DNA from: Microcaldota archaeon
GTDB taxonomy: Archaea > Micrarchaeota > Micrarchaeia > Micrarchaeales > CABMGC01
DNA length: 43,946 bases
NCBI GenBank assembly: GCA_021850705.1
Contig: JAJZKU010000006.1
Span: 1-43,946 of the forward strand
Direction: 5' to 3'
Of this stretch, positions 1 to 43,946 are shown one piece after another. Under the pieces are notes generated by a model. That model searched no databases, had not been told where the DNA came from, and saw only the letters and a list, made by a program, of their open reading frames with translations. Each line of letters starts with the position of its first letter. The stretch's first letter is position 1. A program made the position numbers and the translations under genes.

Positions 1-165
1 GGGGATTACAGGCACTGCGCTAAAAAAATAGATAAGGTTTTAAATGATACTAAACCTTATATTAAAAATGCCCTTAGTACAGGGCGCAATTTCTCTTCGG
101 AGAAGATGACAGACAAACTGATAGATGTTTACAAGCTACTTTTGTCAAAGCAGGCGATAGACTGA
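1..165 (+). CDS. C-terminal end of a probable glycosyltransferase (5'-truncated by window)
   Basis: Frame 1 is open from the first base to a TGA at 163-165, giving the last 54 residues of a protein that begins outside the window. The tail has a stretch reading roughly GRNFSSEKMTDKLIDVYKLL, which resembles the closing helix of GT4-type (group 1) glycosyltransferases, where an F-S-W-E-K-x-x-x-K-L-x-x-V-Y pattern is common. No catalytic part is visible, so the call rests on this helix alone. Its stop codon overlaps the apparent start of the next gene. Confidence 0.5.
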   Translation, partial: GDYRHCAKKIDKVLNDTKPYIKNALSTGRNFSSEKMTDKLIDVYKLLLSKQAID

Positions 166-812
166 GCGAAAAAGAGAACGGAAACAACAAGGCGGCTGCA
201 GAAGCGGCGCCTACACCTCATAAGAGCGAGAAGCAGGATAAGGTAGAGGAGATCAGGAAGCAGATAGATGAGGAGAGGAAGAAGGGAGCTTCAATAGCCA
301 ATATGATAAGGGCTACGAAGCGCAGGCTCCTCTACAAGCTTGACGAGAAGGCAGCTGTATCGAAGCTTGCCCAGATCAGCCATGAGAAGACAAAGGACAT
401 AAGGTATCTGAGGAAGAGGAAGAATGAGATTGATTTCAGGATATCCACAGAGGCATTTACCCTGGATGCTGAAAGGGATCTTGTAAGGAAGAGAAATGCG
501 ATTGAGCAGGAGCTAAACGAAGCAACAAAGAGCTACAGATTGAAGAAGAAGGTAGAGTTCATAGACAAGAGAATAGAAGAGATGAACAAACAGATAGAGA
601 CGATGGTCGAACAGCTTAAGGAATCCAACAAAAAACTCGATGATTATTACAACGAGATGAGAAGGATAAGCGGCAGCGAAAGAAGAAGGAGGGAGCCTCA
701 GCATGGGGAGGGAAGGCACCAGCAGAAGCCGCAGGAGATAAGCATTGCAGACATCGCCATAATAAACAAGGAAGAAAGCAAGAAAGAAGAAGATAATTCG
801 GTGATGAATTGA
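162..812 (+). CDS. Coiled-coil protein of unknown function, apparent CTG start
   Basis: The first ATG in this frame is at 303 (169 aa) and has no ribosome-binding site. The frame stays open and protein-like upstream to a CTG at 162 that overlaps the previous gene's stop, giving 216 aa that start MSEKENGNNKAAAEAAPTP. There is no ATG, GTG or TTG between 162 and 303. The protein is very rich in Lys, Glu and Arg, and residues ~45-170 look like long alpha-helical coiled coil. The acidic/basic tail ends in KEEDNSVMN. I recognise no family. Its stop codon overlaps the TTG start of the beta-CASP nuclease, so the two are probably co-translated and may act together in RNA processing (inference). Confidence 0.7.
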   Translation: MSEKENGNNKAAAEAAPTPHKSEKQDKVEEIRKQIDEERKKGASIANMIRATKRRLLYKLDEKAAVSKLAQISHEKTKDIRYLRKRKNEIDFRISTEAFTLDAERDLVRKRNAIEQELNEATKSYRLKKKVEFIDKRIEEMNKQIETMVEQLKESNKKLDDYYNEMRRISGSERRRREPQHGEGRHQQKPQEISIADIAIINKEESKKEEDNSVMN

Positions 813-2125
813 AGATTACATTCCTAGGCGCTGCCGGAGAAGTCGGCAGAAGCTGTATAATGATAGAAGAAGACGGTACGAGAGTTCTTCTTGACGCTGG
901 CATAAAGCTCGGCAAGAAGATAGAATATCCAGAATTGGATAAGGAGACATTGAAGGGTGTTGATGGAATAGTGGTGAGCCACGCCCATCTTGACCACAGC
1001 GGATACCTTCCGCACATATACTCCATAGGTTATGACAAGTATGCATATGCTACGAAGCCGACGTTTGAGCTTACGAACGTCCTTATTAGCGACTATATGC
1101 GCATATCAAACCCTGAGGAGATAACCAAGCAGGGCCTGTCTGCAATGCAGAAGAAGCACAAGATAGTCGAGTATGGGGAAGAATTCAGGATAAAGAACCT
1201 CAGGTTCAGACTGCTCACTGCAGGGCACATACTCGGAAGCGGGATGGTAGAGGTATCATCTAGCAAGGAGAAGCTGCTTTATACTGGGGATTTCAACCTT
1301 GCTACAAGCAAGCTGCTTGAGCCTGCATCGAACCAGGGCCTTAAGATAGACAATCTAGTTACAGAGAGCACTTATAGCGGCAAGGACGATGTCTTCAAAC
1401 CTGAGAAGGTGACCATGGACCTCATGGTAAACAGCCTGAACGACACTATAACAAGAGGGGGCAAGGCAATAGTACCAAGCTTTGCAGTAGGGCGCGCGGA
1501 AGAGATACTTCTTCTGCTTGACGATTATATGAAATCCGGAAGGCTGCAGAAGGTTCCCATACACATAGACGGTATGATAGGGAAGGCCATGCGCATCCAC
1601 AGGCACAATGTCATATACTGCAGGGATGAACTGCAGAAAAGAATACTGATGAATGACGATGACCCTTTCAAGAGTGCAAACTTCAACGTCATAAAGACGA
1701 GAGGGGAGCGCAAGAACATAATAAACAGCAGCGAATCAAGCATAATAGTAACGACAAGCGGCATGCTCACAGGAGGGCCTGTGATAAACTATCTGCAGTC
1801 ACTCGCAAAAGATTCAAAGAATAAGCTTATTCTTGTAGGTTACCAGGCTGTCGGGACTCCGGGAAGGGAGTTATTTGACGGTAAGAAGGAGATACAGATA
1901 GAGGATAAGACGATAAAGGTAGGCTTGGAGGTAAATACCTTCCATATCTCTGCGCATGCAGACAGGCCGCATCTTGTAAACTTCATAAAGTCCCTTAAGG
2001 GCTTGAAGAATGTCTATGCCGTTCATGGAGAAAAGGCCAAGGCGGAGGAATTTGTGGACTACATAAACCAGGACCACAAGCACAATGCAGTTGCGCCTGA
2101 ACTCGGTTCGTCATACAATACCTGA
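809..2125 (+). CDS. Beta-CASP metallo-beta-lactamase ribonuclease (short archaeal CPSF2-like form)
   Basis: Zinc-dependent RNase of the metallo-beta-lactamase/beta-CASP superfamily (CPSF73/Ysh1/RNase J relatives), acting in mRNA 3'-end formation or decay. The metal site HAHLDHSG lies at residues 58-65, TAGHILGSG near 137 supplies the next His, and HISAHAD near 379 supplies the C-terminal metal and active-site His. The beta-CASP insert includes VPSFAVGRAEE and TTSGMLTGGP. At 438 aa without N-terminal KH domains it matches the short aCPSF2-type rather than the ~630-aa aCPSF1. The start is a TTG overlapping the upstream TGA. Exonuclease versus endonuclease activity cannot be decided from sequence. 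Confidence 0.9.
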   Translation: MKITFLGAAGEVGRSCIMIEEDGTRVLLDAGIKLGKKIEYPELDKETLKGVDGIVVSHAHLDHSGYLPHIYSIGYDKYAYATKPTFELTNVLISDYMRISNPEEITKQGLSAMQKKHKIVEYGEEFRIKNLRFRLLTAGHILGSGMVEVSSSKEKLLYTGDFNLATSKLLEPASNQGLKIDNLVTESTYSGKDDVFKPEKVTMDLMVNSLNDTITRGGKAIVPSFAVGRAEEILLLLDDYMKSGRLQKVPIHIDGMIGKAMRIHRHNVIYCRDELQKRILMNDDDPFKSANFNVIKTRGERKNIINSSESSIIVTTSGMLTGGPVINYLQSLAKDSKNKLILVGYQAVGTPGRELFDGKKEIQIEDKTIKVGLEVNTFHISAHADRPHLVNFIKSLKGLKNVYAVHGEKAKAEEFVDYINQDHKHNAVAPELGSSYNT

Positions 2126-2127
2126 TA

Positions 2128-2340
2128 CTATCCGTATTTGCTTTTCAGGTGCCTCCTGTAGAGTATGAATCCTATTATCAGTATTATCAGTACCACTACC
2201 AGAATAACGATGTTGAATGACTGAGGCAGAGGAGACTGAATTCCCTGCGGCACGGTTATTGTAGGTGCTATTGGAATTGAGCTTCCTGATGAATTAGGGT
2301 TTACAGACCCGGCAGTTCCAAGCACGTAAATGAAGTCCAT
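2128..2340 (-). CDS. Small single-span membrane protein
   Basis: A 70-aa protein with a Ser/Pro/Thr-rich N-terminal half (about residues 8-38) and one strongly hydrophobic segment near residues 43-63 rich in Val, Ile and Leu, followed by a basic YRRHLKSKYG tail. This suggests a C-terminally anchored protein with a short exposed N-terminal part. It is convergent with the beta-CASP gene, two bases apart, and divergent from the pilin-like gene. No family recognised. The positive-inside tail and composition support a real gene. Confidence 0.6.
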   Translation of the reverse strand: MDFIYVLGTAGSVNPNSSGSSIPIAPTITVPQGIQSPLPQSFNIVILVVVLIILIIGFILYRRHLKSKYG

Positions 2341-2385
2341 ATACAGTATATTTTAATTGATTACCATTAAATATGTTACATTGAT

Positions 2386-3312
2386 ATGAAACTCCAAAGC
2401 GCATTCGAGTATCTTATGGCATGGGGCTGGGCAATCCTGATAATAGCAGTAGTGCTTGCCATGCTCTTTGAGAGTGGATTGCTGAATCCTTTGAACTTTT
2501 ACCCCACGGTATCCGGAGGCGCCTGTCACGTCATAAGGCCTGAAGGTCCACTTACGATCCAGTTCATAAGCCTTGCAGGCGCTTGCAACAGCGCCCTGCC
2601 GCAAGGCGTCGCGTATATGTCATGCGCATGGCCCGACCTCAGTGTATGCAATCCTAATTTCATGGTTGCAAATCTGAATAATTCCGTAAATCCATTGACT
2701 ATCTCGGCTTGGTTTTGGGAACCGCCAAATATAGTTTACGATGGTCAGGTAGTTAGTTATGGGGGAGTGATAGCAGGCTTTAATGGTGACTATCCGCAGC
2801 TTGCAGTAGGTTATAAGTTAGGGAGCAACCTTGGAGGTTATCTCTGCGGTGGCATTCCAAGCGACATATACTGCAGTTCACAGAACGCAACTCCAGGAGC
2901 GTGGAACTACGGGGTTGTCACTATAAGCAATTCTGTAATAGACGTTTATATGAATGGGAAATTGGTGGCTTCCGGTCCTGGCGTAACGTTGACCGGAGAC
3001 AATACCGCATATGTAGGAGTAAATGCTTCTGGGTGCCGCTGCTGGGTGAACTCTGCAGGCCAGTATGAAGCCTATTACAATAGCGGATATACTGCAGATG
3101 TGCAGATATACAATACAACTCTTTCCTACGGGGACGTAAATGCGCTTTTTGCAGAGGGAATCAATGGTGCCCCGATAAACCTGAATAATCTTGTTGCATG
3201 GTGGCAACTCAACGGCGATTACAACGATTATAGCGGAAACGGATACAACGGAAATGCCATAGACATATCCTCTACCTCGTCATGGAAGAGCACATACGTC
3301 GGTAAGAACTGA
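2386..3312 (+). CDS. Pilin-like secreted protein with class III signal peptide and LamG/concanavalin-like domain
   Basis: The N-terminus (MKLQSAFEYLMAWGWAILII) is a class III, type IV prepilin-like signal: a short basic segment, Q-S-A-F-E-Y-L, then a hydrophobic helix. This motif is common in DPANN archaea and is cut by an EppA/FlaK-type peptidase. Residues ~95-300 look like a LamG/concanavalin A-like jelly roll: NPLTISAWFW near the start, a mid-domain VDVYMNGKLVASG strand, and LVAWWQLNGDYNDYSGNGYNG near the end. Cysteines at several positions suggest disulfides outside the cell. The product is probably a minor pilin or surface adhesin with a carbohydrate-binding-like head. Ligand unknown. 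Confidence 0.78.
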   Translation: MKLQSAFEYLMAWGWAILIIAVVLAMLFESGLLNPLNFYPTVSGGACHVIRPEGPLTIQFISLAGACNSALPQGVAYMSCAWPDLSVCNPNFMVANLNNSVNPLTISAWFWEPPNIVYDGQVVSYGGVIAGFNGDYPQLAVGYKLGSNLGGYLCGGIPSDIYCSSQNATPGAWNYGVVTISNSVIDVYMNGKLVASGPGVTLTGDNTAYVGVNASGCRCWVNSAGQYEAYYNSGYTADVQIYNTTLSYGDVNALFAEGINGAPINLNNLVAWWQLNGDYNDYSGNGYNGNAIDISSTSSWKSTYVGKN

Positions 3313-3352
3313 GCATGTGCTTAGAAGATACTCGCTTTTGTCAGATTTGACA

Positions 3353-3370
3353 ATAAGATATAAATACCAT
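3353..3370 (+). promoter_or_regulatory. TATA-box promoter element, first copy of an 18-bp repeat
   Basis: The 18-mer ATAAGATATAAATACCAT contains a good archaeal TATA box. The TATA core ends 29 nt before the ATG at 3395, fitting a leaderless or nearly leaderless transcript of the HAD phosphatase gene. The identical 18-mer occurs again at 4193-4210. Confidence 0.65.
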
Positions 3371-3394
3371 GAATTTTCTTCTGATACTGTTTAT

Positions 3395-4144
3395 ATGGTA
3401 GTTAACAGTAAGCGCTTGGAAAGAGAGCTTGAAAGCAGGCCAAAAGCAGTATTCTTTGATTTCGACGGAACGTTAGCTTCAGGAAGTGCATCGCTTCAAC
3501 TCATGAACTATCTTGCTCAGATAAGAGTATTTCCAGAGAAGCAGCATGCGATTATTTTACAGACGATGGATAATTACCAAAATGGGAAGGTGAGTTATAA
3601 TGATTTATGCATCAATCTTGGAAAGGCATGGGGAGATGGACTTAACGGTAAGGAGGAGAGATGGATAAGATACCATGCAGAACAGGTATTCGATAGGTTT
3701 ATTCCGAAGATATATGATTCCTCTTTTGAGTTGGTGGAGTTATTTGCTGCCAACTCCTACACTACAATAGTAGTCTCTTCCGGAGTTCATGAGATTAACT
3801 CGTTGGCTGCCAAAGCCTTGGGAGTAAAGGAGTTGTATTGTACCGAATTGGAAGTTATAAACGGGATATATACAGGAAGGATGAAGGCAGATAGATACAT
3901 AGCTGAAAGAAAGGCAGAGGTGATTATGTCCATGCGGAAGAGATTTGATCTTGGCAGAAGCTTTGCTTTCGGAGACTCCGTTACTGATGAAAAGGTATTG
4001 GGCAAGGTAGGCACGCCTGTAGCTCTGAATCCGTCAAAGGAGCTTGAAGCGCTTGCCAGAGAGAATAAATGGGCGATATGCACTCATGAGAATGTAGTTG
4101 CAGAGATAGGCACCGTGATAAAACTGATTACTAGGGAAGCGTAA
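3395..4144 (+). CDS. HAD-superfamily phosphatase, subfamily IB (SerB-like)
   Basis: A 249-aa cytosolic phosphomonoesterase of the haloacid dehalogenase superfamily. Motif I FFDFDGTL (nucleophile D22, acid/base D24), motif II VVSSG, and motif IV AFGDSVTDEKVL with two acidic metal ligands are visible. This pattern resembles the SerB-like IB subfamily (TIGR01490 type). The substrate may be phosphoserine or another small phosphate ester and cannot be fixed from sequence. The frame is open upstream to 3317, but the TATA box at 3359-3366 lies in that extension and points to the ATG at 3395. Confidence 0.85.
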   Translation: MVVNSKRLERELESRPKAVFFDFDGTLASGSASLQLMNYLAQIRVFPEKQHAIILQTMDNYQNGKVSYNDLCINLGKAWGDGLNGKEERWIRYHAEQVFDRFIPKIYDSSFELVELFAANSYTTIVVSSGVHEINSLAAKALGVKELYCTELEVINGIYTGRMKADRYIAERKAEVIMSMRKRFDLGRSFAFGDSVTDEKVLGKVGTPVALNPSKELEALARENKWAICTHENVVAEIGTVIKLITREA

Positions 4145-4192
4145 GGTTAATTTTCCCAGCATGGCTTATACTTTTATTTTAGGACCTTGGAG

Positions 4193-4210
4193 ATAAGATA
4201 TAAATACCAT
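4193..4210 (+). promoter_or_regulatory. TATA-box promoter element, second copy of an 18-bp repeat
   Basis: Exact second copy of the 18-mer ATAAGATATAAATACCAT, with the TATA core ending 31 nt before the ATG at 4237. Identity extends outside the TATA core on both sides (ATAAG before, CCAT after), which suggests a shared regulatory context with the HAD gene's promoter. Confidence 0.6.
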
Positions 4211-4236
4211 AATATTCATTTTATTTTCTTGATAAC

Positions 4237-4443
4237 ATGAGAACAAAGGCAAACAAGGCGACTAGACCTTATGAAAATGAACTCGGAGTAGGGGCTCCTG
4301 CGTTTATCGGCAGGGATATGGAATTCAGCAACTCGGTTAGAGGAGCATACAGAGGACCCGATGTTGCTTCAAACAACATATCAGACAGAAGGAAGGATAG
4401 CAGATTCTTAGAAGATTATGGCGGAGAGCCGTTGTTTATCTGA
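4237..4443 (+). CDS. Small hypothetical protein (68 aa)
   Basis: A soluble, charged, low-complexity protein with no membrane segment or Cys. It contains many Gly, Asn, Arg and Asp residues and looks largely disordered, with a hydrophobic C-terminal GGEPLFI. A strong TATA box about 31 nt upstream supports expression. Its TGA is directly followed by the reverse-complement stop of the acylphosphatase gene (TGATCA), so the two convergent genes abut with no gap. No family recognised. Confidence 0.6.
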   Translation: MRTKANKATRPYENELGVGAPAFIGRDMEFSNSVRGAYRGPDVASNNISDRRKDSRFLEDYGGEPLFI

Positions 4444-4731
4444 TCATCTCTCTATGACGAACTTTTCATAATCAGGGCACTTTGGGAAGTTTCCGGAGTG
4501 CTCTTCGTATTTTTCTATGTGCATCACTGAAGGCCCGTTTTTCATATCAACACGAATCTCCTTCTCGAATTTGTCCATCGATTCCTTTTCTGCTATGGCG
4601 ATTATTCTTACACTCCCGTCTTCCATGTTCCTCACGCTGCCCCTTATGTTATTCCTAAATGCAACTTTCTTTACCAACCATCTGTAACCTACTCCCTGCA
4701 CATTGCCATGGACTATGAATAAAACTTTCAT
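4444..4731 (-). CDS. acyP: Acylphosphatase
   Basis: A 95-aa enzyme hydrolysing the carboxyl-phosphate bond of acylphosphates. The family signature is clear: VHGNVQGVGYRWLV at residues 7-20, containing the catalytic Arg that binds phosphate, and the second motif around NIRGSVRNMEDGSVRI, which carries the catalytic Asn. Length is typical (90-100 aa). A TATA-like sequence on the minus strand near 4767-4775 lies at a suitable distance for expression from its own promoter. Convergent and abutting with the small gene on the plus strand. Confidence 0.95.
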   Translation of the reverse strand: MKVLFIVHGNVQGVGYRWLVKKVAFRNNIRGSVRNMEDGSVRIIAIAEKESMDKFEKEIRVDMKNGPSVMHIEKYEEHSGNFPKCPDYEKFVIER

Positions 4732-4825
4732 ATGCTCAGTATGCTTTTTGATCAGTATTATATAATCTTTATCTTTTTCAAATAAAAGTTGGAAGATTAC
4801 AAATATATATTAGAAAAAAGCAAAC

Positions 4826-4850
4826 ATTTATATATTACATGCTAGTAATA
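4826..4850 (+). promoter_or_regulatory. Heat-shock operon promoter with overlapping inverted-repeat operator
   Basis: ATTTATATA at 4827-4835 is a TATA box placed to start transcription at or next to the ATG at 4856. Directly overlapping it is a perfect dyad: TATTAC (4833-4838), a 6-nt spacer ATGCTA, then GTAATA (4845-4850). A dimeric regulator bound here would block TBP/TFB or polymerase. The first gene of the operon encodes a winged-helix protein, so autoregulation is the simplest reading (inference). Confidence 0.6.
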
Positions 4851-4855
4851 CATTC

Positions 4856-5305
4856 ATGAGCTCTGGAGATAAGATTATTATAAGGACAGTGAGCAGGCCT
4901 TCCGGAAAGGATGCTGAGGAACTTGTGGACTGGTTCTGCAGGGTCTTCGGCCTGTCCGGAGAGAAAGGAGATATAGAGCCTGTGCTGCTGAAAGAGATAA
5001 TCAGGACAAGCGTAAAAGGAGAGGGAACGACAAGCAAGGTTTTGAATGAGAAGCTTGAACTTCCAAGAAGCACTGTGATATACCATCTAAACAGGTTCAT
5101 ATATTCAGGGCTTGTGGTGCGCAGAGGCAGAAAGTACTATCTGCGCTCAGAAGATATGGAGAGCACGCTTGAGGAACTGCAGAGCGAGATAGACAGGGAG
5201 TTTGGCCGCATGATGGAGTTCGCACAGAAGATGGATAGTTTATTTGAGGGTAATTTAGATGCAGGAAACAGAGGATGGAAAGAAAGAAGAAAGGGCAGAA
5301 CCTGA
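4856..5305 (+). CDS. Winged-helix transcriptional regulator, first gene of the hsp70 operon
   Basis: A 149-aa DNA-binding protein. Residues ~40-100 form an ArsR/MarR-like winged helix: LLKEIIRTSVKGEGTTSKVLNEKLELPRSTVIYHLNRF as helices with the recognition helix at PRSTVIYHLNRFI, then the wing GLVVRRGRKYYLR. Residues 105-135 form an acidic amphipathic helix, likely for dimerisation. It overlaps grpE by 47 nt, so it is cotranscribed with grpE-dnaK-dnaJ. The role resembles archaeal heat-shock repressors such as Phr, but I see no specific match to Phr or bacterial HrcA. It probably represses the operon through the dyad at 4833-4850 (inference). Confidence 0.8.
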   Translation: MSSGDKIIIRTVSRPSGKDAEELVDWFCRVFGLSGEKGDIEPVLLKEIIRTSVKGEGTTSKVLNEKLELPRSTVIYHLNRFIYSGLVVRRGRKYYLRSEDMESTLEELQSEIDREFGRMMEFAQKMDSLFEGNLDAGNRGWKERRKGRT

Positions 5306-5816
5306 GAAGAATGAAAAGGCAGAGGAAGGTTCGCCTGAGAAAGAGATAGCCGACCTTAAGGACAGGATGCTCAGGCTTGCAGCTGAATTCGACAACTACA
5401 AGAAACGTGTTGCAAAGGATCTGAATTCCTCTTCTGACAAGGGAAAGGCCGAGATAATTGCAAAACTGCTCCCTGTCATAGACGAGTTCGAGCTCGCTAT
5501 AGGAAACATGGACATTAAGCAGGAGCATGCGAAGGGCATAAGCCTCATATACTCAAACTTCATAAGTACGCTTAAATCCGCAGGGCTTAGAGTGCTTGAT
5601 GTATCAGGAAAGTACGATCCTTACAAGCAGGAGATAATCCTTGCAGAGGAGAGCGATGAGGAAGAGGGCACTATACTTGAGGTAGTACGGAAGGGTTACG
5701 CATTCAATGAAATAATGCTAAGGCCTGCATCTGTCATAGTGGCAAGAAAGAAGCATGTTGAACAAACAAAAACCGAAGAAGAAAATAAAGAGGAAAAGAA
5801 GAAAGATGGTGAATGA
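5259..5816 (+). CDS. grpE: GrpE, nucleotide exchange factor of DnaK
   Basis: A 185-aa homodimeric co-chaperone that releases ADP from DnaK. After a disordered acidic N-terminus (1-30) comes the long dimerisation coiled coil ([21 protein letters not shown], ~29-60), then the beta-wing domain with [16 protein letters not shown] and [26 protein letters not shown], the typical GrpE C-terminal signature. The charged KKKDGE tail is lineage-specific. The start is inside the end of the regulator gene, preceded by GAGGGTAA. Its last codons overlap upstream alternatives of the dnaK start. Confidence 0.95.
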
Positions 5817-5817
5817 T

Positions 5818-7665
5818 ATGAAAGTTATTGGAATAGATCTTGGAACGAGCAATAGCGCTGCAGCAGTACTTGAAGGAGGAAGACCCGTACTTATACCAAG
5901 CGCGGAAGGAACCTCGCTTTATGGAAAGTCCTTCCCAAGCTATGTCGCATTTACAAAGGATGGGCAGAGGCTTGTCGGAGAGCCGGCAAGGAGGCAGGCA
6001 GTAGCAAACATTGAAGGAACCGTAGCCGCATTCAAGAGGAAGATGGGTACGGATTTCAAATACGAGATATTCGGGAAGAAGTATTCGCCGCAGGAGTTAT
6101 CTGCTGCAATATTGCAGAAGATAAAGAAGGATGCTGAAGCCTTCCTTGGAGAGGAGGTTACAAAGGCAGTGATAACAGTACCAGCATACTTTGACGATAA
6201 CCAGAGGCAGGCCACGAAGGATGCGGGAGAGATTGCAGGTCTTGAAGTGATAAGGCTTGTGAATGAACCGACCGCAGCTTCTCTTGCATACGGAATAGAC
6301 AAGGGAGCAAAAGATGCAAAGATACTTGTATACGATTTTGGAGGAGGAACTCTTGACGTAACCATAATGGAATTCGGCGGAGGTGTCTTTGAGGTAAAGG
6401 CTACAAGCGGGGATACCCATCTTGGAGGAACGGATATGGATAACGCGATAGTGGAATTCCTTCTTGCTGAGATAAAGAAGAATACTGGAGTGGATGTTTC
6501 CAAGGACAAGCAGGCAGTGCAGAGGGTGAGAGAGGCAGGGGAGCGTGCAAAGATAGAGCTCTCTACCACAGTCTCTACAGACATAAACCTGCCTTTTCTT
6601 GCAATGGGAGCGAACAACTCTCCTGTTAACTTCTCATACCAGATGAGCAGGGCTAAGCTGGAAGAGATTGTCATACAGATAGTCGAGAGGACGACAAAGC
6701 CGGTGATGCAGGCCATGAAGGATGCGAAGCTCGAGCCGAAGGACATAGACAAGGTAATACTTGTCGGCGGCCCTACAAGGATGCCAATAGTTCAGAGGTA
6801 TATAGAGCAGCTGCTTGGGAAGAAGATAGAGCGTGGAGTCGATCCCATGGAAGCGGTAGCTTTCGGTGCAGCCATACAGGCAGGAGTGCTTACCGGAGAG
6901 GTGAAGGATGTTGTGCTTCTGGATGTTACTCCATTATCCCTAGGGCTTGAGACGATGGGAGGGGTGATGACCAAGATCATAGAAAGGAATACAACAATAC
7001 CGGTAAAGAGAACACAGATATTCACAACGGCAGAGGACAACCAGCCTACTGTAGACATACACATACTGCAGGGAGAGAGAAGCCTTGCCAGGGACAATAT
7101 AGAGCTTGGCAGATTCGAGCTCACAGGCCTTCCGCCTGCAAAAAGGGGAACGCCGCAGGTAGAGGTTACCTTCGATATAGACGCGAACGGAATATTGCAT
7201 GTGCATGCGAAGGACAAGGCAACAGGCAAGGAGCAGTCCATGCAGGTAATGGCACCCAACAAGATGAACAGGGAGGATATCGAGAAGAAGATAACGGAGG
7301 CTGAGCAGAACGCGGAGCAGGACAAGGAGCTACTGGAAAAGATACAGCTGAAGAATGATGCCGAATCCATCATATATACGACTGACAGGGCACTGAAGGA
7401 TTACAAGGACAAGATACCTTCCGATGTGTCAGACAGCATAAACAGCATCAAGACTGAGCTTGAGGATGCTGTGAAGAAGGAGGATTACCAGGGAATAAAG
7501 GATGGACTTGACAAGCTCAGGGAGGAGCTCCAGAAAATAGGAGGAAGCATGTACGGGCAGGGAGGAACTGGAGAACCTGGACCGGGAGCAGGTCCTGAAC
7601 CAGGCCCAGATACAGGGCAGGGAGGAGATGGAAGCGTTGACGCGGATTTCAAAGTGCAGAAATAG
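5818..7665 (+). CDS. dnaK: DnaK (Hsp70) chaperone
   Basis: A 615-aa ATP-dependent chaperone. The ATPase domain starts [21 protein letters not shown] and contains [27 protein letters not shown] and [14 protein letters not shown]. The substrate domain follows [20 protein letters not shown] and the linker DVVLLD. The helical lid ends in a Gly/Pro-rich tail with DADFK, as in bacterial DnaK. The ATG at 5818 follows a good GGTGA site at 5809-5813; ATG/GTG codons further upstream lie inside grpE. Archaeal Hsp70 systems are known to be of bacterial ancestry. Flanked by grpE (2 nt) and dnaJ (10 nt). Confidence 0.98.
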
Positions 7666-7674
7666 GGTTGAACG

Positions 7675-8799
7675 ATGGCAAAGGATTACTATAACATTCT
7701 TGGAGTGCCAAAGAACGCTAGCCAGACCCAGATAAAAGAAGCTTACAGAAAGCTTGTGCTAAAGAACCATCCTGACATAAACAAGAGCGATGAAGCTAAG
7801 ACCAGGATGCAAGATATAAACGAGGCTTATGCAGTTCTTGGAAACGAGGAGAAGCGCAAGCAGTATGATACGTATGGTCCGGAGATGTTCAACAGGCAGT
7901 TCTCCCAGGAGGATATATTCAGGGGCGTAAACTTTGAGGACATAATAAGGGACATGGGCCTTAACATAAACTTCGGCGGCTTTGGATCCGAGGACCTTTT
8001 TGGCAGTTTCTTTGGAGGAGCAAGGCAGAACAAAGATATTGGCCAGAGCATACTCTACAGGATGGACCTTACGCTTGAGGAGATAGCAAGAGGCACAAAG
8101 AAGAAGATAATCATAAAACACCTTAAGGAGTGCTCCCGCTGTTCTGGCACTGGAGGAGAGCCCGGTTCGAAGCCCGTTAAGTGCCCGAGATGCAAGGGCA
8201 CGGGTTACATAAGCAGGCAGCAGCGCTCCATGTTTGGCAGCATAAACACCGTTACTCCTTGTGAAGATTGCAGAGGCGTGGGAAAGTATTACGATAAAGT
8301 GTGCAAAACATGCTCAGGAAAAGGAGGGGTTCTTGCATCTGAGAATGTAGAGGTTGCAGTGCCTGCAGGGGTTACGAATGGCATGAGGCTGCGCCTTGAA
8401 GGTATGGGAGACTTTGGAAAGGATGGGAATGGCGATCTCTATATAGAGATAAGAGAGCTTGAACACCGCACCTTCAAGCGGAACGGTGACAGCGTCATGG
8501 TTGACATAAAGGTGCCGTTTTACATAGCTGCACTTGGGGGGACGGTTCCCATACCTACTCTGCTCCATGGGGATAAGCAGATAGAGATAGAAAAGGGTAC
8601 GCAGCAGGGAAAGAGAATATTCCTCAGGGAAGAAGGAATAAAGAGGTTCAATGGAAGTGCTATAGGAGAGGAAATAGCCGTAGTCAATATAGAAGTGCCA
8701 AAGGATCTCTCAAAGGAAGAGAGAGAGCTTATGGAGAGGTTGAAGGAGATTGGAGAGCAGCGTAAAGACGGATCTAAGAAAAGATTTGGCTTGTTCTGA
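7675..8799 (+). CDS. dnaJ: DnaJ (Hsp40) co-chaperone
   Basis: A 374-aa class I J-protein that stimulates DnaK ATPase and delivers substrates. The J domain at 1-70 contains the invariant HPD in KNHPDINK. A short Gly/Phe-rich region ([17 protein letters not shown]) follows, then four zinc-binding CxxCxGxG-type repeats: [24 protein letters not shown] and CKTCSGKG. Two C-terminal substrate-binding barrels complete the usual layout. Length and domain order are those of a complete DnaJ. Last gene of the heat-shock operon. Confidence 0.98.
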
Positions 8800-8847
8800 A
8801 CGATACGATACCTATTTAAAATTGGGATTTCAGATATACCTGGTATT

Positions 8848-9543
8848 ATGCGCTTTTCAGTGTATCAGGCAATTCTTCTTGTATGCATCTTTACAGTTAC
8901 GGCGTATGGTGCTGGGACTAATTCGACTAATCAGACAACAGGCTACTCCACTATACTGGTAAACACATCCTTCGTTATGCCCAATTATCAGACTAAATAC
9001 GTTAACTTCGTTGTTTATCCCCTTTCAAATGTAAGCAGCTATACAACTCTGGAATTGCTGAACCAGAGTTCGTTCACGAAATATAACATGAGCGTAAAAC
9101 TTTTGAACAACAGCGGTTATCCGCCTTTTGTAGGGCAGATAGTTATTGCACCGACAAAATATACTCCTAATAATTTTTATCCGATACAGTTAAGGGCTGT
9201 TGGTGGAAACCCGTCAAACTTTACAGAGGTCGTTAACGTAACCATACTTAACAGCACCGCGTATGCTGATTATCTGAGCTTACAGAATTCCGTAAACAGC
9301 ATAATAAATGGAAATACGACTTCAGTCAGCACTGTTAGCACAGTGCCTGTAACGCAGCCTACAACAGCTATTTACAATAACACAAGTTCATTACAGACAA
9401 CCGCTTATGTTAATACTACAATAGCTACTACGATTGCAAGTACTGCGCCGCAGAGTGGCAACCTGCTTTTGTACGCAATTATTGTGATAATAATTGTGAT
9501 TGCTGTTGGCGCATATCTGTTTTTCAGGAATAAGAAGAGGTGA
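8848..9543 (+). CDS. Secreted, C-terminally anchored surface protein with Ser/Thr stalk
   Basis: A 231-aa protein with a Sec signal peptide (residues 1-22, hydrophobic, ending TAYGAG), an extracellular part with many N-x-S/T sequons, a Ser/Thr/Val-rich low-complexity stalk at ~150-200, and one C-terminal membrane span (LLLYAIIVIIIVIAVGAYLFF) followed by RNKKR. This is a typical archaeal cell-surface design. The middle domain (40-145) has alternating beta-strand character but no recognised family. A TATA-like CTATTTAAAAT near 8811-8821 fits a leaderless start at 8848, so it probably has its own promoter after dnaJ. Confidence 0.75.
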   Translation: MRFSVYQAILLVCIFTVTAYGAGTNSTNQTTGYSTILVNTSFVMPNYQTKYVNFVVYPLSNVSSYTTLELLNQSSFTKYNMSVKLLNNSGYPPFVGQIVIAPTKYTPNNFYPIQLRAVGGNPSNFTEVVNVTILNSTAYADYLSLQNSVNSIINGNTTSVSTVSTVPVTQPTTAIYNNTSSLQTTAYVNTTIATTIASTAPQSGNLLLYAIIVIIIVIAVGAYLFFRNKKR

Positions 9544-9549
9544 TAATCC

Positions 9550-9858
9550 TTGAAGGGAAATAAGGTACAGATGGAGGTTGCTGAATTTCGGATAAAGAGG
9601 CTTTTCTTGCTTGCCAAAGAATCGATGGATCCTGATTCACCAATGCATGGACTTGGAAAGAGATATGTGCATATAGCAGAGGAGATAAGCTCACATTACA
9701 GGATAAGGATACCTAATGAGATAAGAGTGCAGATATGCAGATCTTGCCATAATCTTCTTGTCCCTGGAATAAACGCAAAGGTAAGGGTGGTCTCTGGCAA
9801 AGGTTACGTTGCGTATGCATGCGAATGCGGAGCAGAGCGCCATATTTTTTACAAGTAA
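9550..9858 (+). CDS. rnp4: RNase P protein component 4 (Rpp21/Rpr2 family)
   Basis: A 102-aa subunit of archaeal RNase P, which removes tRNA 5' leaders. The N-terminal helices (RIKRLFLLAKESM to HIAEEISSHYRI) bind the Rnp1 partner. A zinc ribbon follows with CRSCHNLLVPGINAKVRV and CECG supplying Cys ligands, the family hallmark. A TTG start at 9550 is chosen because GAGGTGAT at 9538-9545 lies at correct spacing; the next ATG at 9571 would trim seven residues. The ribosome-binding site lies in the end of the upstream surface-protein gene, so the two are likely cotranscribed. Confidence 0.9.
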   Translation: MKGNKVQMEVAEFRIKRLFLLAKESMDPDSPMHGLGKRYVHIAEEISSHYRIRIPNEIRVQICRSCHNLLVPGINAKVRVVSGKGYVAYACECGAERHIFYK

Positions 9859-9882
9859 TAGGGAATCGGGCGTAGGGAGTAT

Positions 9883-10461
9883 ATGGAAGGAGATGTTGTT
9901 CCGGAATCAGACGAGGAGATAGCCGAGGAGATCGATGCAGAATATCCTTCTGACGACCCTATAACGAATAAGGCTTCAATTAGTCTGGAAACTTTTGTTC
10001 TTTTGATAGTGGTAGGGTCATTGATAGCAGTGACAATAGGCTCGCTTCTTACATATCAGCAACCTGCTCCGCGGCAGATAAACAATAACTCTCCCATATT
10101 CGTTTATGTAAATGGGAATCTGACTGAACTTACTCCCGGAACTGCTGCGTACAATCAGGCAGCATATTCCATAAATTATTCTAATACTTCAGGCACTCAA
10201 GGGGATATCGCATTAAATACCATAGCTACTTTATTGGCATTGTTTATGTTTATAGGGTTTTTTGTCTCTAGAAGGAGCGTGATTAGATCTGATGAAAAGA
10301 CATGGCTGGTATATGTATTCATAATAACAAGTGTATTTGGCTGGGGGGCATTAGGAACAGCAATGTCATTAATAATAGGAGGAGGTTTTTATGGAAGCGT
10401 GGGCGGCCTTGGAGGAGCATACTATGCGTTTTGGAAGCTCCAGGATAAAGGATTTATGTGA
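9883..10461 (+). CDS. Multi-span membrane protein of unknown function
   Basis: A 192-aa protein with a strongly acidic N-terminus (1-30) and hydrophobic segments near 37-59, 110-127, 142-160 and a Gly-rich segment at 162-185 (GGGFYGSVGGLGGAYYAFW). Between spans 1 and 2 is a ~45-residue polar loop with N-x-S/T sequons that is probably outside the cell. No family is recognised. The Gly-rich C-terminal segment could be a membrane span or a tight-packing motif. It sits 24 nt after rnp4 and may be cotranscribed. Confidence 0.65.
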   Translation: MEGDVVPESDEEIAEEIDAEYPSDDPITNKASISLETFVLLIVVGSLIAVTIGSLLTYQQPAPRQINNNSPIFVYVNGNLTELTPGTAAYNQAAYSINYSNTSGTQGDIALNTIATLLALFMFIGFFVSRRSVIRSDEKTWLVYVFIITSVFGWGALGTAMSLIIGGGFYGSVGGLGGAYYAFWKLQDKGFM

Positions 10462-10486
10462 TTAATTTATATCTAGGAAATAGGAT

Positions 10487-11008
10487 TCATCTTGCGCCTA
10501 ATCTTTTCAAAAGAAGATCTGATAGATCATCTACTCTTTCCGGATCGCTTAGCGTTATTATGTTTTTCTGGTCTTCCAGGTAGTTTTCAGAAGCTTTGCC
10601 ATGATACAGCCTGATGATATCGCGGGTTGAAGGGTCCTTAGGTGCTGCTACTTTTATCTCCGATATTACATTCGATCTTGCGATTATCTTTATTGCATTG
10701 TTTATTCCTGCTATTATCTTGCCCCTGTTTGCGAATGAAGAGACAACTTCCAGAAGAGGCCTGAAGTCGTATAGCTTGTAAGAGTCCACTCCCTGTCCGT
10801 CTATCAGAATTATGGCATCGAAATCGTTGCCTTTTATATGCCCTGCATTAGTGAATCTGCTGTATACGGCACCGTGAGAACCGACGCACTCTTTTTTAGA
10901 GTAGCTTGCAAGAACCACTTCAACTCCCCACTTTTCAAGCATGTTCTTTATGCTTGATACCGATTCGTCCCTGAAGTCCTTTGGAGGTATGAGCATTACG
11001 ACCCGCAT
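10487..11008 (-). CDS. DJ-1/PfpI-fold protein without the nucleophile cysteine
   Basis: A 173-aa Rossmann-like protein. MRVVMLIPPKDFRDESVSS and the middle strand FDAIILIDGQGVDS match the start and the beta-strand region of DJ-1/PfpI proteins, and GKIIAGINNAIKIIA occupies the nucleophile elbow, where family members have A-I-C-H-G. Here Asn replaces the catalytic Cys, so peptidase, glyoxalase or deglycase chemistry is unlikely. It may be a binding or structural member. An upstream ATG at 11023 is possible, but the TATA-like TTATAAT at 11036-11042 favours a near-leaderless start at 11008. Confidence 0.65.
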   Translation of the reverse strand: MRVVMLIPPKDFRDESVSSIKNMLEKWGVEVVLASYSKKECVGSHGAVYSRFTNAGHIKGNDFDAIILIDGQGVDSYKLYDFRPLLEVVSSFANRGKIIAGINNAIKIIARSNVISEIKVAAPKDPSTRDIIRLYHGKASENYLEDQKNIITLSDPERVDDLSDLLLKRLGAR

Positions 11009-11046
11009 TTTATCACAAATCATATAGCTACAAAGATTATAACCTT

Positions 11047-13023
11047 TTACATACCCTTATGAAGCCTTGATCTGGATATGAAGTATATGATGAACGCTAT
11101 TGCGACTATTGCCATGAGAACTTCAATATCATATACAGATACGAATATCTGCCTTATCTGAGTGCCGCCGGATGCCGATGCATACTCGGTTATGCCATCA
11201 TAGGTCGTACTTAGGTTTACCATCCCGTATGGCAGATCCGTGAAGGATACTCTTCCGTCAGTAGCTTGTAAGTTTTCTGAACTTCCGTTGGCAAAAGCAG
11301 CATGAACAGTTGCGTTTATAGGATTGTCGAAGATATCGGTGAATGTTGCATTTACATTGTACAGAGGCAGGTTTACAAATACCGTACTGTTACTTGTTAT
11401 GCTTATAGGCTGGTCCATAGCTATCTTCATGTTGTCATAATAGACTCCGGTGATGTTATACGTCTGGTCAGGGAATATGAAGGCTGAGTCTCCATAAGCT
11501 TTGCCGTTTATGTATATGGTGGAAGGGAAAACCTTGTTCCCGTACTCGTCTGCTGTCTGAAAAGAGGCAAGGTATTGCTTCCTGAATATCGCATTGATGC
11601 TTACTGGATTGGTCACAATGAAATTAAGGTATGGCGTTGAGGAGCCGTTGCTCCATGCGTAGAATGATGTTTGTGAAAAGTTTGATCTTTTTACTGTGTA
11701 ATTGCTAAGAGATACTGTTGCGTTAGCACCGTATGCATACCAACCGCTTCCGCTTATGCTGCCGTACTTTGAGCTTGCGTTTACATAGTATTCCTTGATG
11801 AAAGTGGCACTGATGTTGAATGGGGAATTGGCATATGTGCTTCCGAAAGGATTCTTGTTCCCGTTCGACCAATTTTGGAAGGCATACCTTGTTGTTTTGT
11901 TGTAATAATAGGTAGCATTATCAACTGCATAATTCACCAGGCTTCCGGCATTGTACCATCCTGTGCCTTTTACCGCTCCGAATGAAGAAGTTACATTTAC
12001 CAGGTATTGAAGCTGCCAGTTGGCATTCTCGGTTATATTGCTTGATATTGTGATTACTGTTGAATTGTCTGGTCCTGAATAGCTGCCTGCTCCGGTACCT
12101 GACCAGCCTTCGAACACCGCCCTTGTCATGTTTCCCATATATACATACTTTGGCTCGGATATCTGCTGGCTTGAGTAAGCCTGAAATTCCGCGGTTGAAT
12201 TACTGGCACCATATGCGGAGATAATCTTAAGGTAGTAGCCGAAGTTCCATAGCTGGTATCCGTTGTTTGGCTGCGGCAACCCGGAGCCTGCCTCGAAATA
12301 ATTTATCCTTGAGCCTATCTCTGATACACCATACGGATTCTGCAACGCCTTGTCGCTGCCTACGCCGTAACCTATGTAAGAGTAGCCGTGCGGCACCGGA
12401 TAGATATCACCTGCAGAATTGTAGAAAGAGAAGTTCGAGAATATCACCGGCATTATGCGAGTGTTTGCATCTGTCGAGTTTGCCATCTCCCCGAAGGCAA
12501 CAGGTGCATTGCTTCCTGAAGATCCTGTTCCCAAATCAACCGTACCTATCTGGTTTCCGTTTAATAGGAAGTGCCATACCCCGTTTGAATAATAGAATGA
12601 GTATCGGTTGAATTTGCCGTTCGTGCCAGCTGAACCATCAGGACCCAGGGCACCCATGAAGGTGCTTGAATTGGAATTAGGAAGGAAGTATTCGTAGAAC
12701 CATTCTGCATCGCCTTTGTTCAGGTATTCTGTACTTGTGCAGTTGTACTGATTGCAATATGAAGGATAGTTACCTGACTGGTTTTCTATCACATAACCTA
12801 CTTGTATGAATGCGCCATTTGCCAGGTTTTCGCCTGTCCAGAATCCTATGGAACCGTTTTGCAGATAGGGTTGGGTCACGGTCTGTATCGTCACTGCTGC
12901 ACCTGTATTGTGGTATGTTACCTGATCCCCTGTCGCGCCGAACTGGAACCAATACTGAGCGTTGGCACTGTAAATAAGCACAGAGGCAAGTATGACAATA
13001 GCAAATGCATCACGCCCTTTCAT
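11047..13023 (-). CDS. Large surface protein with lectin-like N-terminal domain and W-G repeat domains
   Basis: A 658-aa exported protein. It has a signal peptide (1-28, ending YSANA), a C-terminal membrane span (VLMAIVAIAFIIYFI) and a basic end. Residues ~30-200 resemble a concanavalin-like beta-sandwich (YSFYYSNGVWHFLLNGNQIG). Residues ~280-480 hold about three degenerate repeats with the pattern F-x-x-W-S-x-G ... I-x-A-x-F and GxGWYxxGxxV, as found in many archaeal surface proteins and next to thermopsins. Tyr, Asn and Ser are abundant with many glycosylation sequons. The ATG at 13023 lies inside the end of dtdA; a start at 13044 is also open. Probably an adhesin or envelope component (inference). 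Confidence 0.75.
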   Translation of the reverse strand: MKGRDAFAIVILASVLIYSANAQYWFQFGATGDQVTYHNTGAAVTIQTVTQPYLQNGSIGFWTGENLANGAFIQVGYVIENQSGNYPSYCNQYNCTSTEYLNKGDAEWFYEYFLPNSNSSTFMGALGPDGSAGTNGKFNRYSFYYSNGVWHFLLNGNQIGTVDLGTGSSGSNAPVAFGEMANSTDANTRIMPVIFSNFSFYNSAGDIYPVPHGYSYIGYGVGSDKALQNPYGVSEIGSRINYFEAGSGLPQPNNGYQLWNFGYYLKIISAYGASNSTAEFQAYSSQQISEPKYVYMGNMTRAVFEGWSGTGAGSYSGPDNSTVITISSNITENANWQLQYLVNVTSSFGAVKGTGWYNAGSLVNYAVDNATYYYNKTTRYAFQNWSNGNKNPFGSTYANSPFNISATFIKEYYVNASSKYGSISGSGWYAYGANATVSLSNYTVKRSNFSQTSFYAWSNGSSTPYLNFIVTNPVSINAIFRKQYLASFQTADEYGNKVFPSTIYINGKAYGDSAFIFPDQTYNITGVYYDNMKIAMDQPISITSNSTVFVNLPLYNVNATFTDIFDNPINATVHAAFANGSSENLQATDGRVSFTDLPYGMVNLSTTYDGITEYASASGGTQIRQIFVSVYDIEVLMAIVAIAFIIYFISRSRLHKGM

Positions 13024-13813
13024 AGTCGATACCAAGCTCTTCAAGTTTATCTATAATCGCTGACCTAAGCTCTGATCCCAGGCTCTTCCAGTCTATAACT
13101 GCAAATTCAATTTCCTGGTCGTTCCTTTTTACCGCAGCCTCAATCATATCAGTATTCCATGTGTTGCCATCTTTTATAAAAGCGTGGCTGGGCATTATGT
13201 GACCGAATGCATAGTCCTTTTCAAGTGCCAGCCTTGTGAATTTTGATGGATAATGGTTTCCTCCTACGCCTATTACGGCATGCGAGTAGCCCTGGGCGTT
13301 GTCCGCTATCGCATGTGCAGCGCTTATTGAAGCCTGCCCGAGAATTTCTGCCGATTCATGATTGCTAACCATGGCTTCGCTTCCTCCGAATTCTATGAAA
13401 GTACAGGGAGTATCAAGGAACGGGCCGTGATGCGTGGCTTCGTATACCTTGTTTGTTCCTTCAGGTGCCTTTTCCGACAGATTTCTCATGCATGCAAGCA
13501 TAAGTGCAGGTGAAGATGTTGAGAGTTTCTTCGGCATGCCGCCAAAAGAAGCCTCATTTGTCCAGTTCCCTAAGGAGTGCGATGTGAAAGAGGTTATGCC
13601 TGCAGAGCTGTGATGCCGGCTCATGAATAGCACTGCGCTGAAACCCGTTTTGTCCACATAGTCCGCAGTTATGAGAGATCCTTCAATCCTGAGCAGTTCT
13701 ATCCTGTCCTGGATGAACCTGCCACGTTTGTCCTCGAAATCATACCTTTTTTTTATGAACTCGGCAGCATTCTTTGATACAGGATCGCTGTCCGAATACG
13801 CTATGCATATCAT
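13010..13813 (-). CDS. dtdA: D-aminoacyl-tRNA deacylase, archaeal type (DTD2/COG1650)
   Basis: A 267-aa zinc enzyme that hydrolyses D-amino acids (and aldehyde-modified aminoacyl groups in some homologues) from tRNA, protecting translation. Family landmarks are visible: FMSRHHSSAGITSFTSHSLGNW (~63-84), KVYEATHHGPFLDTPCTFIEFGG (~122-144), and GVGGNHYPSKFTRL with FGHIMPSHA near 200-230. These conserved His-rich segments form the metal site. Length is normal. Its 3' end overlaps the start of the large surface-protein gene, an unusual operon partner. Confidence 0.93.
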   Translation of the reverse strand: MICIAYSDSDPVSKNAAEFIKKRYDFEDKRGRFIQDRIELLRIEGSLITADYVDKTGFSAVLFMSRHHSSAGITSFTSHSLGNWTNEASFGGMPKKLSTSSPALMLACMRNLSEKAPEGTNKVYEATHHGPFLDTPCTFIEFGGSEAMVSNHESAEILGQASISAAHAIADNAQGYSHAVIGVGGNHYPSKFTRLALEKDYAFGHIMPSHAFIKDGNTWNTDMIEAAVKRNDQEIEFAVIDWKSLGSELRSAIIDKLEELGIDYERA

Positions 13814-13954
13814 GCTAACGCATCAGATAAGAATTTTTAAGATATAAAGGTTGAGGTTAGTTGTCTTCAGAGAACTTCGGATTAAGATAAGCTATATATT
13901 ATTATCGTGACTAGTAGTTGTATAGCTTTTTGCTGATGCTCTGGCATAGGTGAT

Positions 13955-14695
13955 ATGTTGGAATTAAAGATAGATAATGCGAAGTATTGGAAGGAATGCA
14001 TAGATACGATAGTGAACCTTGTTGATGAAGGTGTCTTCAATGTTACGAAGGAGGGAGTCACCCTTAAGGCCATGGATCCTTCAAGCATAAGCATGATCTC
14101 TTTCTTCATGCCTACAAAGGCCTTCTCGAAATATGATGTTGACAAGAATGTCGCTCTGGGGCTCAACATAGACAATCTCAGTAAGATAATGTCAAGGGCA
14201 AGGGATGGAGAATCGCTCATAATGAAGGAGCATGACAACAAGCTCACGCTTGAGTTCTCAGGCCAGTCAAAAAGGAGGTTCAAGACCCAGCTGATAGACG
14301 TAAGGAAGAGCGTTGACAAGGAGCCTAGCGTGCAGTTCGATGCCGATGTTGAGATAAACGGCGAGACGCTTAAGGAGCTGGTAAAGGACGCCACGATAGT
14401 CTCGGAGTATATATCTCTGAAGGCGACAAAGGACCAGTTCACCATAGACTGCAGAGGAGACTCGGGAGAGCTGAACGAGGAGCACCTGAGTGACGGCAAT
14501 TCGATAAAGAAGATAAAGACCGAGAAGAATGCCGAGGCAACTTTCAACCTGCAATTCCTTGAGAACATGGTTAAGTCGTGCCCTGCTGGAAACTACATAA
14601 GCATAGGCTTGAAGTCCAATGAGCCGCTTAAGCTCACCTACAAGGTAGGAGAGGCACAGATAACATATTATCTTGCGCCTTACATGGAGAGCTGA
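13955..14695 (+). CDS. pcn: DNA polymerase sliding clamp (PCNA)
   Basis: A 246-aa ring-forming processivity clamp for replication and repair. The two-domain PCNA fold is recognisable: LVDEGVFNVTKEGVTLKAMDPSSISMISF in domain 1, a linker region with LIDV, and a C-terminal YYLAPYMES where the LAPYxE end is typical of the family. A homotrimer is likely since only one copy is seen here. The ATG at 13955 directly follows GGTGAT, leaving no spacer, so the TTG at 13958 is an alternative start. Followed by a DUF357 gene and trm1. Confidence 0.97.
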   Translation: MLELKIDNAKYWKECIDTIVNLVDEGVFNVTKEGVTLKAMDPSSISMISFFMPTKAFSKYDVDKNVALGLNIDNLSKIMSRARDGESLIMKEHDNKLTLEFSGQSKRRFKTQLIDVRKSVDKEPSVQFDADVEINGETLKELVKDATIVSEYISLKATKDQFTIDCRGDSGELNEEHLSDGNSIKKIKTEKNAEATFNLQFLENMVKSCPAGNYISIGLKSNEPLKLTYKVGEAQITYYLAPYMES

Positions 14696-14706
14696 ATGGT
14701 AATTGG

Positions 14707-14952
14707 TTGGAGGTAGAAGCCCGTATAAGGAAGGACATACTGCTTTTTTCAGAGAGTATGAAGAAAGTTAGCAAGGTAAGCCTCAGCGATGAGGAGAGGA
14801 AGGTGGTTGAGCTTGCCGAGATGTATGCGAAGGACTCGGAATCGTGGCTCGGGAAGAACGATGTGTACACCGCTTTCGCAAGCATTGCATATGCGCATGG
14901 ATTGCTTGATGCAGTTCTCAAGATAAAGGGAATTTATGATGAAGGTAAATGA
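14707..14952 (+). CDS. DUF357-family helical protein
   Basis: An 81-aa all-helical protein of the archaeal DUF357 family. The diagnostic part is LAEMYAKDSESWLGKNDVYTAFASIAYAHGLLDAVLKIKGI, two antiparallel helices with the family's Y-x-x-D-S-x-x-[FW]-L and YAHGxLDA patterns. Function is unknown. It begins with TTG 11 nt after pcn and overlaps the trm1 start by 17 nt, so pcn, DUF357 and trm1 form one operon. Confidence 0.85.
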   Translation: MEVEARIRKDILLFSESMKKVSKVSLSDEERKVVELAEMYAKDSESWLGKNDVYTAFASIAYAHGLLDAVLKIKGIYDEGK

Positions 14953-16018
14953 GCTCTCCGCGGAGATAAGTGTCAGTAAAGGAGTATTTTACAATCCAAA
15001 AATGCAGTCTTTGCGTTCAATATCTGTTGCTTTCGTTAAGGCAAATGCCCAGAAGGGCGCAAGACTTCTGGATGCGACCTCTGCAACAGGGGTACGTGGC
15101 ATAAGATATGCGCTTGAAGCAGGAATAAGGGAGCCTGTACTGATAGACATGAATGCCGATGCTTATGCGAACTCCGTTGAGAATGTGAAGGCCAATGGAA
15201 TTGAAGCTGATGTAAAGGAGAAGAGCTTCCAGGAGTTTGCAAATACCAGCAATGAGAGATTTGACATAATAGACATAGATCCTTTTGGCAGCCCTGCCCC
15301 TTTGATATACGATGCTTTCAAGATCTCAAAGGACGGAACGCTTCTCATGGTTACGGCTACCGATACAGCGGTGCTTCACGGGGCTCATGCAAACGCATGC
15401 ATAAAGATATACGGATCCGTACCGATGCACACCGAGCTGTGCAAGGAGGCAGGAGCAAGGATACTTTTGGCATTTATTGCAAGAAATGCGGCACAATTCA
15501 ATTTCGGCATAGAACCTCTGATGTGCATATCTGATATGCACTATATCAGATTGTTCCTGCGCGTATCGCATGGTGCATCCGATGCCCTTACCGCTGTCAA
15601 GGACCTTGGTGTTCTTAGGCAGTGCGTCTCCTGCAGATATTTCGAATATAGCAAAGGTATATGCGCATCGGATAGCGAATGCGCAAAGTGTGGCTCTAGG
15701 ATGCTTGTTGCAGGGCAGATGTGGCTTAAGGGGCTTTCCGATAGGAAATACGTGGATAACACATTAAGGACAATTAAGAAGATGGGCGATGCTGCTGCTG
15801 AAAAACAGATGTCCATGATAGCGGATGAGCTTGATATCCCGTTCTTCTATGCTGTTCCAAAGATTACAAAGGCATTTTCCATCGGTTCGGTTTCGCACAG
15901 GAAGGTCATGGAGAGGCTGCAGAATAAAGGATACAGAGTCTCAGAAACACAGTTCTGGAAGGATTCTGTAAAGACCGATGCGGATTATGATGCTGTTGTC
16001 GATTCTGTTAAAACCTAG
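14936..16018 (+). CDS. trm1: tRNA (guanine-26,N2,N2)-dimethyltransferase
   Basis: A 360-aa SAM-dependent methyltransferase that makes m2,2G26 in tRNAs. Residues 43-57 carry the SAM motif LLDATSATGVRGIRYA, and DIIDIDPFGSPAP near 105-117 is the catalytic D-P-F-G motif. A C-terminal zinc domain has CVSCRYFEYSKGICASDSECAKCG with four ligands. Length is typical. Either of two adjacent ATGs (14936, 14939) can start it. It converges with the GNAT-like pair, three nt apart. Confidence 0.96.
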   Translation: MMKVNELSAEISVSKGVFYNPKMQSLRSISVAFVKANAQKGARLLDATSATGVRGIRYALEAGIREPVLIDMNADAYANSVENVKANGIEADVKEKSFQEFANTSNERFDIIDIDPFGSPAPLIYDAFKISKDGTLLMVTATDTAVLHGAHANACIKIYGSVPMHTELCKEAGARILLAFIARNAAQFNFGIEPLMCISDMHYIRLFLRVSHGASDALTAVKDLGVLRQCVSCRYFEYSKGICASDSECAKCGSRMLVAGQMWLKGLSDRKYVDNTLRTIKKMGDAAAEKQMSMIADELDIPFFYAVPKITKAFSIGSVSHRKVMERLQNKGYRVSETQFWKDSVKTDADYDAVVDSVKT

Positions 16019-16021
16019 TTG

Positions 16022-16627
16022 CTATTTTCTCCTTTCGACTGAAAAGGTCAGCCTGAATGCGTCCCCCTTTTTATAATTCAGCGAATAATATTTGCTGTTT
16101 ATACTCTCGTCAGGGCATCTTGGCACGCATGGAGTAAGCATTTTCGGAAGCGTTCGCCTTCTGAGCTCTCTTGTTAAAGAATACGAAGATATATTTCCTT
16201 GATTTATGAAGTATTGCATTGCTCTAGACACCCCTCTTTCCACATTCGGGTTCTGGGTAGTGACGGTAAAAATACTGAATCCTTCGTCCAATCCGTCCGA
16301 TATGCGCAATTTGTTGAATATATAGTATATTCCATTGCTCTGCTCCGATCGTGCAATGAAGGCAGTGACAAAGTGGCATTCGTCAGTCTGGTATTCGGAT
16401 GCTGCAAAACCTACTTTTATGTTAAGGTCCTTTCTGCATGCTGACAGCAGCAGGTTGTTTGCAGTGAGGAGTCCCGTTATCCATCTCTCTGATGCTGTAG
16501 GGGTGAACGCATTTTTGGCCACTCTTATGGCATCCTTAAATTCGGATTTGTCTAAGTCAATGCTCCGGCCCCATGCGGCTTTATGTTTCGTTATCGAGTA
16601 TTTTTCAGTGCTCTCTTTTGAAATCAT
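16022..16627 (-). CDS. GNAT-like protein, downstream copy of a tandem pair
   Basis: A 201-aa protein clearly homologous along its length to the adjacent 16637-17269 product (roughly 40% identical by eye). Shared landmarks are YSITKHK, FKDAIRVAKNAFTP, the VGFAASEY strand, EQSNGIYYIFNKLRI, TVTTQNPNVERG and a C-terminal LNYKKGDAFRLTFSV. A strand-helix-strand layout around EQxNGxYxIF and T-T-Q-N-P-x-V resembles motif A and strand 5 of GNAT acyltransferases, but the usual Q/R-x-x-G-x-G/A pyrophosphate loop is weak. It starts 9 nt after its partner's stop, so they share an operon. Activity unknown. Confidence 0.72.
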   Translation of the reverse strand: MISKESTEKYSITKHKAAWGRSIDLDKSEFKDAIRVAKNAFTPTASERWITGLLTANNLLLSACRKDLNIKVGFAASEYQTDECHFVTAFIARSEQSNGIYYIFNKLRISDGLDEGFSIFTVTTQNPNVERGVSRAMQYFINQGNISSYSLTRELRRRTLPKMLTPCVPRCPDESINSKYYSLNYKKGDAFRLTFSVERRK

Positions 16628-16636
16628 TGATTTACC

Positions 16637-17269
16637 CTAGAAAAATATCCTCTTTTTTCTGACCGAAAATGATATGTAGAATGCATCCCCTCTCCCGTAA
16701 TTAAGGCAAGAGAAAGGCCTGTTTATGCGTTCGTCAGAGGATCTGGGAACTTCTGTCGTTAGCATCCGGCCGTAATATCCGCGTATGGGATCCCTTTGCA
16801 CAGAGTATCCAGCTATGACCCCTTCTTCCAGAAATGAATTCATTGCGCTTGCTATTCCCTTCTCCACTTTTGGATTCTGAGTAGTAACAGTGAAGGTGTT
16901 GAATCCGTTGGACATCCCTTCCTTTATCCGCATTCTGTTGAATATATGGTATAGCCCATTGCCCTGCTCTGTTTTCATTATTGCCGAGGAGGAAAAATAG
17001 CAGGCGTTTTTTTCATAATACGATGCGGCAAATCCTACCCTTTGCATGTTATACGCGTTGTATGCGACAAGCAGGAGGCTGTTGCCTATTATCAGATTTT
17101 TTACCTCTTCATCAGATATTACCGGAGCAAATGAGTCTCTGGATATCCTTACTGCGTCCTTGAATAGCTCCTCGCTTATGCCAACTTCTCCAGTATAGTT
17201 TGCCCTGCGTTTGGTTATCGTGTAGGCGTTTCTTGTTTCTGTAACATAGTCTATTTTTAGAGCCATCAT
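16637..17269 (-). CDS. GNAT-like protein, upstream copy of a tandem pair
   Basis: A 210-aa paralogue of the neighbouring gene, sharing YTITKRR, FKDAVRISRDSFAP, RVGFAASYY, EQGNGLYHIFNRMRIKEG, FTVTTQNPKVEKGI and YGRGDAFYISFSV. The EQGNGLY stretch is closer to a canonical GNAT acetyl-CoA loop (Q-x-x-G-x-G/A) than in the partner. Either of two ATGs at the 5' end may start it. The gene is preceded by ~190 nt without a gene and is divergent from a CxxC protein. It could form a heterodimer with its paralogue (inference). No closer family is recognised. Confidence 0.72.
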   Translation of the reverse strand: MMALKIDYVTETRNAYTITKRRANYTGEVGISEELFKDAVRISRDSFAPVISDEEVKNLIIGNSLLLVAYNAYNMQRVGFAASYYEKNACYFSSSAIMKTEQGNGLYHIFNRMRIKEGMSNGFNTFTVTTQNPKVEKGIASAMNSFLEEGVIAGYSVQRDPIRGYYGRMLTTEVPRSSDERINRPFSCLNYGRGDAFYISFSVRKKRIFF

Positions 17270-17461
17270 GTCGCCTCTTGCTTGTCGGATTTTGCATACG
17301 TGAACGTCTTGGATTCTGTTGCTTTGCAGTCGCCGTGTGAAACCAGCGTGTCTTGGAATTTGATTGAAAAATTGATGTAACGTTTTCGCTTAATCTGATA
17401 TTTAAATCAGCATGTTTCACTTCCACTATTTCGGAATGTTTAAATATGACCAAAAGGAGAG

Positions 17462-17791
17462 ATGTCTTGTGGGGATAAATTGGATGGGATAGCTCTAGAA
17501 AGGCAAGTGGAAAGGGAAGATTCACTGGTCCAGTTCCTGAATAACAGCTGCATGAGCTGCAGGAAGGAATTTGGCAGGGACGAGATAAGAGTTCTGCCGT
17601 CTTCGTACATACAGGAGAGGGACTTCTACGTTAGGAGTGGCATAGTAAGGAAGAGACTGCTCTGCGTAGACTGCTACAACGGCACAAGAATGGCTACGAA
17701 GACAAAGAGCAATAGGAACAGGAACACGCGCAGAACGGGATTGCGCAGGCTCTTTTCTTCGAGAGGCTTCCTTTCGGAGACCCTGGTCTGA
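17462..17791 (+). CDS. Putative zinc-binding protein with basic tail
   Basis: A 109-aa protein with two CxxC pairs (C30/C33 in CMSCRKEF and C68/C71 in CVDCYN), consistent with one zinc site folding a small domain. It has a Lys/Arg/Asn/Thr-rich tail (residues 75-100) that could contact nucleic acid. The ATG at 17462 has AAGGAG very close upstream and a TTTAAATAT box about 20 nt before it, so a downstream TTG at 17480 is an alternative start. No family recognised. Confidence 0.65.
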   Translation: MSCGDKLDGIALERQVEREDSLVQFLNNSCMSCRKEFGRDEIRVLPSSYIQERDFYVRSGIVRKRLLCVDCYNGTRMATKTKSNRNRNTRRTGLRRLFSSRGFLSETLV

Positions 17792-17794
17792 GGA

Positions 17795-18517
17795 TTATTT
17801 CCTCTTTCTCAGGTCTGCCGTTATTATATGGAAGTTTTTCTCTGCGTTGTCATAACCTAGCGCAGACTTGAAGACCTCTGCATCAAGAGTCATGGTGCTG
17901 TCCGAATAGGGATCGTTTATGTAGAATGCGTCCTTATCATAGCCTGTTACGACCACCCAGTGCGGTGATGACTCCATATAAGGGTTTATCACATTTGCAT
18001 CTATCAGCACTATGGGCAGCTGGTGCGCAGAGAGTGCCTTCTTTATAGAATTTATCGTTATGTTGTTTGAGTGCTCCTCTTCAACCTTCATGGAGAGAGC
18101 CTTGCCCTTTATCTCATTGAATGAAGCGGTAAGTGTATCGAGATTGACATTTTCATAGACTGCAAGCTTCCTGTCGTATCCTTCATCCTTTGTATTGCTC
18201 ACTATTCTTACCTTTGCGCCTCTCTTTGCAAGTGCGTATGCTATGCCATACTTTGAACCGTGCCAGACGCTCCCGTTTACTGCCTCCTGCCATATGCCAT
18301 ACTCCTGATCCTTTGAGAGCTTGAAGTTCTTGTTGATATATTTTAGTACCATCATGGTGCAGGCTGCGGAGCTTGTAAATTCCTCTGTCTGTGGATAATG
18401 AGGCACCTCAAGGGCGACCTGTGGCTTGAGTTTTGCCCTCTTAGAATGAGACTGTACTTTTGAGGGTTTCCTGACTGGTTTCGCCTTTTTCGTGGATTTC
18501 TTCTTGGTTATCGCCAT
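17795..18517 (-). CDS. C39-fold papain-like protein with displaced catalytic cysteine
   Basis: A 240-aa protein. Residues 1-32 are extremely basic, a likely nucleic-acid-binding or disordered tail. Residues ~35-235 follow the C39/C39-like peptidase layout: VPHYPQTEEFTSSAACTMMVLKYI, then SPHWVVVTGYDKDAFYINDPYS with the catalytic His and the NDP Asp. At the position of the usual C-G-P-A the sequence reads S-S-A-A-C, so the nucleophile Cys is either lost or moved by four residues. No signal peptide, so it is cytosolic. Its ATG lies only 16 nt after tRNA-Leu on the same strand, with AGTGAT as ribosome-binding site, implying a tRNA-mRNA cotranscript. Confidence 0.72.
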   Translation of the reverse strand: MAITKKKSTKKAKPVRKPSKVQSHSKRAKLKPQVALEVPHYPQTEEFTSSAACTMMVLKYINKNFKLSKDQEYGIWQEAVNGSVWHGSKYGIAYALAKRGAKVRIVSNTKDEGYDRKLAVYENVNLDTLTASFNEIKGKALSMKVEEEHSNNITINSIKKALSAHQLPIVLIDANVINPYMESSPHWVVVTGYDKDAFYINDPYSDSTMTLDAEVFKSALGYDNAEKNFHIITADLRKRK

Positions 18518-18533
18518 TGAATCACTTTTATGG

Positions 18534-18631
18534 TGCAGGGAGAGAGATTTGTTCAGTGTTATTGAACTCTCGTAGGCCTAAGCCAACAGATCTTGAGTCT
18601 GTCGCGTTTGACCAGGCTCCGCCATCCCTGC
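18534..18631 (-). tRNA. tRNA-Leu (anticodon CAA) with a 13-nt insertion in the T-loop
   Basis: Read on the minus strand. The acceptor stem GCAGGGA pairs with TCCCTGC; the D-stem is GCG/CGC; the anticodon stem ACAGA/TCTGT encloses CTCAAGA (anticodon CAA); the long Leu-type variable arm contains GGCTTAGGCC. The T-stem GAGAG/CTCTC encloses 20 nt rather than 7. Removing 13 nt (about 18551-18563, with 1-2 nt ambiguity) restores TTCAAAT and a normal 85-nt tRNA-Leu. The inserted bases form a GTTCA/TGAAC hairpin typical of a bulge-helix-loop splice site. The discriminator A is followed by CCA (18531-18533) in the genome. Confidence 0.9.
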
Positions 18632-18742
18632 ACGGCTATTTAATTATATGTTTCATTATATAATATTATCTAGTATTTATACGTTTGCATTGCAAAAAAA
18701 TGCGTAATTTCCTCAGTTTCACTGATATTTAAAGGTTAGGTT

Positions 18743-20182
18743 ATGAGAGTCAAAAAGATTGATGATTATAGGTTCAATATAGAGAAGGACACTTCAAGCG
18801 GCATGAATACAGGAGTGGTCATGTACTCCTCTGAGAAACTTATGGCCAACCTTAAGAATGATAGGACGATGCAACAGGCTGCAAATGCCGCAACGCTGCC
18901 TGGAATACGCGGGAATGTCATGGTTATGCCAGACGGCCATGAGGGCTATGGTTTTCCCGTAGGAGGAGTGGCTGGCTTTGATTCTGACGAGGGGATAATC
19001 TCCCCAGGTGCGATAGGATTTGACATAAACTGCGGCATACGCGTAATAAGGACAAATCTGGAAGAGTCCGATATAAGGAAGAATATGAAGAGACTCTCTG
19101 ATGAGATATTCTCCAGTGTGCCTAGCGGGCTTGACAGCAGGCTTAAAGCTGGTTTTGAGCTCTCAGACCTTGAAAAGGTAGCTCATGAAGGCGCGGCATA
19201 CCTTGTAAGCAAGGGCTTCGGAGTCCATGAGGATATAGAGCATATGGAGGAGAATGGGTGCATGGAGGGTGCGGACTTCTCCAAAGTGAGCCAGCGCGCA
19301 AAGTCAAGAGGGAAGAATCAGCTTGGCACTCTCGGAGCCGGCAACCACTTCCTTGAGATACAGAAAATAGATAAGATATTTGACAAGAGGCTTGCAAAGG
19401 CATACGGAGTATATGAAGGGCAGATAGTAATCATGGTGCATACCGGATCAAGAGGCTTCGGCCACCAGATATGCAGCGATTATCTCCGTACGCTTGCGGA
19501 ATACCAGGCCAGGAAGGGCATAAAGATAGTTGATCCGGAGCTTAGCTACGCGCATGTTAAGAGCAAGGAAGCGGATGATTATCTTAAGGCTATGAAGTGC
19601 GGAGTGAACTTCGCATTTGCCAACAGGGAGATGATAACGCACATAATAAGGGAGAGCTTTGAGAAGGTGATGGGAAGGAGTGCTGAAGAACTGGGAATGA
19701 GCCTGCTGTACGACCTTTCTCACAATATAGCAAAGCTCGAGGAACATAAAGTGGATGGTAAAAGAGAGGCAGTGTACGTGCACAGGAAGGGAGCTACAAG
19801 GGCATTTGCAAAAGGAAGGAAGGAGATACCAGAGGTTTACAGGGATTATGGGCAGCCGGTACTCATACCAGGAAGCATGGGAACAGCCAGCTACATACTT
19901 GCAGGTGGTGAAGGGGCGATGGAAGAGACCTTCGGCTCTGCATGCCACGGCGCTGGCAGAGTCATGTCTAGGCACCAGGCGCTTCGTGAGATAGGAGCGG
20001 AAAAGACCATGGCCTCTATGAAGAGCAAGGATATAGAGCTCAGAGTGCATGATAGAAGGCTGGTAAGCGAGGAATCCGAATGGGTCTACAAGGATATAGA
20101 CGAGGTAATCAGGGTGGTTGAAGGGGCGGGGCTTGCAGCGCCCGTATCGAGGAATGTGCCAATAGCCGTGATAAAGGGCTGA
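18743..20182 (+). CDS. rtcB: RtcB, tRNA-splicing RNA ligase
   Basis: A 479-aa GTP- and Mn-dependent ligase joining 2',3'-cyclic phosphate and 5'-OH RNA ends, the enzyme that seals tRNA exons in archaea. Recognised motifs: VMPDGHEGYGFPVGGVAGFD (~56-75), GFDINCGIR with the metal Cys (~93-101), LGAGNHFLEIQ, VHTGSRGFGHQI, and SACHGAGRVMSR carrying the guanylylated His. The length is full and there is no intein, although archaeal RtcB often carries one. It is divergent from the intron-containing tRNA-Leu gene about 110 bp away. Confidence 0.98.
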   Translation: MRVKKIDDYRFNIEKDTSSGMNTGVVMYSSEKLMANLKNDRTMQQAANAATLPGIRGNVMVMPDGHEGYGFPVGGVAGFDSDEGIISPGAIGFDINCGIRVIRTNLEESDIRKNMKRLSDEIFSSVPSGLDSRLKAGFELSDLEKVAHEGAAYLVSKGFGVHEDIEHMEENGCMEGADFSKVSQRAKSRGKNQLGTLGAGNHFLEIQKIDKIFDKRLAKAYGVYEGQIVIMVHTGSRGFGHQICSDYLRTLAEYQARKGIKIVDPELSYAHVKSKEADDYLKAMKCGVNFAFANREMITHIIRESFEKVMGRSAEELGMSLLYDLSHNIAKLEEHKVDGKREAVYVHRKGATRAFAKGRKEIPEVYRDYGQPVLIPGSMGTASYILAGGEGAMEETFGSACHGAGRVMSRHQALREIGAEKTMASMKSKDIELRVHDRRLVSEESEWVYKDIDEVIRVVEGAGLAAPVSRNVPIAVIKG

Positions 20183-20210
20183 TATGCGCATATCTGCAGG
20201 CTATCTCTGT

Positions 20211-21032
20211 TTATATCCCGGCTGCACCGGCCACATTTTTGATGCGCTTCCCGTATATCTTGTACTTTGGAATGTCTATTAATGATGAAATTATGTCAAT
20301 GAGCTTTTCAGCACTGACGAACTCTTTCCTCATTGCAAGATATTTTGCAGCATAGAATATCGCACTTGTTTCCCTTGCGTGAAGCATCTCGTTTATTTTT
20401 TTCTCCGCATCCTTATCATTGGATTCTGTTGCAAGTACCATTTTCGCGTATTTGAATGCGAGAGTAGTACCAGGCTTATTTTCCAGTATTATTGATGCGT
20501 GCGCATATCTCTTCAGCTTGATCTCCGCCATAGCCTTGATGAAGAGTGAATTCTCATCTTCTGCCTTTGAGAGCTCCAGTGTCTCTATGCTTTTGTGGAG
20601 GCACTCCCTGTTCCTTGACTCGAGATGCATAGCGTTATACTTGTTCCTTTTTATCTCGTCGTTCCTGTTGTCCGCGTTCCTCTCCATGAACGCCTTCATC
20701 GTATAGTCAACATCCATATAAGTTATGTCTGAAAGTGATCTGTAAAGGGACGCTAGCGCGTATAGCACCTTTGGATCGGCATTTGTGCAGAGCTGCTCTG
20801 CACTCTCAATGGCTTCGAGATATGCGCCCTTTGCTATTGATCTGCTTATGCTCCCCAGTTTCGATGCGACTGCAGGATCAGTAGAGCTCTTTTCTCCTGG
20901 TATTACCATCGATTCGCATAACGGGCATATTGAATAGGGGCCTTCCGCGCACATGTACTCCGTTGAGCAGTAGGTGCACTTTGCCTTGGATTCAGGAAGC
21001 TTGAATGCCTTTGCATTATGATACAGGCTCAT
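20211..21032 (-). CDS. Zinc-ribbon protein with TPR-like helical repeats
   Basis: A 273-aa cytosolic protein. An N-terminal zinc ribbon has cysteines C19, C22, C36 and C39 (CTYC ... CPLC) plus an extra C28. From ~55 to the end it is all helical with repeated patterns such as AYLEAIESAEQLC, PKVLYALASLYRS, NSLFIKAMAEIKLKRYAHASIIL and TSAIFYAAKYLAMRKEFVSAEKLI, consistent with TPR/SEL1-like superhelix repeats. It is probably a scaffold or adaptor. No specific family recognised. A pair of genes on the minus strand, this and flpA, lie 33 nt apart with flpA first. Confidence 0.7.
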   Translation of the reverse strand: MSLYHNAKAFKLPESKAKCTYCSTEYMCAEGPYSICPLCESMVIPGEKSSTDPAVASKLGSISRSIAKGAYLEAIESAEQLCTNADPKVLYALASLYRSLSDITYMDVDYTMKAFMERNADNRNDEIKRNKYNAMHLESRNRECLHKSIETLELSKAEDENSLFIKAMAEIKLKRYAHASIILENKPGTTLAFKYAKMVLATESNDKDAEKKINEMLHARETSAIFYAAKYLAMRKEFVSAEKLIDIISSLIDIPKYKIYGKRIKNVAGAAGI

Positions 21033-21065
21033 GATTAATTTGTATCATAAAGCATTTTATATATG

Positions 21066-21725
21066 TCAGCGTTTTTTGAGTACAGCAAATAGGTGCATTC
21101 TGTCGAAAGGCATGAGGTCCATTGTCTCTACGACCTCGAAGGTGCCGGATACCGCCTTGAGGAATTCTTTATATACCACTTTAGGATTCTTGGATACGCT
21201 TATGCTCTGCGACTTTATGGCGACATATGCATAGCTGCCTTTTGCTATGAACCTGCTGTTCTCGATAAGCATCTGTGCCTGATCCCTTGCCGCTATATCC
21301 TGGTACATAACGTCTGCGTTCCCAACTTCTTCGGCATACTTCTCAACATTCCTTGCATTTTCCAGGATAGGCAGCATGTTCTCCCTTTTTTCGCATACCT
21401 TTATCAGGTCGCGCACGCTCCTCTCCGATATCTCTACGCAGTACAGCTCGCCTTCCGTTGATATTATGTCGCTTATATGGCTGCATGTCGTACCTGTCGC
21501 TGCGCCTAGGTAAAGAACTTTGCTGCCTTTCTTTATCTGCATGTGCTTCATTCCTTTCAGAATGGCAGCGGCAAGCTTTGACCTGTAGGGATTCCATAGC
21601 CTGTACTCTTTGCCGTCAGCTTTCACAAGCTCCTCTCCGTAGACCTTCTCTCCCTGAACAAGATTGACTGTTGCGAGCTTGCCATTGACTCGGAACACTC
21701 CGTCGAATACTTCCTTTGCAATCAT
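21066..21725 (-). CDS. flpA: Fibrillarin-like rRNA/tRNA 2'-O-methyltransferase
   Basis: A 219-aa SAM-dependent catalytic subunit of the archaeal box C/D ribonucleoprotein, which adds 2'-O-methyl groups to rRNA and tRNA at guide-directed sites with Nop5 and L7Ae. Signatures include YRLWNPYRSKLAAAILKG (~47-64), VLYLGAATGTTCSHISDII (SAM motif), LYCVEISERSVRDL, and DVMYQDIAARDQAQML. The length is typical. The start is about 30 nt from a TATA element shared with the divergent histidine kinase gene. Confidence 0.97.
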   Translation of the reverse strand: MIAKEVFDGVFRVNGKLATVNLVQGEKVYGEELVKADGKEYRLWNPYRSKLAAAILKGMKHMQIKKGSKVLYLGAATGTTCSHISDIISTEGELYCVEISERSVRDLIKVCEKRENMLPILENARNVEKYAEEVGNADVMYQDIAARDQAQMLIENSRFIAKGSYAYVAIKSQSISVSKNPKVVYKEFLKAVSGTFEVVETMDLMPFDRMHLFAVLKKR

Positions 21726-21752
21726 TAGAACACTAGCATGATTTGGCGGTGC

Positions 21753-21763
21753 ATATTTATAAT
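21753..21763. promoter_or_regulatory. Single TATA element between two divergent leaderless genes
   Basis: ATATTTATAAT reads as a TATA box on both strands (TTTATAAT on plus, TTATAAAT on minus). It sits about 27 nt from the histidine kinase ATG at 21786 and about 33 nt from the flpA ATG at 21725. No second TATA-like element is evident in the 60 bp between the two starts, so it may drive both genes. Confidence 0.5.
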
Positions 21764-21785
21764 CCTTTTAATGGACAATACGTTC

Positions 21786-24047
21786 ATGGACGGCGACCGG
21801 TATGACAATCTGCTCTCCGTAGTAACGGGTCTTTACAAAGAAGCGGGCACCCCTACGGAGCTTATGAAAAGGTTCTCGGCGAAGATGCAGAGCGTCAGCG
21901 GGGTCGACAGCGCCATTGTGAAGGAGCTGAGTGTAGAGAGTAAGAGAGGCAATTTTGAAGAATTCATATTCAACACACGGAAACCTTATGTTGACAATAG
22001 CCTGAGCGACTATTCGGCTTTTCCTGAACTGATAGAATATTACAACAAGGGTTACAAGAGCTGCATGGTGCTCCCCATAAGCGCTTATGATAAGAAGTTC
22101 GGACTGCTCATACTATTGTCAAAGCAGGAGGAGGCCTTTGGCGGAAACGCCATCTCCGATGCGGTAGTCATGGTAGAAGCTGTGGGAAACGCAGCACTCT
22201 TCCTTTCCGAGAAAGAAAAGAGCGTAAACCTTGCGAAGTATTTTGACGCATCTTTTAATGCGGCCGTACCGCAGGTGCTTATCGACAAAAACGGAAGTGT
22301 CATAAAGGCTAACAAAGACTATGCCAATCTTTTTGATTATTCGGTTAAGGAAGCGATGGGCAGGAGCTTTGTCAATAACTTCAAGCTGGAAGAGCATGAT
22401 ATGAAGGAACTTTTAGCAGGCGTACCTCTGAATACAAAGACTGTTGACGGGAGGATTTTTGCAATCCGGGGAAGCTCTGTGAATGAGAGGCTAACGCATC
22501 TTCTGATACAGGACATTACTGAGCATGAGAATCTGGAGAGAAGGTTAGGCGCTGCACAGAAAAGCAGGAACGAGGTATTTATCACAATGGATAATGGTTT
22601 TAAGATAACATGGATGAGCAGTAATGCCGAAGGAGTTCTTGGAATCGTGCCTGATGAGGCGATAGGAGTAAAGTTCACCGATATGGTTAAGGACGGTTCT
22701 AGCTTAATCGCTGCACTGTCAGGGAGTGCAGACAGAGAGTATTCTGCAAACATAAGACTAAGTATAGGCAACGGAGTGAATGCAGATATGAAAGCGTACT
22801 TGTACAGGATTGGCAATTCCGTATACGGCATACTTTCCAAGGAGCACGAAAGGTACTTCAGGGAACTTAACTCCACTTTTGAACAGGTAATAGGCGTATC
22901 GAATGATGCGGTTATAAAGATAGATGAGAATGGGATGATAACCCAGGTGAACAAAAGCTTTGAGAAGATCCTCAAATACACCCAGGAGGAGGTTTATGGG
23001 AAGCCGATTACAAACATGTATGACACCGCAGATGGACAGAAGCTGAGTTCGTATATATCTATGGCAAAGAAAAATGGAATCGTAACGGACATGTTCGCAA
23101 ACATGCATGCAAAAAATAATGATGAGCTTGTGCCTTTCAAGTTTAGCATAAAGAGGATAAATGAGGGTTATAGCAGTAATATGGGCTTCCTGATAATAGG
23201 CGCTGAGCTTGCCACAAAGATGCGTGTGGAGGACTTGGAAGATGAAATTGAGAGAAAGGTCAGGGAGGCGCAGAAGTATAAGGCTGAGAGCGACCTTAAG
23301 ACGCAGTTTATAAACAATATATCCCATGATCTGAAGACCCCGATAACCAACATAAAGGGCTTCTCGAAGCTGCTCTATAAAGGGGAGTTCGGGGAGCTTA
23401 ACGAGGATCAGAAGGGGTATCTGAAGATAATAATGGATGAGCTTGACAGGCTGATGAATCTGATAGGGCAGATGCTTGACGTTGCAAAGCTCTCTTCTGG
23501 CAAGGTAGTGCTTGACCTGCAGCAGGTAAACTTCAATGAGCTTCTGAACAATCCGAGCATAAAGTCCTTTGAGGAGGTATGCAAAGCAAAGGGATTGTAC
23601 TTCAAGGTACATGTGGATTATGATGTGCCCACTATAATTGCAGATCCAAACAGGCTGATACAGGTTCTGGTAAATCTTGTAGGCAATGCGGTAAAGTTCA
23701 CCGAAAAGGGAGGGATAGAGGTTATTGTAAAGCGCGTGTCAAAGAACAGCAAATATGTAAGAGTGATTGTCAAGGATACAGGCATAGGAATTCCAAAGGA
23801 GGAGAAGAAAAAGGTCTTTGGTAAATTCTTCCAGGTGCCTCATAGGGATAATCTGAAGATGCAGGAGGGAGCTGGCACGGGCCTTGGTCTGTCGATAACT
23901 AAGGAGATAGTGCATCTTCATGGAGGCGAGGTAGGTGTTGAATCCGAACCTGGAAAAGGCAGCGAGTTCTGGTTCAGGATACCTTTCAGTGCTAAGACCA
24001 AGAAGGAATCGAAGAAACAAGCGCCTAAAGATAAGGTCAAGGGATGA
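21786..24047 (+). CDS. Soluble multi-sensor histidine kinase (GAF, PAS repeats, HisKA, HATPase)
   Basis: A 753-aa sensor kinase without membrane spans. Approximate order: GAF-like domain 10-160, PAS 1 ~170-265 (VLIDKNGSVIKANKDYANLF), PAS 2 ~275-365, PAS 3 ~370-475 (VIKIDENGMITQVNKSFEKIL), short coiled coil, then HisKA with the phospho-acceptor H514 in ISHDLKTPITN, and HATPase with N-box LVNLVGNAVKF, DTGIGIPKEE and GAGTGLGLSI. It senses an intracellular signal, unknown here. A start at 21738 is open, but the TATA box at 21756-21763 would lie inside it, so 21786 is preferred. The likely partner is the response regulator at 25113. Confidence 0.95.
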   Translation: MDGDRYDNLLSVVTGLYKEAGTPTELMKRFSAKMQSVSGVDSAIVKELSVESKRGNFEEFIFNTRKPYVDNSLSDYSAFPELIEYYNKGYKSCMVLPISAYDKKFGLLILLSKQEEAFGGNAISDAVVMVEAVGNAALFLSEKEKSVNLAKYFDASFNAAVPQVLIDKNGSVIKANKDYANLFDYSVKEAMGRSFVNNFKLEEHDMKELLAGVPLNTKTVDGRIFAIRGSSVNERLTHLLIQDITEHENLERRLGAAQKSRNEVFITMDNGFKITWMSSNAEGVLGIVPDEAIGVKFTDMVKDGSSLIAALSGSADREYSANIRLSIGNGVNADMKAYLYRIGNSVYGILSKEHERYFRELNSTFEQVIGVSNDAVIKIDENGMITQVNKSFEKILKYTQEEVYGKPITNMYDTADGQKLSSYISMAKKNGIVTDMFANMHAKNNDELVPFKFSIKRINEGYSSNMGFLIIGAELATKMRVEDLEDEIERKVREAQKYKAESDLKTQFINNISHDLKTPITNIKGFSKLLYKGEFGELNEDQKGYLKIIMDELDRLMNLIGQMLDVAKLSSGKVVLDLQQVNFNELLNNPSIKSFEEVCKAKGLYFKVHVDYDVPTIIADPNRLIQVLVNLVGNAVKFTEKGGIEVIVKRVSKNSKYVRVIVKDTGIGIPKEEKKKVFGKFFQVPHRDNLKMQEGAGTGLGLSITKEIVHLHGGEVGVESEPGKGSEFWFRIPFSAKTKKESKKQAPKDKVKG

Positions 24048-25005
24048 GTGCGGCGCATGCGTTGCCAATTGAATCCTGAGAGTTATAGTTCGACTCTACC
24101 TGAGAGTAGGTAAGCCCACTGAATAATCCCGTAAACGTATAGGTTACAGTGACATTGGAGGGATATGTGAACTGGGCATTCAGGACAGCTTTTGATCCTA
24201 GAGTCTTTGATACTGTTGTGTAAGTTATATTATAGGTTCCAGAAGAGACCTCTACTGCAGAAGAGATAATCTCGTAAGGAGTTACCTTGCTCGTATTGTA
24301 ATAGGTATTCTGCCCTGAAGGAGCTGAGTGCTGCGTCGAGATGAAGGTTGAATTGTATAATGAAGGGGTGCATGACTGGGTTGCCTGATAAAGTGCTGCG
24401 TAGTTGCTCATCAGCGTGCCTACAGAGGTTTTGTTGAATGCGGATATTGCAAGAGCGCCGGTATTGACGGTTGTTGTGGGCTGTGTGGTAGATGTTGACG
24501 TACTGCCTGCCGTAGTGGTGACTGTTGTGGCTGAGGTGGTTGCCGAGCCTGAAACGCCCGTTGAGATCTTGATGTCCGTTGGTATCTGAACCACGGAGAG
24601 AACCGCCCCGGTGTTATTTGATGAGATAAGCTTGAGTTCTATGTCGGCGTACTGTGAGCCGCTAAGACTTACGTTTGCCGTCTGGCCTTTGTTTATGCGC
24701 ATGGTTGTTGTCTGGCCCTGGAAGATAGGTATGCTGCTGAGATACAGATTGGCCATTGATGGTGTGGAATAGTTAAGATAAACTGAGAATTGCTGGCCGT
24801 TGTTCAGCATGAGATTCTGCGCAGATCCTTTCTGCAGAACGAACGTGTAGTTCTGCCCTATCTGCCTTGTTCCGTTTCCTGAAGAGAGAACGGCATAGGC
24901 TGCTATCACCACTAGAATAACAATTACCGCTACAATTACCGCTTTGCCGTTGCCTTTCCTGGCAACTTGACTATGCATATGACGGTTACGTTTGCCGAAT
25001 CTCAT
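24037..25005 (-). CDS. Membrane-anchored surface protein with Ser/Thr-rich linker
   Basis: A 322-aa protein. A basic N-terminus is followed by a single span (AVIVAVIVILVVIAAYAVL, ~25-43), so most of the chain is outside the cell. Residues 45-150 look like a beta-sandwich, a Thr/Ser-rich linker spans ~150-180, and a second domain (185-322) contains two Cys that may pair. It overlaps the kinase gene's 3' end by 11 nt and lies between kinase and response regulator. A role in the same signalling circuit is possible but unproven. A TATA-like box at 25014-25023 suggests that a shorter start near 24978 is also possible. Confidence 0.72.
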   Translation of the reverse strand: MRFGKRNRHMHSQVARKGNGKAVIVAVIVILVVIAAYAVLSSGNGTRQIGQNYTFVLQKGSAQNLMLNNGQQFSVYLNYSTPSMANLYLSSIPIFQGQTTTMRINKGQTANVSLSGSQYADIELKLISSNNTGAVLSVVQIPTDIKISTGVSGSATTSATTVTTTAGSTSTSTTQPTTTVNTGALAISAFNKTSVGTLMSNYAALYQATQSCTPSLYNSTFISTQHSAPSGQNTYYNTSKVTPYEIISSAVEVSSGTYNITYTTVSKTLGSKAVLNAQFTYPSNVTVTYTFTGLFSGLTYSQVESNYNSQDSIGNACAALIP

Positions 25006-25112
25006 GCTTTAGATTTATACACACGCATTTTAATAGTTTACTTGCAGCAAGGTGCAGGGAAATGATAAGAAATATTATATACTTTATACGAATCCTACTA
25101 TAGGCGATCAGA

Positions 25113-26312
25113 ATGGACAACGTTGAATCTGTAAAATCCGACATAATATCAATAATAAACGACAGACAGCAGGTAACATATAATGAGCTGCAGGGGCTTA
25201 CATCCTCTCTTAAGATAAGCGAGAGTGTACTGAAAAAGGGTCTCGAGGAACTTGAAGAAGCAAATGCGATAGCTTCAAGGAACAGCGGGGGAATACTTAC
25301 ATATTATATGCTTCAGGACGAGCAGGTCCTGAACAGGGTCATGATAGTAGAAGATGATAAGAACATAAACAAATTGATGGCTCTCTCTGTAGGCAAGGGC
25401 TTCAACATTATCCAGATATATGACGGTAAGGAGGCCATGGAAAGGATAAAAAGGGAGAAACCCGACCTTGTCATACTGGACCTTATGCTTCCTGGTGCGG
25501 ATGGTCTTGAGATATGCCAGTCGATAAAGACAAATCCTGCCCTTAACGACACTACAGTAATAATAGTAAGCGCGATGGATGCCACATCCAACAGATTCAA
25601 GGGCATAAAGTACGGAGCTGATTACTATGTGAAGAAACCGTTTGACCCTACGGAACTGCGGAATCTTGTTACAATATTTCTGAAGAAGAAGGGCAAGAGA
25701 TTCGATCCGCTCATAGATTTGCCAAACGAGGAGAAGATATCCGCCGCTGTGGAGAAGAGTGTAAAGGCTGCAAGCGACTATGAGATAGGCAGGCTCAAGG
25801 TAGATGGTCTTGCGGATTTCGCAGACAGATTTGGATCCGACTCTGGAATAACAATACTCAGACTGGTCTCACAGTTGATACAGGACAATGTGAAGGAATC
25901 AGGAGGGGCGGTCTTCGTCGGATTTCTTGATGCTGACGACTTTGTACTCGCAGGAGATAGGACAAAGGTCTCCAAGATAGCTGCCAACATGACCTCGGAG
26001 TTCACTTCCGTGCTGCCTTTCATATACCAGAATGAAGGTTACAAACCTATAGAGTTAGGAATAGAGGATACGTATGGTACGGAGATGCCAAAGCTTCAGC
26101 TGATGTATTCGCCCATAGAGAAGAGCGACATTAAAGAGAGGAGATCCGAGATACTTAAGAGCAAGAAGAATGAGAATACAATAGGTTCATACACCTATGA
26201 AGAACTGAGACGCATGCTCGGAAGCGATGATCTTGATGTTATAATAACAAGGGATCAGAACGGGGTAAGATTATCAATAGGGAAGGGCAAACGAGATAAG
26301 GATGCTGAGTAA
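25113..26312 (+). CDS. Response regulator: winged helix, receiver and degenerate GGDEF domain
   Basis: A 399-aa protein. Residues 1-65 form a helix-turn-helix-like domain (VTYNELQGLTSSLKISESVLKKGLEEL). Residues ~75-190 form a receiver domain with acidic VEDD at 79-82, phospho-acceptor D123 in LVILDLMLPGADG, and K174 in YYVKKPF. Residues ~198-330 follow a GGDEF fold (DPLIDLPNEEK, then RLKVDGLADFADRFG), but the active-site loop reads FLDADDFVL instead of GGDEF, so cyclic-di-GMP synthesis is not expected. The C-terminal ~60 residues are charged. A TATA-like box near 25078-25087 fits a leaderless start. Likely partner of the upstream kinase. Confidence 0.9.
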   Translation: MDNVESVKSDIISIINDRQQVTYNELQGLTSSLKISESVLKKGLEELEEANAIASRNSGGILTYYMLQDEQVLNRVMIVEDDKNINKLMALSVGKGFNIIQIYDGKEAMERIKREKPDLVILDLMLPGADGLEICQSIKTNPALNDTTVIIVSAMDATSNRFKGIKYGADYYVKKPFDPTELRNLVTIFLKKKGKRFDPLIDLPNEEKISAAVEKSVKAASDYEIGRLKVDGLADFADRFGSDSGITILRLVSQLIQDNVKESGGAVFVGFLDADDFVLAGDRTKVSKIAANMTSEFTSVLPFIYQNEGYKPIELGIEDTYGTEMPKLQLMYSPIEKSDIKERRSEILKSKKNENTIGSYTYEELRRMLGSDDLDVIITRDQNGVRLSIGKGKRDKDAE

Positions 26313-26618
26313 TTACTTTCTATTCGCTCTTTTCTTCGGGCTTTTAGGCTTTTTGGCTTTTGCTTTCTTCTGAGTCTTGGGCCCTGCAGTCTTCCTTTTG
26401 ACTGAAATCGGCTTGACAACCGCAGAAGGTCTTGATCCGGACTCTGGAGAGCCCAGAAGCTTTGCTATGTGGTCCTCCTGTTCTGGCCTGTCAGTTGCAC
26501 TGCTGCTGAGTGCTTCGCTCTCGATAATTCCCTTTTCCAAAAGCTTATATATTTGCTGAGACCTATTAAAAGTCTCAAAGCCTGTTGCCCTTTTGCTTTT
26601 ATTCTTCTTAGCTGTCAT
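26313..26618 (-). CDS. Small basic protein with Lys-rich histone-H1-like tail
   Basis: A ~101-aa protein. A central segment (residues ~15-55, FETFNRSQQIYKLLEKGIIESEAL) could form helices, and the last ~35 residues are Lys/Pro/Ala-rich (KRKTAGPKTQKKAKAKKPK and onward), like the tails of histone H1 or nucleoid proteins. GGGAG five nt upstream supports the ATG at 26618 over a TTG at 26630. Its stop abuts the response regulator stop with no gap (TAATTA). DNA or RNA binding is inferred from charge only. Confidence 0.6.
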   Translation of the reverse strand: MTAKKNKSKRATGFETFNRSQQIYKLLEKGIIESEALSSSATDRPEQEDHIAKLLGSPESGSRPSAVVKPISVKRKTAGPKTQKKAKAKKPKSPKKRANRK

Positions 26619-26686
26619 TTTAACTCCCAATAACCAACCTTTTACAATAGGCTCACGTCACACTTATAAATTTATTCTATAGACAG

Positions 26687-29359
26687 GTGCATTTCATGAT
26701 ACGTGTATTGGAGAAGCAGTTTAGCGTAGAGGAGAGCCTCGATAGCCTGAATCTGTTCATAAGGAAGTGGTTCGTTGCGAGATATAAAGAGCCTAGCCCT
26801 CCGCAGAGGTACTCCTTCAAGCTGATAAAGGAGAAGAAGAATATACTTGTAACTGCACCCACGGGCAGCGGCAAGACCTTCTCTGCCTTCATGGCCGTTC
26901 TTAGCGACCTTATGAATATGTCGCTTGCAAACCAGCTTGAAGAGAAGGTATACTGCATCTATGTCTCTCCTTTGAGGGCCCTGAATAATGATATATACAG
27001 GAACCTGAACGAGCCTCTTTCCGAGATATACGCTGATCTGAGCATAGACGTGAAGAAGATAACCGTCGGAATAAGGACAGGGGATACTCCCACATCTGAG
27101 AGGCAGAAGCACCTTGCCCATCCTCCGAATATACTCGTTACAACTCCTGAAAGCCTTGCCATACTGCTTAATTCGCCCAGATTCATGGAGAACCTAAAGG
27201 ATCTGAAGTACTTCGTAGTAGACGAACTGCATGAACTTGCAAACAACAAGCGCGGTGTCCATCTCTCATTATCAGTTGAAAGGCTTGCCGAAGCAATAGG
27301 GCATGATTTCGTCAGGATAGGCATGGGTGCAACTTTGCACCCGATAGACGATGCCGCGCGCTTCCTTGTAGGATATGACAGGAATGGTAAGGAGAGGGAC
27401 TGCGAGGTGGTTGACGCGACATGGAACAAGAAACTGCAGTTCATTGCAATGTCTCCCGTAAAGGATATAATGAATGCAAAGGATGAGGAGATAGAGAACT
27501 CCCTTTATTCAACAATGAATTCCATAATAAAAAAGAACAGCACAACCCTGATATTTACCAATACAAGAAGCGGTACAGAAAGGGTCGTCTACAACCTTGC
27601 CAAGAGATATAAATATGGAACTGAGCATATAGCGGCCCATCATGGCTCTCTTTCCAGGGATACCAGGCTTGGAGTCGAAGAGATGCTCAAGAAGGGGAAG
27701 CTGAAGTGCGTAGTCTCATCTACCAGCCTTGAGCTAGGCATAGACATAGGATCGATAGACAATGTAATACAGCTCGGATCGCCAAAGAGCGTTGCACGTG
27801 TAGTGCAGAGGATTGGAAGGAGCGGGCACGGGTTTGGAAATCCTGCCATTGGAGAGGTCATTGTCACAAACAGGGATGATCTTGTGGAGTGCTCAGTGAT
27901 GCTAGATTCTGCTGTAAAGAGACACCTTGATTCATTCAATACTCCAAAGAATGCGCTTGACGTGCTCTGCCAGCATATCGTCGGCATGGCCCTTAACAGA
28001 AAGTGGGATGTGGATGATGCTTATGACACTATAAGATGCTCCTACCCTTATCATACGCTTGACAAGCAGGATTACTTTGCAGTACTGAGGTATCTGTCGG
28101 GAATGTACGTCGGCCTTGAGAGCAGGCATGTCTATGCGAAGATATGGTATGAGGAGAAGGAGAAGGTTTTCGGAAGGAGGGGAAAGCTGACCAAGCTGAT
28201 TTACTACCTTAATCTTGGCACTATACCTGATGAGGTATCCGTAGATGTAGTGACAAAGGAGAACAAGCATATAGGAAATATAGAGGAGGAATTCCTTGCA
28301 AGGCTGAAGCCCGGGGATATCTTTGTGCTTGGCGGAAGGGTATACAGGTTTGAGTATTCAAGAGTGATGAAGGCTTATGTGAGTGATGCGTCAGGAATGG
28401 CCCCTACAATACCGCCATGGTATTCGGAGCAGCTGCCTCTTACTTATGAGCTTGCGATAAACATAGGCAGATTCAGGGCTGAGTTCACAAAAGCAGTATC
28501 AAAATCGGCAAAGAAGGAAAAGAAGCTCATAAGCAAGCTGTCTAAGAACACACTTGATGTTAACAAGGATGCCAAGGAGATACTTGACAGCATGCCTGTT
28601 GACGAAAATGCAAAGAACTCCCTGTTCAATTATTTCATGGAGCAGCTGCTGTTTGCCGGATATGTCCCTAATGACAGGTTTATGCTGATAGAGCAGAGCG
28701 TTGATGAAGAGAGCGAGAGGAACCTGATAATATTCCACTCTTTATACGGAAGAAGGATAAACGACGCGATGTCAAGGCTCTTTGGGGTAATGATAGCTGA
28801 CAGGTATGATACTGAAGTCGGAGTTAACATAACGGATAACGGCTTTGTCATAATGACTCCTGAAGACGTAAGGATCACAGGCAAGGATATCCATTCGATA
28901 ATACAGGAACTTGGGAGATCAGACCTTTACAAGATACTTCGTGACAACATAAGAAGGACGGAGATGATGAAGAGAAGATTCAGGCACTGCGCAGCAAGGA
29001 GCTTCATGATTCTGAGGAATTATAGAGGTATAAAGATAGGCGTGAGGAGGCAGCATGTGAACTCTCAGGCCATACTCAAAGCTGTTGAGGAGATGGATCC
29101 TAATTTCCCAATATTGAAGGAGACGTACAGGGAGATATTCGACGACCTTATGGACCTTCCAAGGACTGCAAGGATAATAAAGGAACTTGTGGAAGGGAGC
29201 ATAGACTACAAGGTAATCACGAGCGAGATACCTTCGCCGTTTTCGCATATGATGCTCACCTTCGGAGAGGCCGATGTTATAGTGATGAGCGATAGGAGAA
29301 GGCACCTTAAGGAACTTAGGAAGCAGGTTCTTGCAAAACTGAAGGAGATGTCAAAGTGA
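26687..29359 (+). CDS. lhr: Lhr-type large superfamily 2 helicase
   Basis: An 890-aa ATP-dependent 3'-5' helicase of the Lhr-Core group, implicated in DNA repair and RNA:DNA unwinding. Motif I VTAPTGSGKTFSAF (~54-67), Ia YVSPLRALNNDIYRN, motif II VVDELHELANNKRG (DEAH-like DELH), motif III GMGATLHP, motif V SSTSLELGIDIG and motif VI RVVQRIGRSGHG are all present. The winged helix and Lhr-specific C-terminal beta-rich domain follow. The start could be ATG 26687 or 26696; a TATA-like ACTTATAAATTTA at 26659-26671 suggests a leaderless transcript. Confidence 0.95.
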   Translation: MHFMIRVLEKQFSVEESLDSLNLFIRKWFVARYKEPSPPQRYSFKLIKEKKNILVTAPTGSGKTFSAFMAVLSDLMNMSLANQLEEKVYCIYVSPLRALNNDIYRNLNEPLSEIYADLSIDVKKITVGIRTGDTPTSERQKHLAHPPNILVTTPESLAILLNSPRFMENLKDLKYFVVDELHELANNKRGVHLSLSVERLAEAIGHDFVRIGMGATLHPIDDAARFLVGYDRNGKERDCEVVDATWNKKLQFIAMSPVKDIMNAKDEEIENSLYSTMNSIIKKNSTTLIFTNTRSGTERVVYNLAKRYKYGTEHIAAHHGSLSRDTRLGVEEMLKKGKLKCVVSSTSLELGIDIGSIDNVIQLGSPKSVARVVQRIGRSGHGFGNPAIGEVIVTNRDDLVECSVMLDSAVKRHLDSFNTPKNALDVLCQHIVGMALNRKWDVDDAYDTIRCSYPYHTLDKQDYFAVLRYLSGMYVGLESRHVYAKIWYEEKEKVFGRRGKLTKLIYYLNLGTIPDEVSVDVVTKENKHIGNIEEEFLARLKPGDIFVLGGRVYRFEYSRVMKAYVSDASGMAPTIPPWYSEQLPLTYELAINIGRFRAEFTKAVSKSAKKEKKLISKLSKNTLDVNKDAKEILDSMPVDENAKNSLFNYFMEQLLFAGYVPNDRFMLIEQSVDEESERNLIIFHSLYGRRINDAMSRLFGVMIADRYDTEVGVNITDNGFVIMTPEDVRITGKDIHSIIQELGRSDLYKILRDNIRRTEMMKRRFRHCAARSFMILRNYRGIKIGVRRQHVNSQAILKAVEEMDPNFPILKETYREIFDDLMDLPRTARIIKELVEGSIDYKVITSEIPSPFSHMMLTFGEADVIVMSDRRRHLKELRKQVLAKLKEMSK

Positions 29360-30099
29360 TGGAACTATACAAAGGAGTGTATGTGGTAGAAGGGATGCCG
29401 GTACTGTTCATAAAGAGACTGAATGCTCTCGTGTGTTCGGACCTTCATCTGGGATACGAGGGGGTTATGGCAGATAGAGGAATCTTTCTTCCAAAGACAA
29501 ATCTTGCTAAGATAAAGAAGACGCTGAAAAAGAGCATAGAGACAACAGGAGCGAAGAAGCTGGTAATAGACGGGGACATCAAGAATGAATTTTCCAAGGT
29601 CCATATGGAGGAATTCAATGAATTCCGTGAGCTCGTGTCTTTCCTGAAAGAACTGGGTATTGAGGAGTTACATCTTGTAAAAGGCAACCATGACAATTTC
29701 ATAGACAGATTCGAAAAGCCTTTTGGAATGAAGATATACAGACAGGAATTTCTTCTTGAAGATGTTCTCTTCTTCCACGGCGAGGAGCTGCCAGCTTCGG
29801 ATGAAGGAAAGCTGCTCGTTATGGGGCATCTGCACCCTGCAGTGGGTATATTCAACAGATTAGGGGTAAAGGAGAAGGTAAAGTGTTTCCTCTATGGAAA
29901 AATGGAAGATAAGAGAGATATAATCATACTGCCTGCCATGAATTACTTCTCAGAAGGAATAGAGGTCAACATAAGCGATGTTGAGGATACCCCGATATTC
30001 AGGCGCATGCTGAAACTTATGGACATGAATGTTGTTGGCATAGATTACACTGAAGCTGTGAAATTCGGCAGTGTGAGGGAGCTTGCAGATATTTTATAA
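29359..30099 (+). CDS. Calcineurin-like metallophosphoesterase paired with Lhr
   Basis: A 246-aa binuclear metallophosphoesterase. The five motifs are visible: SDLHLG (~28-33), the GD motif in VIDGDIKNEF, LVKGNHDNF, FFHGEE and VMGHLHP. This Lhr-associated MPE class, related to SbcD-like and ICC-like nucleases, is often next to lhr in archaea and bacteria. The ATG overlaps the lhr stop (TGATG), so expression is translationally coupled and a joint role in DNA repair or end processing is likely. A GTG at 29356 is an alternative start. Confidence 0.92.
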   Translation: MELYKGVYVVEGMPVLFIKRLNALVCSDLHLGYEGVMADRGIFLPKTNLAKIKKTLKKSIETTGAKKLVIDGDIKNEFSKVHMEEFNEFRELVSFLKELGIEELHLVKGNHDNFIDRFEKPFGMKIYRQEFLLEDVLFFHGEELPASDEGKLLVMGHLHPAVGIFNRLGVKEKVKCFLYGKMEDKRDIIILPAMNYFSEGIEVNISDVEDTPIFRRMLKLMDMNVVGIDYTEAVKFGSVRELADIL

Positions 30100-30122
30100 T
30101 TTGAATAGCGATATTGTTACGC

Positions 30123-30195
30123 AGTCCCGTCATCTAGTGGCCAAGGATAGCGGGCTTTGGACCCGCTTACGCCAGTTCGAATCTGGCCGGGACTA
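30123..30195 (+). tRNA. tRNA-Gln (anticodon TTG)
   Basis: The acceptor AGTCCCG pairs with CGGGACT; the D-stem is ATCT/GGAT; the anticodon stem GCGGG/CCCGC encloses CTTTGGA (anticodon TTG); the T-stem GCCAG/CTGGC encloses TTCGAAT. 73 nt with discriminator A, no intron, and no encoded CCA. It lies between the Lhr-MPE operon and proS. Confidence 0.95.
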
Positions 30196-30326
30196 TCAAA
30201 TGATGAGACGAGGTATTTCTGAATGGTGATGAAAGAGAGTCTCTGACCAACATGACTTTGCATGCGCGTATGTAGATAGTATTTAAGGTATTTTGCATCA
30301 ATACTGAGTATGGTTTAAGTGAATCA

Positions 30327-31778
30327 ATGGTCGAAAAGCCGAAGAGCCTTGAGGGCATAAATGTCCGGAAGGACGAGAATTTCTCTGAGTGGTATACCCA
30401 GGTAGTGCTAAAGGCAGGATTGGCTGATTATGGGCCTGTGCAGGGCACTATGGCGATACGGCCTACAGCTTATGAGATATGGGAGATGGTTCAGGATGAG
30501 TTTAATAAGATGATAAAGAGTACGGGCCATAAGAACGCGTATTTCCCATTGCTCATACCTGAGTCATTTCTTACGAAAGAGGCAGAGCACTTCGAGGGCT
30601 TCACTCCTGAGGTATTCTGGGTTACGCATAGTGGGAATAGCAAGCTTGGAGAACAGCTCGCAGTAAGGCCTACTTCGGAGACGATAATATACTCCTTTTA
30701 TTCAAAGTGGATACGAAGCTGGAGAGACCTTCCGCTGATGCTGAACCAGTGGTGCAATATTCTTAGGGCAGAGATAAAAGCAACAAAACCTTTCCTGAGA
30801 ACCAGCGAATTCCTGTGGCAGGAAGGACATACTGCACATGCTACTAAAGATGAAGCAGATAAGGAAGTGAAGATGATACTTGATTTCTATAAGGAGATTG
30901 CAGAACAGTATCTTGCAATACCTGTCCTCCAGGGGATGAAATCCAATAGGGAGAAGTTTGCAGGGGCGCTGTACACTACAACCATAGAAGCGCTCATGCC
31001 TGATGGCAAAGCCGTACAGGCAGGAACCTCTCATAACCTTGGCCAGCATTTTGCAAAGGCTTTTGGAATAGAGTTCCTTGATGAGCAGGGGCAGAAACAG
31101 TTCGTCTGGCAGACCTCTTGGGGAATATCGACAAGGCTGCTGGGAGCTTTGATAATGCTTCATGGAGACGACAAGGGACTGGTTATACCTCCCAAGGTTG
31201 CACCTGTCCAGCTGATGATAGTGCCAATATACAAGGATAATGAAAAGGCAGAGGTTCTGAAAGCGTCTAGGAGCATAATGGAGAGCCTCAGAAGCGCAGG
31301 CTTCAGGGTTGATATGGACGAGAGGGAGAACAGGACTCCCGGATGGAAGTTTAACGAGCATGAGACAAAGGGAGTGCCGATGAGGATAGAGATAGGCCCA
31401 AAGGATATCGCATCGGGATCCGTAGTTCTGGTAAGGAGGGATACTTCGGAAAAGAGACCGGTAAAGATATCCGAACTGAACAACGTTGTAAAGGAAGAGA
31501 TAGTTAAGATGCAGGATAATATGTTTGAAAAGGCGAAGAAGTTTCTTGACGAGAATATAAGGATTGCAGAAAGTTATGATGAATTCAAGGACATACTTAA
31601 TTCAAAGAAAGGCTTCATAAAAGCAGGATGGTGCGGCAAGGACTCCTGTGAAGATAAGATTAAAGAGGAGACAGGGGCTACAAGCAGATTGATACCTTTC
31701 GAACATGAAAATGCCAAGAACTGCGTTTATTGCGGAGAGAAAGCGAAGAGCTACGCTTACTTTGCACTCTCTTACTAA
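30327..31778 (+). CDS. proS: Prolyl-tRNA synthetase, archaeal/eukaryotic type
   Basis: A 483-aa class II synthetase charging tRNA-Pro. The N-terminal FSEWYTQVVLKAGLADYGPVQGTMAIRPTAYEIWE is typical of the archaeal type. Motif 2 is in FLRTSEFLWQEGHTAHAT and motif 3 in GALIMLHGDDKGL. The anticodon-binding domain follows, then the C-terminal zinc-like domain (WCGKDSCEDK ... CVYCGEKAKSYAYFALSY) ending in the conserved Tyr. No editing insertion. The stop codon abuts the convergent HAD gene (TAATTA). Confidence 0.98.
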   Translation: MVEKPKSLEGINVRKDENFSEWYTQVVLKAGLADYGPVQGTMAIRPTAYEIWEMVQDEFNKMIKSTGHKNAYFPLLIPESFLTKEAEHFEGFTPEVFWVTHSGNSKLGEQLAVRPTSETIIYSFYSKWIRSWRDLPLMLNQWCNILRAEIKATKPFLRTSEFLWQEGHTAHATKDEADKEVKMILDFYKEIAEQYLAIPVLQGMKSNREKFAGALYTTTIEALMPDGKAVQAGTSHNLGQHFAKAFGIEFLDEQGQKQFVWQTSWGISTRLLGALIMLHGDDKGLVIPPKVAPVQLMIVPIYKDNEKAEVLKASRSIMESLRSAGFRVDMDERENRTPGWKFNEHETKGVPMRIEIGPKDIASGSVVLVRRDTSEKRPVKISELNNVVKEEIVKMQDNMFEKAKKFLDENIRIAESYDEFKDILNSKKGFIKAGWCGKDSCEDKIKEETGATSRLIPFEHENAKNCVYCGEKAKSYAYFALSY

Positions 31779-32375
31779 TTATGCATCTATCCCGTACCTT
31801 TTGAGGTCTCTGATTAATCCGTTTATACCTTTGAAGTGTATGGCAGTGATCCCTACTTTTCTTGCACCTTTGACGTTAACTTCCATGTCATCTATGAATA
31901 TCGCTTCGCTTGGCTTGACATTCAGCCGTCTTAACGCTTCCAGATATATGCGTTTGTCCGGTTTTGATCTTCCAAAGTAGCAGGATGCAAGTACAAACCT
32001 GAAGATGCTGTAATCGATTAGCGATTTTGCATAGTAATATCTTGACTTGTCAACATTGGTTATGCATGCGACTTTGTATCTCTTGCTTAGCTTTTTGGCA
32101 AGCGAAACCATTTCCTTCTTTACCTTTCCGTTGTCATAAAGGAAGATTGGCCAGTTTACTTCTGACTCCTTTATGCCGAATCTCCTTGCTATCCTGCTAT
32201 CGAATTCGTGCTTTGTCATAGATCCCGATTCGTAACGTACAAGCAGTGAGACTATGAAATCGCGTATGGTCTTTTCGCTTGTGTTGGTAATCCCTTCCAT
32301 CTTCCTGAAGTACTTGTAATTAACCGCGTCGAGAAGTACGCCTCCCATATCGAATATTACAGCCTTAATAGCCAT
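31779..32375 (-). CDS. HAD-superfamily hydrolase, subfamily IA
   Basis: A 198-aa haloacid dehalogenase-fold enzyme. Motif I AVIFDMGGVLLDAVNYKYF has nucleophile D9, with Gly at the usual second-Asp position (DxGG), which is common in the IA DxxGVL type. Motif II is VACITNVDKSRYYY, Lys is in GRSKPDKRIYLEAL (motif III), and FIDDMEVNVKGAR is motif IV. A helical cap lies between ~15 and 90. The substrate is not predictable; such enzymes are often small phosphatases. It follows the proline dehydrogenase gene by 4 nt on the same strand. Confidence 0.9.
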   Translation of the reverse strand: MAIKAVIFDMGGVLLDAVNYKYFRKMEGITNTSEKTIRDFIVSLLVRYESGSMTKHEFDSRIARRFGIKESEVNWPIFLYDNGKVKKEMVSLAKKLSKRYKVACITNVDKSRYYYAKSLIDYSIFRFVLASCYFGRSKPDKRIYLEALRRLNVKPSEAIFIDDMEVNVKGARKVGITAIHFKGINGLIRDLKRYGIDA

Positions 32376-32379
32376 CTAA

Positions 32380-33225
32380 TCAGCCCTGTATGATTGATCT
32401 TATTATTATCTTTGTATGCTCCCATTCGGACAGTCTGCGCATTGAGTATTTTATCCATTCTTCCCCATATGGGAGGTAGATGCTCATGTCCTCTGATTTT
32501 GCAATCTTTGCAGCAAGAGAAGACCTTACGCCTTTCAGCATTCCGAATAAGACTTTTTTGTGGTACTTTTTCTCACTGTTTATTGCGATCCTTATTATTC
32601 TGTCGTCATGGGATGCTATCATGAATTTGTCCGTGTGAGAAAAGAGATACTCCATGCATCTAAGATAATTGTTGTATACGCTGCGTTTGTCCTGGAAGGA
32701 TATGGTTGACGGATACTTGTATGCTCCCTTCACAAGTCTGACCATTCCTTTCTGCTTTGCTATTCTCTCTATGTCCTTCAGGCTTCTCTTGAGTTTAGCC
32801 TGTATGCATATCCCTGTGTTCCTGTACCTCTTATGGAATTTTAGGTATGTATTTATAGTACTTGAAACGAACCGGTACTGCTCCATATCAAGCCATACGG
32901 TAATGCCATATCTTGATGCCTTTGCAAGTATCTCCGAGAAATTCTTTTCAAAATAGCTCTTGCTTACTATCAACCCTGTCTGTGTGGGCTTTACGGCTAT
33001 GCTGCCCTTTATCCGTTTGGAGTGCATCTCATCCAGCAGCTGCATGATCTGGGCCATATTCTGTTCCACAAGCCTTTTGCTCTTAAGATCTTCTCCCAGA
33101 TAATTCATAATGACATTTTCCTTTTGGTAGTTCAGCCTTTTTGCCTCTTGAATGGCATGTGGCAGATCCTCTCCTGCTATCCACTTCCTTGCAATAAGCA
33201 TCCCTAGCGAGTCTATGACAGACAT
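32380..33225 (-). CDS. Proline dehydrogenase-like flavoenzyme
   Basis: A 281-aa TIM-barrel protein of the PRODH family, which oxidises proline to pyrroline-5-carboxylate with FAD. Matches include ARKWIAGEDLPHAIQEAKRL near the N-terminus, ITVWLDMEQYRFV, RLVKGAYKYP (FAD/proline site), MIASHDDRI, and the C-terminal YLPYGEEWIKYSMRRLSE, a strong family signature with the R-R substrate contacts. Monofunctional length is normal. No P5C dehydrogenase gene is seen here. It heads a two-gene operon with the HAD hydrolase. Confidence 0.92.
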   Translation of the reverse strand: MSVIDSLGMLIARKWIAGEDLPHAIQEAKRLNYQKENVIMNYLGEDLKSKRLVEQNMAQIMQLLDEMHSKRIKGSIAVKPTQTGLIVSKSYFEKNFSEILAKASRYGITVWLDMEQYRFVSSTINTYLKFHKRYRNTGICIQAKLKRSLKDIERIAKQKGMVRLVKGAYKYPSTISFQDKRSVYNNYLRCMEYLFSHTDKFMIASHDDRIIRIAINSEKKYHKKVLFGMLKGVRSSLAAKIAKSEDMSIYLPYGEEWIKYSMRRLSEWEHTKIIIRSIIQG

Positions 33226-33291
33226 TTAAACAATACTATCTCTTGCAACAAATTTATATAATACCCTTTGTGAATATTATCTGTTTATTCA

Positions 33292-33431
33292 GGGGTTGTT
33301 GCGTAACTTGGCAGCGCGGCAGGCTCCAGATGTTTATAATCCAATGAGCCTTTGGGCGATGATGAGGATCTGGAAGTACCGAATAAATATGAAGTAACCT
33401 GCAAGTCGGGGTTCAAATCCCCGCAACCCCA
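33292..33431 (+). tRNA. tRNA-Trp (anticodon CCA) with a 67-nt intron at 37/38 carrying a box-C motif
   Basis: The acceptor GGGGTTG pairs with CAACCCC; the D-stem is GCGT/GCGC; the anticodon stem GCAGG/CCTGC has the loop CTCCAG-A split by an insertion; the T-stem CGGGG/CCCCG encloses TTCAAAT; discriminator A. Removing 33330-33396 gives a 73-nt tRNA. The intron forms TTTAT/ATAAA (33333-33337, 33383-33387), and GAAG near its 3' end pairs with three of the four bases C32-C35, a relaxed bulge-helix-bulge. It contains ATGATGA (33359-33365) and ATCTGGA (33368-33374), complementary to T33-G37 plus two intron bases. Confidence 0.93.
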
Positions 33432-33434
33432 AGC

Positions 33435-33453
33435 CCTGTTTCCTGAAAACAGG
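33435..33453 (+). terminator. Hairpin downstream of tRNA-Trp
   Basis: CCTGTTT (33435-33441) and AAACAGG (33447-33453) form a 7-bp stem with a 5-nt loop, starting 4 nt after the tRNA. No T-run follows, so it may be a processing or transcript-end structure rather than a classical terminator. Confidence 0.35.
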
Positions 33454-33534
33454 CCATACATAGATTATTTATAGATAAGTGCAGTTATGTATTAATCAAT
33501 TGTTCTTCTGCCTTGAAGCTGAAATCAATTAGAA

Positions 33535-33693
33535 ATGTGGTCCGATCTTATGAACGTACGCATGCATGAATTCTTTATAGCGTTCATCGCTATATTCAGT
33601 GCCACTCTGATCCTGAGCTTCTGGCTTGGAGGATGGCCGTTCATACCTGCAGGAGCGCTATTTGTCTATATAATTGCCAGATTGGATAAATAG
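33535..33693 (+). CDS. Small membrane protein (52 aa)
   Basis: An open frame from ATG 33535 (alternatives at 33550 and 33562) to TAG 33691-33693. The product has two hydrophobic segments, FFIAFIAIFSATLILSFWL and FIPAGALFVYIIARL, separated by a short GGWP turn, i.e. a helical hairpin in the membrane with a basic/acidic end (LDK). It has coding-like composition and fills the space between tRNA-Trp and the M16 peptidase gene. No family recognised. Confidence 0.5.
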   Translation: MWSDLMNVRMHEFFIAFIAIFSATLILSFWLGGWPFIPAGALFVYIIARLDK

Positions 33694-33709
33694 AAATTCT
33701 TCCTGTTTT

Positions 33710-34936
33710 TTATTCTCTGCTCAGAGTTATCATACCGTATCTTTTCGTGGAGATGTGACTGCTTGCCATCTTCTCTAGACTTTTTGCATCAAGCCCTTTT
33801 ATCAGCCTGGGCATTTTTTCATACATCCTGCCGTCACCGTACATCAGTTCCATCTCTGTTATTTTTGTGGCAGTCTCCATCGTGTCATCCGAGTCCATAG
33901 CATACTTTATCTCAAGGCCTCTCTTTACGTTTTCCAACTCCTCGCTTCCTATTTTTCCGTTCTTGAGTTTCTGGAATTCCTGGAGCATTAGCTCTCTTAT
34001 TCTGTTGAGCTTTGACGGAGAGCCTCCTGCAGACGCTGCGATATAACTGAATGTGCCGTATGAATTATACTCTACGCTGGGATCGTATGAAAGGCCGTGG
34101 GTCTCTCTTATCTGGTCATAAAGCCTGTTGTTCAGTATGCTGGCTATCGCACGCATTGATATGTATTCCTGTAGCTTGGACGAGTCTATTCCATGGCATC
34201 CGAAGCCGATGGCAACCTCTCCCCTTTCTGTATCCTTCCGTTTCATGTTTATGCGTTTTATACTTTTGTTCAGGAATAGTTTGTTGCGTTTCGGGCTGTA
34301 GAATTTGCGCTCGAAATCGCTCATATACTTCTTGGCAAGCCTGATGCCGGATTGTGCATCTATTCCTCCGCTCATTACAAGGATGGAATTGCGCGGGTTG
34401 TAGTATGTCTCGTAAGCATCGATTATGTTCTGCAGGCTTATATTGTGCTCCAGGGAGCTTATGCTTTCTGGAATTATGGCCTTGCTCTCCTTGAACAGCA
34501 CTCTTGGCATATTGTCATAGACTATTGAATTGGGATCCTCCTTCCTCATCGCTATCTCATGGACTATAGGGCCGAGCTCGTGTTTGAATTCCTTTCTCGA
34601 GAATTTCGGATTCTTGACCATATCCGATATCAACTCCATGGCATTCTCTGTGTAACGCTTGTACACCTGCGCTTCGTACATTGTTGTCTCGTAGTCGGTC
34701 TCTGCGTTGTAGAAGATATTGTACTTCCTTGTTATCTCATTTATCTGAGACCAGCTCCGCTTCTTCGTACCTTTGAAGAGCATATGCTCAAGATAGTGGG
34801 CAAGGCCTTCATGATTCCTGCCGACATCTACGGAACCGAAATTCACGCCTATTACTATGCTTACGGATTCCAGGCTCTCTTTTTGCGCTATGAGAACTCT
34901 TAAGCCATTTTCCAAAGTTTGCTTGTGTATCTTCAT
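33710..34936 (-). CDS. M16-family zinc metallopeptidase
   Basis: A 408-aa pitrilysin/insulinase-family peptidase. The inverted zinc motif HYLEH (H47, E50, H51) lies in GLAHYLEHMLFKGT, and the distal Glu ligand is in the helix HELGPIVHEIAMRKE. Further family features are GLSYDPSVEYNSYGTFSYIAAS near 290-310 and the Arg-Tyr active-site region. Length is typical of single-chain PqqL/mitochondrial processing peptidase-like members that dimerise. No signal peptide, so cytosolic. Substrates unknown. Confidence 0.95.
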   Translation of the reverse strand: MKIHKQTLENGLRVLIAQKESLESVSIVIGVNFGSVDVGRNHEGLAHYLEHMLFKGTKKRSWSQINEITRKYNIFYNAETDYETTMYEAQVYKRYTENAMELISDMVKNPKFSRKEFKHELGPIVHEIAMRKEDPNSIVYDNMPRVLFKESKAIIPESISSLEHNISLQNIIDAYETYYNPRNSILVMSGGIDAQSGIRLAKKYMSDFERKFYSPKRNKLFLNKSIKRINMKRKDTERGEVAIGFGCHGIDSSKLQEYISMRAIASILNNRLYDQIRETHGLSYDPSVEYNSYGTFSYIAASAGGSPSKLNRIRELMLQEFQKLKNGKIGSEELENVKRGLEIKYAMDSDDTMETATKITEMELMYGDGRMYEKMPRLIKGLDAKSLEKMASSHISTKRYGMITLSRE

Positions 34937-35076
34937 CGTATTAGATGTAGCAAAGCAACTTTCTTTAACCTTTTATGGCAGGTATGTTGCCATGAACCAC
35001 TTTCTTTGACATCAGGGCATAAGCTCATGCATAAAAATCTTGCTCTGCATATATATTATCATATAATGGTGATTTT

Positions 35077-35349
35077 GTGGCTAGAAGAAGAAGCGTTAGA
35101 AGGAGCGAAACTGGAGAATCTTCCAGAAGTGCCCGCAGGAAGATGTACGGACCTGTAGGCTGGTTATATCTGGTTGCAGGAATAGTGCTGGTATTTGTAG
35201 CGTACTTTGTAGACCCTGCGCTTATAGCAGCGCTGATATTCTTCGTTATAGGTTTGGGCTTACTCGTTGCAGGATTTGGCATGATGGGAATACGGTGCCC
35301 ATTTGTATGCAACTGGTTCTGTGATGACAGCTGTGGTACCAAGCACTGA
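35077..35349 (+). CDS. Small basic membrane protein with Cys-rich C-terminus
   Basis: A 90-aa protein starting at GTG. Residues 1-22 are Arg/Ser-rich (positive-inside). Two membrane spans follow at ~28-45 and ~49-68, then a Cys-rich end containing RCPFVCNWFCDDSCGTKH (four Cys) that could bind metal or form disulfides. A TATA-like sequence near 35050-35065 supports expression. No family recognised. It converges with the prenyl synthase gene, with a hairpin between. Confidence 0.6.
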   Translation: MARRRSVRRSETGESSRSARRKMYGPVGWLYLVAGIVLVFVAYFVDPALIAALIFFVIGLGLLVAGFGMMGIRCPFVCNWFCDDSCGTKH

Positions 35350-35402
35350 TTTGAGTTTTGATAATTAGATGCATGACATAACCGTGCATCTTTTCAGCAT
35401 AT

Positions 35403-35426
35403 ACGGAGAGAGTGTTTTCTCTCCGT
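35403..35426. terminator. Bidirectional terminator-like hairpin between convergent genes
   Basis: ACGGAGAGA (35403-35411) and TCTCTCCGT (35418-35426) form a perfect 9-bp stem with a 6-nt loop GTGTTT. A T-rich tract (CTTTTTTCTTT) follows on the plus strand. Position between two convergent stop codons fits transcription termination. Confidence 0.6.
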
Positions 35427-35464
35427 TACTCTTTTTTCTTTGTGATTATTGTCCTTCCTTATCT

Positions 35465-36535
35465 TTAGACGTTTCTGTGTACAAGGAAGTCAACCAGTTG
35501 CTTCATCCTCTCCTTTGCTGCGGAATTAGGAAGTGTCTGGTCTACTGCGTCCCATGCTTCTTTTATCATGCGCTCCGCTATCTTGGTTGAATATTCCTTT
35601 GAACCGTACTTGTCTATTATCCCTATTGCTTCTTTTATCAGGACTTTGTCCTTAGTATGCATCCTGAGTATCTCGGAAAGCCTGTTCTTATCCTCTTCAT
35701 TTCCTTCCTTCATCACATGCAGCACCATCAATGTTATCTTGCCTTCCGAAATGTCGTCTCCAACACCTCCCTTGCCTTCAGAGAGCTTGCTTTCCGTCAG
35801 GTTCAGTATGTCATCCTGTATCTGGAAGGCTATGCCTATAGTTGCACCGAATCTTCCCATTATCTCTACAATTTTGTCATCCGCTCCTGCAAGTGCTGAA
35901 CCGAGCTCACACGCGAATCTTGAGAGTACGCCTGTCTTGTCATGGGCCATCTGCAGATACTTCTCTTCGGTTATCGTCTTTGGATCTACAAGGCCTCCGT
36001 GCCACGCTATATCTATTGCCTGTCCTAATGATACCCGCGTCATGTTCTTTATGTATATTGACGCTGCTCTGTTCTTCTGGTCTTGGGTAAGTTTAGGGCT
36101 GTCAATTAGTGCAAGCATTGGGAAAAAGTACATGAAGTCGCCAAGGTTTGTTGCCACATCGATTCCGAATTTTACATGTATAGAATCAGCATTTCTCCTT
36201 TTTGGGGAATTGTCCTCTATATCATCGTGAATAAGAGTGGCATTGTGTATAACTTCAGGTATTATGGAAAATTCTATATACTCGTCAGGATTCTTGCCCA
36301 AAGCTTCCAGCGTCAGCATCGTTAACGCTGGTCGCCATCTTTTTCCCCCTAGGTCAAGAAGGTACCATGCGGGCTCCAGGATGCTCTTTGTCATGGCTTC
36401 AGGATCGTACTCGTAGTTGCTCCTTCCAAGCAGGCTTTCTATATACCTGTTTGAGGACTTTTTCTTAAGATAAGTCTCAAGCTCCTGATTTACCTTTTGT
36501 GAATTTTCTTTTAGATACTCTTCAAAATTATCCAT
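35465..36535 (-). CDS. Trans-prenyltransferase (geranylgeranyl/farnesyl diphosphate synthase family)
   Basis: A 356-aa enzyme that condenses isopentenyl diphosphate with allylic diphosphates, making precursors of archaeal membrane lipids. The first Asp-rich motif is LIHDDIEDNSPKRRNADSIH and the second is FQIQDDILNLTES, where the last Asp of DDxxD is Asn, a known variant. GGKRWRPALTML near 70 is the conserved substrate-binding G-K-x-x-R-P region. Chain length cannot be fixed, though GGPP is usual in archaea. A TATA-like CTATAATA at 36563-36570 favours the ATG at 36535 over a GTG at 36550. Confidence 0.94.
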   Translation of the reverse strand: MDNFEEYLKENSQKVNQELETYLKKKSSNRYIESLLGRSNYEYDPEAMTKSILEPAWYLLDLGGKRWRPALTMLTLEALGKNPDEYIEFSIIPEVIHNATLIHDDIEDNSPKRRNADSIHVKFGIDVATNLGDFMYFFPMLALIDSPKLTQDQKNRAASIYIKNMTRVSLGQAIDIAWHGGLVDPKTITEEKYLQMAHDKTGVLSRFACELGSALAGADDKIVEIMGRFGATIGIAFQIQDDILNLTESKLSEGKGGVGDDISEGKITLMVLHVMKEGNEEDKNRLSEILRMHTKDKVLIKEAIGIIDKYGSKEYSTKIAERMIKEAWDAVDQTLPNSAAKERMKQLVDFLVHRNV

Positions 36536-36663
36536 TTGTACACGACGCACGGTTAGGTGCTATTATAGATTGACTTAGGGTATTAAGAATTTAGCTGCTT
36601 GTTCGTCAAAAGAGGTAAGGTATATTTAAATCTTGAACATTTCAAATATGGAGTGGTGTTAAC

Positions 36664-36912
36664 ATAGTAAAAATAGATGTTAAGGCAGAGGCAGCAAATC
36701 TTCACAAGGCTACGCGTGCGCAGATAACTACATTGATAATATCTGCATTCGGGCTTGTAGCTGCGCTTGCGTGGAATACTGCAATACAGGGGATCTTTGT
36801 ATTGATATTTGGTCCGGCTAGTTCGGTAGCAGCCATGCTGAGTTATGCAGTTGCAGTTACTGTAATAGCAGTTATAGTTACTGTTTATCTCTCGAGGCTA
36901 AATTCCAAGTAA
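36664..36912 (+). CDS. DUF5654-family membrane protein, apparent ATA start
   Basis: An 82-aa protein that closely fits the archaeal DUF5654 pattern: ISAFGLVAALAWNTAIQGIF, then a second span YAVAVTVIAVIVTVYLSRL. The frame contains no ATG, GTG or TTG before the conserved region (the first is a TTG at about codon 24, inside it). GGTG at 36655-36658 sits five nt before an ATA at 36664, which therefore looks like the initiator. The ATG at 36648 is out of frame and meets a stop after four codons. Function unknown. Its stop abuts the DedA stop (TAATTA). Confidence 0.75.
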   Translation: MVKIDVKAEAANLHKATRAQITTLIISAFGLVAALAWNTAIQGIFVLIFGPASSVAAMLSYAVAVTVIAVIVTVYLSRLNSK

Positions 36913-37524
36913 TTACTTTCTTGTCTTGTTGACAGCTATCCTGTATATCATGTATAGAATTAGTGCCAGGAGTGCTACTGCAGACATTGCGATATAAAGG
37001 TTGTTTGAAGATAGCAGATAGTATCCAAAAAGCATTAGCACTATGTCCCATATCGCACTTCCTACTAAAGAGTATAAGAAGAACTTTTTGAAAGGCATCC
37101 TTGCAAAACCTGCAGGGAAGCTGATAAGCCCTCTTAGAACAGGTATCATCCTTGATACGAATACTGCGAACCCTCCGTTCCTGTTGAACCAACTGTCAAA
37201 AGCATCTATCTGCTCCTTGTGTATATGGAAAAGGTGAAGGTGCTTGTATACCACATCCTTACCTATGAAATATCCTATTACATAGTCTATGACTACACCG
37301 ATCATATTTCCTGCAAGTATTGCAAGTGCAGCTATGTAAAAGTTAAAGACGCCTTTTGCAGCAAGGTATCCTGCTATCGGAACTATTACCTCGCTCGGTA
37401 TCGGGAGAGAGGCACCTTCTAGAGCCATCATGCCGAACAGTCCCAGATAGCCGTAAGTAGAGAGCAGACTGTTGATGTACGCAGTACTGAATATCGTCTG
37501 GAGCAGCATTAGTATTTGAAACAT
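36913..37524 (-). CDS. DedA-family membrane protein
   Basis: A 203-aa integral membrane protein of the DedA/SNARE-associated (VTT) family, some members of which flip undecaprenyl-phosphate or phospholipids. Diagnostic stretches are EGASLPIPSEVIVPIAGYLA (~36-55), GNMIGVVIDYVIGYFIGKD, and FVSRMIPVLRGLISFPAGFARMPFKKFFLYSLVGSAIWD, which holds the conserved R-x-[IV]-P and G-x-x-x-M-x-[FY]-x-x-F motifs. About 5-6 hydrophobic segments, with a basic C-terminus. Confidence 0.95.
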   Translation of the reverse strand: MFQILMLLQTIFSTAYINSLLSTYGYLGLFGMMALEGASLPIPSEVIVPIAGYLAAKGVFNFYIAALAILAGNMIGVVIDYVIGYFIGKDVVYKHLHLFHIHKEQIDAFDSWFNRNGGFAVFVSRMIPVLRGLISFPAGFARMPFKKFFLYSLVGSAIWDIVLMLFGYYLLSSNNLYIAMSAVALLALILYMIYRIAVNKTRK

Positions 37525-37568
37525 ATCTTCACATAAAATAAATATTGGATAATTGGTAGATTAACCTG

Positions 37569-38279
37569 TTATTTTTTACGGATCGTAAGTATATATAGAA
37601 TTATAATTCCTATAGCAAGTATTGCGCCGACAATTATAATAAGGCTTGGTGATTGACCTTGGCTTGTTCCGGCTGTTGTGGAGTTTTGAGTTGCGTTCTG
37701 GCCAAGTATCGTGTAGAGCAGGGAGGTGGGAGTTACAATTGTAGTTATGTTTATAGTAGTTACCGTAGTTTGGACAGTTGTGGTAGTGAGGTTTGCAGGA
37801 ATTTGAGTTGCCGATGTAACATTGCCTGCATCTGAGTTTGTGCCGAACCATTCTGCAAGTATCAGCCAGGAACCGTTAGAATACACATATGTTGCAGAGT
37901 AAGGTATGAATAATGCAGTGGTCTGGTTGCTTGATACGAACCATACATCCCTGTTGACGCTGTACTCAGTAGCATTTATCCCTATTACACTGGAGTTTCT
38001 TATGTAAAAGGTATAGGGAGTACCGTATGAAGTTATGTTTTTTAAAGCAGATATAACACCTGAACTGCCATAATAAGTATTGCTAAAATTGGTATAATTC
38101 ATGTTTACAAAAACGAATGGAGACTGGGCGTAGCTTCCAAGAGTCGCGTTAATGTTCCCTGCTGCTATCTCGCTTATATGAGTATTGGACATGTTTGTAA
38201 GCATTTGAGTGACATTTGACTGAGCAAGAACTGTGGATGAGATGAGAATTAATGCCAGTATGGGTATTGCTCTCTTCAT
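37569..38279 (-). CDS. Secreted surface protein with C-terminal anchor
   Basis: A 236-aa protein: signal peptide 1-20 (ending TVLAQ), globular region ~21-145, Thr-rich linker (TTTTVQTTVTTINITTIVTPT), Ser/Gln-rich stretch and one C-terminal span (LIIIVGAILAIGIIILYIL) followed by TIRKK. The globular part, ending VYSNGSWLILAEWF, resembles the closing strands of SnoaL/NTF2-like folds, a weak suggestion. Many N-x-S/T sequons. The overall layout matches the surface protein at 8848. Confidence 0.7.
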   Translation of the reverse strand: MKRAIPILALILISSTVLAQSNVTQMLTNMSNTHISEIAAGNINATLGSYAQSPFVFVNMNYTNFSNTYYGSSGVISALKNITSYGTPYTFYIRNSSVIGINATEYSVNRDVWFVSSNQTTALFIPYSATYVYSNGSWLILAEWFGTNSDAGNVTSATQIPANLTTTTVQTTVTTINITTIVTPTSLLYTILGQNATQNSTTAGTSQGQSPSLIIIVGAILAIGIIILYILTIRKK

Positions 38280-38344
38280 AATACCATATAAATTATTAAA
38301 GAATGTAATTTATATAAATGCACTAAATCGGCTGGTGTTTTTGC

Positions 38345-39265
38345 TTGGCAATAGAGTGTGTAAAGATTACAAAGAAATATCCTGGCACTACCTCAAAGTC
38401 ACTGGATAATGTGAGTGTCAGCATACCCACCAAGGGAATATTTAGTCTTATAGGAAGGAACGGGGCAGGCAAGACTACGCTTACAAGAATACTTGGAACC
38501 CAGCTTATGCCGAGCTCAGGGCATGCAACCATCAACGGACTTGACATAATAGATGATGCGAAGGAGCTTAGGGAGATTATAGCGGTGATACCGCAGGACG
38601 GCAGGCCTGTCCCATGGGTCACTCCTGCACAGATGATAATGACGTATTTGATGTGGAGAGGATATGGTATTAGGGAGGCTAAGGCGAGAGCAGTAAGCGT
38701 GATAAAGGATATAGGAATTTACAAGGAGAAGGACATGCATATCGGAAAGCTTTCAGGAGGTACAAAGAGGAAGGTGCTTGTTGGATGCGTACTCGCGTCT
38801 GAAGCAGAGATAGTATTTATGGATGAACCGACTACAGGCCTGGACCTCATATCAAGAACCTCTTTCTGGGAGACTCTTGGAAAGCTCAAAAAGGATCGTT
38901 TCTTCCTGCTGACTACGCATTACCTTGAAGAGGCAGAATCACTTGCTGATGGAATAGGCATACTTGACAATGGAAAGCTGCTAGTATCAGGTAGCATGGA
39001 TCAGATAAGGAAGAGAATACGCTACAGGTATATGGTCACTCTTGGCAAAGATGCAAAAGTTCCTGCATTCAAAGGAAAGATTATACGCACATCCAACAGC
39101 ACGAAGATAATGACATCTGAAGAAGGAGCAAAGAGAGTAGCTTCGGAGATGATAAGAAGGCATGCTGAATTCTCGATGAGCCCCATATCCCTGAATGAGA
39201 TCTTCTACTCTTTTGTAAAGGAGGACATAGAGACAGGAAAGAGCGATGATTATGAAAAGGAATAA
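38345..39265 (+). CDS. ABC transporter ATP-binding protein
   Basis: A 306-aa ATPase of the ABC-2 (drug/polysaccharide exporter) type. Walker A GRNGAGKTT (~36-44), Q-loop VIPQDGRPV, signature LSGGTKRKV, Walker B IVFMDEPTTGLD and switch His TTHYLEEAE are intact. The C-terminal ~80 residues are the extra domain usual in this type. It begins with TTG and overlaps the permease gene by 20 nt, forming a two-gene export system. Substrate unknown. Confidence 0.95.
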   Translation: MAIECVKITKKYPGTTSKSLDNVSVSIPTKGIFSLIGRNGAGKTTLTRILGTQLMPSSGHATINGLDIIDDAKELREIIAVIPQDGRPVPWVTPAQMIMTYLMWRGYGIREAKARAVSVIKDIGIYKEKDMHIGKLSGGTKRKVLVGCVLASEAEIVFMDEPTTGLDLISRTSFWETLGKLKKDRFFLLTTHYLEEAESLADGIGILDNGKLLVSGSMDQIRKRIRYRYMVTLGKDAKVPAFKGKIIRTSNSTKIMTSEEGAKRVASEMIRRHAEFSMSPISLNEIFYSFVKEDIETGKSDDYEKE

Positions 39266-39995
39266 GCTTAGTCAGGTTTGGGCTTCTGTCCTTCTTACAG
39301 CAGTATACTGGATGAGGAATTATCCGATATCAATAGTGGCATCCTTCCTCTCCCCGATTTCAATAGTAGTGATAATAGCATTTGTAAGCAAAGGTGCTCT
39401 TGTAGGAGTAGCTGTTGAGGGTGCGTTGATAACGACCTTTGTGCTTAACGGAATAATGGAGATGACAGACATATCTCATTTGAAGAATGATTTCAAGATA
39501 CAGGATATGGTAGTGGCTTCGCCTACCTCTGCTTTCTCGTATATATTTGGTATGTCGCTTTCAAGCCTGGCGACTGCTCTCCCATCAATAATATTCATAC
39601 TTATATTGTGGAGCGTTTTTGTACATACCACAGTGGTATCTGCCCTGACTGTCTTTGCAGCAGTGGCTCTTCTTATGATCCTTGCCATATCAATAGGCTT
39701 CTTCCTTGCTACAAGGACATCTGACATATCCGAAAGCTACCAGTTTACAACCATACTGAGTCTGCTCTTTACCACCGTCTCACCTATTTATTATCCGATA
39801 TCGCTGATACCTATGCCTTACAGATATCTTGCGTATCTCTCACCGATAACTTATGGTGCAGAGATAATACAGAATGCAACAGGATACCTTAGCATAAGTT
39901 CAATGAATCTGGTACTGGACTGGATAGTCCTTGTCGGATTAACCGCAGTTATGCTGTTCTTTGCAATCAAGGATCTGAGATGGCGCGAGGCATGA
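39246..39995 (+). CDS. ABC-2 type permease
   Basis: A 249-aa integral membrane subunit with about six hydrophobic segments. Typical features are the N-terminal amphipathic stretch VLLTAVYWMRNYPISIVASFLSPISIVVI and the conserved ABC-2 region TTVSPIYYPISLIPMPYRYLAYLSPITYGAEIIQ near 170-205. It pairs with the ATPase encoded just upstream, presumably as a dimeric exporter. Starts at 39246 or 39252 are possible inside the ATPase gene end. Confidence 0.92.
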   Translation: MIMKRNKLSQVWASVLLTAVYWMRNYPISIVASFLSPISIVVIIAFVSKGALVGVAVEGALITTFVLNGIMEMTDISHLKNDFKIQDMVVASPTSAFSYIFGMSLSSLATALPSIIFILILWSVFVHTTVVSALTVFAAVALLMILAISIGFFLATRTSDISESYQFTTILSLLFTTVSPIYYPISLIPMPYRYLAYLSPITYGAEIIQNATGYLSISSMNLVLDWIVLVGLTAVMLFFAIKDLRWREA

Positions 39996-40042
39996 GTCTG
40001 GGATTTCTTTACGTCTAAGGGCTCGCCCATGGTTAATACTTG

Positions 40043-40486
40043 CTATTTTAGAATTTTGTACAAGCTTTTAATTTTTGGATAATTCTTTCTTATAAAATGG
40101 TCTGGCTTAAGTTCACTGACCTTATCCATATGTAACAAACGTTTTCCTTTGTGTTCGTTAGAAAGAGTAACATTTCGTAATTCTTGGTTCAGATCGGCGC
40201 AGACAAAAAAGGAAGTTTGCCACTTTACTTTATCGCTGTCTGTGTAATTTACCATAAATAATTTACGTAATTTTCTTGAAGGTATTAGCAGTCCTGTTTC
40301 TTCTAGCAATTCACGTATTGCGGCTTCTTTTGGCGTTTCCCCTTCTTCGACACCTCCTCCAGGAAGAACCCATGCATTTGAATTATTTCTATCGTCTTTT
40401 GTTCTTAGAAGATATAAAATCCCGGGGTCTTTTTTGTTGATTATTGCAATAATATGCACCAACTTCCTAATCTCTTTTATACGCAC
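40043..40486 (-). CDS. Nudix hydrolase with intact catalytic box
   Basis: A 147-aa pyrophosphohydrolase. The Nudix box is complete: GGGVEEGETPKEAAIRELLEE at ~43-63, followed by TGL, matching G-x5-E-x7-R-E-x-x-E-E-x-G-x with all metal ligands. The preceding NAWVLPG strand is typical. The substrate (oxidised NTP, NDP-sugar or similar) is not determined. It is the first of three Nudix-fold genes in a 3.3-kb AT-richer segment. Confidence 0.92.
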   Translation of the reverse strand: MRIKEIRKLVHIIAIINKKDPGILYLLRTKDDRNNSNAWVLPGGGVEEGETPKEAAIRELLEETGLLIPSRKLRKLFMVNYTDSDKVKWQTSFFVCADLNQELRNVTLSNEHKGKRLLHMDKVSELKPDHFIRKNYPKIKSLYKILK

Positions 40487-40732
40487 GGTATCACCAAACA
40501 GTTAAGATTGAAATTTAGCTTTTATTAACTTAAAGATTAAATTAGACCCGTAAGGCTTGAGATTTGAGCAGTTGTATTGAATTTTGATATTTGTCTTCAA
40601 TTATAGGAATCATCAGTAATTACGTAATTTTTTACTTATGTCAGGGACAAAATATGCAGATGTAAGAGATTTTTCCAGGTACGGGATTGGTCAGGTTCAT
40701 ATAGTATTATAAACGCGTATGCCGGTAAAATT

Positions 40733-41140
40733 ATGGTTTATATGGATGATGAAACTCAGATTATTGGAGCAGGAGGAACGACTGAACAACAGTCTATGGA
40801 TACAGGTTCGTGGGATATTAATGGCAAGGCCAGCGTGTGGTGGTATCTGGCAGGTATAAGTGTAATAGGCAACTTCATTGCAATCTTTTATGTGTTGTTC
40901 AAAGGTGGAAAAAAGAGATTTTTGTCTATTTTATACCTACTTGGATTACTGGGCACAGCAATAGTATATTTTTTAAGCAAAGACGATGATAAAAAACTTG
41001 CAGACCTTTCTGCAAAACTTTTTATAGGAAACTTTCTCTTTTTAGTGATAATCTTACTATATGCCGTATACCTGACAAGTTCTATCATGTATGGTGTGAG
41101 TAATGCAGCTCATGTTACTACATTTACAACAATACCGTAA
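40733..41140 (+). CDS. Membrane protein; open frame continues beyond its stop codon
   Basis: A 135-aa protein with a polar acidic N-terminus (1-30), spans near 36-55, 64-80 and 98-118, and a DDDKKLADLSAKLF loop. A TATA-like ATTATAAAC at 40704-40712 fits a leaderless start at 40733 (or ATG 40742). The TAA at 41138-41140 is followed in the same frame by 50 more sense codons (41141-41290) before a second TAA at 41291-41293. That tail is protein-like and includes TGIRYCSLGNFNDSTYC and TATVWYGNGLDFF. The full gene may have been interrupted, or the first stop may be read through. Confidence 0.6.
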   Translation: MVYMDDETQIIGAGGTTEQQSMDTGSWDINGKASVWWYLAGISVIGNFIAIFYVLFKGGKKRFLSILYLLGLLGTAIVYFLSKDDDKKLADLSAKLFIGNFLFLVIILLYAVYLTSSIMYGVSNAAHVTTFTTIP

Positions 41141-41293
41141 GACACTTTCGCTTTAAAGGCAAATACAGCCGCAGTTACAGGAATACGCTACTGCAGTTTA
41201 GGTAACTTTAATGATTCCACTTATTGCAATAGAAAAAGAGGAGTAATCACTGCAACTGTTTGGTATGGCAATGGGTTAGATTTCTTTGAATAA
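41141..41293 (+). pseudogene. Possible separated 3' portion of the membrane-protein gene
   Basis: Fifty codons in frame with the upstream gene and lacking a start codon of their own. Two Cys, balanced composition and alternating hydrophobic residues look like an extracellular beta-domain, as in small archaeal pilin-like proteins. The end overlaps the convergent Nudix-like gene by 18 nt. Either a remnant after a nonsense mutation or a readthrough extension. Confidence 0.35.
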
Positions 41294-41866
41294 ATCCTGC
41301 TTTTCATCTAATATTATCAGACATGGTGACGGTTTTCCCCCGAAAATGCCGCTTCTTTTCAGCAGTGTAGAGACATAGGGATGGAATTTGTCTAACGAAT
41401 CTGTTTCTGTAATGAATTTATAATAATTATAGTCCTTGCTTGGCAACAATTCGCCACCTACTATTTCTGCAGCCACGACCGTATTTAACGTGTGTCTGGA
41501 TTCCCCTTTTATGAATAATGTGCTGCCAATGCCTATGAAATGGTCGTATTTCACCTTTAAACCGGTTTCCTGCAAGACCTTGGTGAATGCAGCTATGTCA
41601 GGATGATGTCCGTAAATCTCTCTCCCGCCTATTGGCCAGTCGGTATCCTTAACCGGAGGTTGGGCCCTGTTCCCTAGAATCACGCCTCTCTTGTATTTTA
41701 TGTCTCCCAACGCTTCTTTCATGCCAGGCAGCATAAGGCCTGCAGGTTTGATTATAAATACGTCAATACAAGCTGTAATAAGCAGTTTTTGTGCCTGTTT
41801 ATATATTTCAGGAGACAGGAACCTTCGCTGAGCCTCTAATAATACGTCTTCTCTTTGTTCTGGCAT
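41276..41866 (-). CDS. Nudix-fold protein of the GDP-mannose hydrolase type with degenerate box
   Basis: A 196-aa protein. The strand-loop-helix WPIGGREIYGHHPDIAAFTKVL followed by QETGLKV occupies the Nudix-box position, but the R-E-x-x-E-E core is T-K-V-L-Q-E. This resembles GDP-mannose mannosyl hydrolases (box ending R-L-T-x-x-E-x-G-L) more than classic Nudix enzymes. It is homologous over nearly its whole length to the first half of the 42104 product, sharing ITACIDVF/IACVDIF, RHTLN/RHTIN and HPYVSTLLKRSGIFGGK/HPYITRMLLESRIFEGK. A TATA-like TTATTATAAG near 41887-41896 fits a leaderless start at 41866. Confidence 0.75.
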   Translation of the reverse strand: MPEQREDVLLEAQRRFLSPEIYKQAQKLLITACIDVFIIKPAGLMLPGMKEALGDIKYKRGVILGNRAQPPVKDTDWPIGGREIYGHHPDIAAFTKVLQETGLKVKYDHFIGIGSTLFIKGESRHTLNTVVAAEIVGGELLPSKDYNYYKFITETDSLDKFHPYVSTLLKRSGIFGGKPSPCLIILDEKQDLFKEI

Positions 41867-42103
41867 TCCAACCTATCTAATAACCATACTTATAATAAAA
41901 GCCTTTCATTTACTGAGAATTTATCATTAATACCAATGTTTATATATCAAAAAACCCTACTTTTATTATATAGTTATATCCAGCTTGGGAAGAGCCCCGT
42001 ATAGCCTAAATATCAGTAAATCGCAGGAATATGGGCCGTGTCAACAGCGGCATCTCAAGCAATCAGTTTTATCAAATGCTTAAACGTACAGAGGCAGCAT
42101 ACA

Positions 42104-43375
42104 ATGAAACAAAAAATTAAACAGGTACGACAGAGTAGCACGTTTATAGATAATGATACTTACGAGCAGTTTAAATTAAACTACCCAATAGCGTGCGTGG
42201 ATATTTTCGTGCGGAATCCCGATACAGGCAAGATTCTTCTTATAGGGCGCACTGGAGAACCGGCAAAAAATGAACTGTGGCCGGTAGGAGGAAGGCTAAG
42301 GATCTTCCAGAAACCTGATGAAGCTGTAAGAGAATTGACCGTGCGAGAGACCGGACTTGATGTTGATATTAGTACAGCAAAACTGATTGGCGTAGGAGAT
42401 ACTAATTTCAGAAAGCGCGATGATGGAAACGGGGAAGATAGGCATACGATAAATCTAACCTTTATCGCAGATCTTGCTAAGAGCAGCAGAACTGAGGTAG
42501 ATTTCAGCAAGGGCGAAGCCTCGCGTGTAGAATGGATTAGTAGTGCACGTGAGTTATTTGAACTTAGAGTGGATAGAACATATTCTAACATGCAGGCGTC
42601 AGACATAGCTTTTAACCTAGAAAAGATAGGAATCGGCTATTTTCCCCATCCGCAGGCAGTACATCCGTATATAACCAGGATGCTTCTGGAAAGCAGGATC
42701 TTCGAAGGCAAACAGAGATGGCCTAGCGAGGTTATAGTGTCAGATGAAAGAACAGGTTTACTTACCCCGGTAGGTCTGATTTCTGCAGAACAGACTGAGA
42801 AGGGAAGGATCGAGCATAAAAACGATATTGGTCTGAATTCAGACCTTAGGGCAGCAAGAAGGGATGCGCTTGATACTGCATTCATGCTCAGCATGCCGGT
42901 AATACACATCGAGACCGTTAATGTATATCCAAAAATGGGAGTACTGTTTAAAAAAACCAAGGACAGACCTGAACTGCCATATGCTCCGCTTCCGATAGGC
43001 ATCACGGCGGAGGCAGTAGCTAAAGGGATGGCGCTTAACTCATTTGGTAATCAATATGAAAAACAGGACGGTATTATAGGCAGTCTTGGCACACCTAAAA
43101 GTACAACCCTTATTGCAGTTCAGGATAGAAGGATGATCCGAGAGGATGGAAGCAAAGGACAGGACATAGTCCTGACCTTTTTAGAACTCTGGGAAACGAT
43201 GCGTACAGATGGAATGTCGGACGTAATATGGGCAAAGCGTCCTGAAGATCTTGAAGCATTTGGAGTGGACCCAGTATTAAGCAAGGCGATAGAGAATAGT
43301 GGGGCATTCGTAAATGAGGCTGAAACTGATAAGGCAGTATCTGGGCGCATTCTTAAGAGTGCAAAAAGAAACTAA
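42104..43375 (+). CDS. Two-domain protein: GDP-mannose-hydrolase-like Nudix domain plus unknown C-terminal domain
   Basis: A 423-aa protein from ATG 42104; GTG 42038 would add 22 residues. Residues ~1-200 are a Nudix fold with LWPVGGRLRIFQKPDEAVRE then LTVRETGLDV, where L-T-x-x-E-x-G-L matches the modified box of GDP-mannose mannosyl hydrolases. The domain is paralogous to the convergent 41276 gene's product. Residues ~205-423 add a domain that I do not recognise, containing GLNSDLRAARRDALDTAF, PVIHIETVNVYPKMGV and VLTFLELWETM. The start was chosen by alignment with the paralogue. Catalysis on a nucleotide sugar is plausible but unproven. Confidence 0.75.
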   Translation: MKQKIKQVRQSSTFIDNDTYEQFKLNYPIACVDIFVRNPDTGKILLIGRTGEPAKNELWPVGGRLRIFQKPDEAVRELTVRETGLDVDISTAKLIGVGDTNFRKRDDGNGEDRHTINLTFIADLAKSSRTEVDFSKGEASRVEWISSARELFELRVDRTYSNMQASDIAFNLEKIGIGYFPHPQAVHPYITRMLLESRIFEGKQRWPSEVIVSDERTGLLTPVGLISAEQTEKGRIEHKNDIGLNSDLRAARRDALDTAFMLSMPVIHIETVNVYPKMGVLFKKTKDRPELPYAPLPIGITAEAVAKGMALNSFGNQYEKQDGIIGSLGTPKSTTLIAVQDRRMIREDGSKGQDIVLTFLELWETMRTDGMSDVIWAKRPEDLEAFGVDPVLSKAIENSGAFVNEAETDKAVSGRILKSAKRN

Positions 43376-43397
43376 GCGCATATTGAATAGGATGCTT

Positions 43398-43517
43398 TGG
43401 CGGGGGGGAGATTTGAACACCCGATCTCTAGATTTCTAAGATCATAGCCGAAAGGCTCATTACTCATCATGCTATGCATATGAGTCTAGCGCTCTAACCA
43501 GGCTGAGCTACCCCGCC
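43398..43517 (-). tRNA. tRNA-Met (anticodon CAT, probably elongator) with a 45-nt intron at 37/38
   Basis: Minus strand. The acceptor GGCGGGG pairs with CCCCGCC; the D-stem is GCTC/GAGC; the anticodon stem CTAGA/TCTAG encloses CTCATA-A interrupted by 43434-43478. The T-loop is TTCAAAT with stem GGGTG/CTCCC (one T-T mismatch). Mature length is 75 nt. The intron has the helix CATAGC/GCTATG; its TTAG near the 3' end pairs with three of four bases C32-A35, again mismatched at 34. It carries ATGATGA (43464-43470 on plus as TCATCAT) and ATGAG complementary to C32-T36. The initiator's three G-C pairs are absent from the anticodon stem; tRNA-Ile2 is not excluded. Confidence 0.9.
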
Positions 43518-43609
43518 TTCGGAGTTTATTTGCATGCCAAAGTTATTTAGCTTTGCACTTTAAATCAACAGGATTATATATAATAAATGCTGTTATATTC
43601 TTGCTTTAT

Positions 43610-43682
43610 GGCCTTGGTAGTGTAATGGTTAGCATAGAGGACTGTGGATCCTCAGGACCGGGTTCGATTCCCGGCTTAGGCC
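43610..43682 (+). tRNA. tRNA-His (anticodon GTG) with encoded G-1
   Basis: The anticodon stem GAGGA/TCCTC encloses CTGTGGA (anticodon GTG); the T-stem CCGGG/CCCGG encloses TTCGATT. The acceptor begins with an extra G (43610) that pairs with C73 (43682), the identity element of tRNA-His. The acceptor stem has a T5-T68 mismatch and a G-T pair. No intron and no encoded CCA. Confidence 0.93.
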
Positions 43683-43833
43683 CTTTGCATTTCGAATCCT
43701 TTGTTGGTATTTATGCCGAGGAAACTTTTGTGAGGTTCAGAATAACTATTTAAAGCTGTGTGTAGGCATCTGTTTTTACTGATAAAAGAGCTTTCTGATT
43801 TTGGTTTAAATATGTTCCGTGCCACAATAGGTA

Positions 43834-43946
43834 GTGGTCTTGAGTTTTCAGGGCACAACATGTTGTATTTGGGGCGAATCCGTGGAAAAAGATGGGAAAA
43901 CTGATTTTGTTGAGAAAAAGAGTGTAGAGAGAGAGGTAACTGCAAT
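43834..43946 (+). CDS. Possible 5' end of a protein-coding gene running off the window
   Basis: The frame starting at GTG 43834, or GTG 43882, is open to the end of the window. From 43882 it reads VEKDGKTDFVEKKSVEREVT, a charged, helix-prone sequence. A TATA-like GTTTAAATATG at 43804-43814 lies at a suitable distance from 43834. Too short to identify. Confidence 0.35.
   Translation, partial: MVLSFQGTTCCIWGESVEKDGKTDFVEKKSVEREVTA

Follow-up and report, generated by a model that had tools for sequence, protein, structure and literature searches.

A bulge-helix-loop intron predicted in the T-loop of the tRNA-Leu(CAA) gene of an order of Micrarchaeota

The window analysed here, a 43,946-nucleotide stretch of a Microcaldota genome, carries on its minus strand at 18534-18631 a tRNA-Leu(CAA) that is complete and has a long variable arm. 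Its T-stem, GAGAG/CTCTC, encloses 20 nt, TTCAATAACACTGAACAAAT, and removal of 13 of them gives TTCAAAT, all as described in an earlier sequence-only reading. The locus raises the question of whether the gene is broken, whether its product works with an enlarged T-loop, or whether the extra bases are spliced out, as that reading proposed in postulating an intron of the bulge-helix-loop (BHL) kind. This proposal is strongly supported by the recurrence of an insert at this site in 80 genes, orthologs that have TTCAAAT and no insert, a single common splice register, an intron strand whose substitutions preserve pairing, the lack of a second gene and an epsilon-type splicing endonuclease. Judging from sequence comparison, we put the probability at about 92% that the insert is a non-canonical archaeal intron that would be cut by the endonuclease EndA at 58/59 and whose exons would be joined by RtcB. 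The features of the locus are given in Table 1.

Table 1. Features of the interrupted tRNA-Leu(CAA) locus and its neighbours in the window
Feature	Position	Strand	Evidence or remark
tRNA-Leu(CAA) gene, interrupted	18534..18631	-	Rfam RF00005 45.1 bits; covariance model R1 103 bits
5' exon, tRNA positions 1-58, end ...GAGAG-TTCAA	18562..18631	-	sole register with TTCAAAT in 80/80 interrupted homologs
Exon strand G53-U54-U55-C56 of central helix	18564..18567	-	invariant in 80/80
Putative intron, 13 nt, TAACACTGAACAA, between positions 58 and 59	18549..18561	-	absent from uninterrupted orthologs
Intron strand GAAC of 4-bp central helix	18551..18554	-	pairing-preserving substitutions
3' exon, tRNA positions 59-73, AT-CTCTC-TCCCTGC-A	18534..18548	-	
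Anticodon CAA	18593..18595	-	anticodon loop CTCAAGA uninterrupted
CCA 3' of discriminator	18531..18533	-	probably incidental; 10/88 homologs
rtcB, divergent neighbour, expected exon ligase	18743..20182	+	Pfam PF01139 E 3.8e-165, full profile
C39-peptidase-like ORF	17795..18517	-	Pfam DUF3335/Peptidase_C39_2; not part of intron system

The T-arm is indeed the only abnormal arm of this tRNA; the other arms show no damage and strong conservation, and nothing interrupts the anticodon loop. The Rfam match (E 1.5e-6) includes extra T-loop bases, and ARAGORN in its bacterial setting did not report a tRNA-Leu(CAA) at these coordinates. Because the T-loop is split, an essential tRNA is missed by a standard gene finder. 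Two other tRNAs of the window, at 43398-43517 (minus strand) and 33292-33431 (plus strand), have long inserts in the anticodon loop, that is, introns of canonical type, and were matched by Rfam but missed by ARAGORN. The C39-peptidase-like ORF starts 16 nt past the tRNA and shares its strand, so that cotranscription of the two is possible.

To survey the relatives, the family and the order were searched with a covariance model (R1) made from twelve of the relatives' Leu(CAA) genes; the insert had been removed from these, so the model carries no information on it. The search yielded 88 Leu(CAA) loci, spread over two families of the order. The insert is present in 80, and the remaining eight have an uninterrupted 7-nt T-loop; seven of these loops read TTCAAAT and one reads TTCGAAT. 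The inserts are 10-21 nt long and comprise 76 distinct sequences, yet all 80 lie at the same point, with TTCAA at the start and AT at the end of every interrupted loop, a recurrence that exceeds chance. Genus g12 contains both forms: G016 has the insert and G017, G018, G020, G021 and G023 have none, while the exons are near-identical and rtcB lies divergently upstream in each. The Leu(CAA) genes that were read outside the order have uninterrupted T-loops, and four such genes from one genus are identical to the spliced window gene at 81-82 of 85 positions. A similar insert at the same site in nearly all relatives within the order argues for a real and old intron, not a broken gene. The order's ancestor probably acquired it, and a few lineages would then have lost it cleanly.

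If the gene were nevertheless a decayed pseudogene, an intact Leu(CAA) gene should exist elsewhere. The missing ARAGORN call and the incompleteness of the metagenome-assembled genome (646,820 bases in 24 contigs, 79% complete) would fit such a reading. A second, uninterrupted Leu(CAA) gene, on whose absence the original proposal depended, was not found in this 79%-complete genome, where the interrupted copy is the only one. Since the assembly is incomplete, four single-contig relatives (G016, G137, G149 and G154) were also checked, and all have the interrupted copy only. With the sole Leu(CAA) gene of single-contig genomes being the interrupted one, its other arms intact and this form kept in 80 genes, a pseudogene or dispensable copy is very unlikely, its probability close to negligible, and we dropped this reading. 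The interrupted gene is predicted to be functional and the only source of tRNA-Leu(CAA). The assembly also contains the same tRNA gene pair twice with few differences in the flanks (G000:C20:818-1037 and G000:C22:515-734), which is either a duplication or the trace of two strains.

The fold of the precursor is more stable than that of shuffled sequences (z = -3.55). In the MFE structure the T-arm consists of 4 bp, a 3-nt 3' bulge (AAA), 5 bp and a 7-nt loop, with GTTCA opposite TGAAC. The helix and the 3-nt bulge that had been read from the sequence are thus found in this structure, but the clean bulge needs a shifted T-stem, in which positions 49-52 pair with 60-63; when the T-stem keeps its native register, the bulge has 5 nt. 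The computed energies are -6.5 kcal/mol for the shifted form, -4.4 and -4.5 kcal/mol for native forms and -3.4 kcal/mol without the intron helix. Among the interrupted Leu genes checked, the shifted pairing is possible with 4/4 pairs in 75 and with 3/4 in two; the GAG/CTC repeat could allow U60 to pair with A52. The precursor of tRNA-Leu may shift its T-stem register. A U at position 50 (T-stem GTGAG), which would weaken the shifted pairing, occurs in six of the eight uninterrupted Leu(CAA) genes and in no interrupted gene; the six are L128, L129, L142, L143 and L144, all of genus g12, and L203.

As the exon strand of the central helix is fixed by T-loop function, two-sided covariation is invisible and only one-sided changes could be scored. 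Across the 76 distinct introns, all 22 substitutions at the GAAC positions keep G-C, A-U or G-U pairs, although they come from related sequences and are not independent. They are A to G opposite U and C to U opposite G, and none affects the G that faces C56. The adjoining position -7 has 16 changes, six of them transversions (Fisher p 0.003, relatedness uncorrected). RNAalifold, applied to the T-arm alignment, kept only the T-stem, and the central helix was missing from its result.

Taken by itself, the window gene has four registers that give TTCAAAT and does not fix the splice point; it is fixed at 58/59 by the relatives. When TTCAAAT is required in all 80 genes, only the register after A58 is left, the others being excluded by variants such as loops ending in ACAT (L135, L152, L196, L197 and L199) or CTAAT (L171) and by the TTCAAT at the start of the window's own loop. 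This register lies two nucleotides past the helix on both sides, with A57 and A58 on the 5' strand and AA on the 3' strand, and it is also the one predicted when the ruler of the archaeal endonuclease is applied to the G53-U54-U55-C56/GAAC helix. A real intron spliced instead at 59/60 or 57/58, or in a species-dependent register, has only a slight chance of being correct. Besides the four registers of the window, it can draw on 59/60 being better known as a site in the T-loop (PMC4090602, PMC3218864), and on the use of 59/60 by a tRNA-Arg(TCT) of the same genome. Splicing at 59/60 in the window, however, would leave TTCAATT, and the fit to 80/80 is unique to 58/59. Judged by the last exon base of the pairing helix, C56 in Leu and A57 in Arg, splicing is expected at 58/59 in Leu and at 59/60 in Arg.

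The tRNA-Arg(TCT) in question (L034, G000:C5:57796-57884, minus strand) has the T-loop TTCAAAAGACCTTCTGAAAGT, with a 14-nt T-loop intron. Its relatives fall within L323-L352, and 59/60 is the sole register common to the family's 22 interrupted Arg(TCT) genes. In 20 of the 22, all four bases of TTCA find a partner in the intron strand, which reads TGAA or TGAG; the helix leaves a 3-nt bulge, and the T-stem next to it stays intact. In three other genomes (G074, G002 and G013) the Arg(TCT) T-loop is an uninterrupted TTCAAAT. Compared with Leu, both the end of the helix and the splice point are one base later in Arg. This difference fits the T-stems, as the GAG/CTC of Leu can shift whereas the GCGGG/CCCGC of Arg cannot do so in the same way.

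The genome encodes an enzyme suited to such a substrate. Its EndA aligns over query residues 1-338 with that of ARMAN-2 (4FZ2, 4fz2_A; E 2e-136) as a three-unit fusion; the ORF is open at the contig end and its N-terminus may be cut. The catalytic Tyr/His/Lys and the Tyr160/Lys161 of the ARMAN-specific loop (ASL), residues that the ARMAN-2 enzyme needs (PMC12397907), are conserved; in an alignment with 30 other Micrarchaeota proteins from different families, 29 of them have the same five. The ARMAN-2 enzyme cleaves one BHB and one BHL pre-tRNA, the latter pre-tRNA-Cys (PMC12397907), and only (alpha beta)2 and epsilon2 endonucleases remove relaxed introns efficiently (PMC6379350). By its residues and architecture, the window genome's own EndA is of the epsilon2 type with predicted broad specificity. 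The endonuclease type was also considered as the cause of the intron's distribution and rejected: the epsilon type with its ASL is found across the sampled families, including those without the intron, which was seen in one order only. A permissive enzyme permits such introns but does not by itself explain where they occur.

We infer that this tRNA is transcribed, cleaved and ligated as follows. In the precursor, exon bases G53-U54-U55-C56 would pair with intron GAAC, so that a bulge-helix-loop replaces the T-loop. The epsilon2-type endonuclease would cut each strand two nucleotides beyond the helix, so that A58 ends the 5' exon, A59 begins the 3' exon and 13 nt are released; RtcB would then ligate the exons, giving the T-loop TTCAAAT. 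Were the insert retained instead, the mature tRNA would have an enlarged, structured and working T-loop. The strong conservation of position and flanks is what a structural element would show, but the insert differs freely in length (10-21 nt) and in loop sequence and its flanks still give TTCAAAT, orthologs in the same genus lack the insert, and the enzymes for splicing such motifs are encoded. A broken T-loop would abolish the contacts between D-loop and T-loop, which also counts against retention. We consider its probability very slight.

RtcB is the expected exon ligase. The nearest matches of its product, from 96% to about 60% identical, are nearly all from metagenome-assembled genomes of Candidatus Micrarchaeota. 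The sequence-only reading had drawn attention to the tRNA facing rtcB. The divergent arrangement is real and recurs at 62 of 67 loci of family f1, and at the remaining five the upstream sequence is limited to 39-783 nt; in family f2, rtcB was found beside Leu(CAA) at none of the 18 loci examined, within 1.4-1.6 kb upstream. Adjacency as a general part of the system was accordingly rejected and, being confined to one family, it is uninformative on the mechanism. The encoded CCA, also singled out before, is present as described and is encoded in none of the other tRNAs listed from this genome, but with only 10 of 88 homologs having it, it did not hold up as a meaningful feature. A CCA-adding enzyme is encoded by seven of eight relatives and was not found in the incomplete own assembly.

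Disrupted tRNAs and an epsilon2 endonuclease in ARMAN were reportedly described by Fujishima in 2011 and Hirata in 2012. Introns of this kind are already known; what is unusual here is how deep and clear the record is, with one site in one tRNA across an entire order and clean absences. Non-canonical tRNA introns, including some in the T-arm, are known from the Thermoproteales, at positions that include 53/54, 56/57 and 59/60 (PMC4090602), and also from Caldiarchaeum and, at various tRNA positions, from ARMAN. BHB/BHL introns of Thermoproteales and other archaea resemble the one described here in being short, outside 37/38 and in the T-loop, with a relaxed BHL and a restored consensus loop. 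There, however, many introns are scattered by transposition. Position 58/59 is absent from the published list, which ends in 'etc.' (PMC4090602), while the well-known 59/60 is one base off. In Thermofilum pendens, permuted tRNAs are BHB-processed and joined at 59/60 (PMC3218864), a T-loop junction one nucleotide away, but these genes are circularly permuted whereas the window gene has normal order and an intron. ARMAN-1 and ARMAN-2, with disrupted tRNAs and epsilon2 enzymes, share both phylum and endonuclease type with the window genome; cleavage is reported for ARMAN introns of the BHL and hBH kinds, which lie at various positions in the tRNA (PMC6379350, PMC4033280), and the substrates named there are pre-tRNA-Cys(GCA) and pre-tRNA-Ile(UAU) (PMC6379350, PMC4033280, PMC12397907). 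The same tRNA, phylum and endonuclease type are found with the Leu(CAA) genes of several other Micrarchaeota families, which have an insert directly after the anticodon, the canonical place (37/38 type; L235, L237, L240, L251, L252 and L245). Their T-loop is intact, whereas the genes of the window's order have a split T-loop and an intact anticodon loop.

In this order of ultrasmall archaea an essential tRNA can thus escape a standard gene finder, and the 80 interrupted and eight uninterrupted genes, with one genus having both, form an unusually clean natural series for studying the gain and loss of tRNA introns. It is conceivable, though unlikely, that the T-loop introns of the sole Leu(CAA) and of Arg(TCT) are kept as a maturation checkpoint, with the repetitive GAG/CTC T-stem enabling a register shift that forms the motif. 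If so, the T-loop would be blocked until splicing, delaying elbow formation and T-loop modification. The tRNA-Leu(TAA) of members of the order (L317, L316, L309, L315 and L314, in G016, G082, G137, G149 and G154) has roughly 16-25 extra D-loop nucleotides and an intact anticodon loop, and this extra sequence is probably another non-canonical intron.
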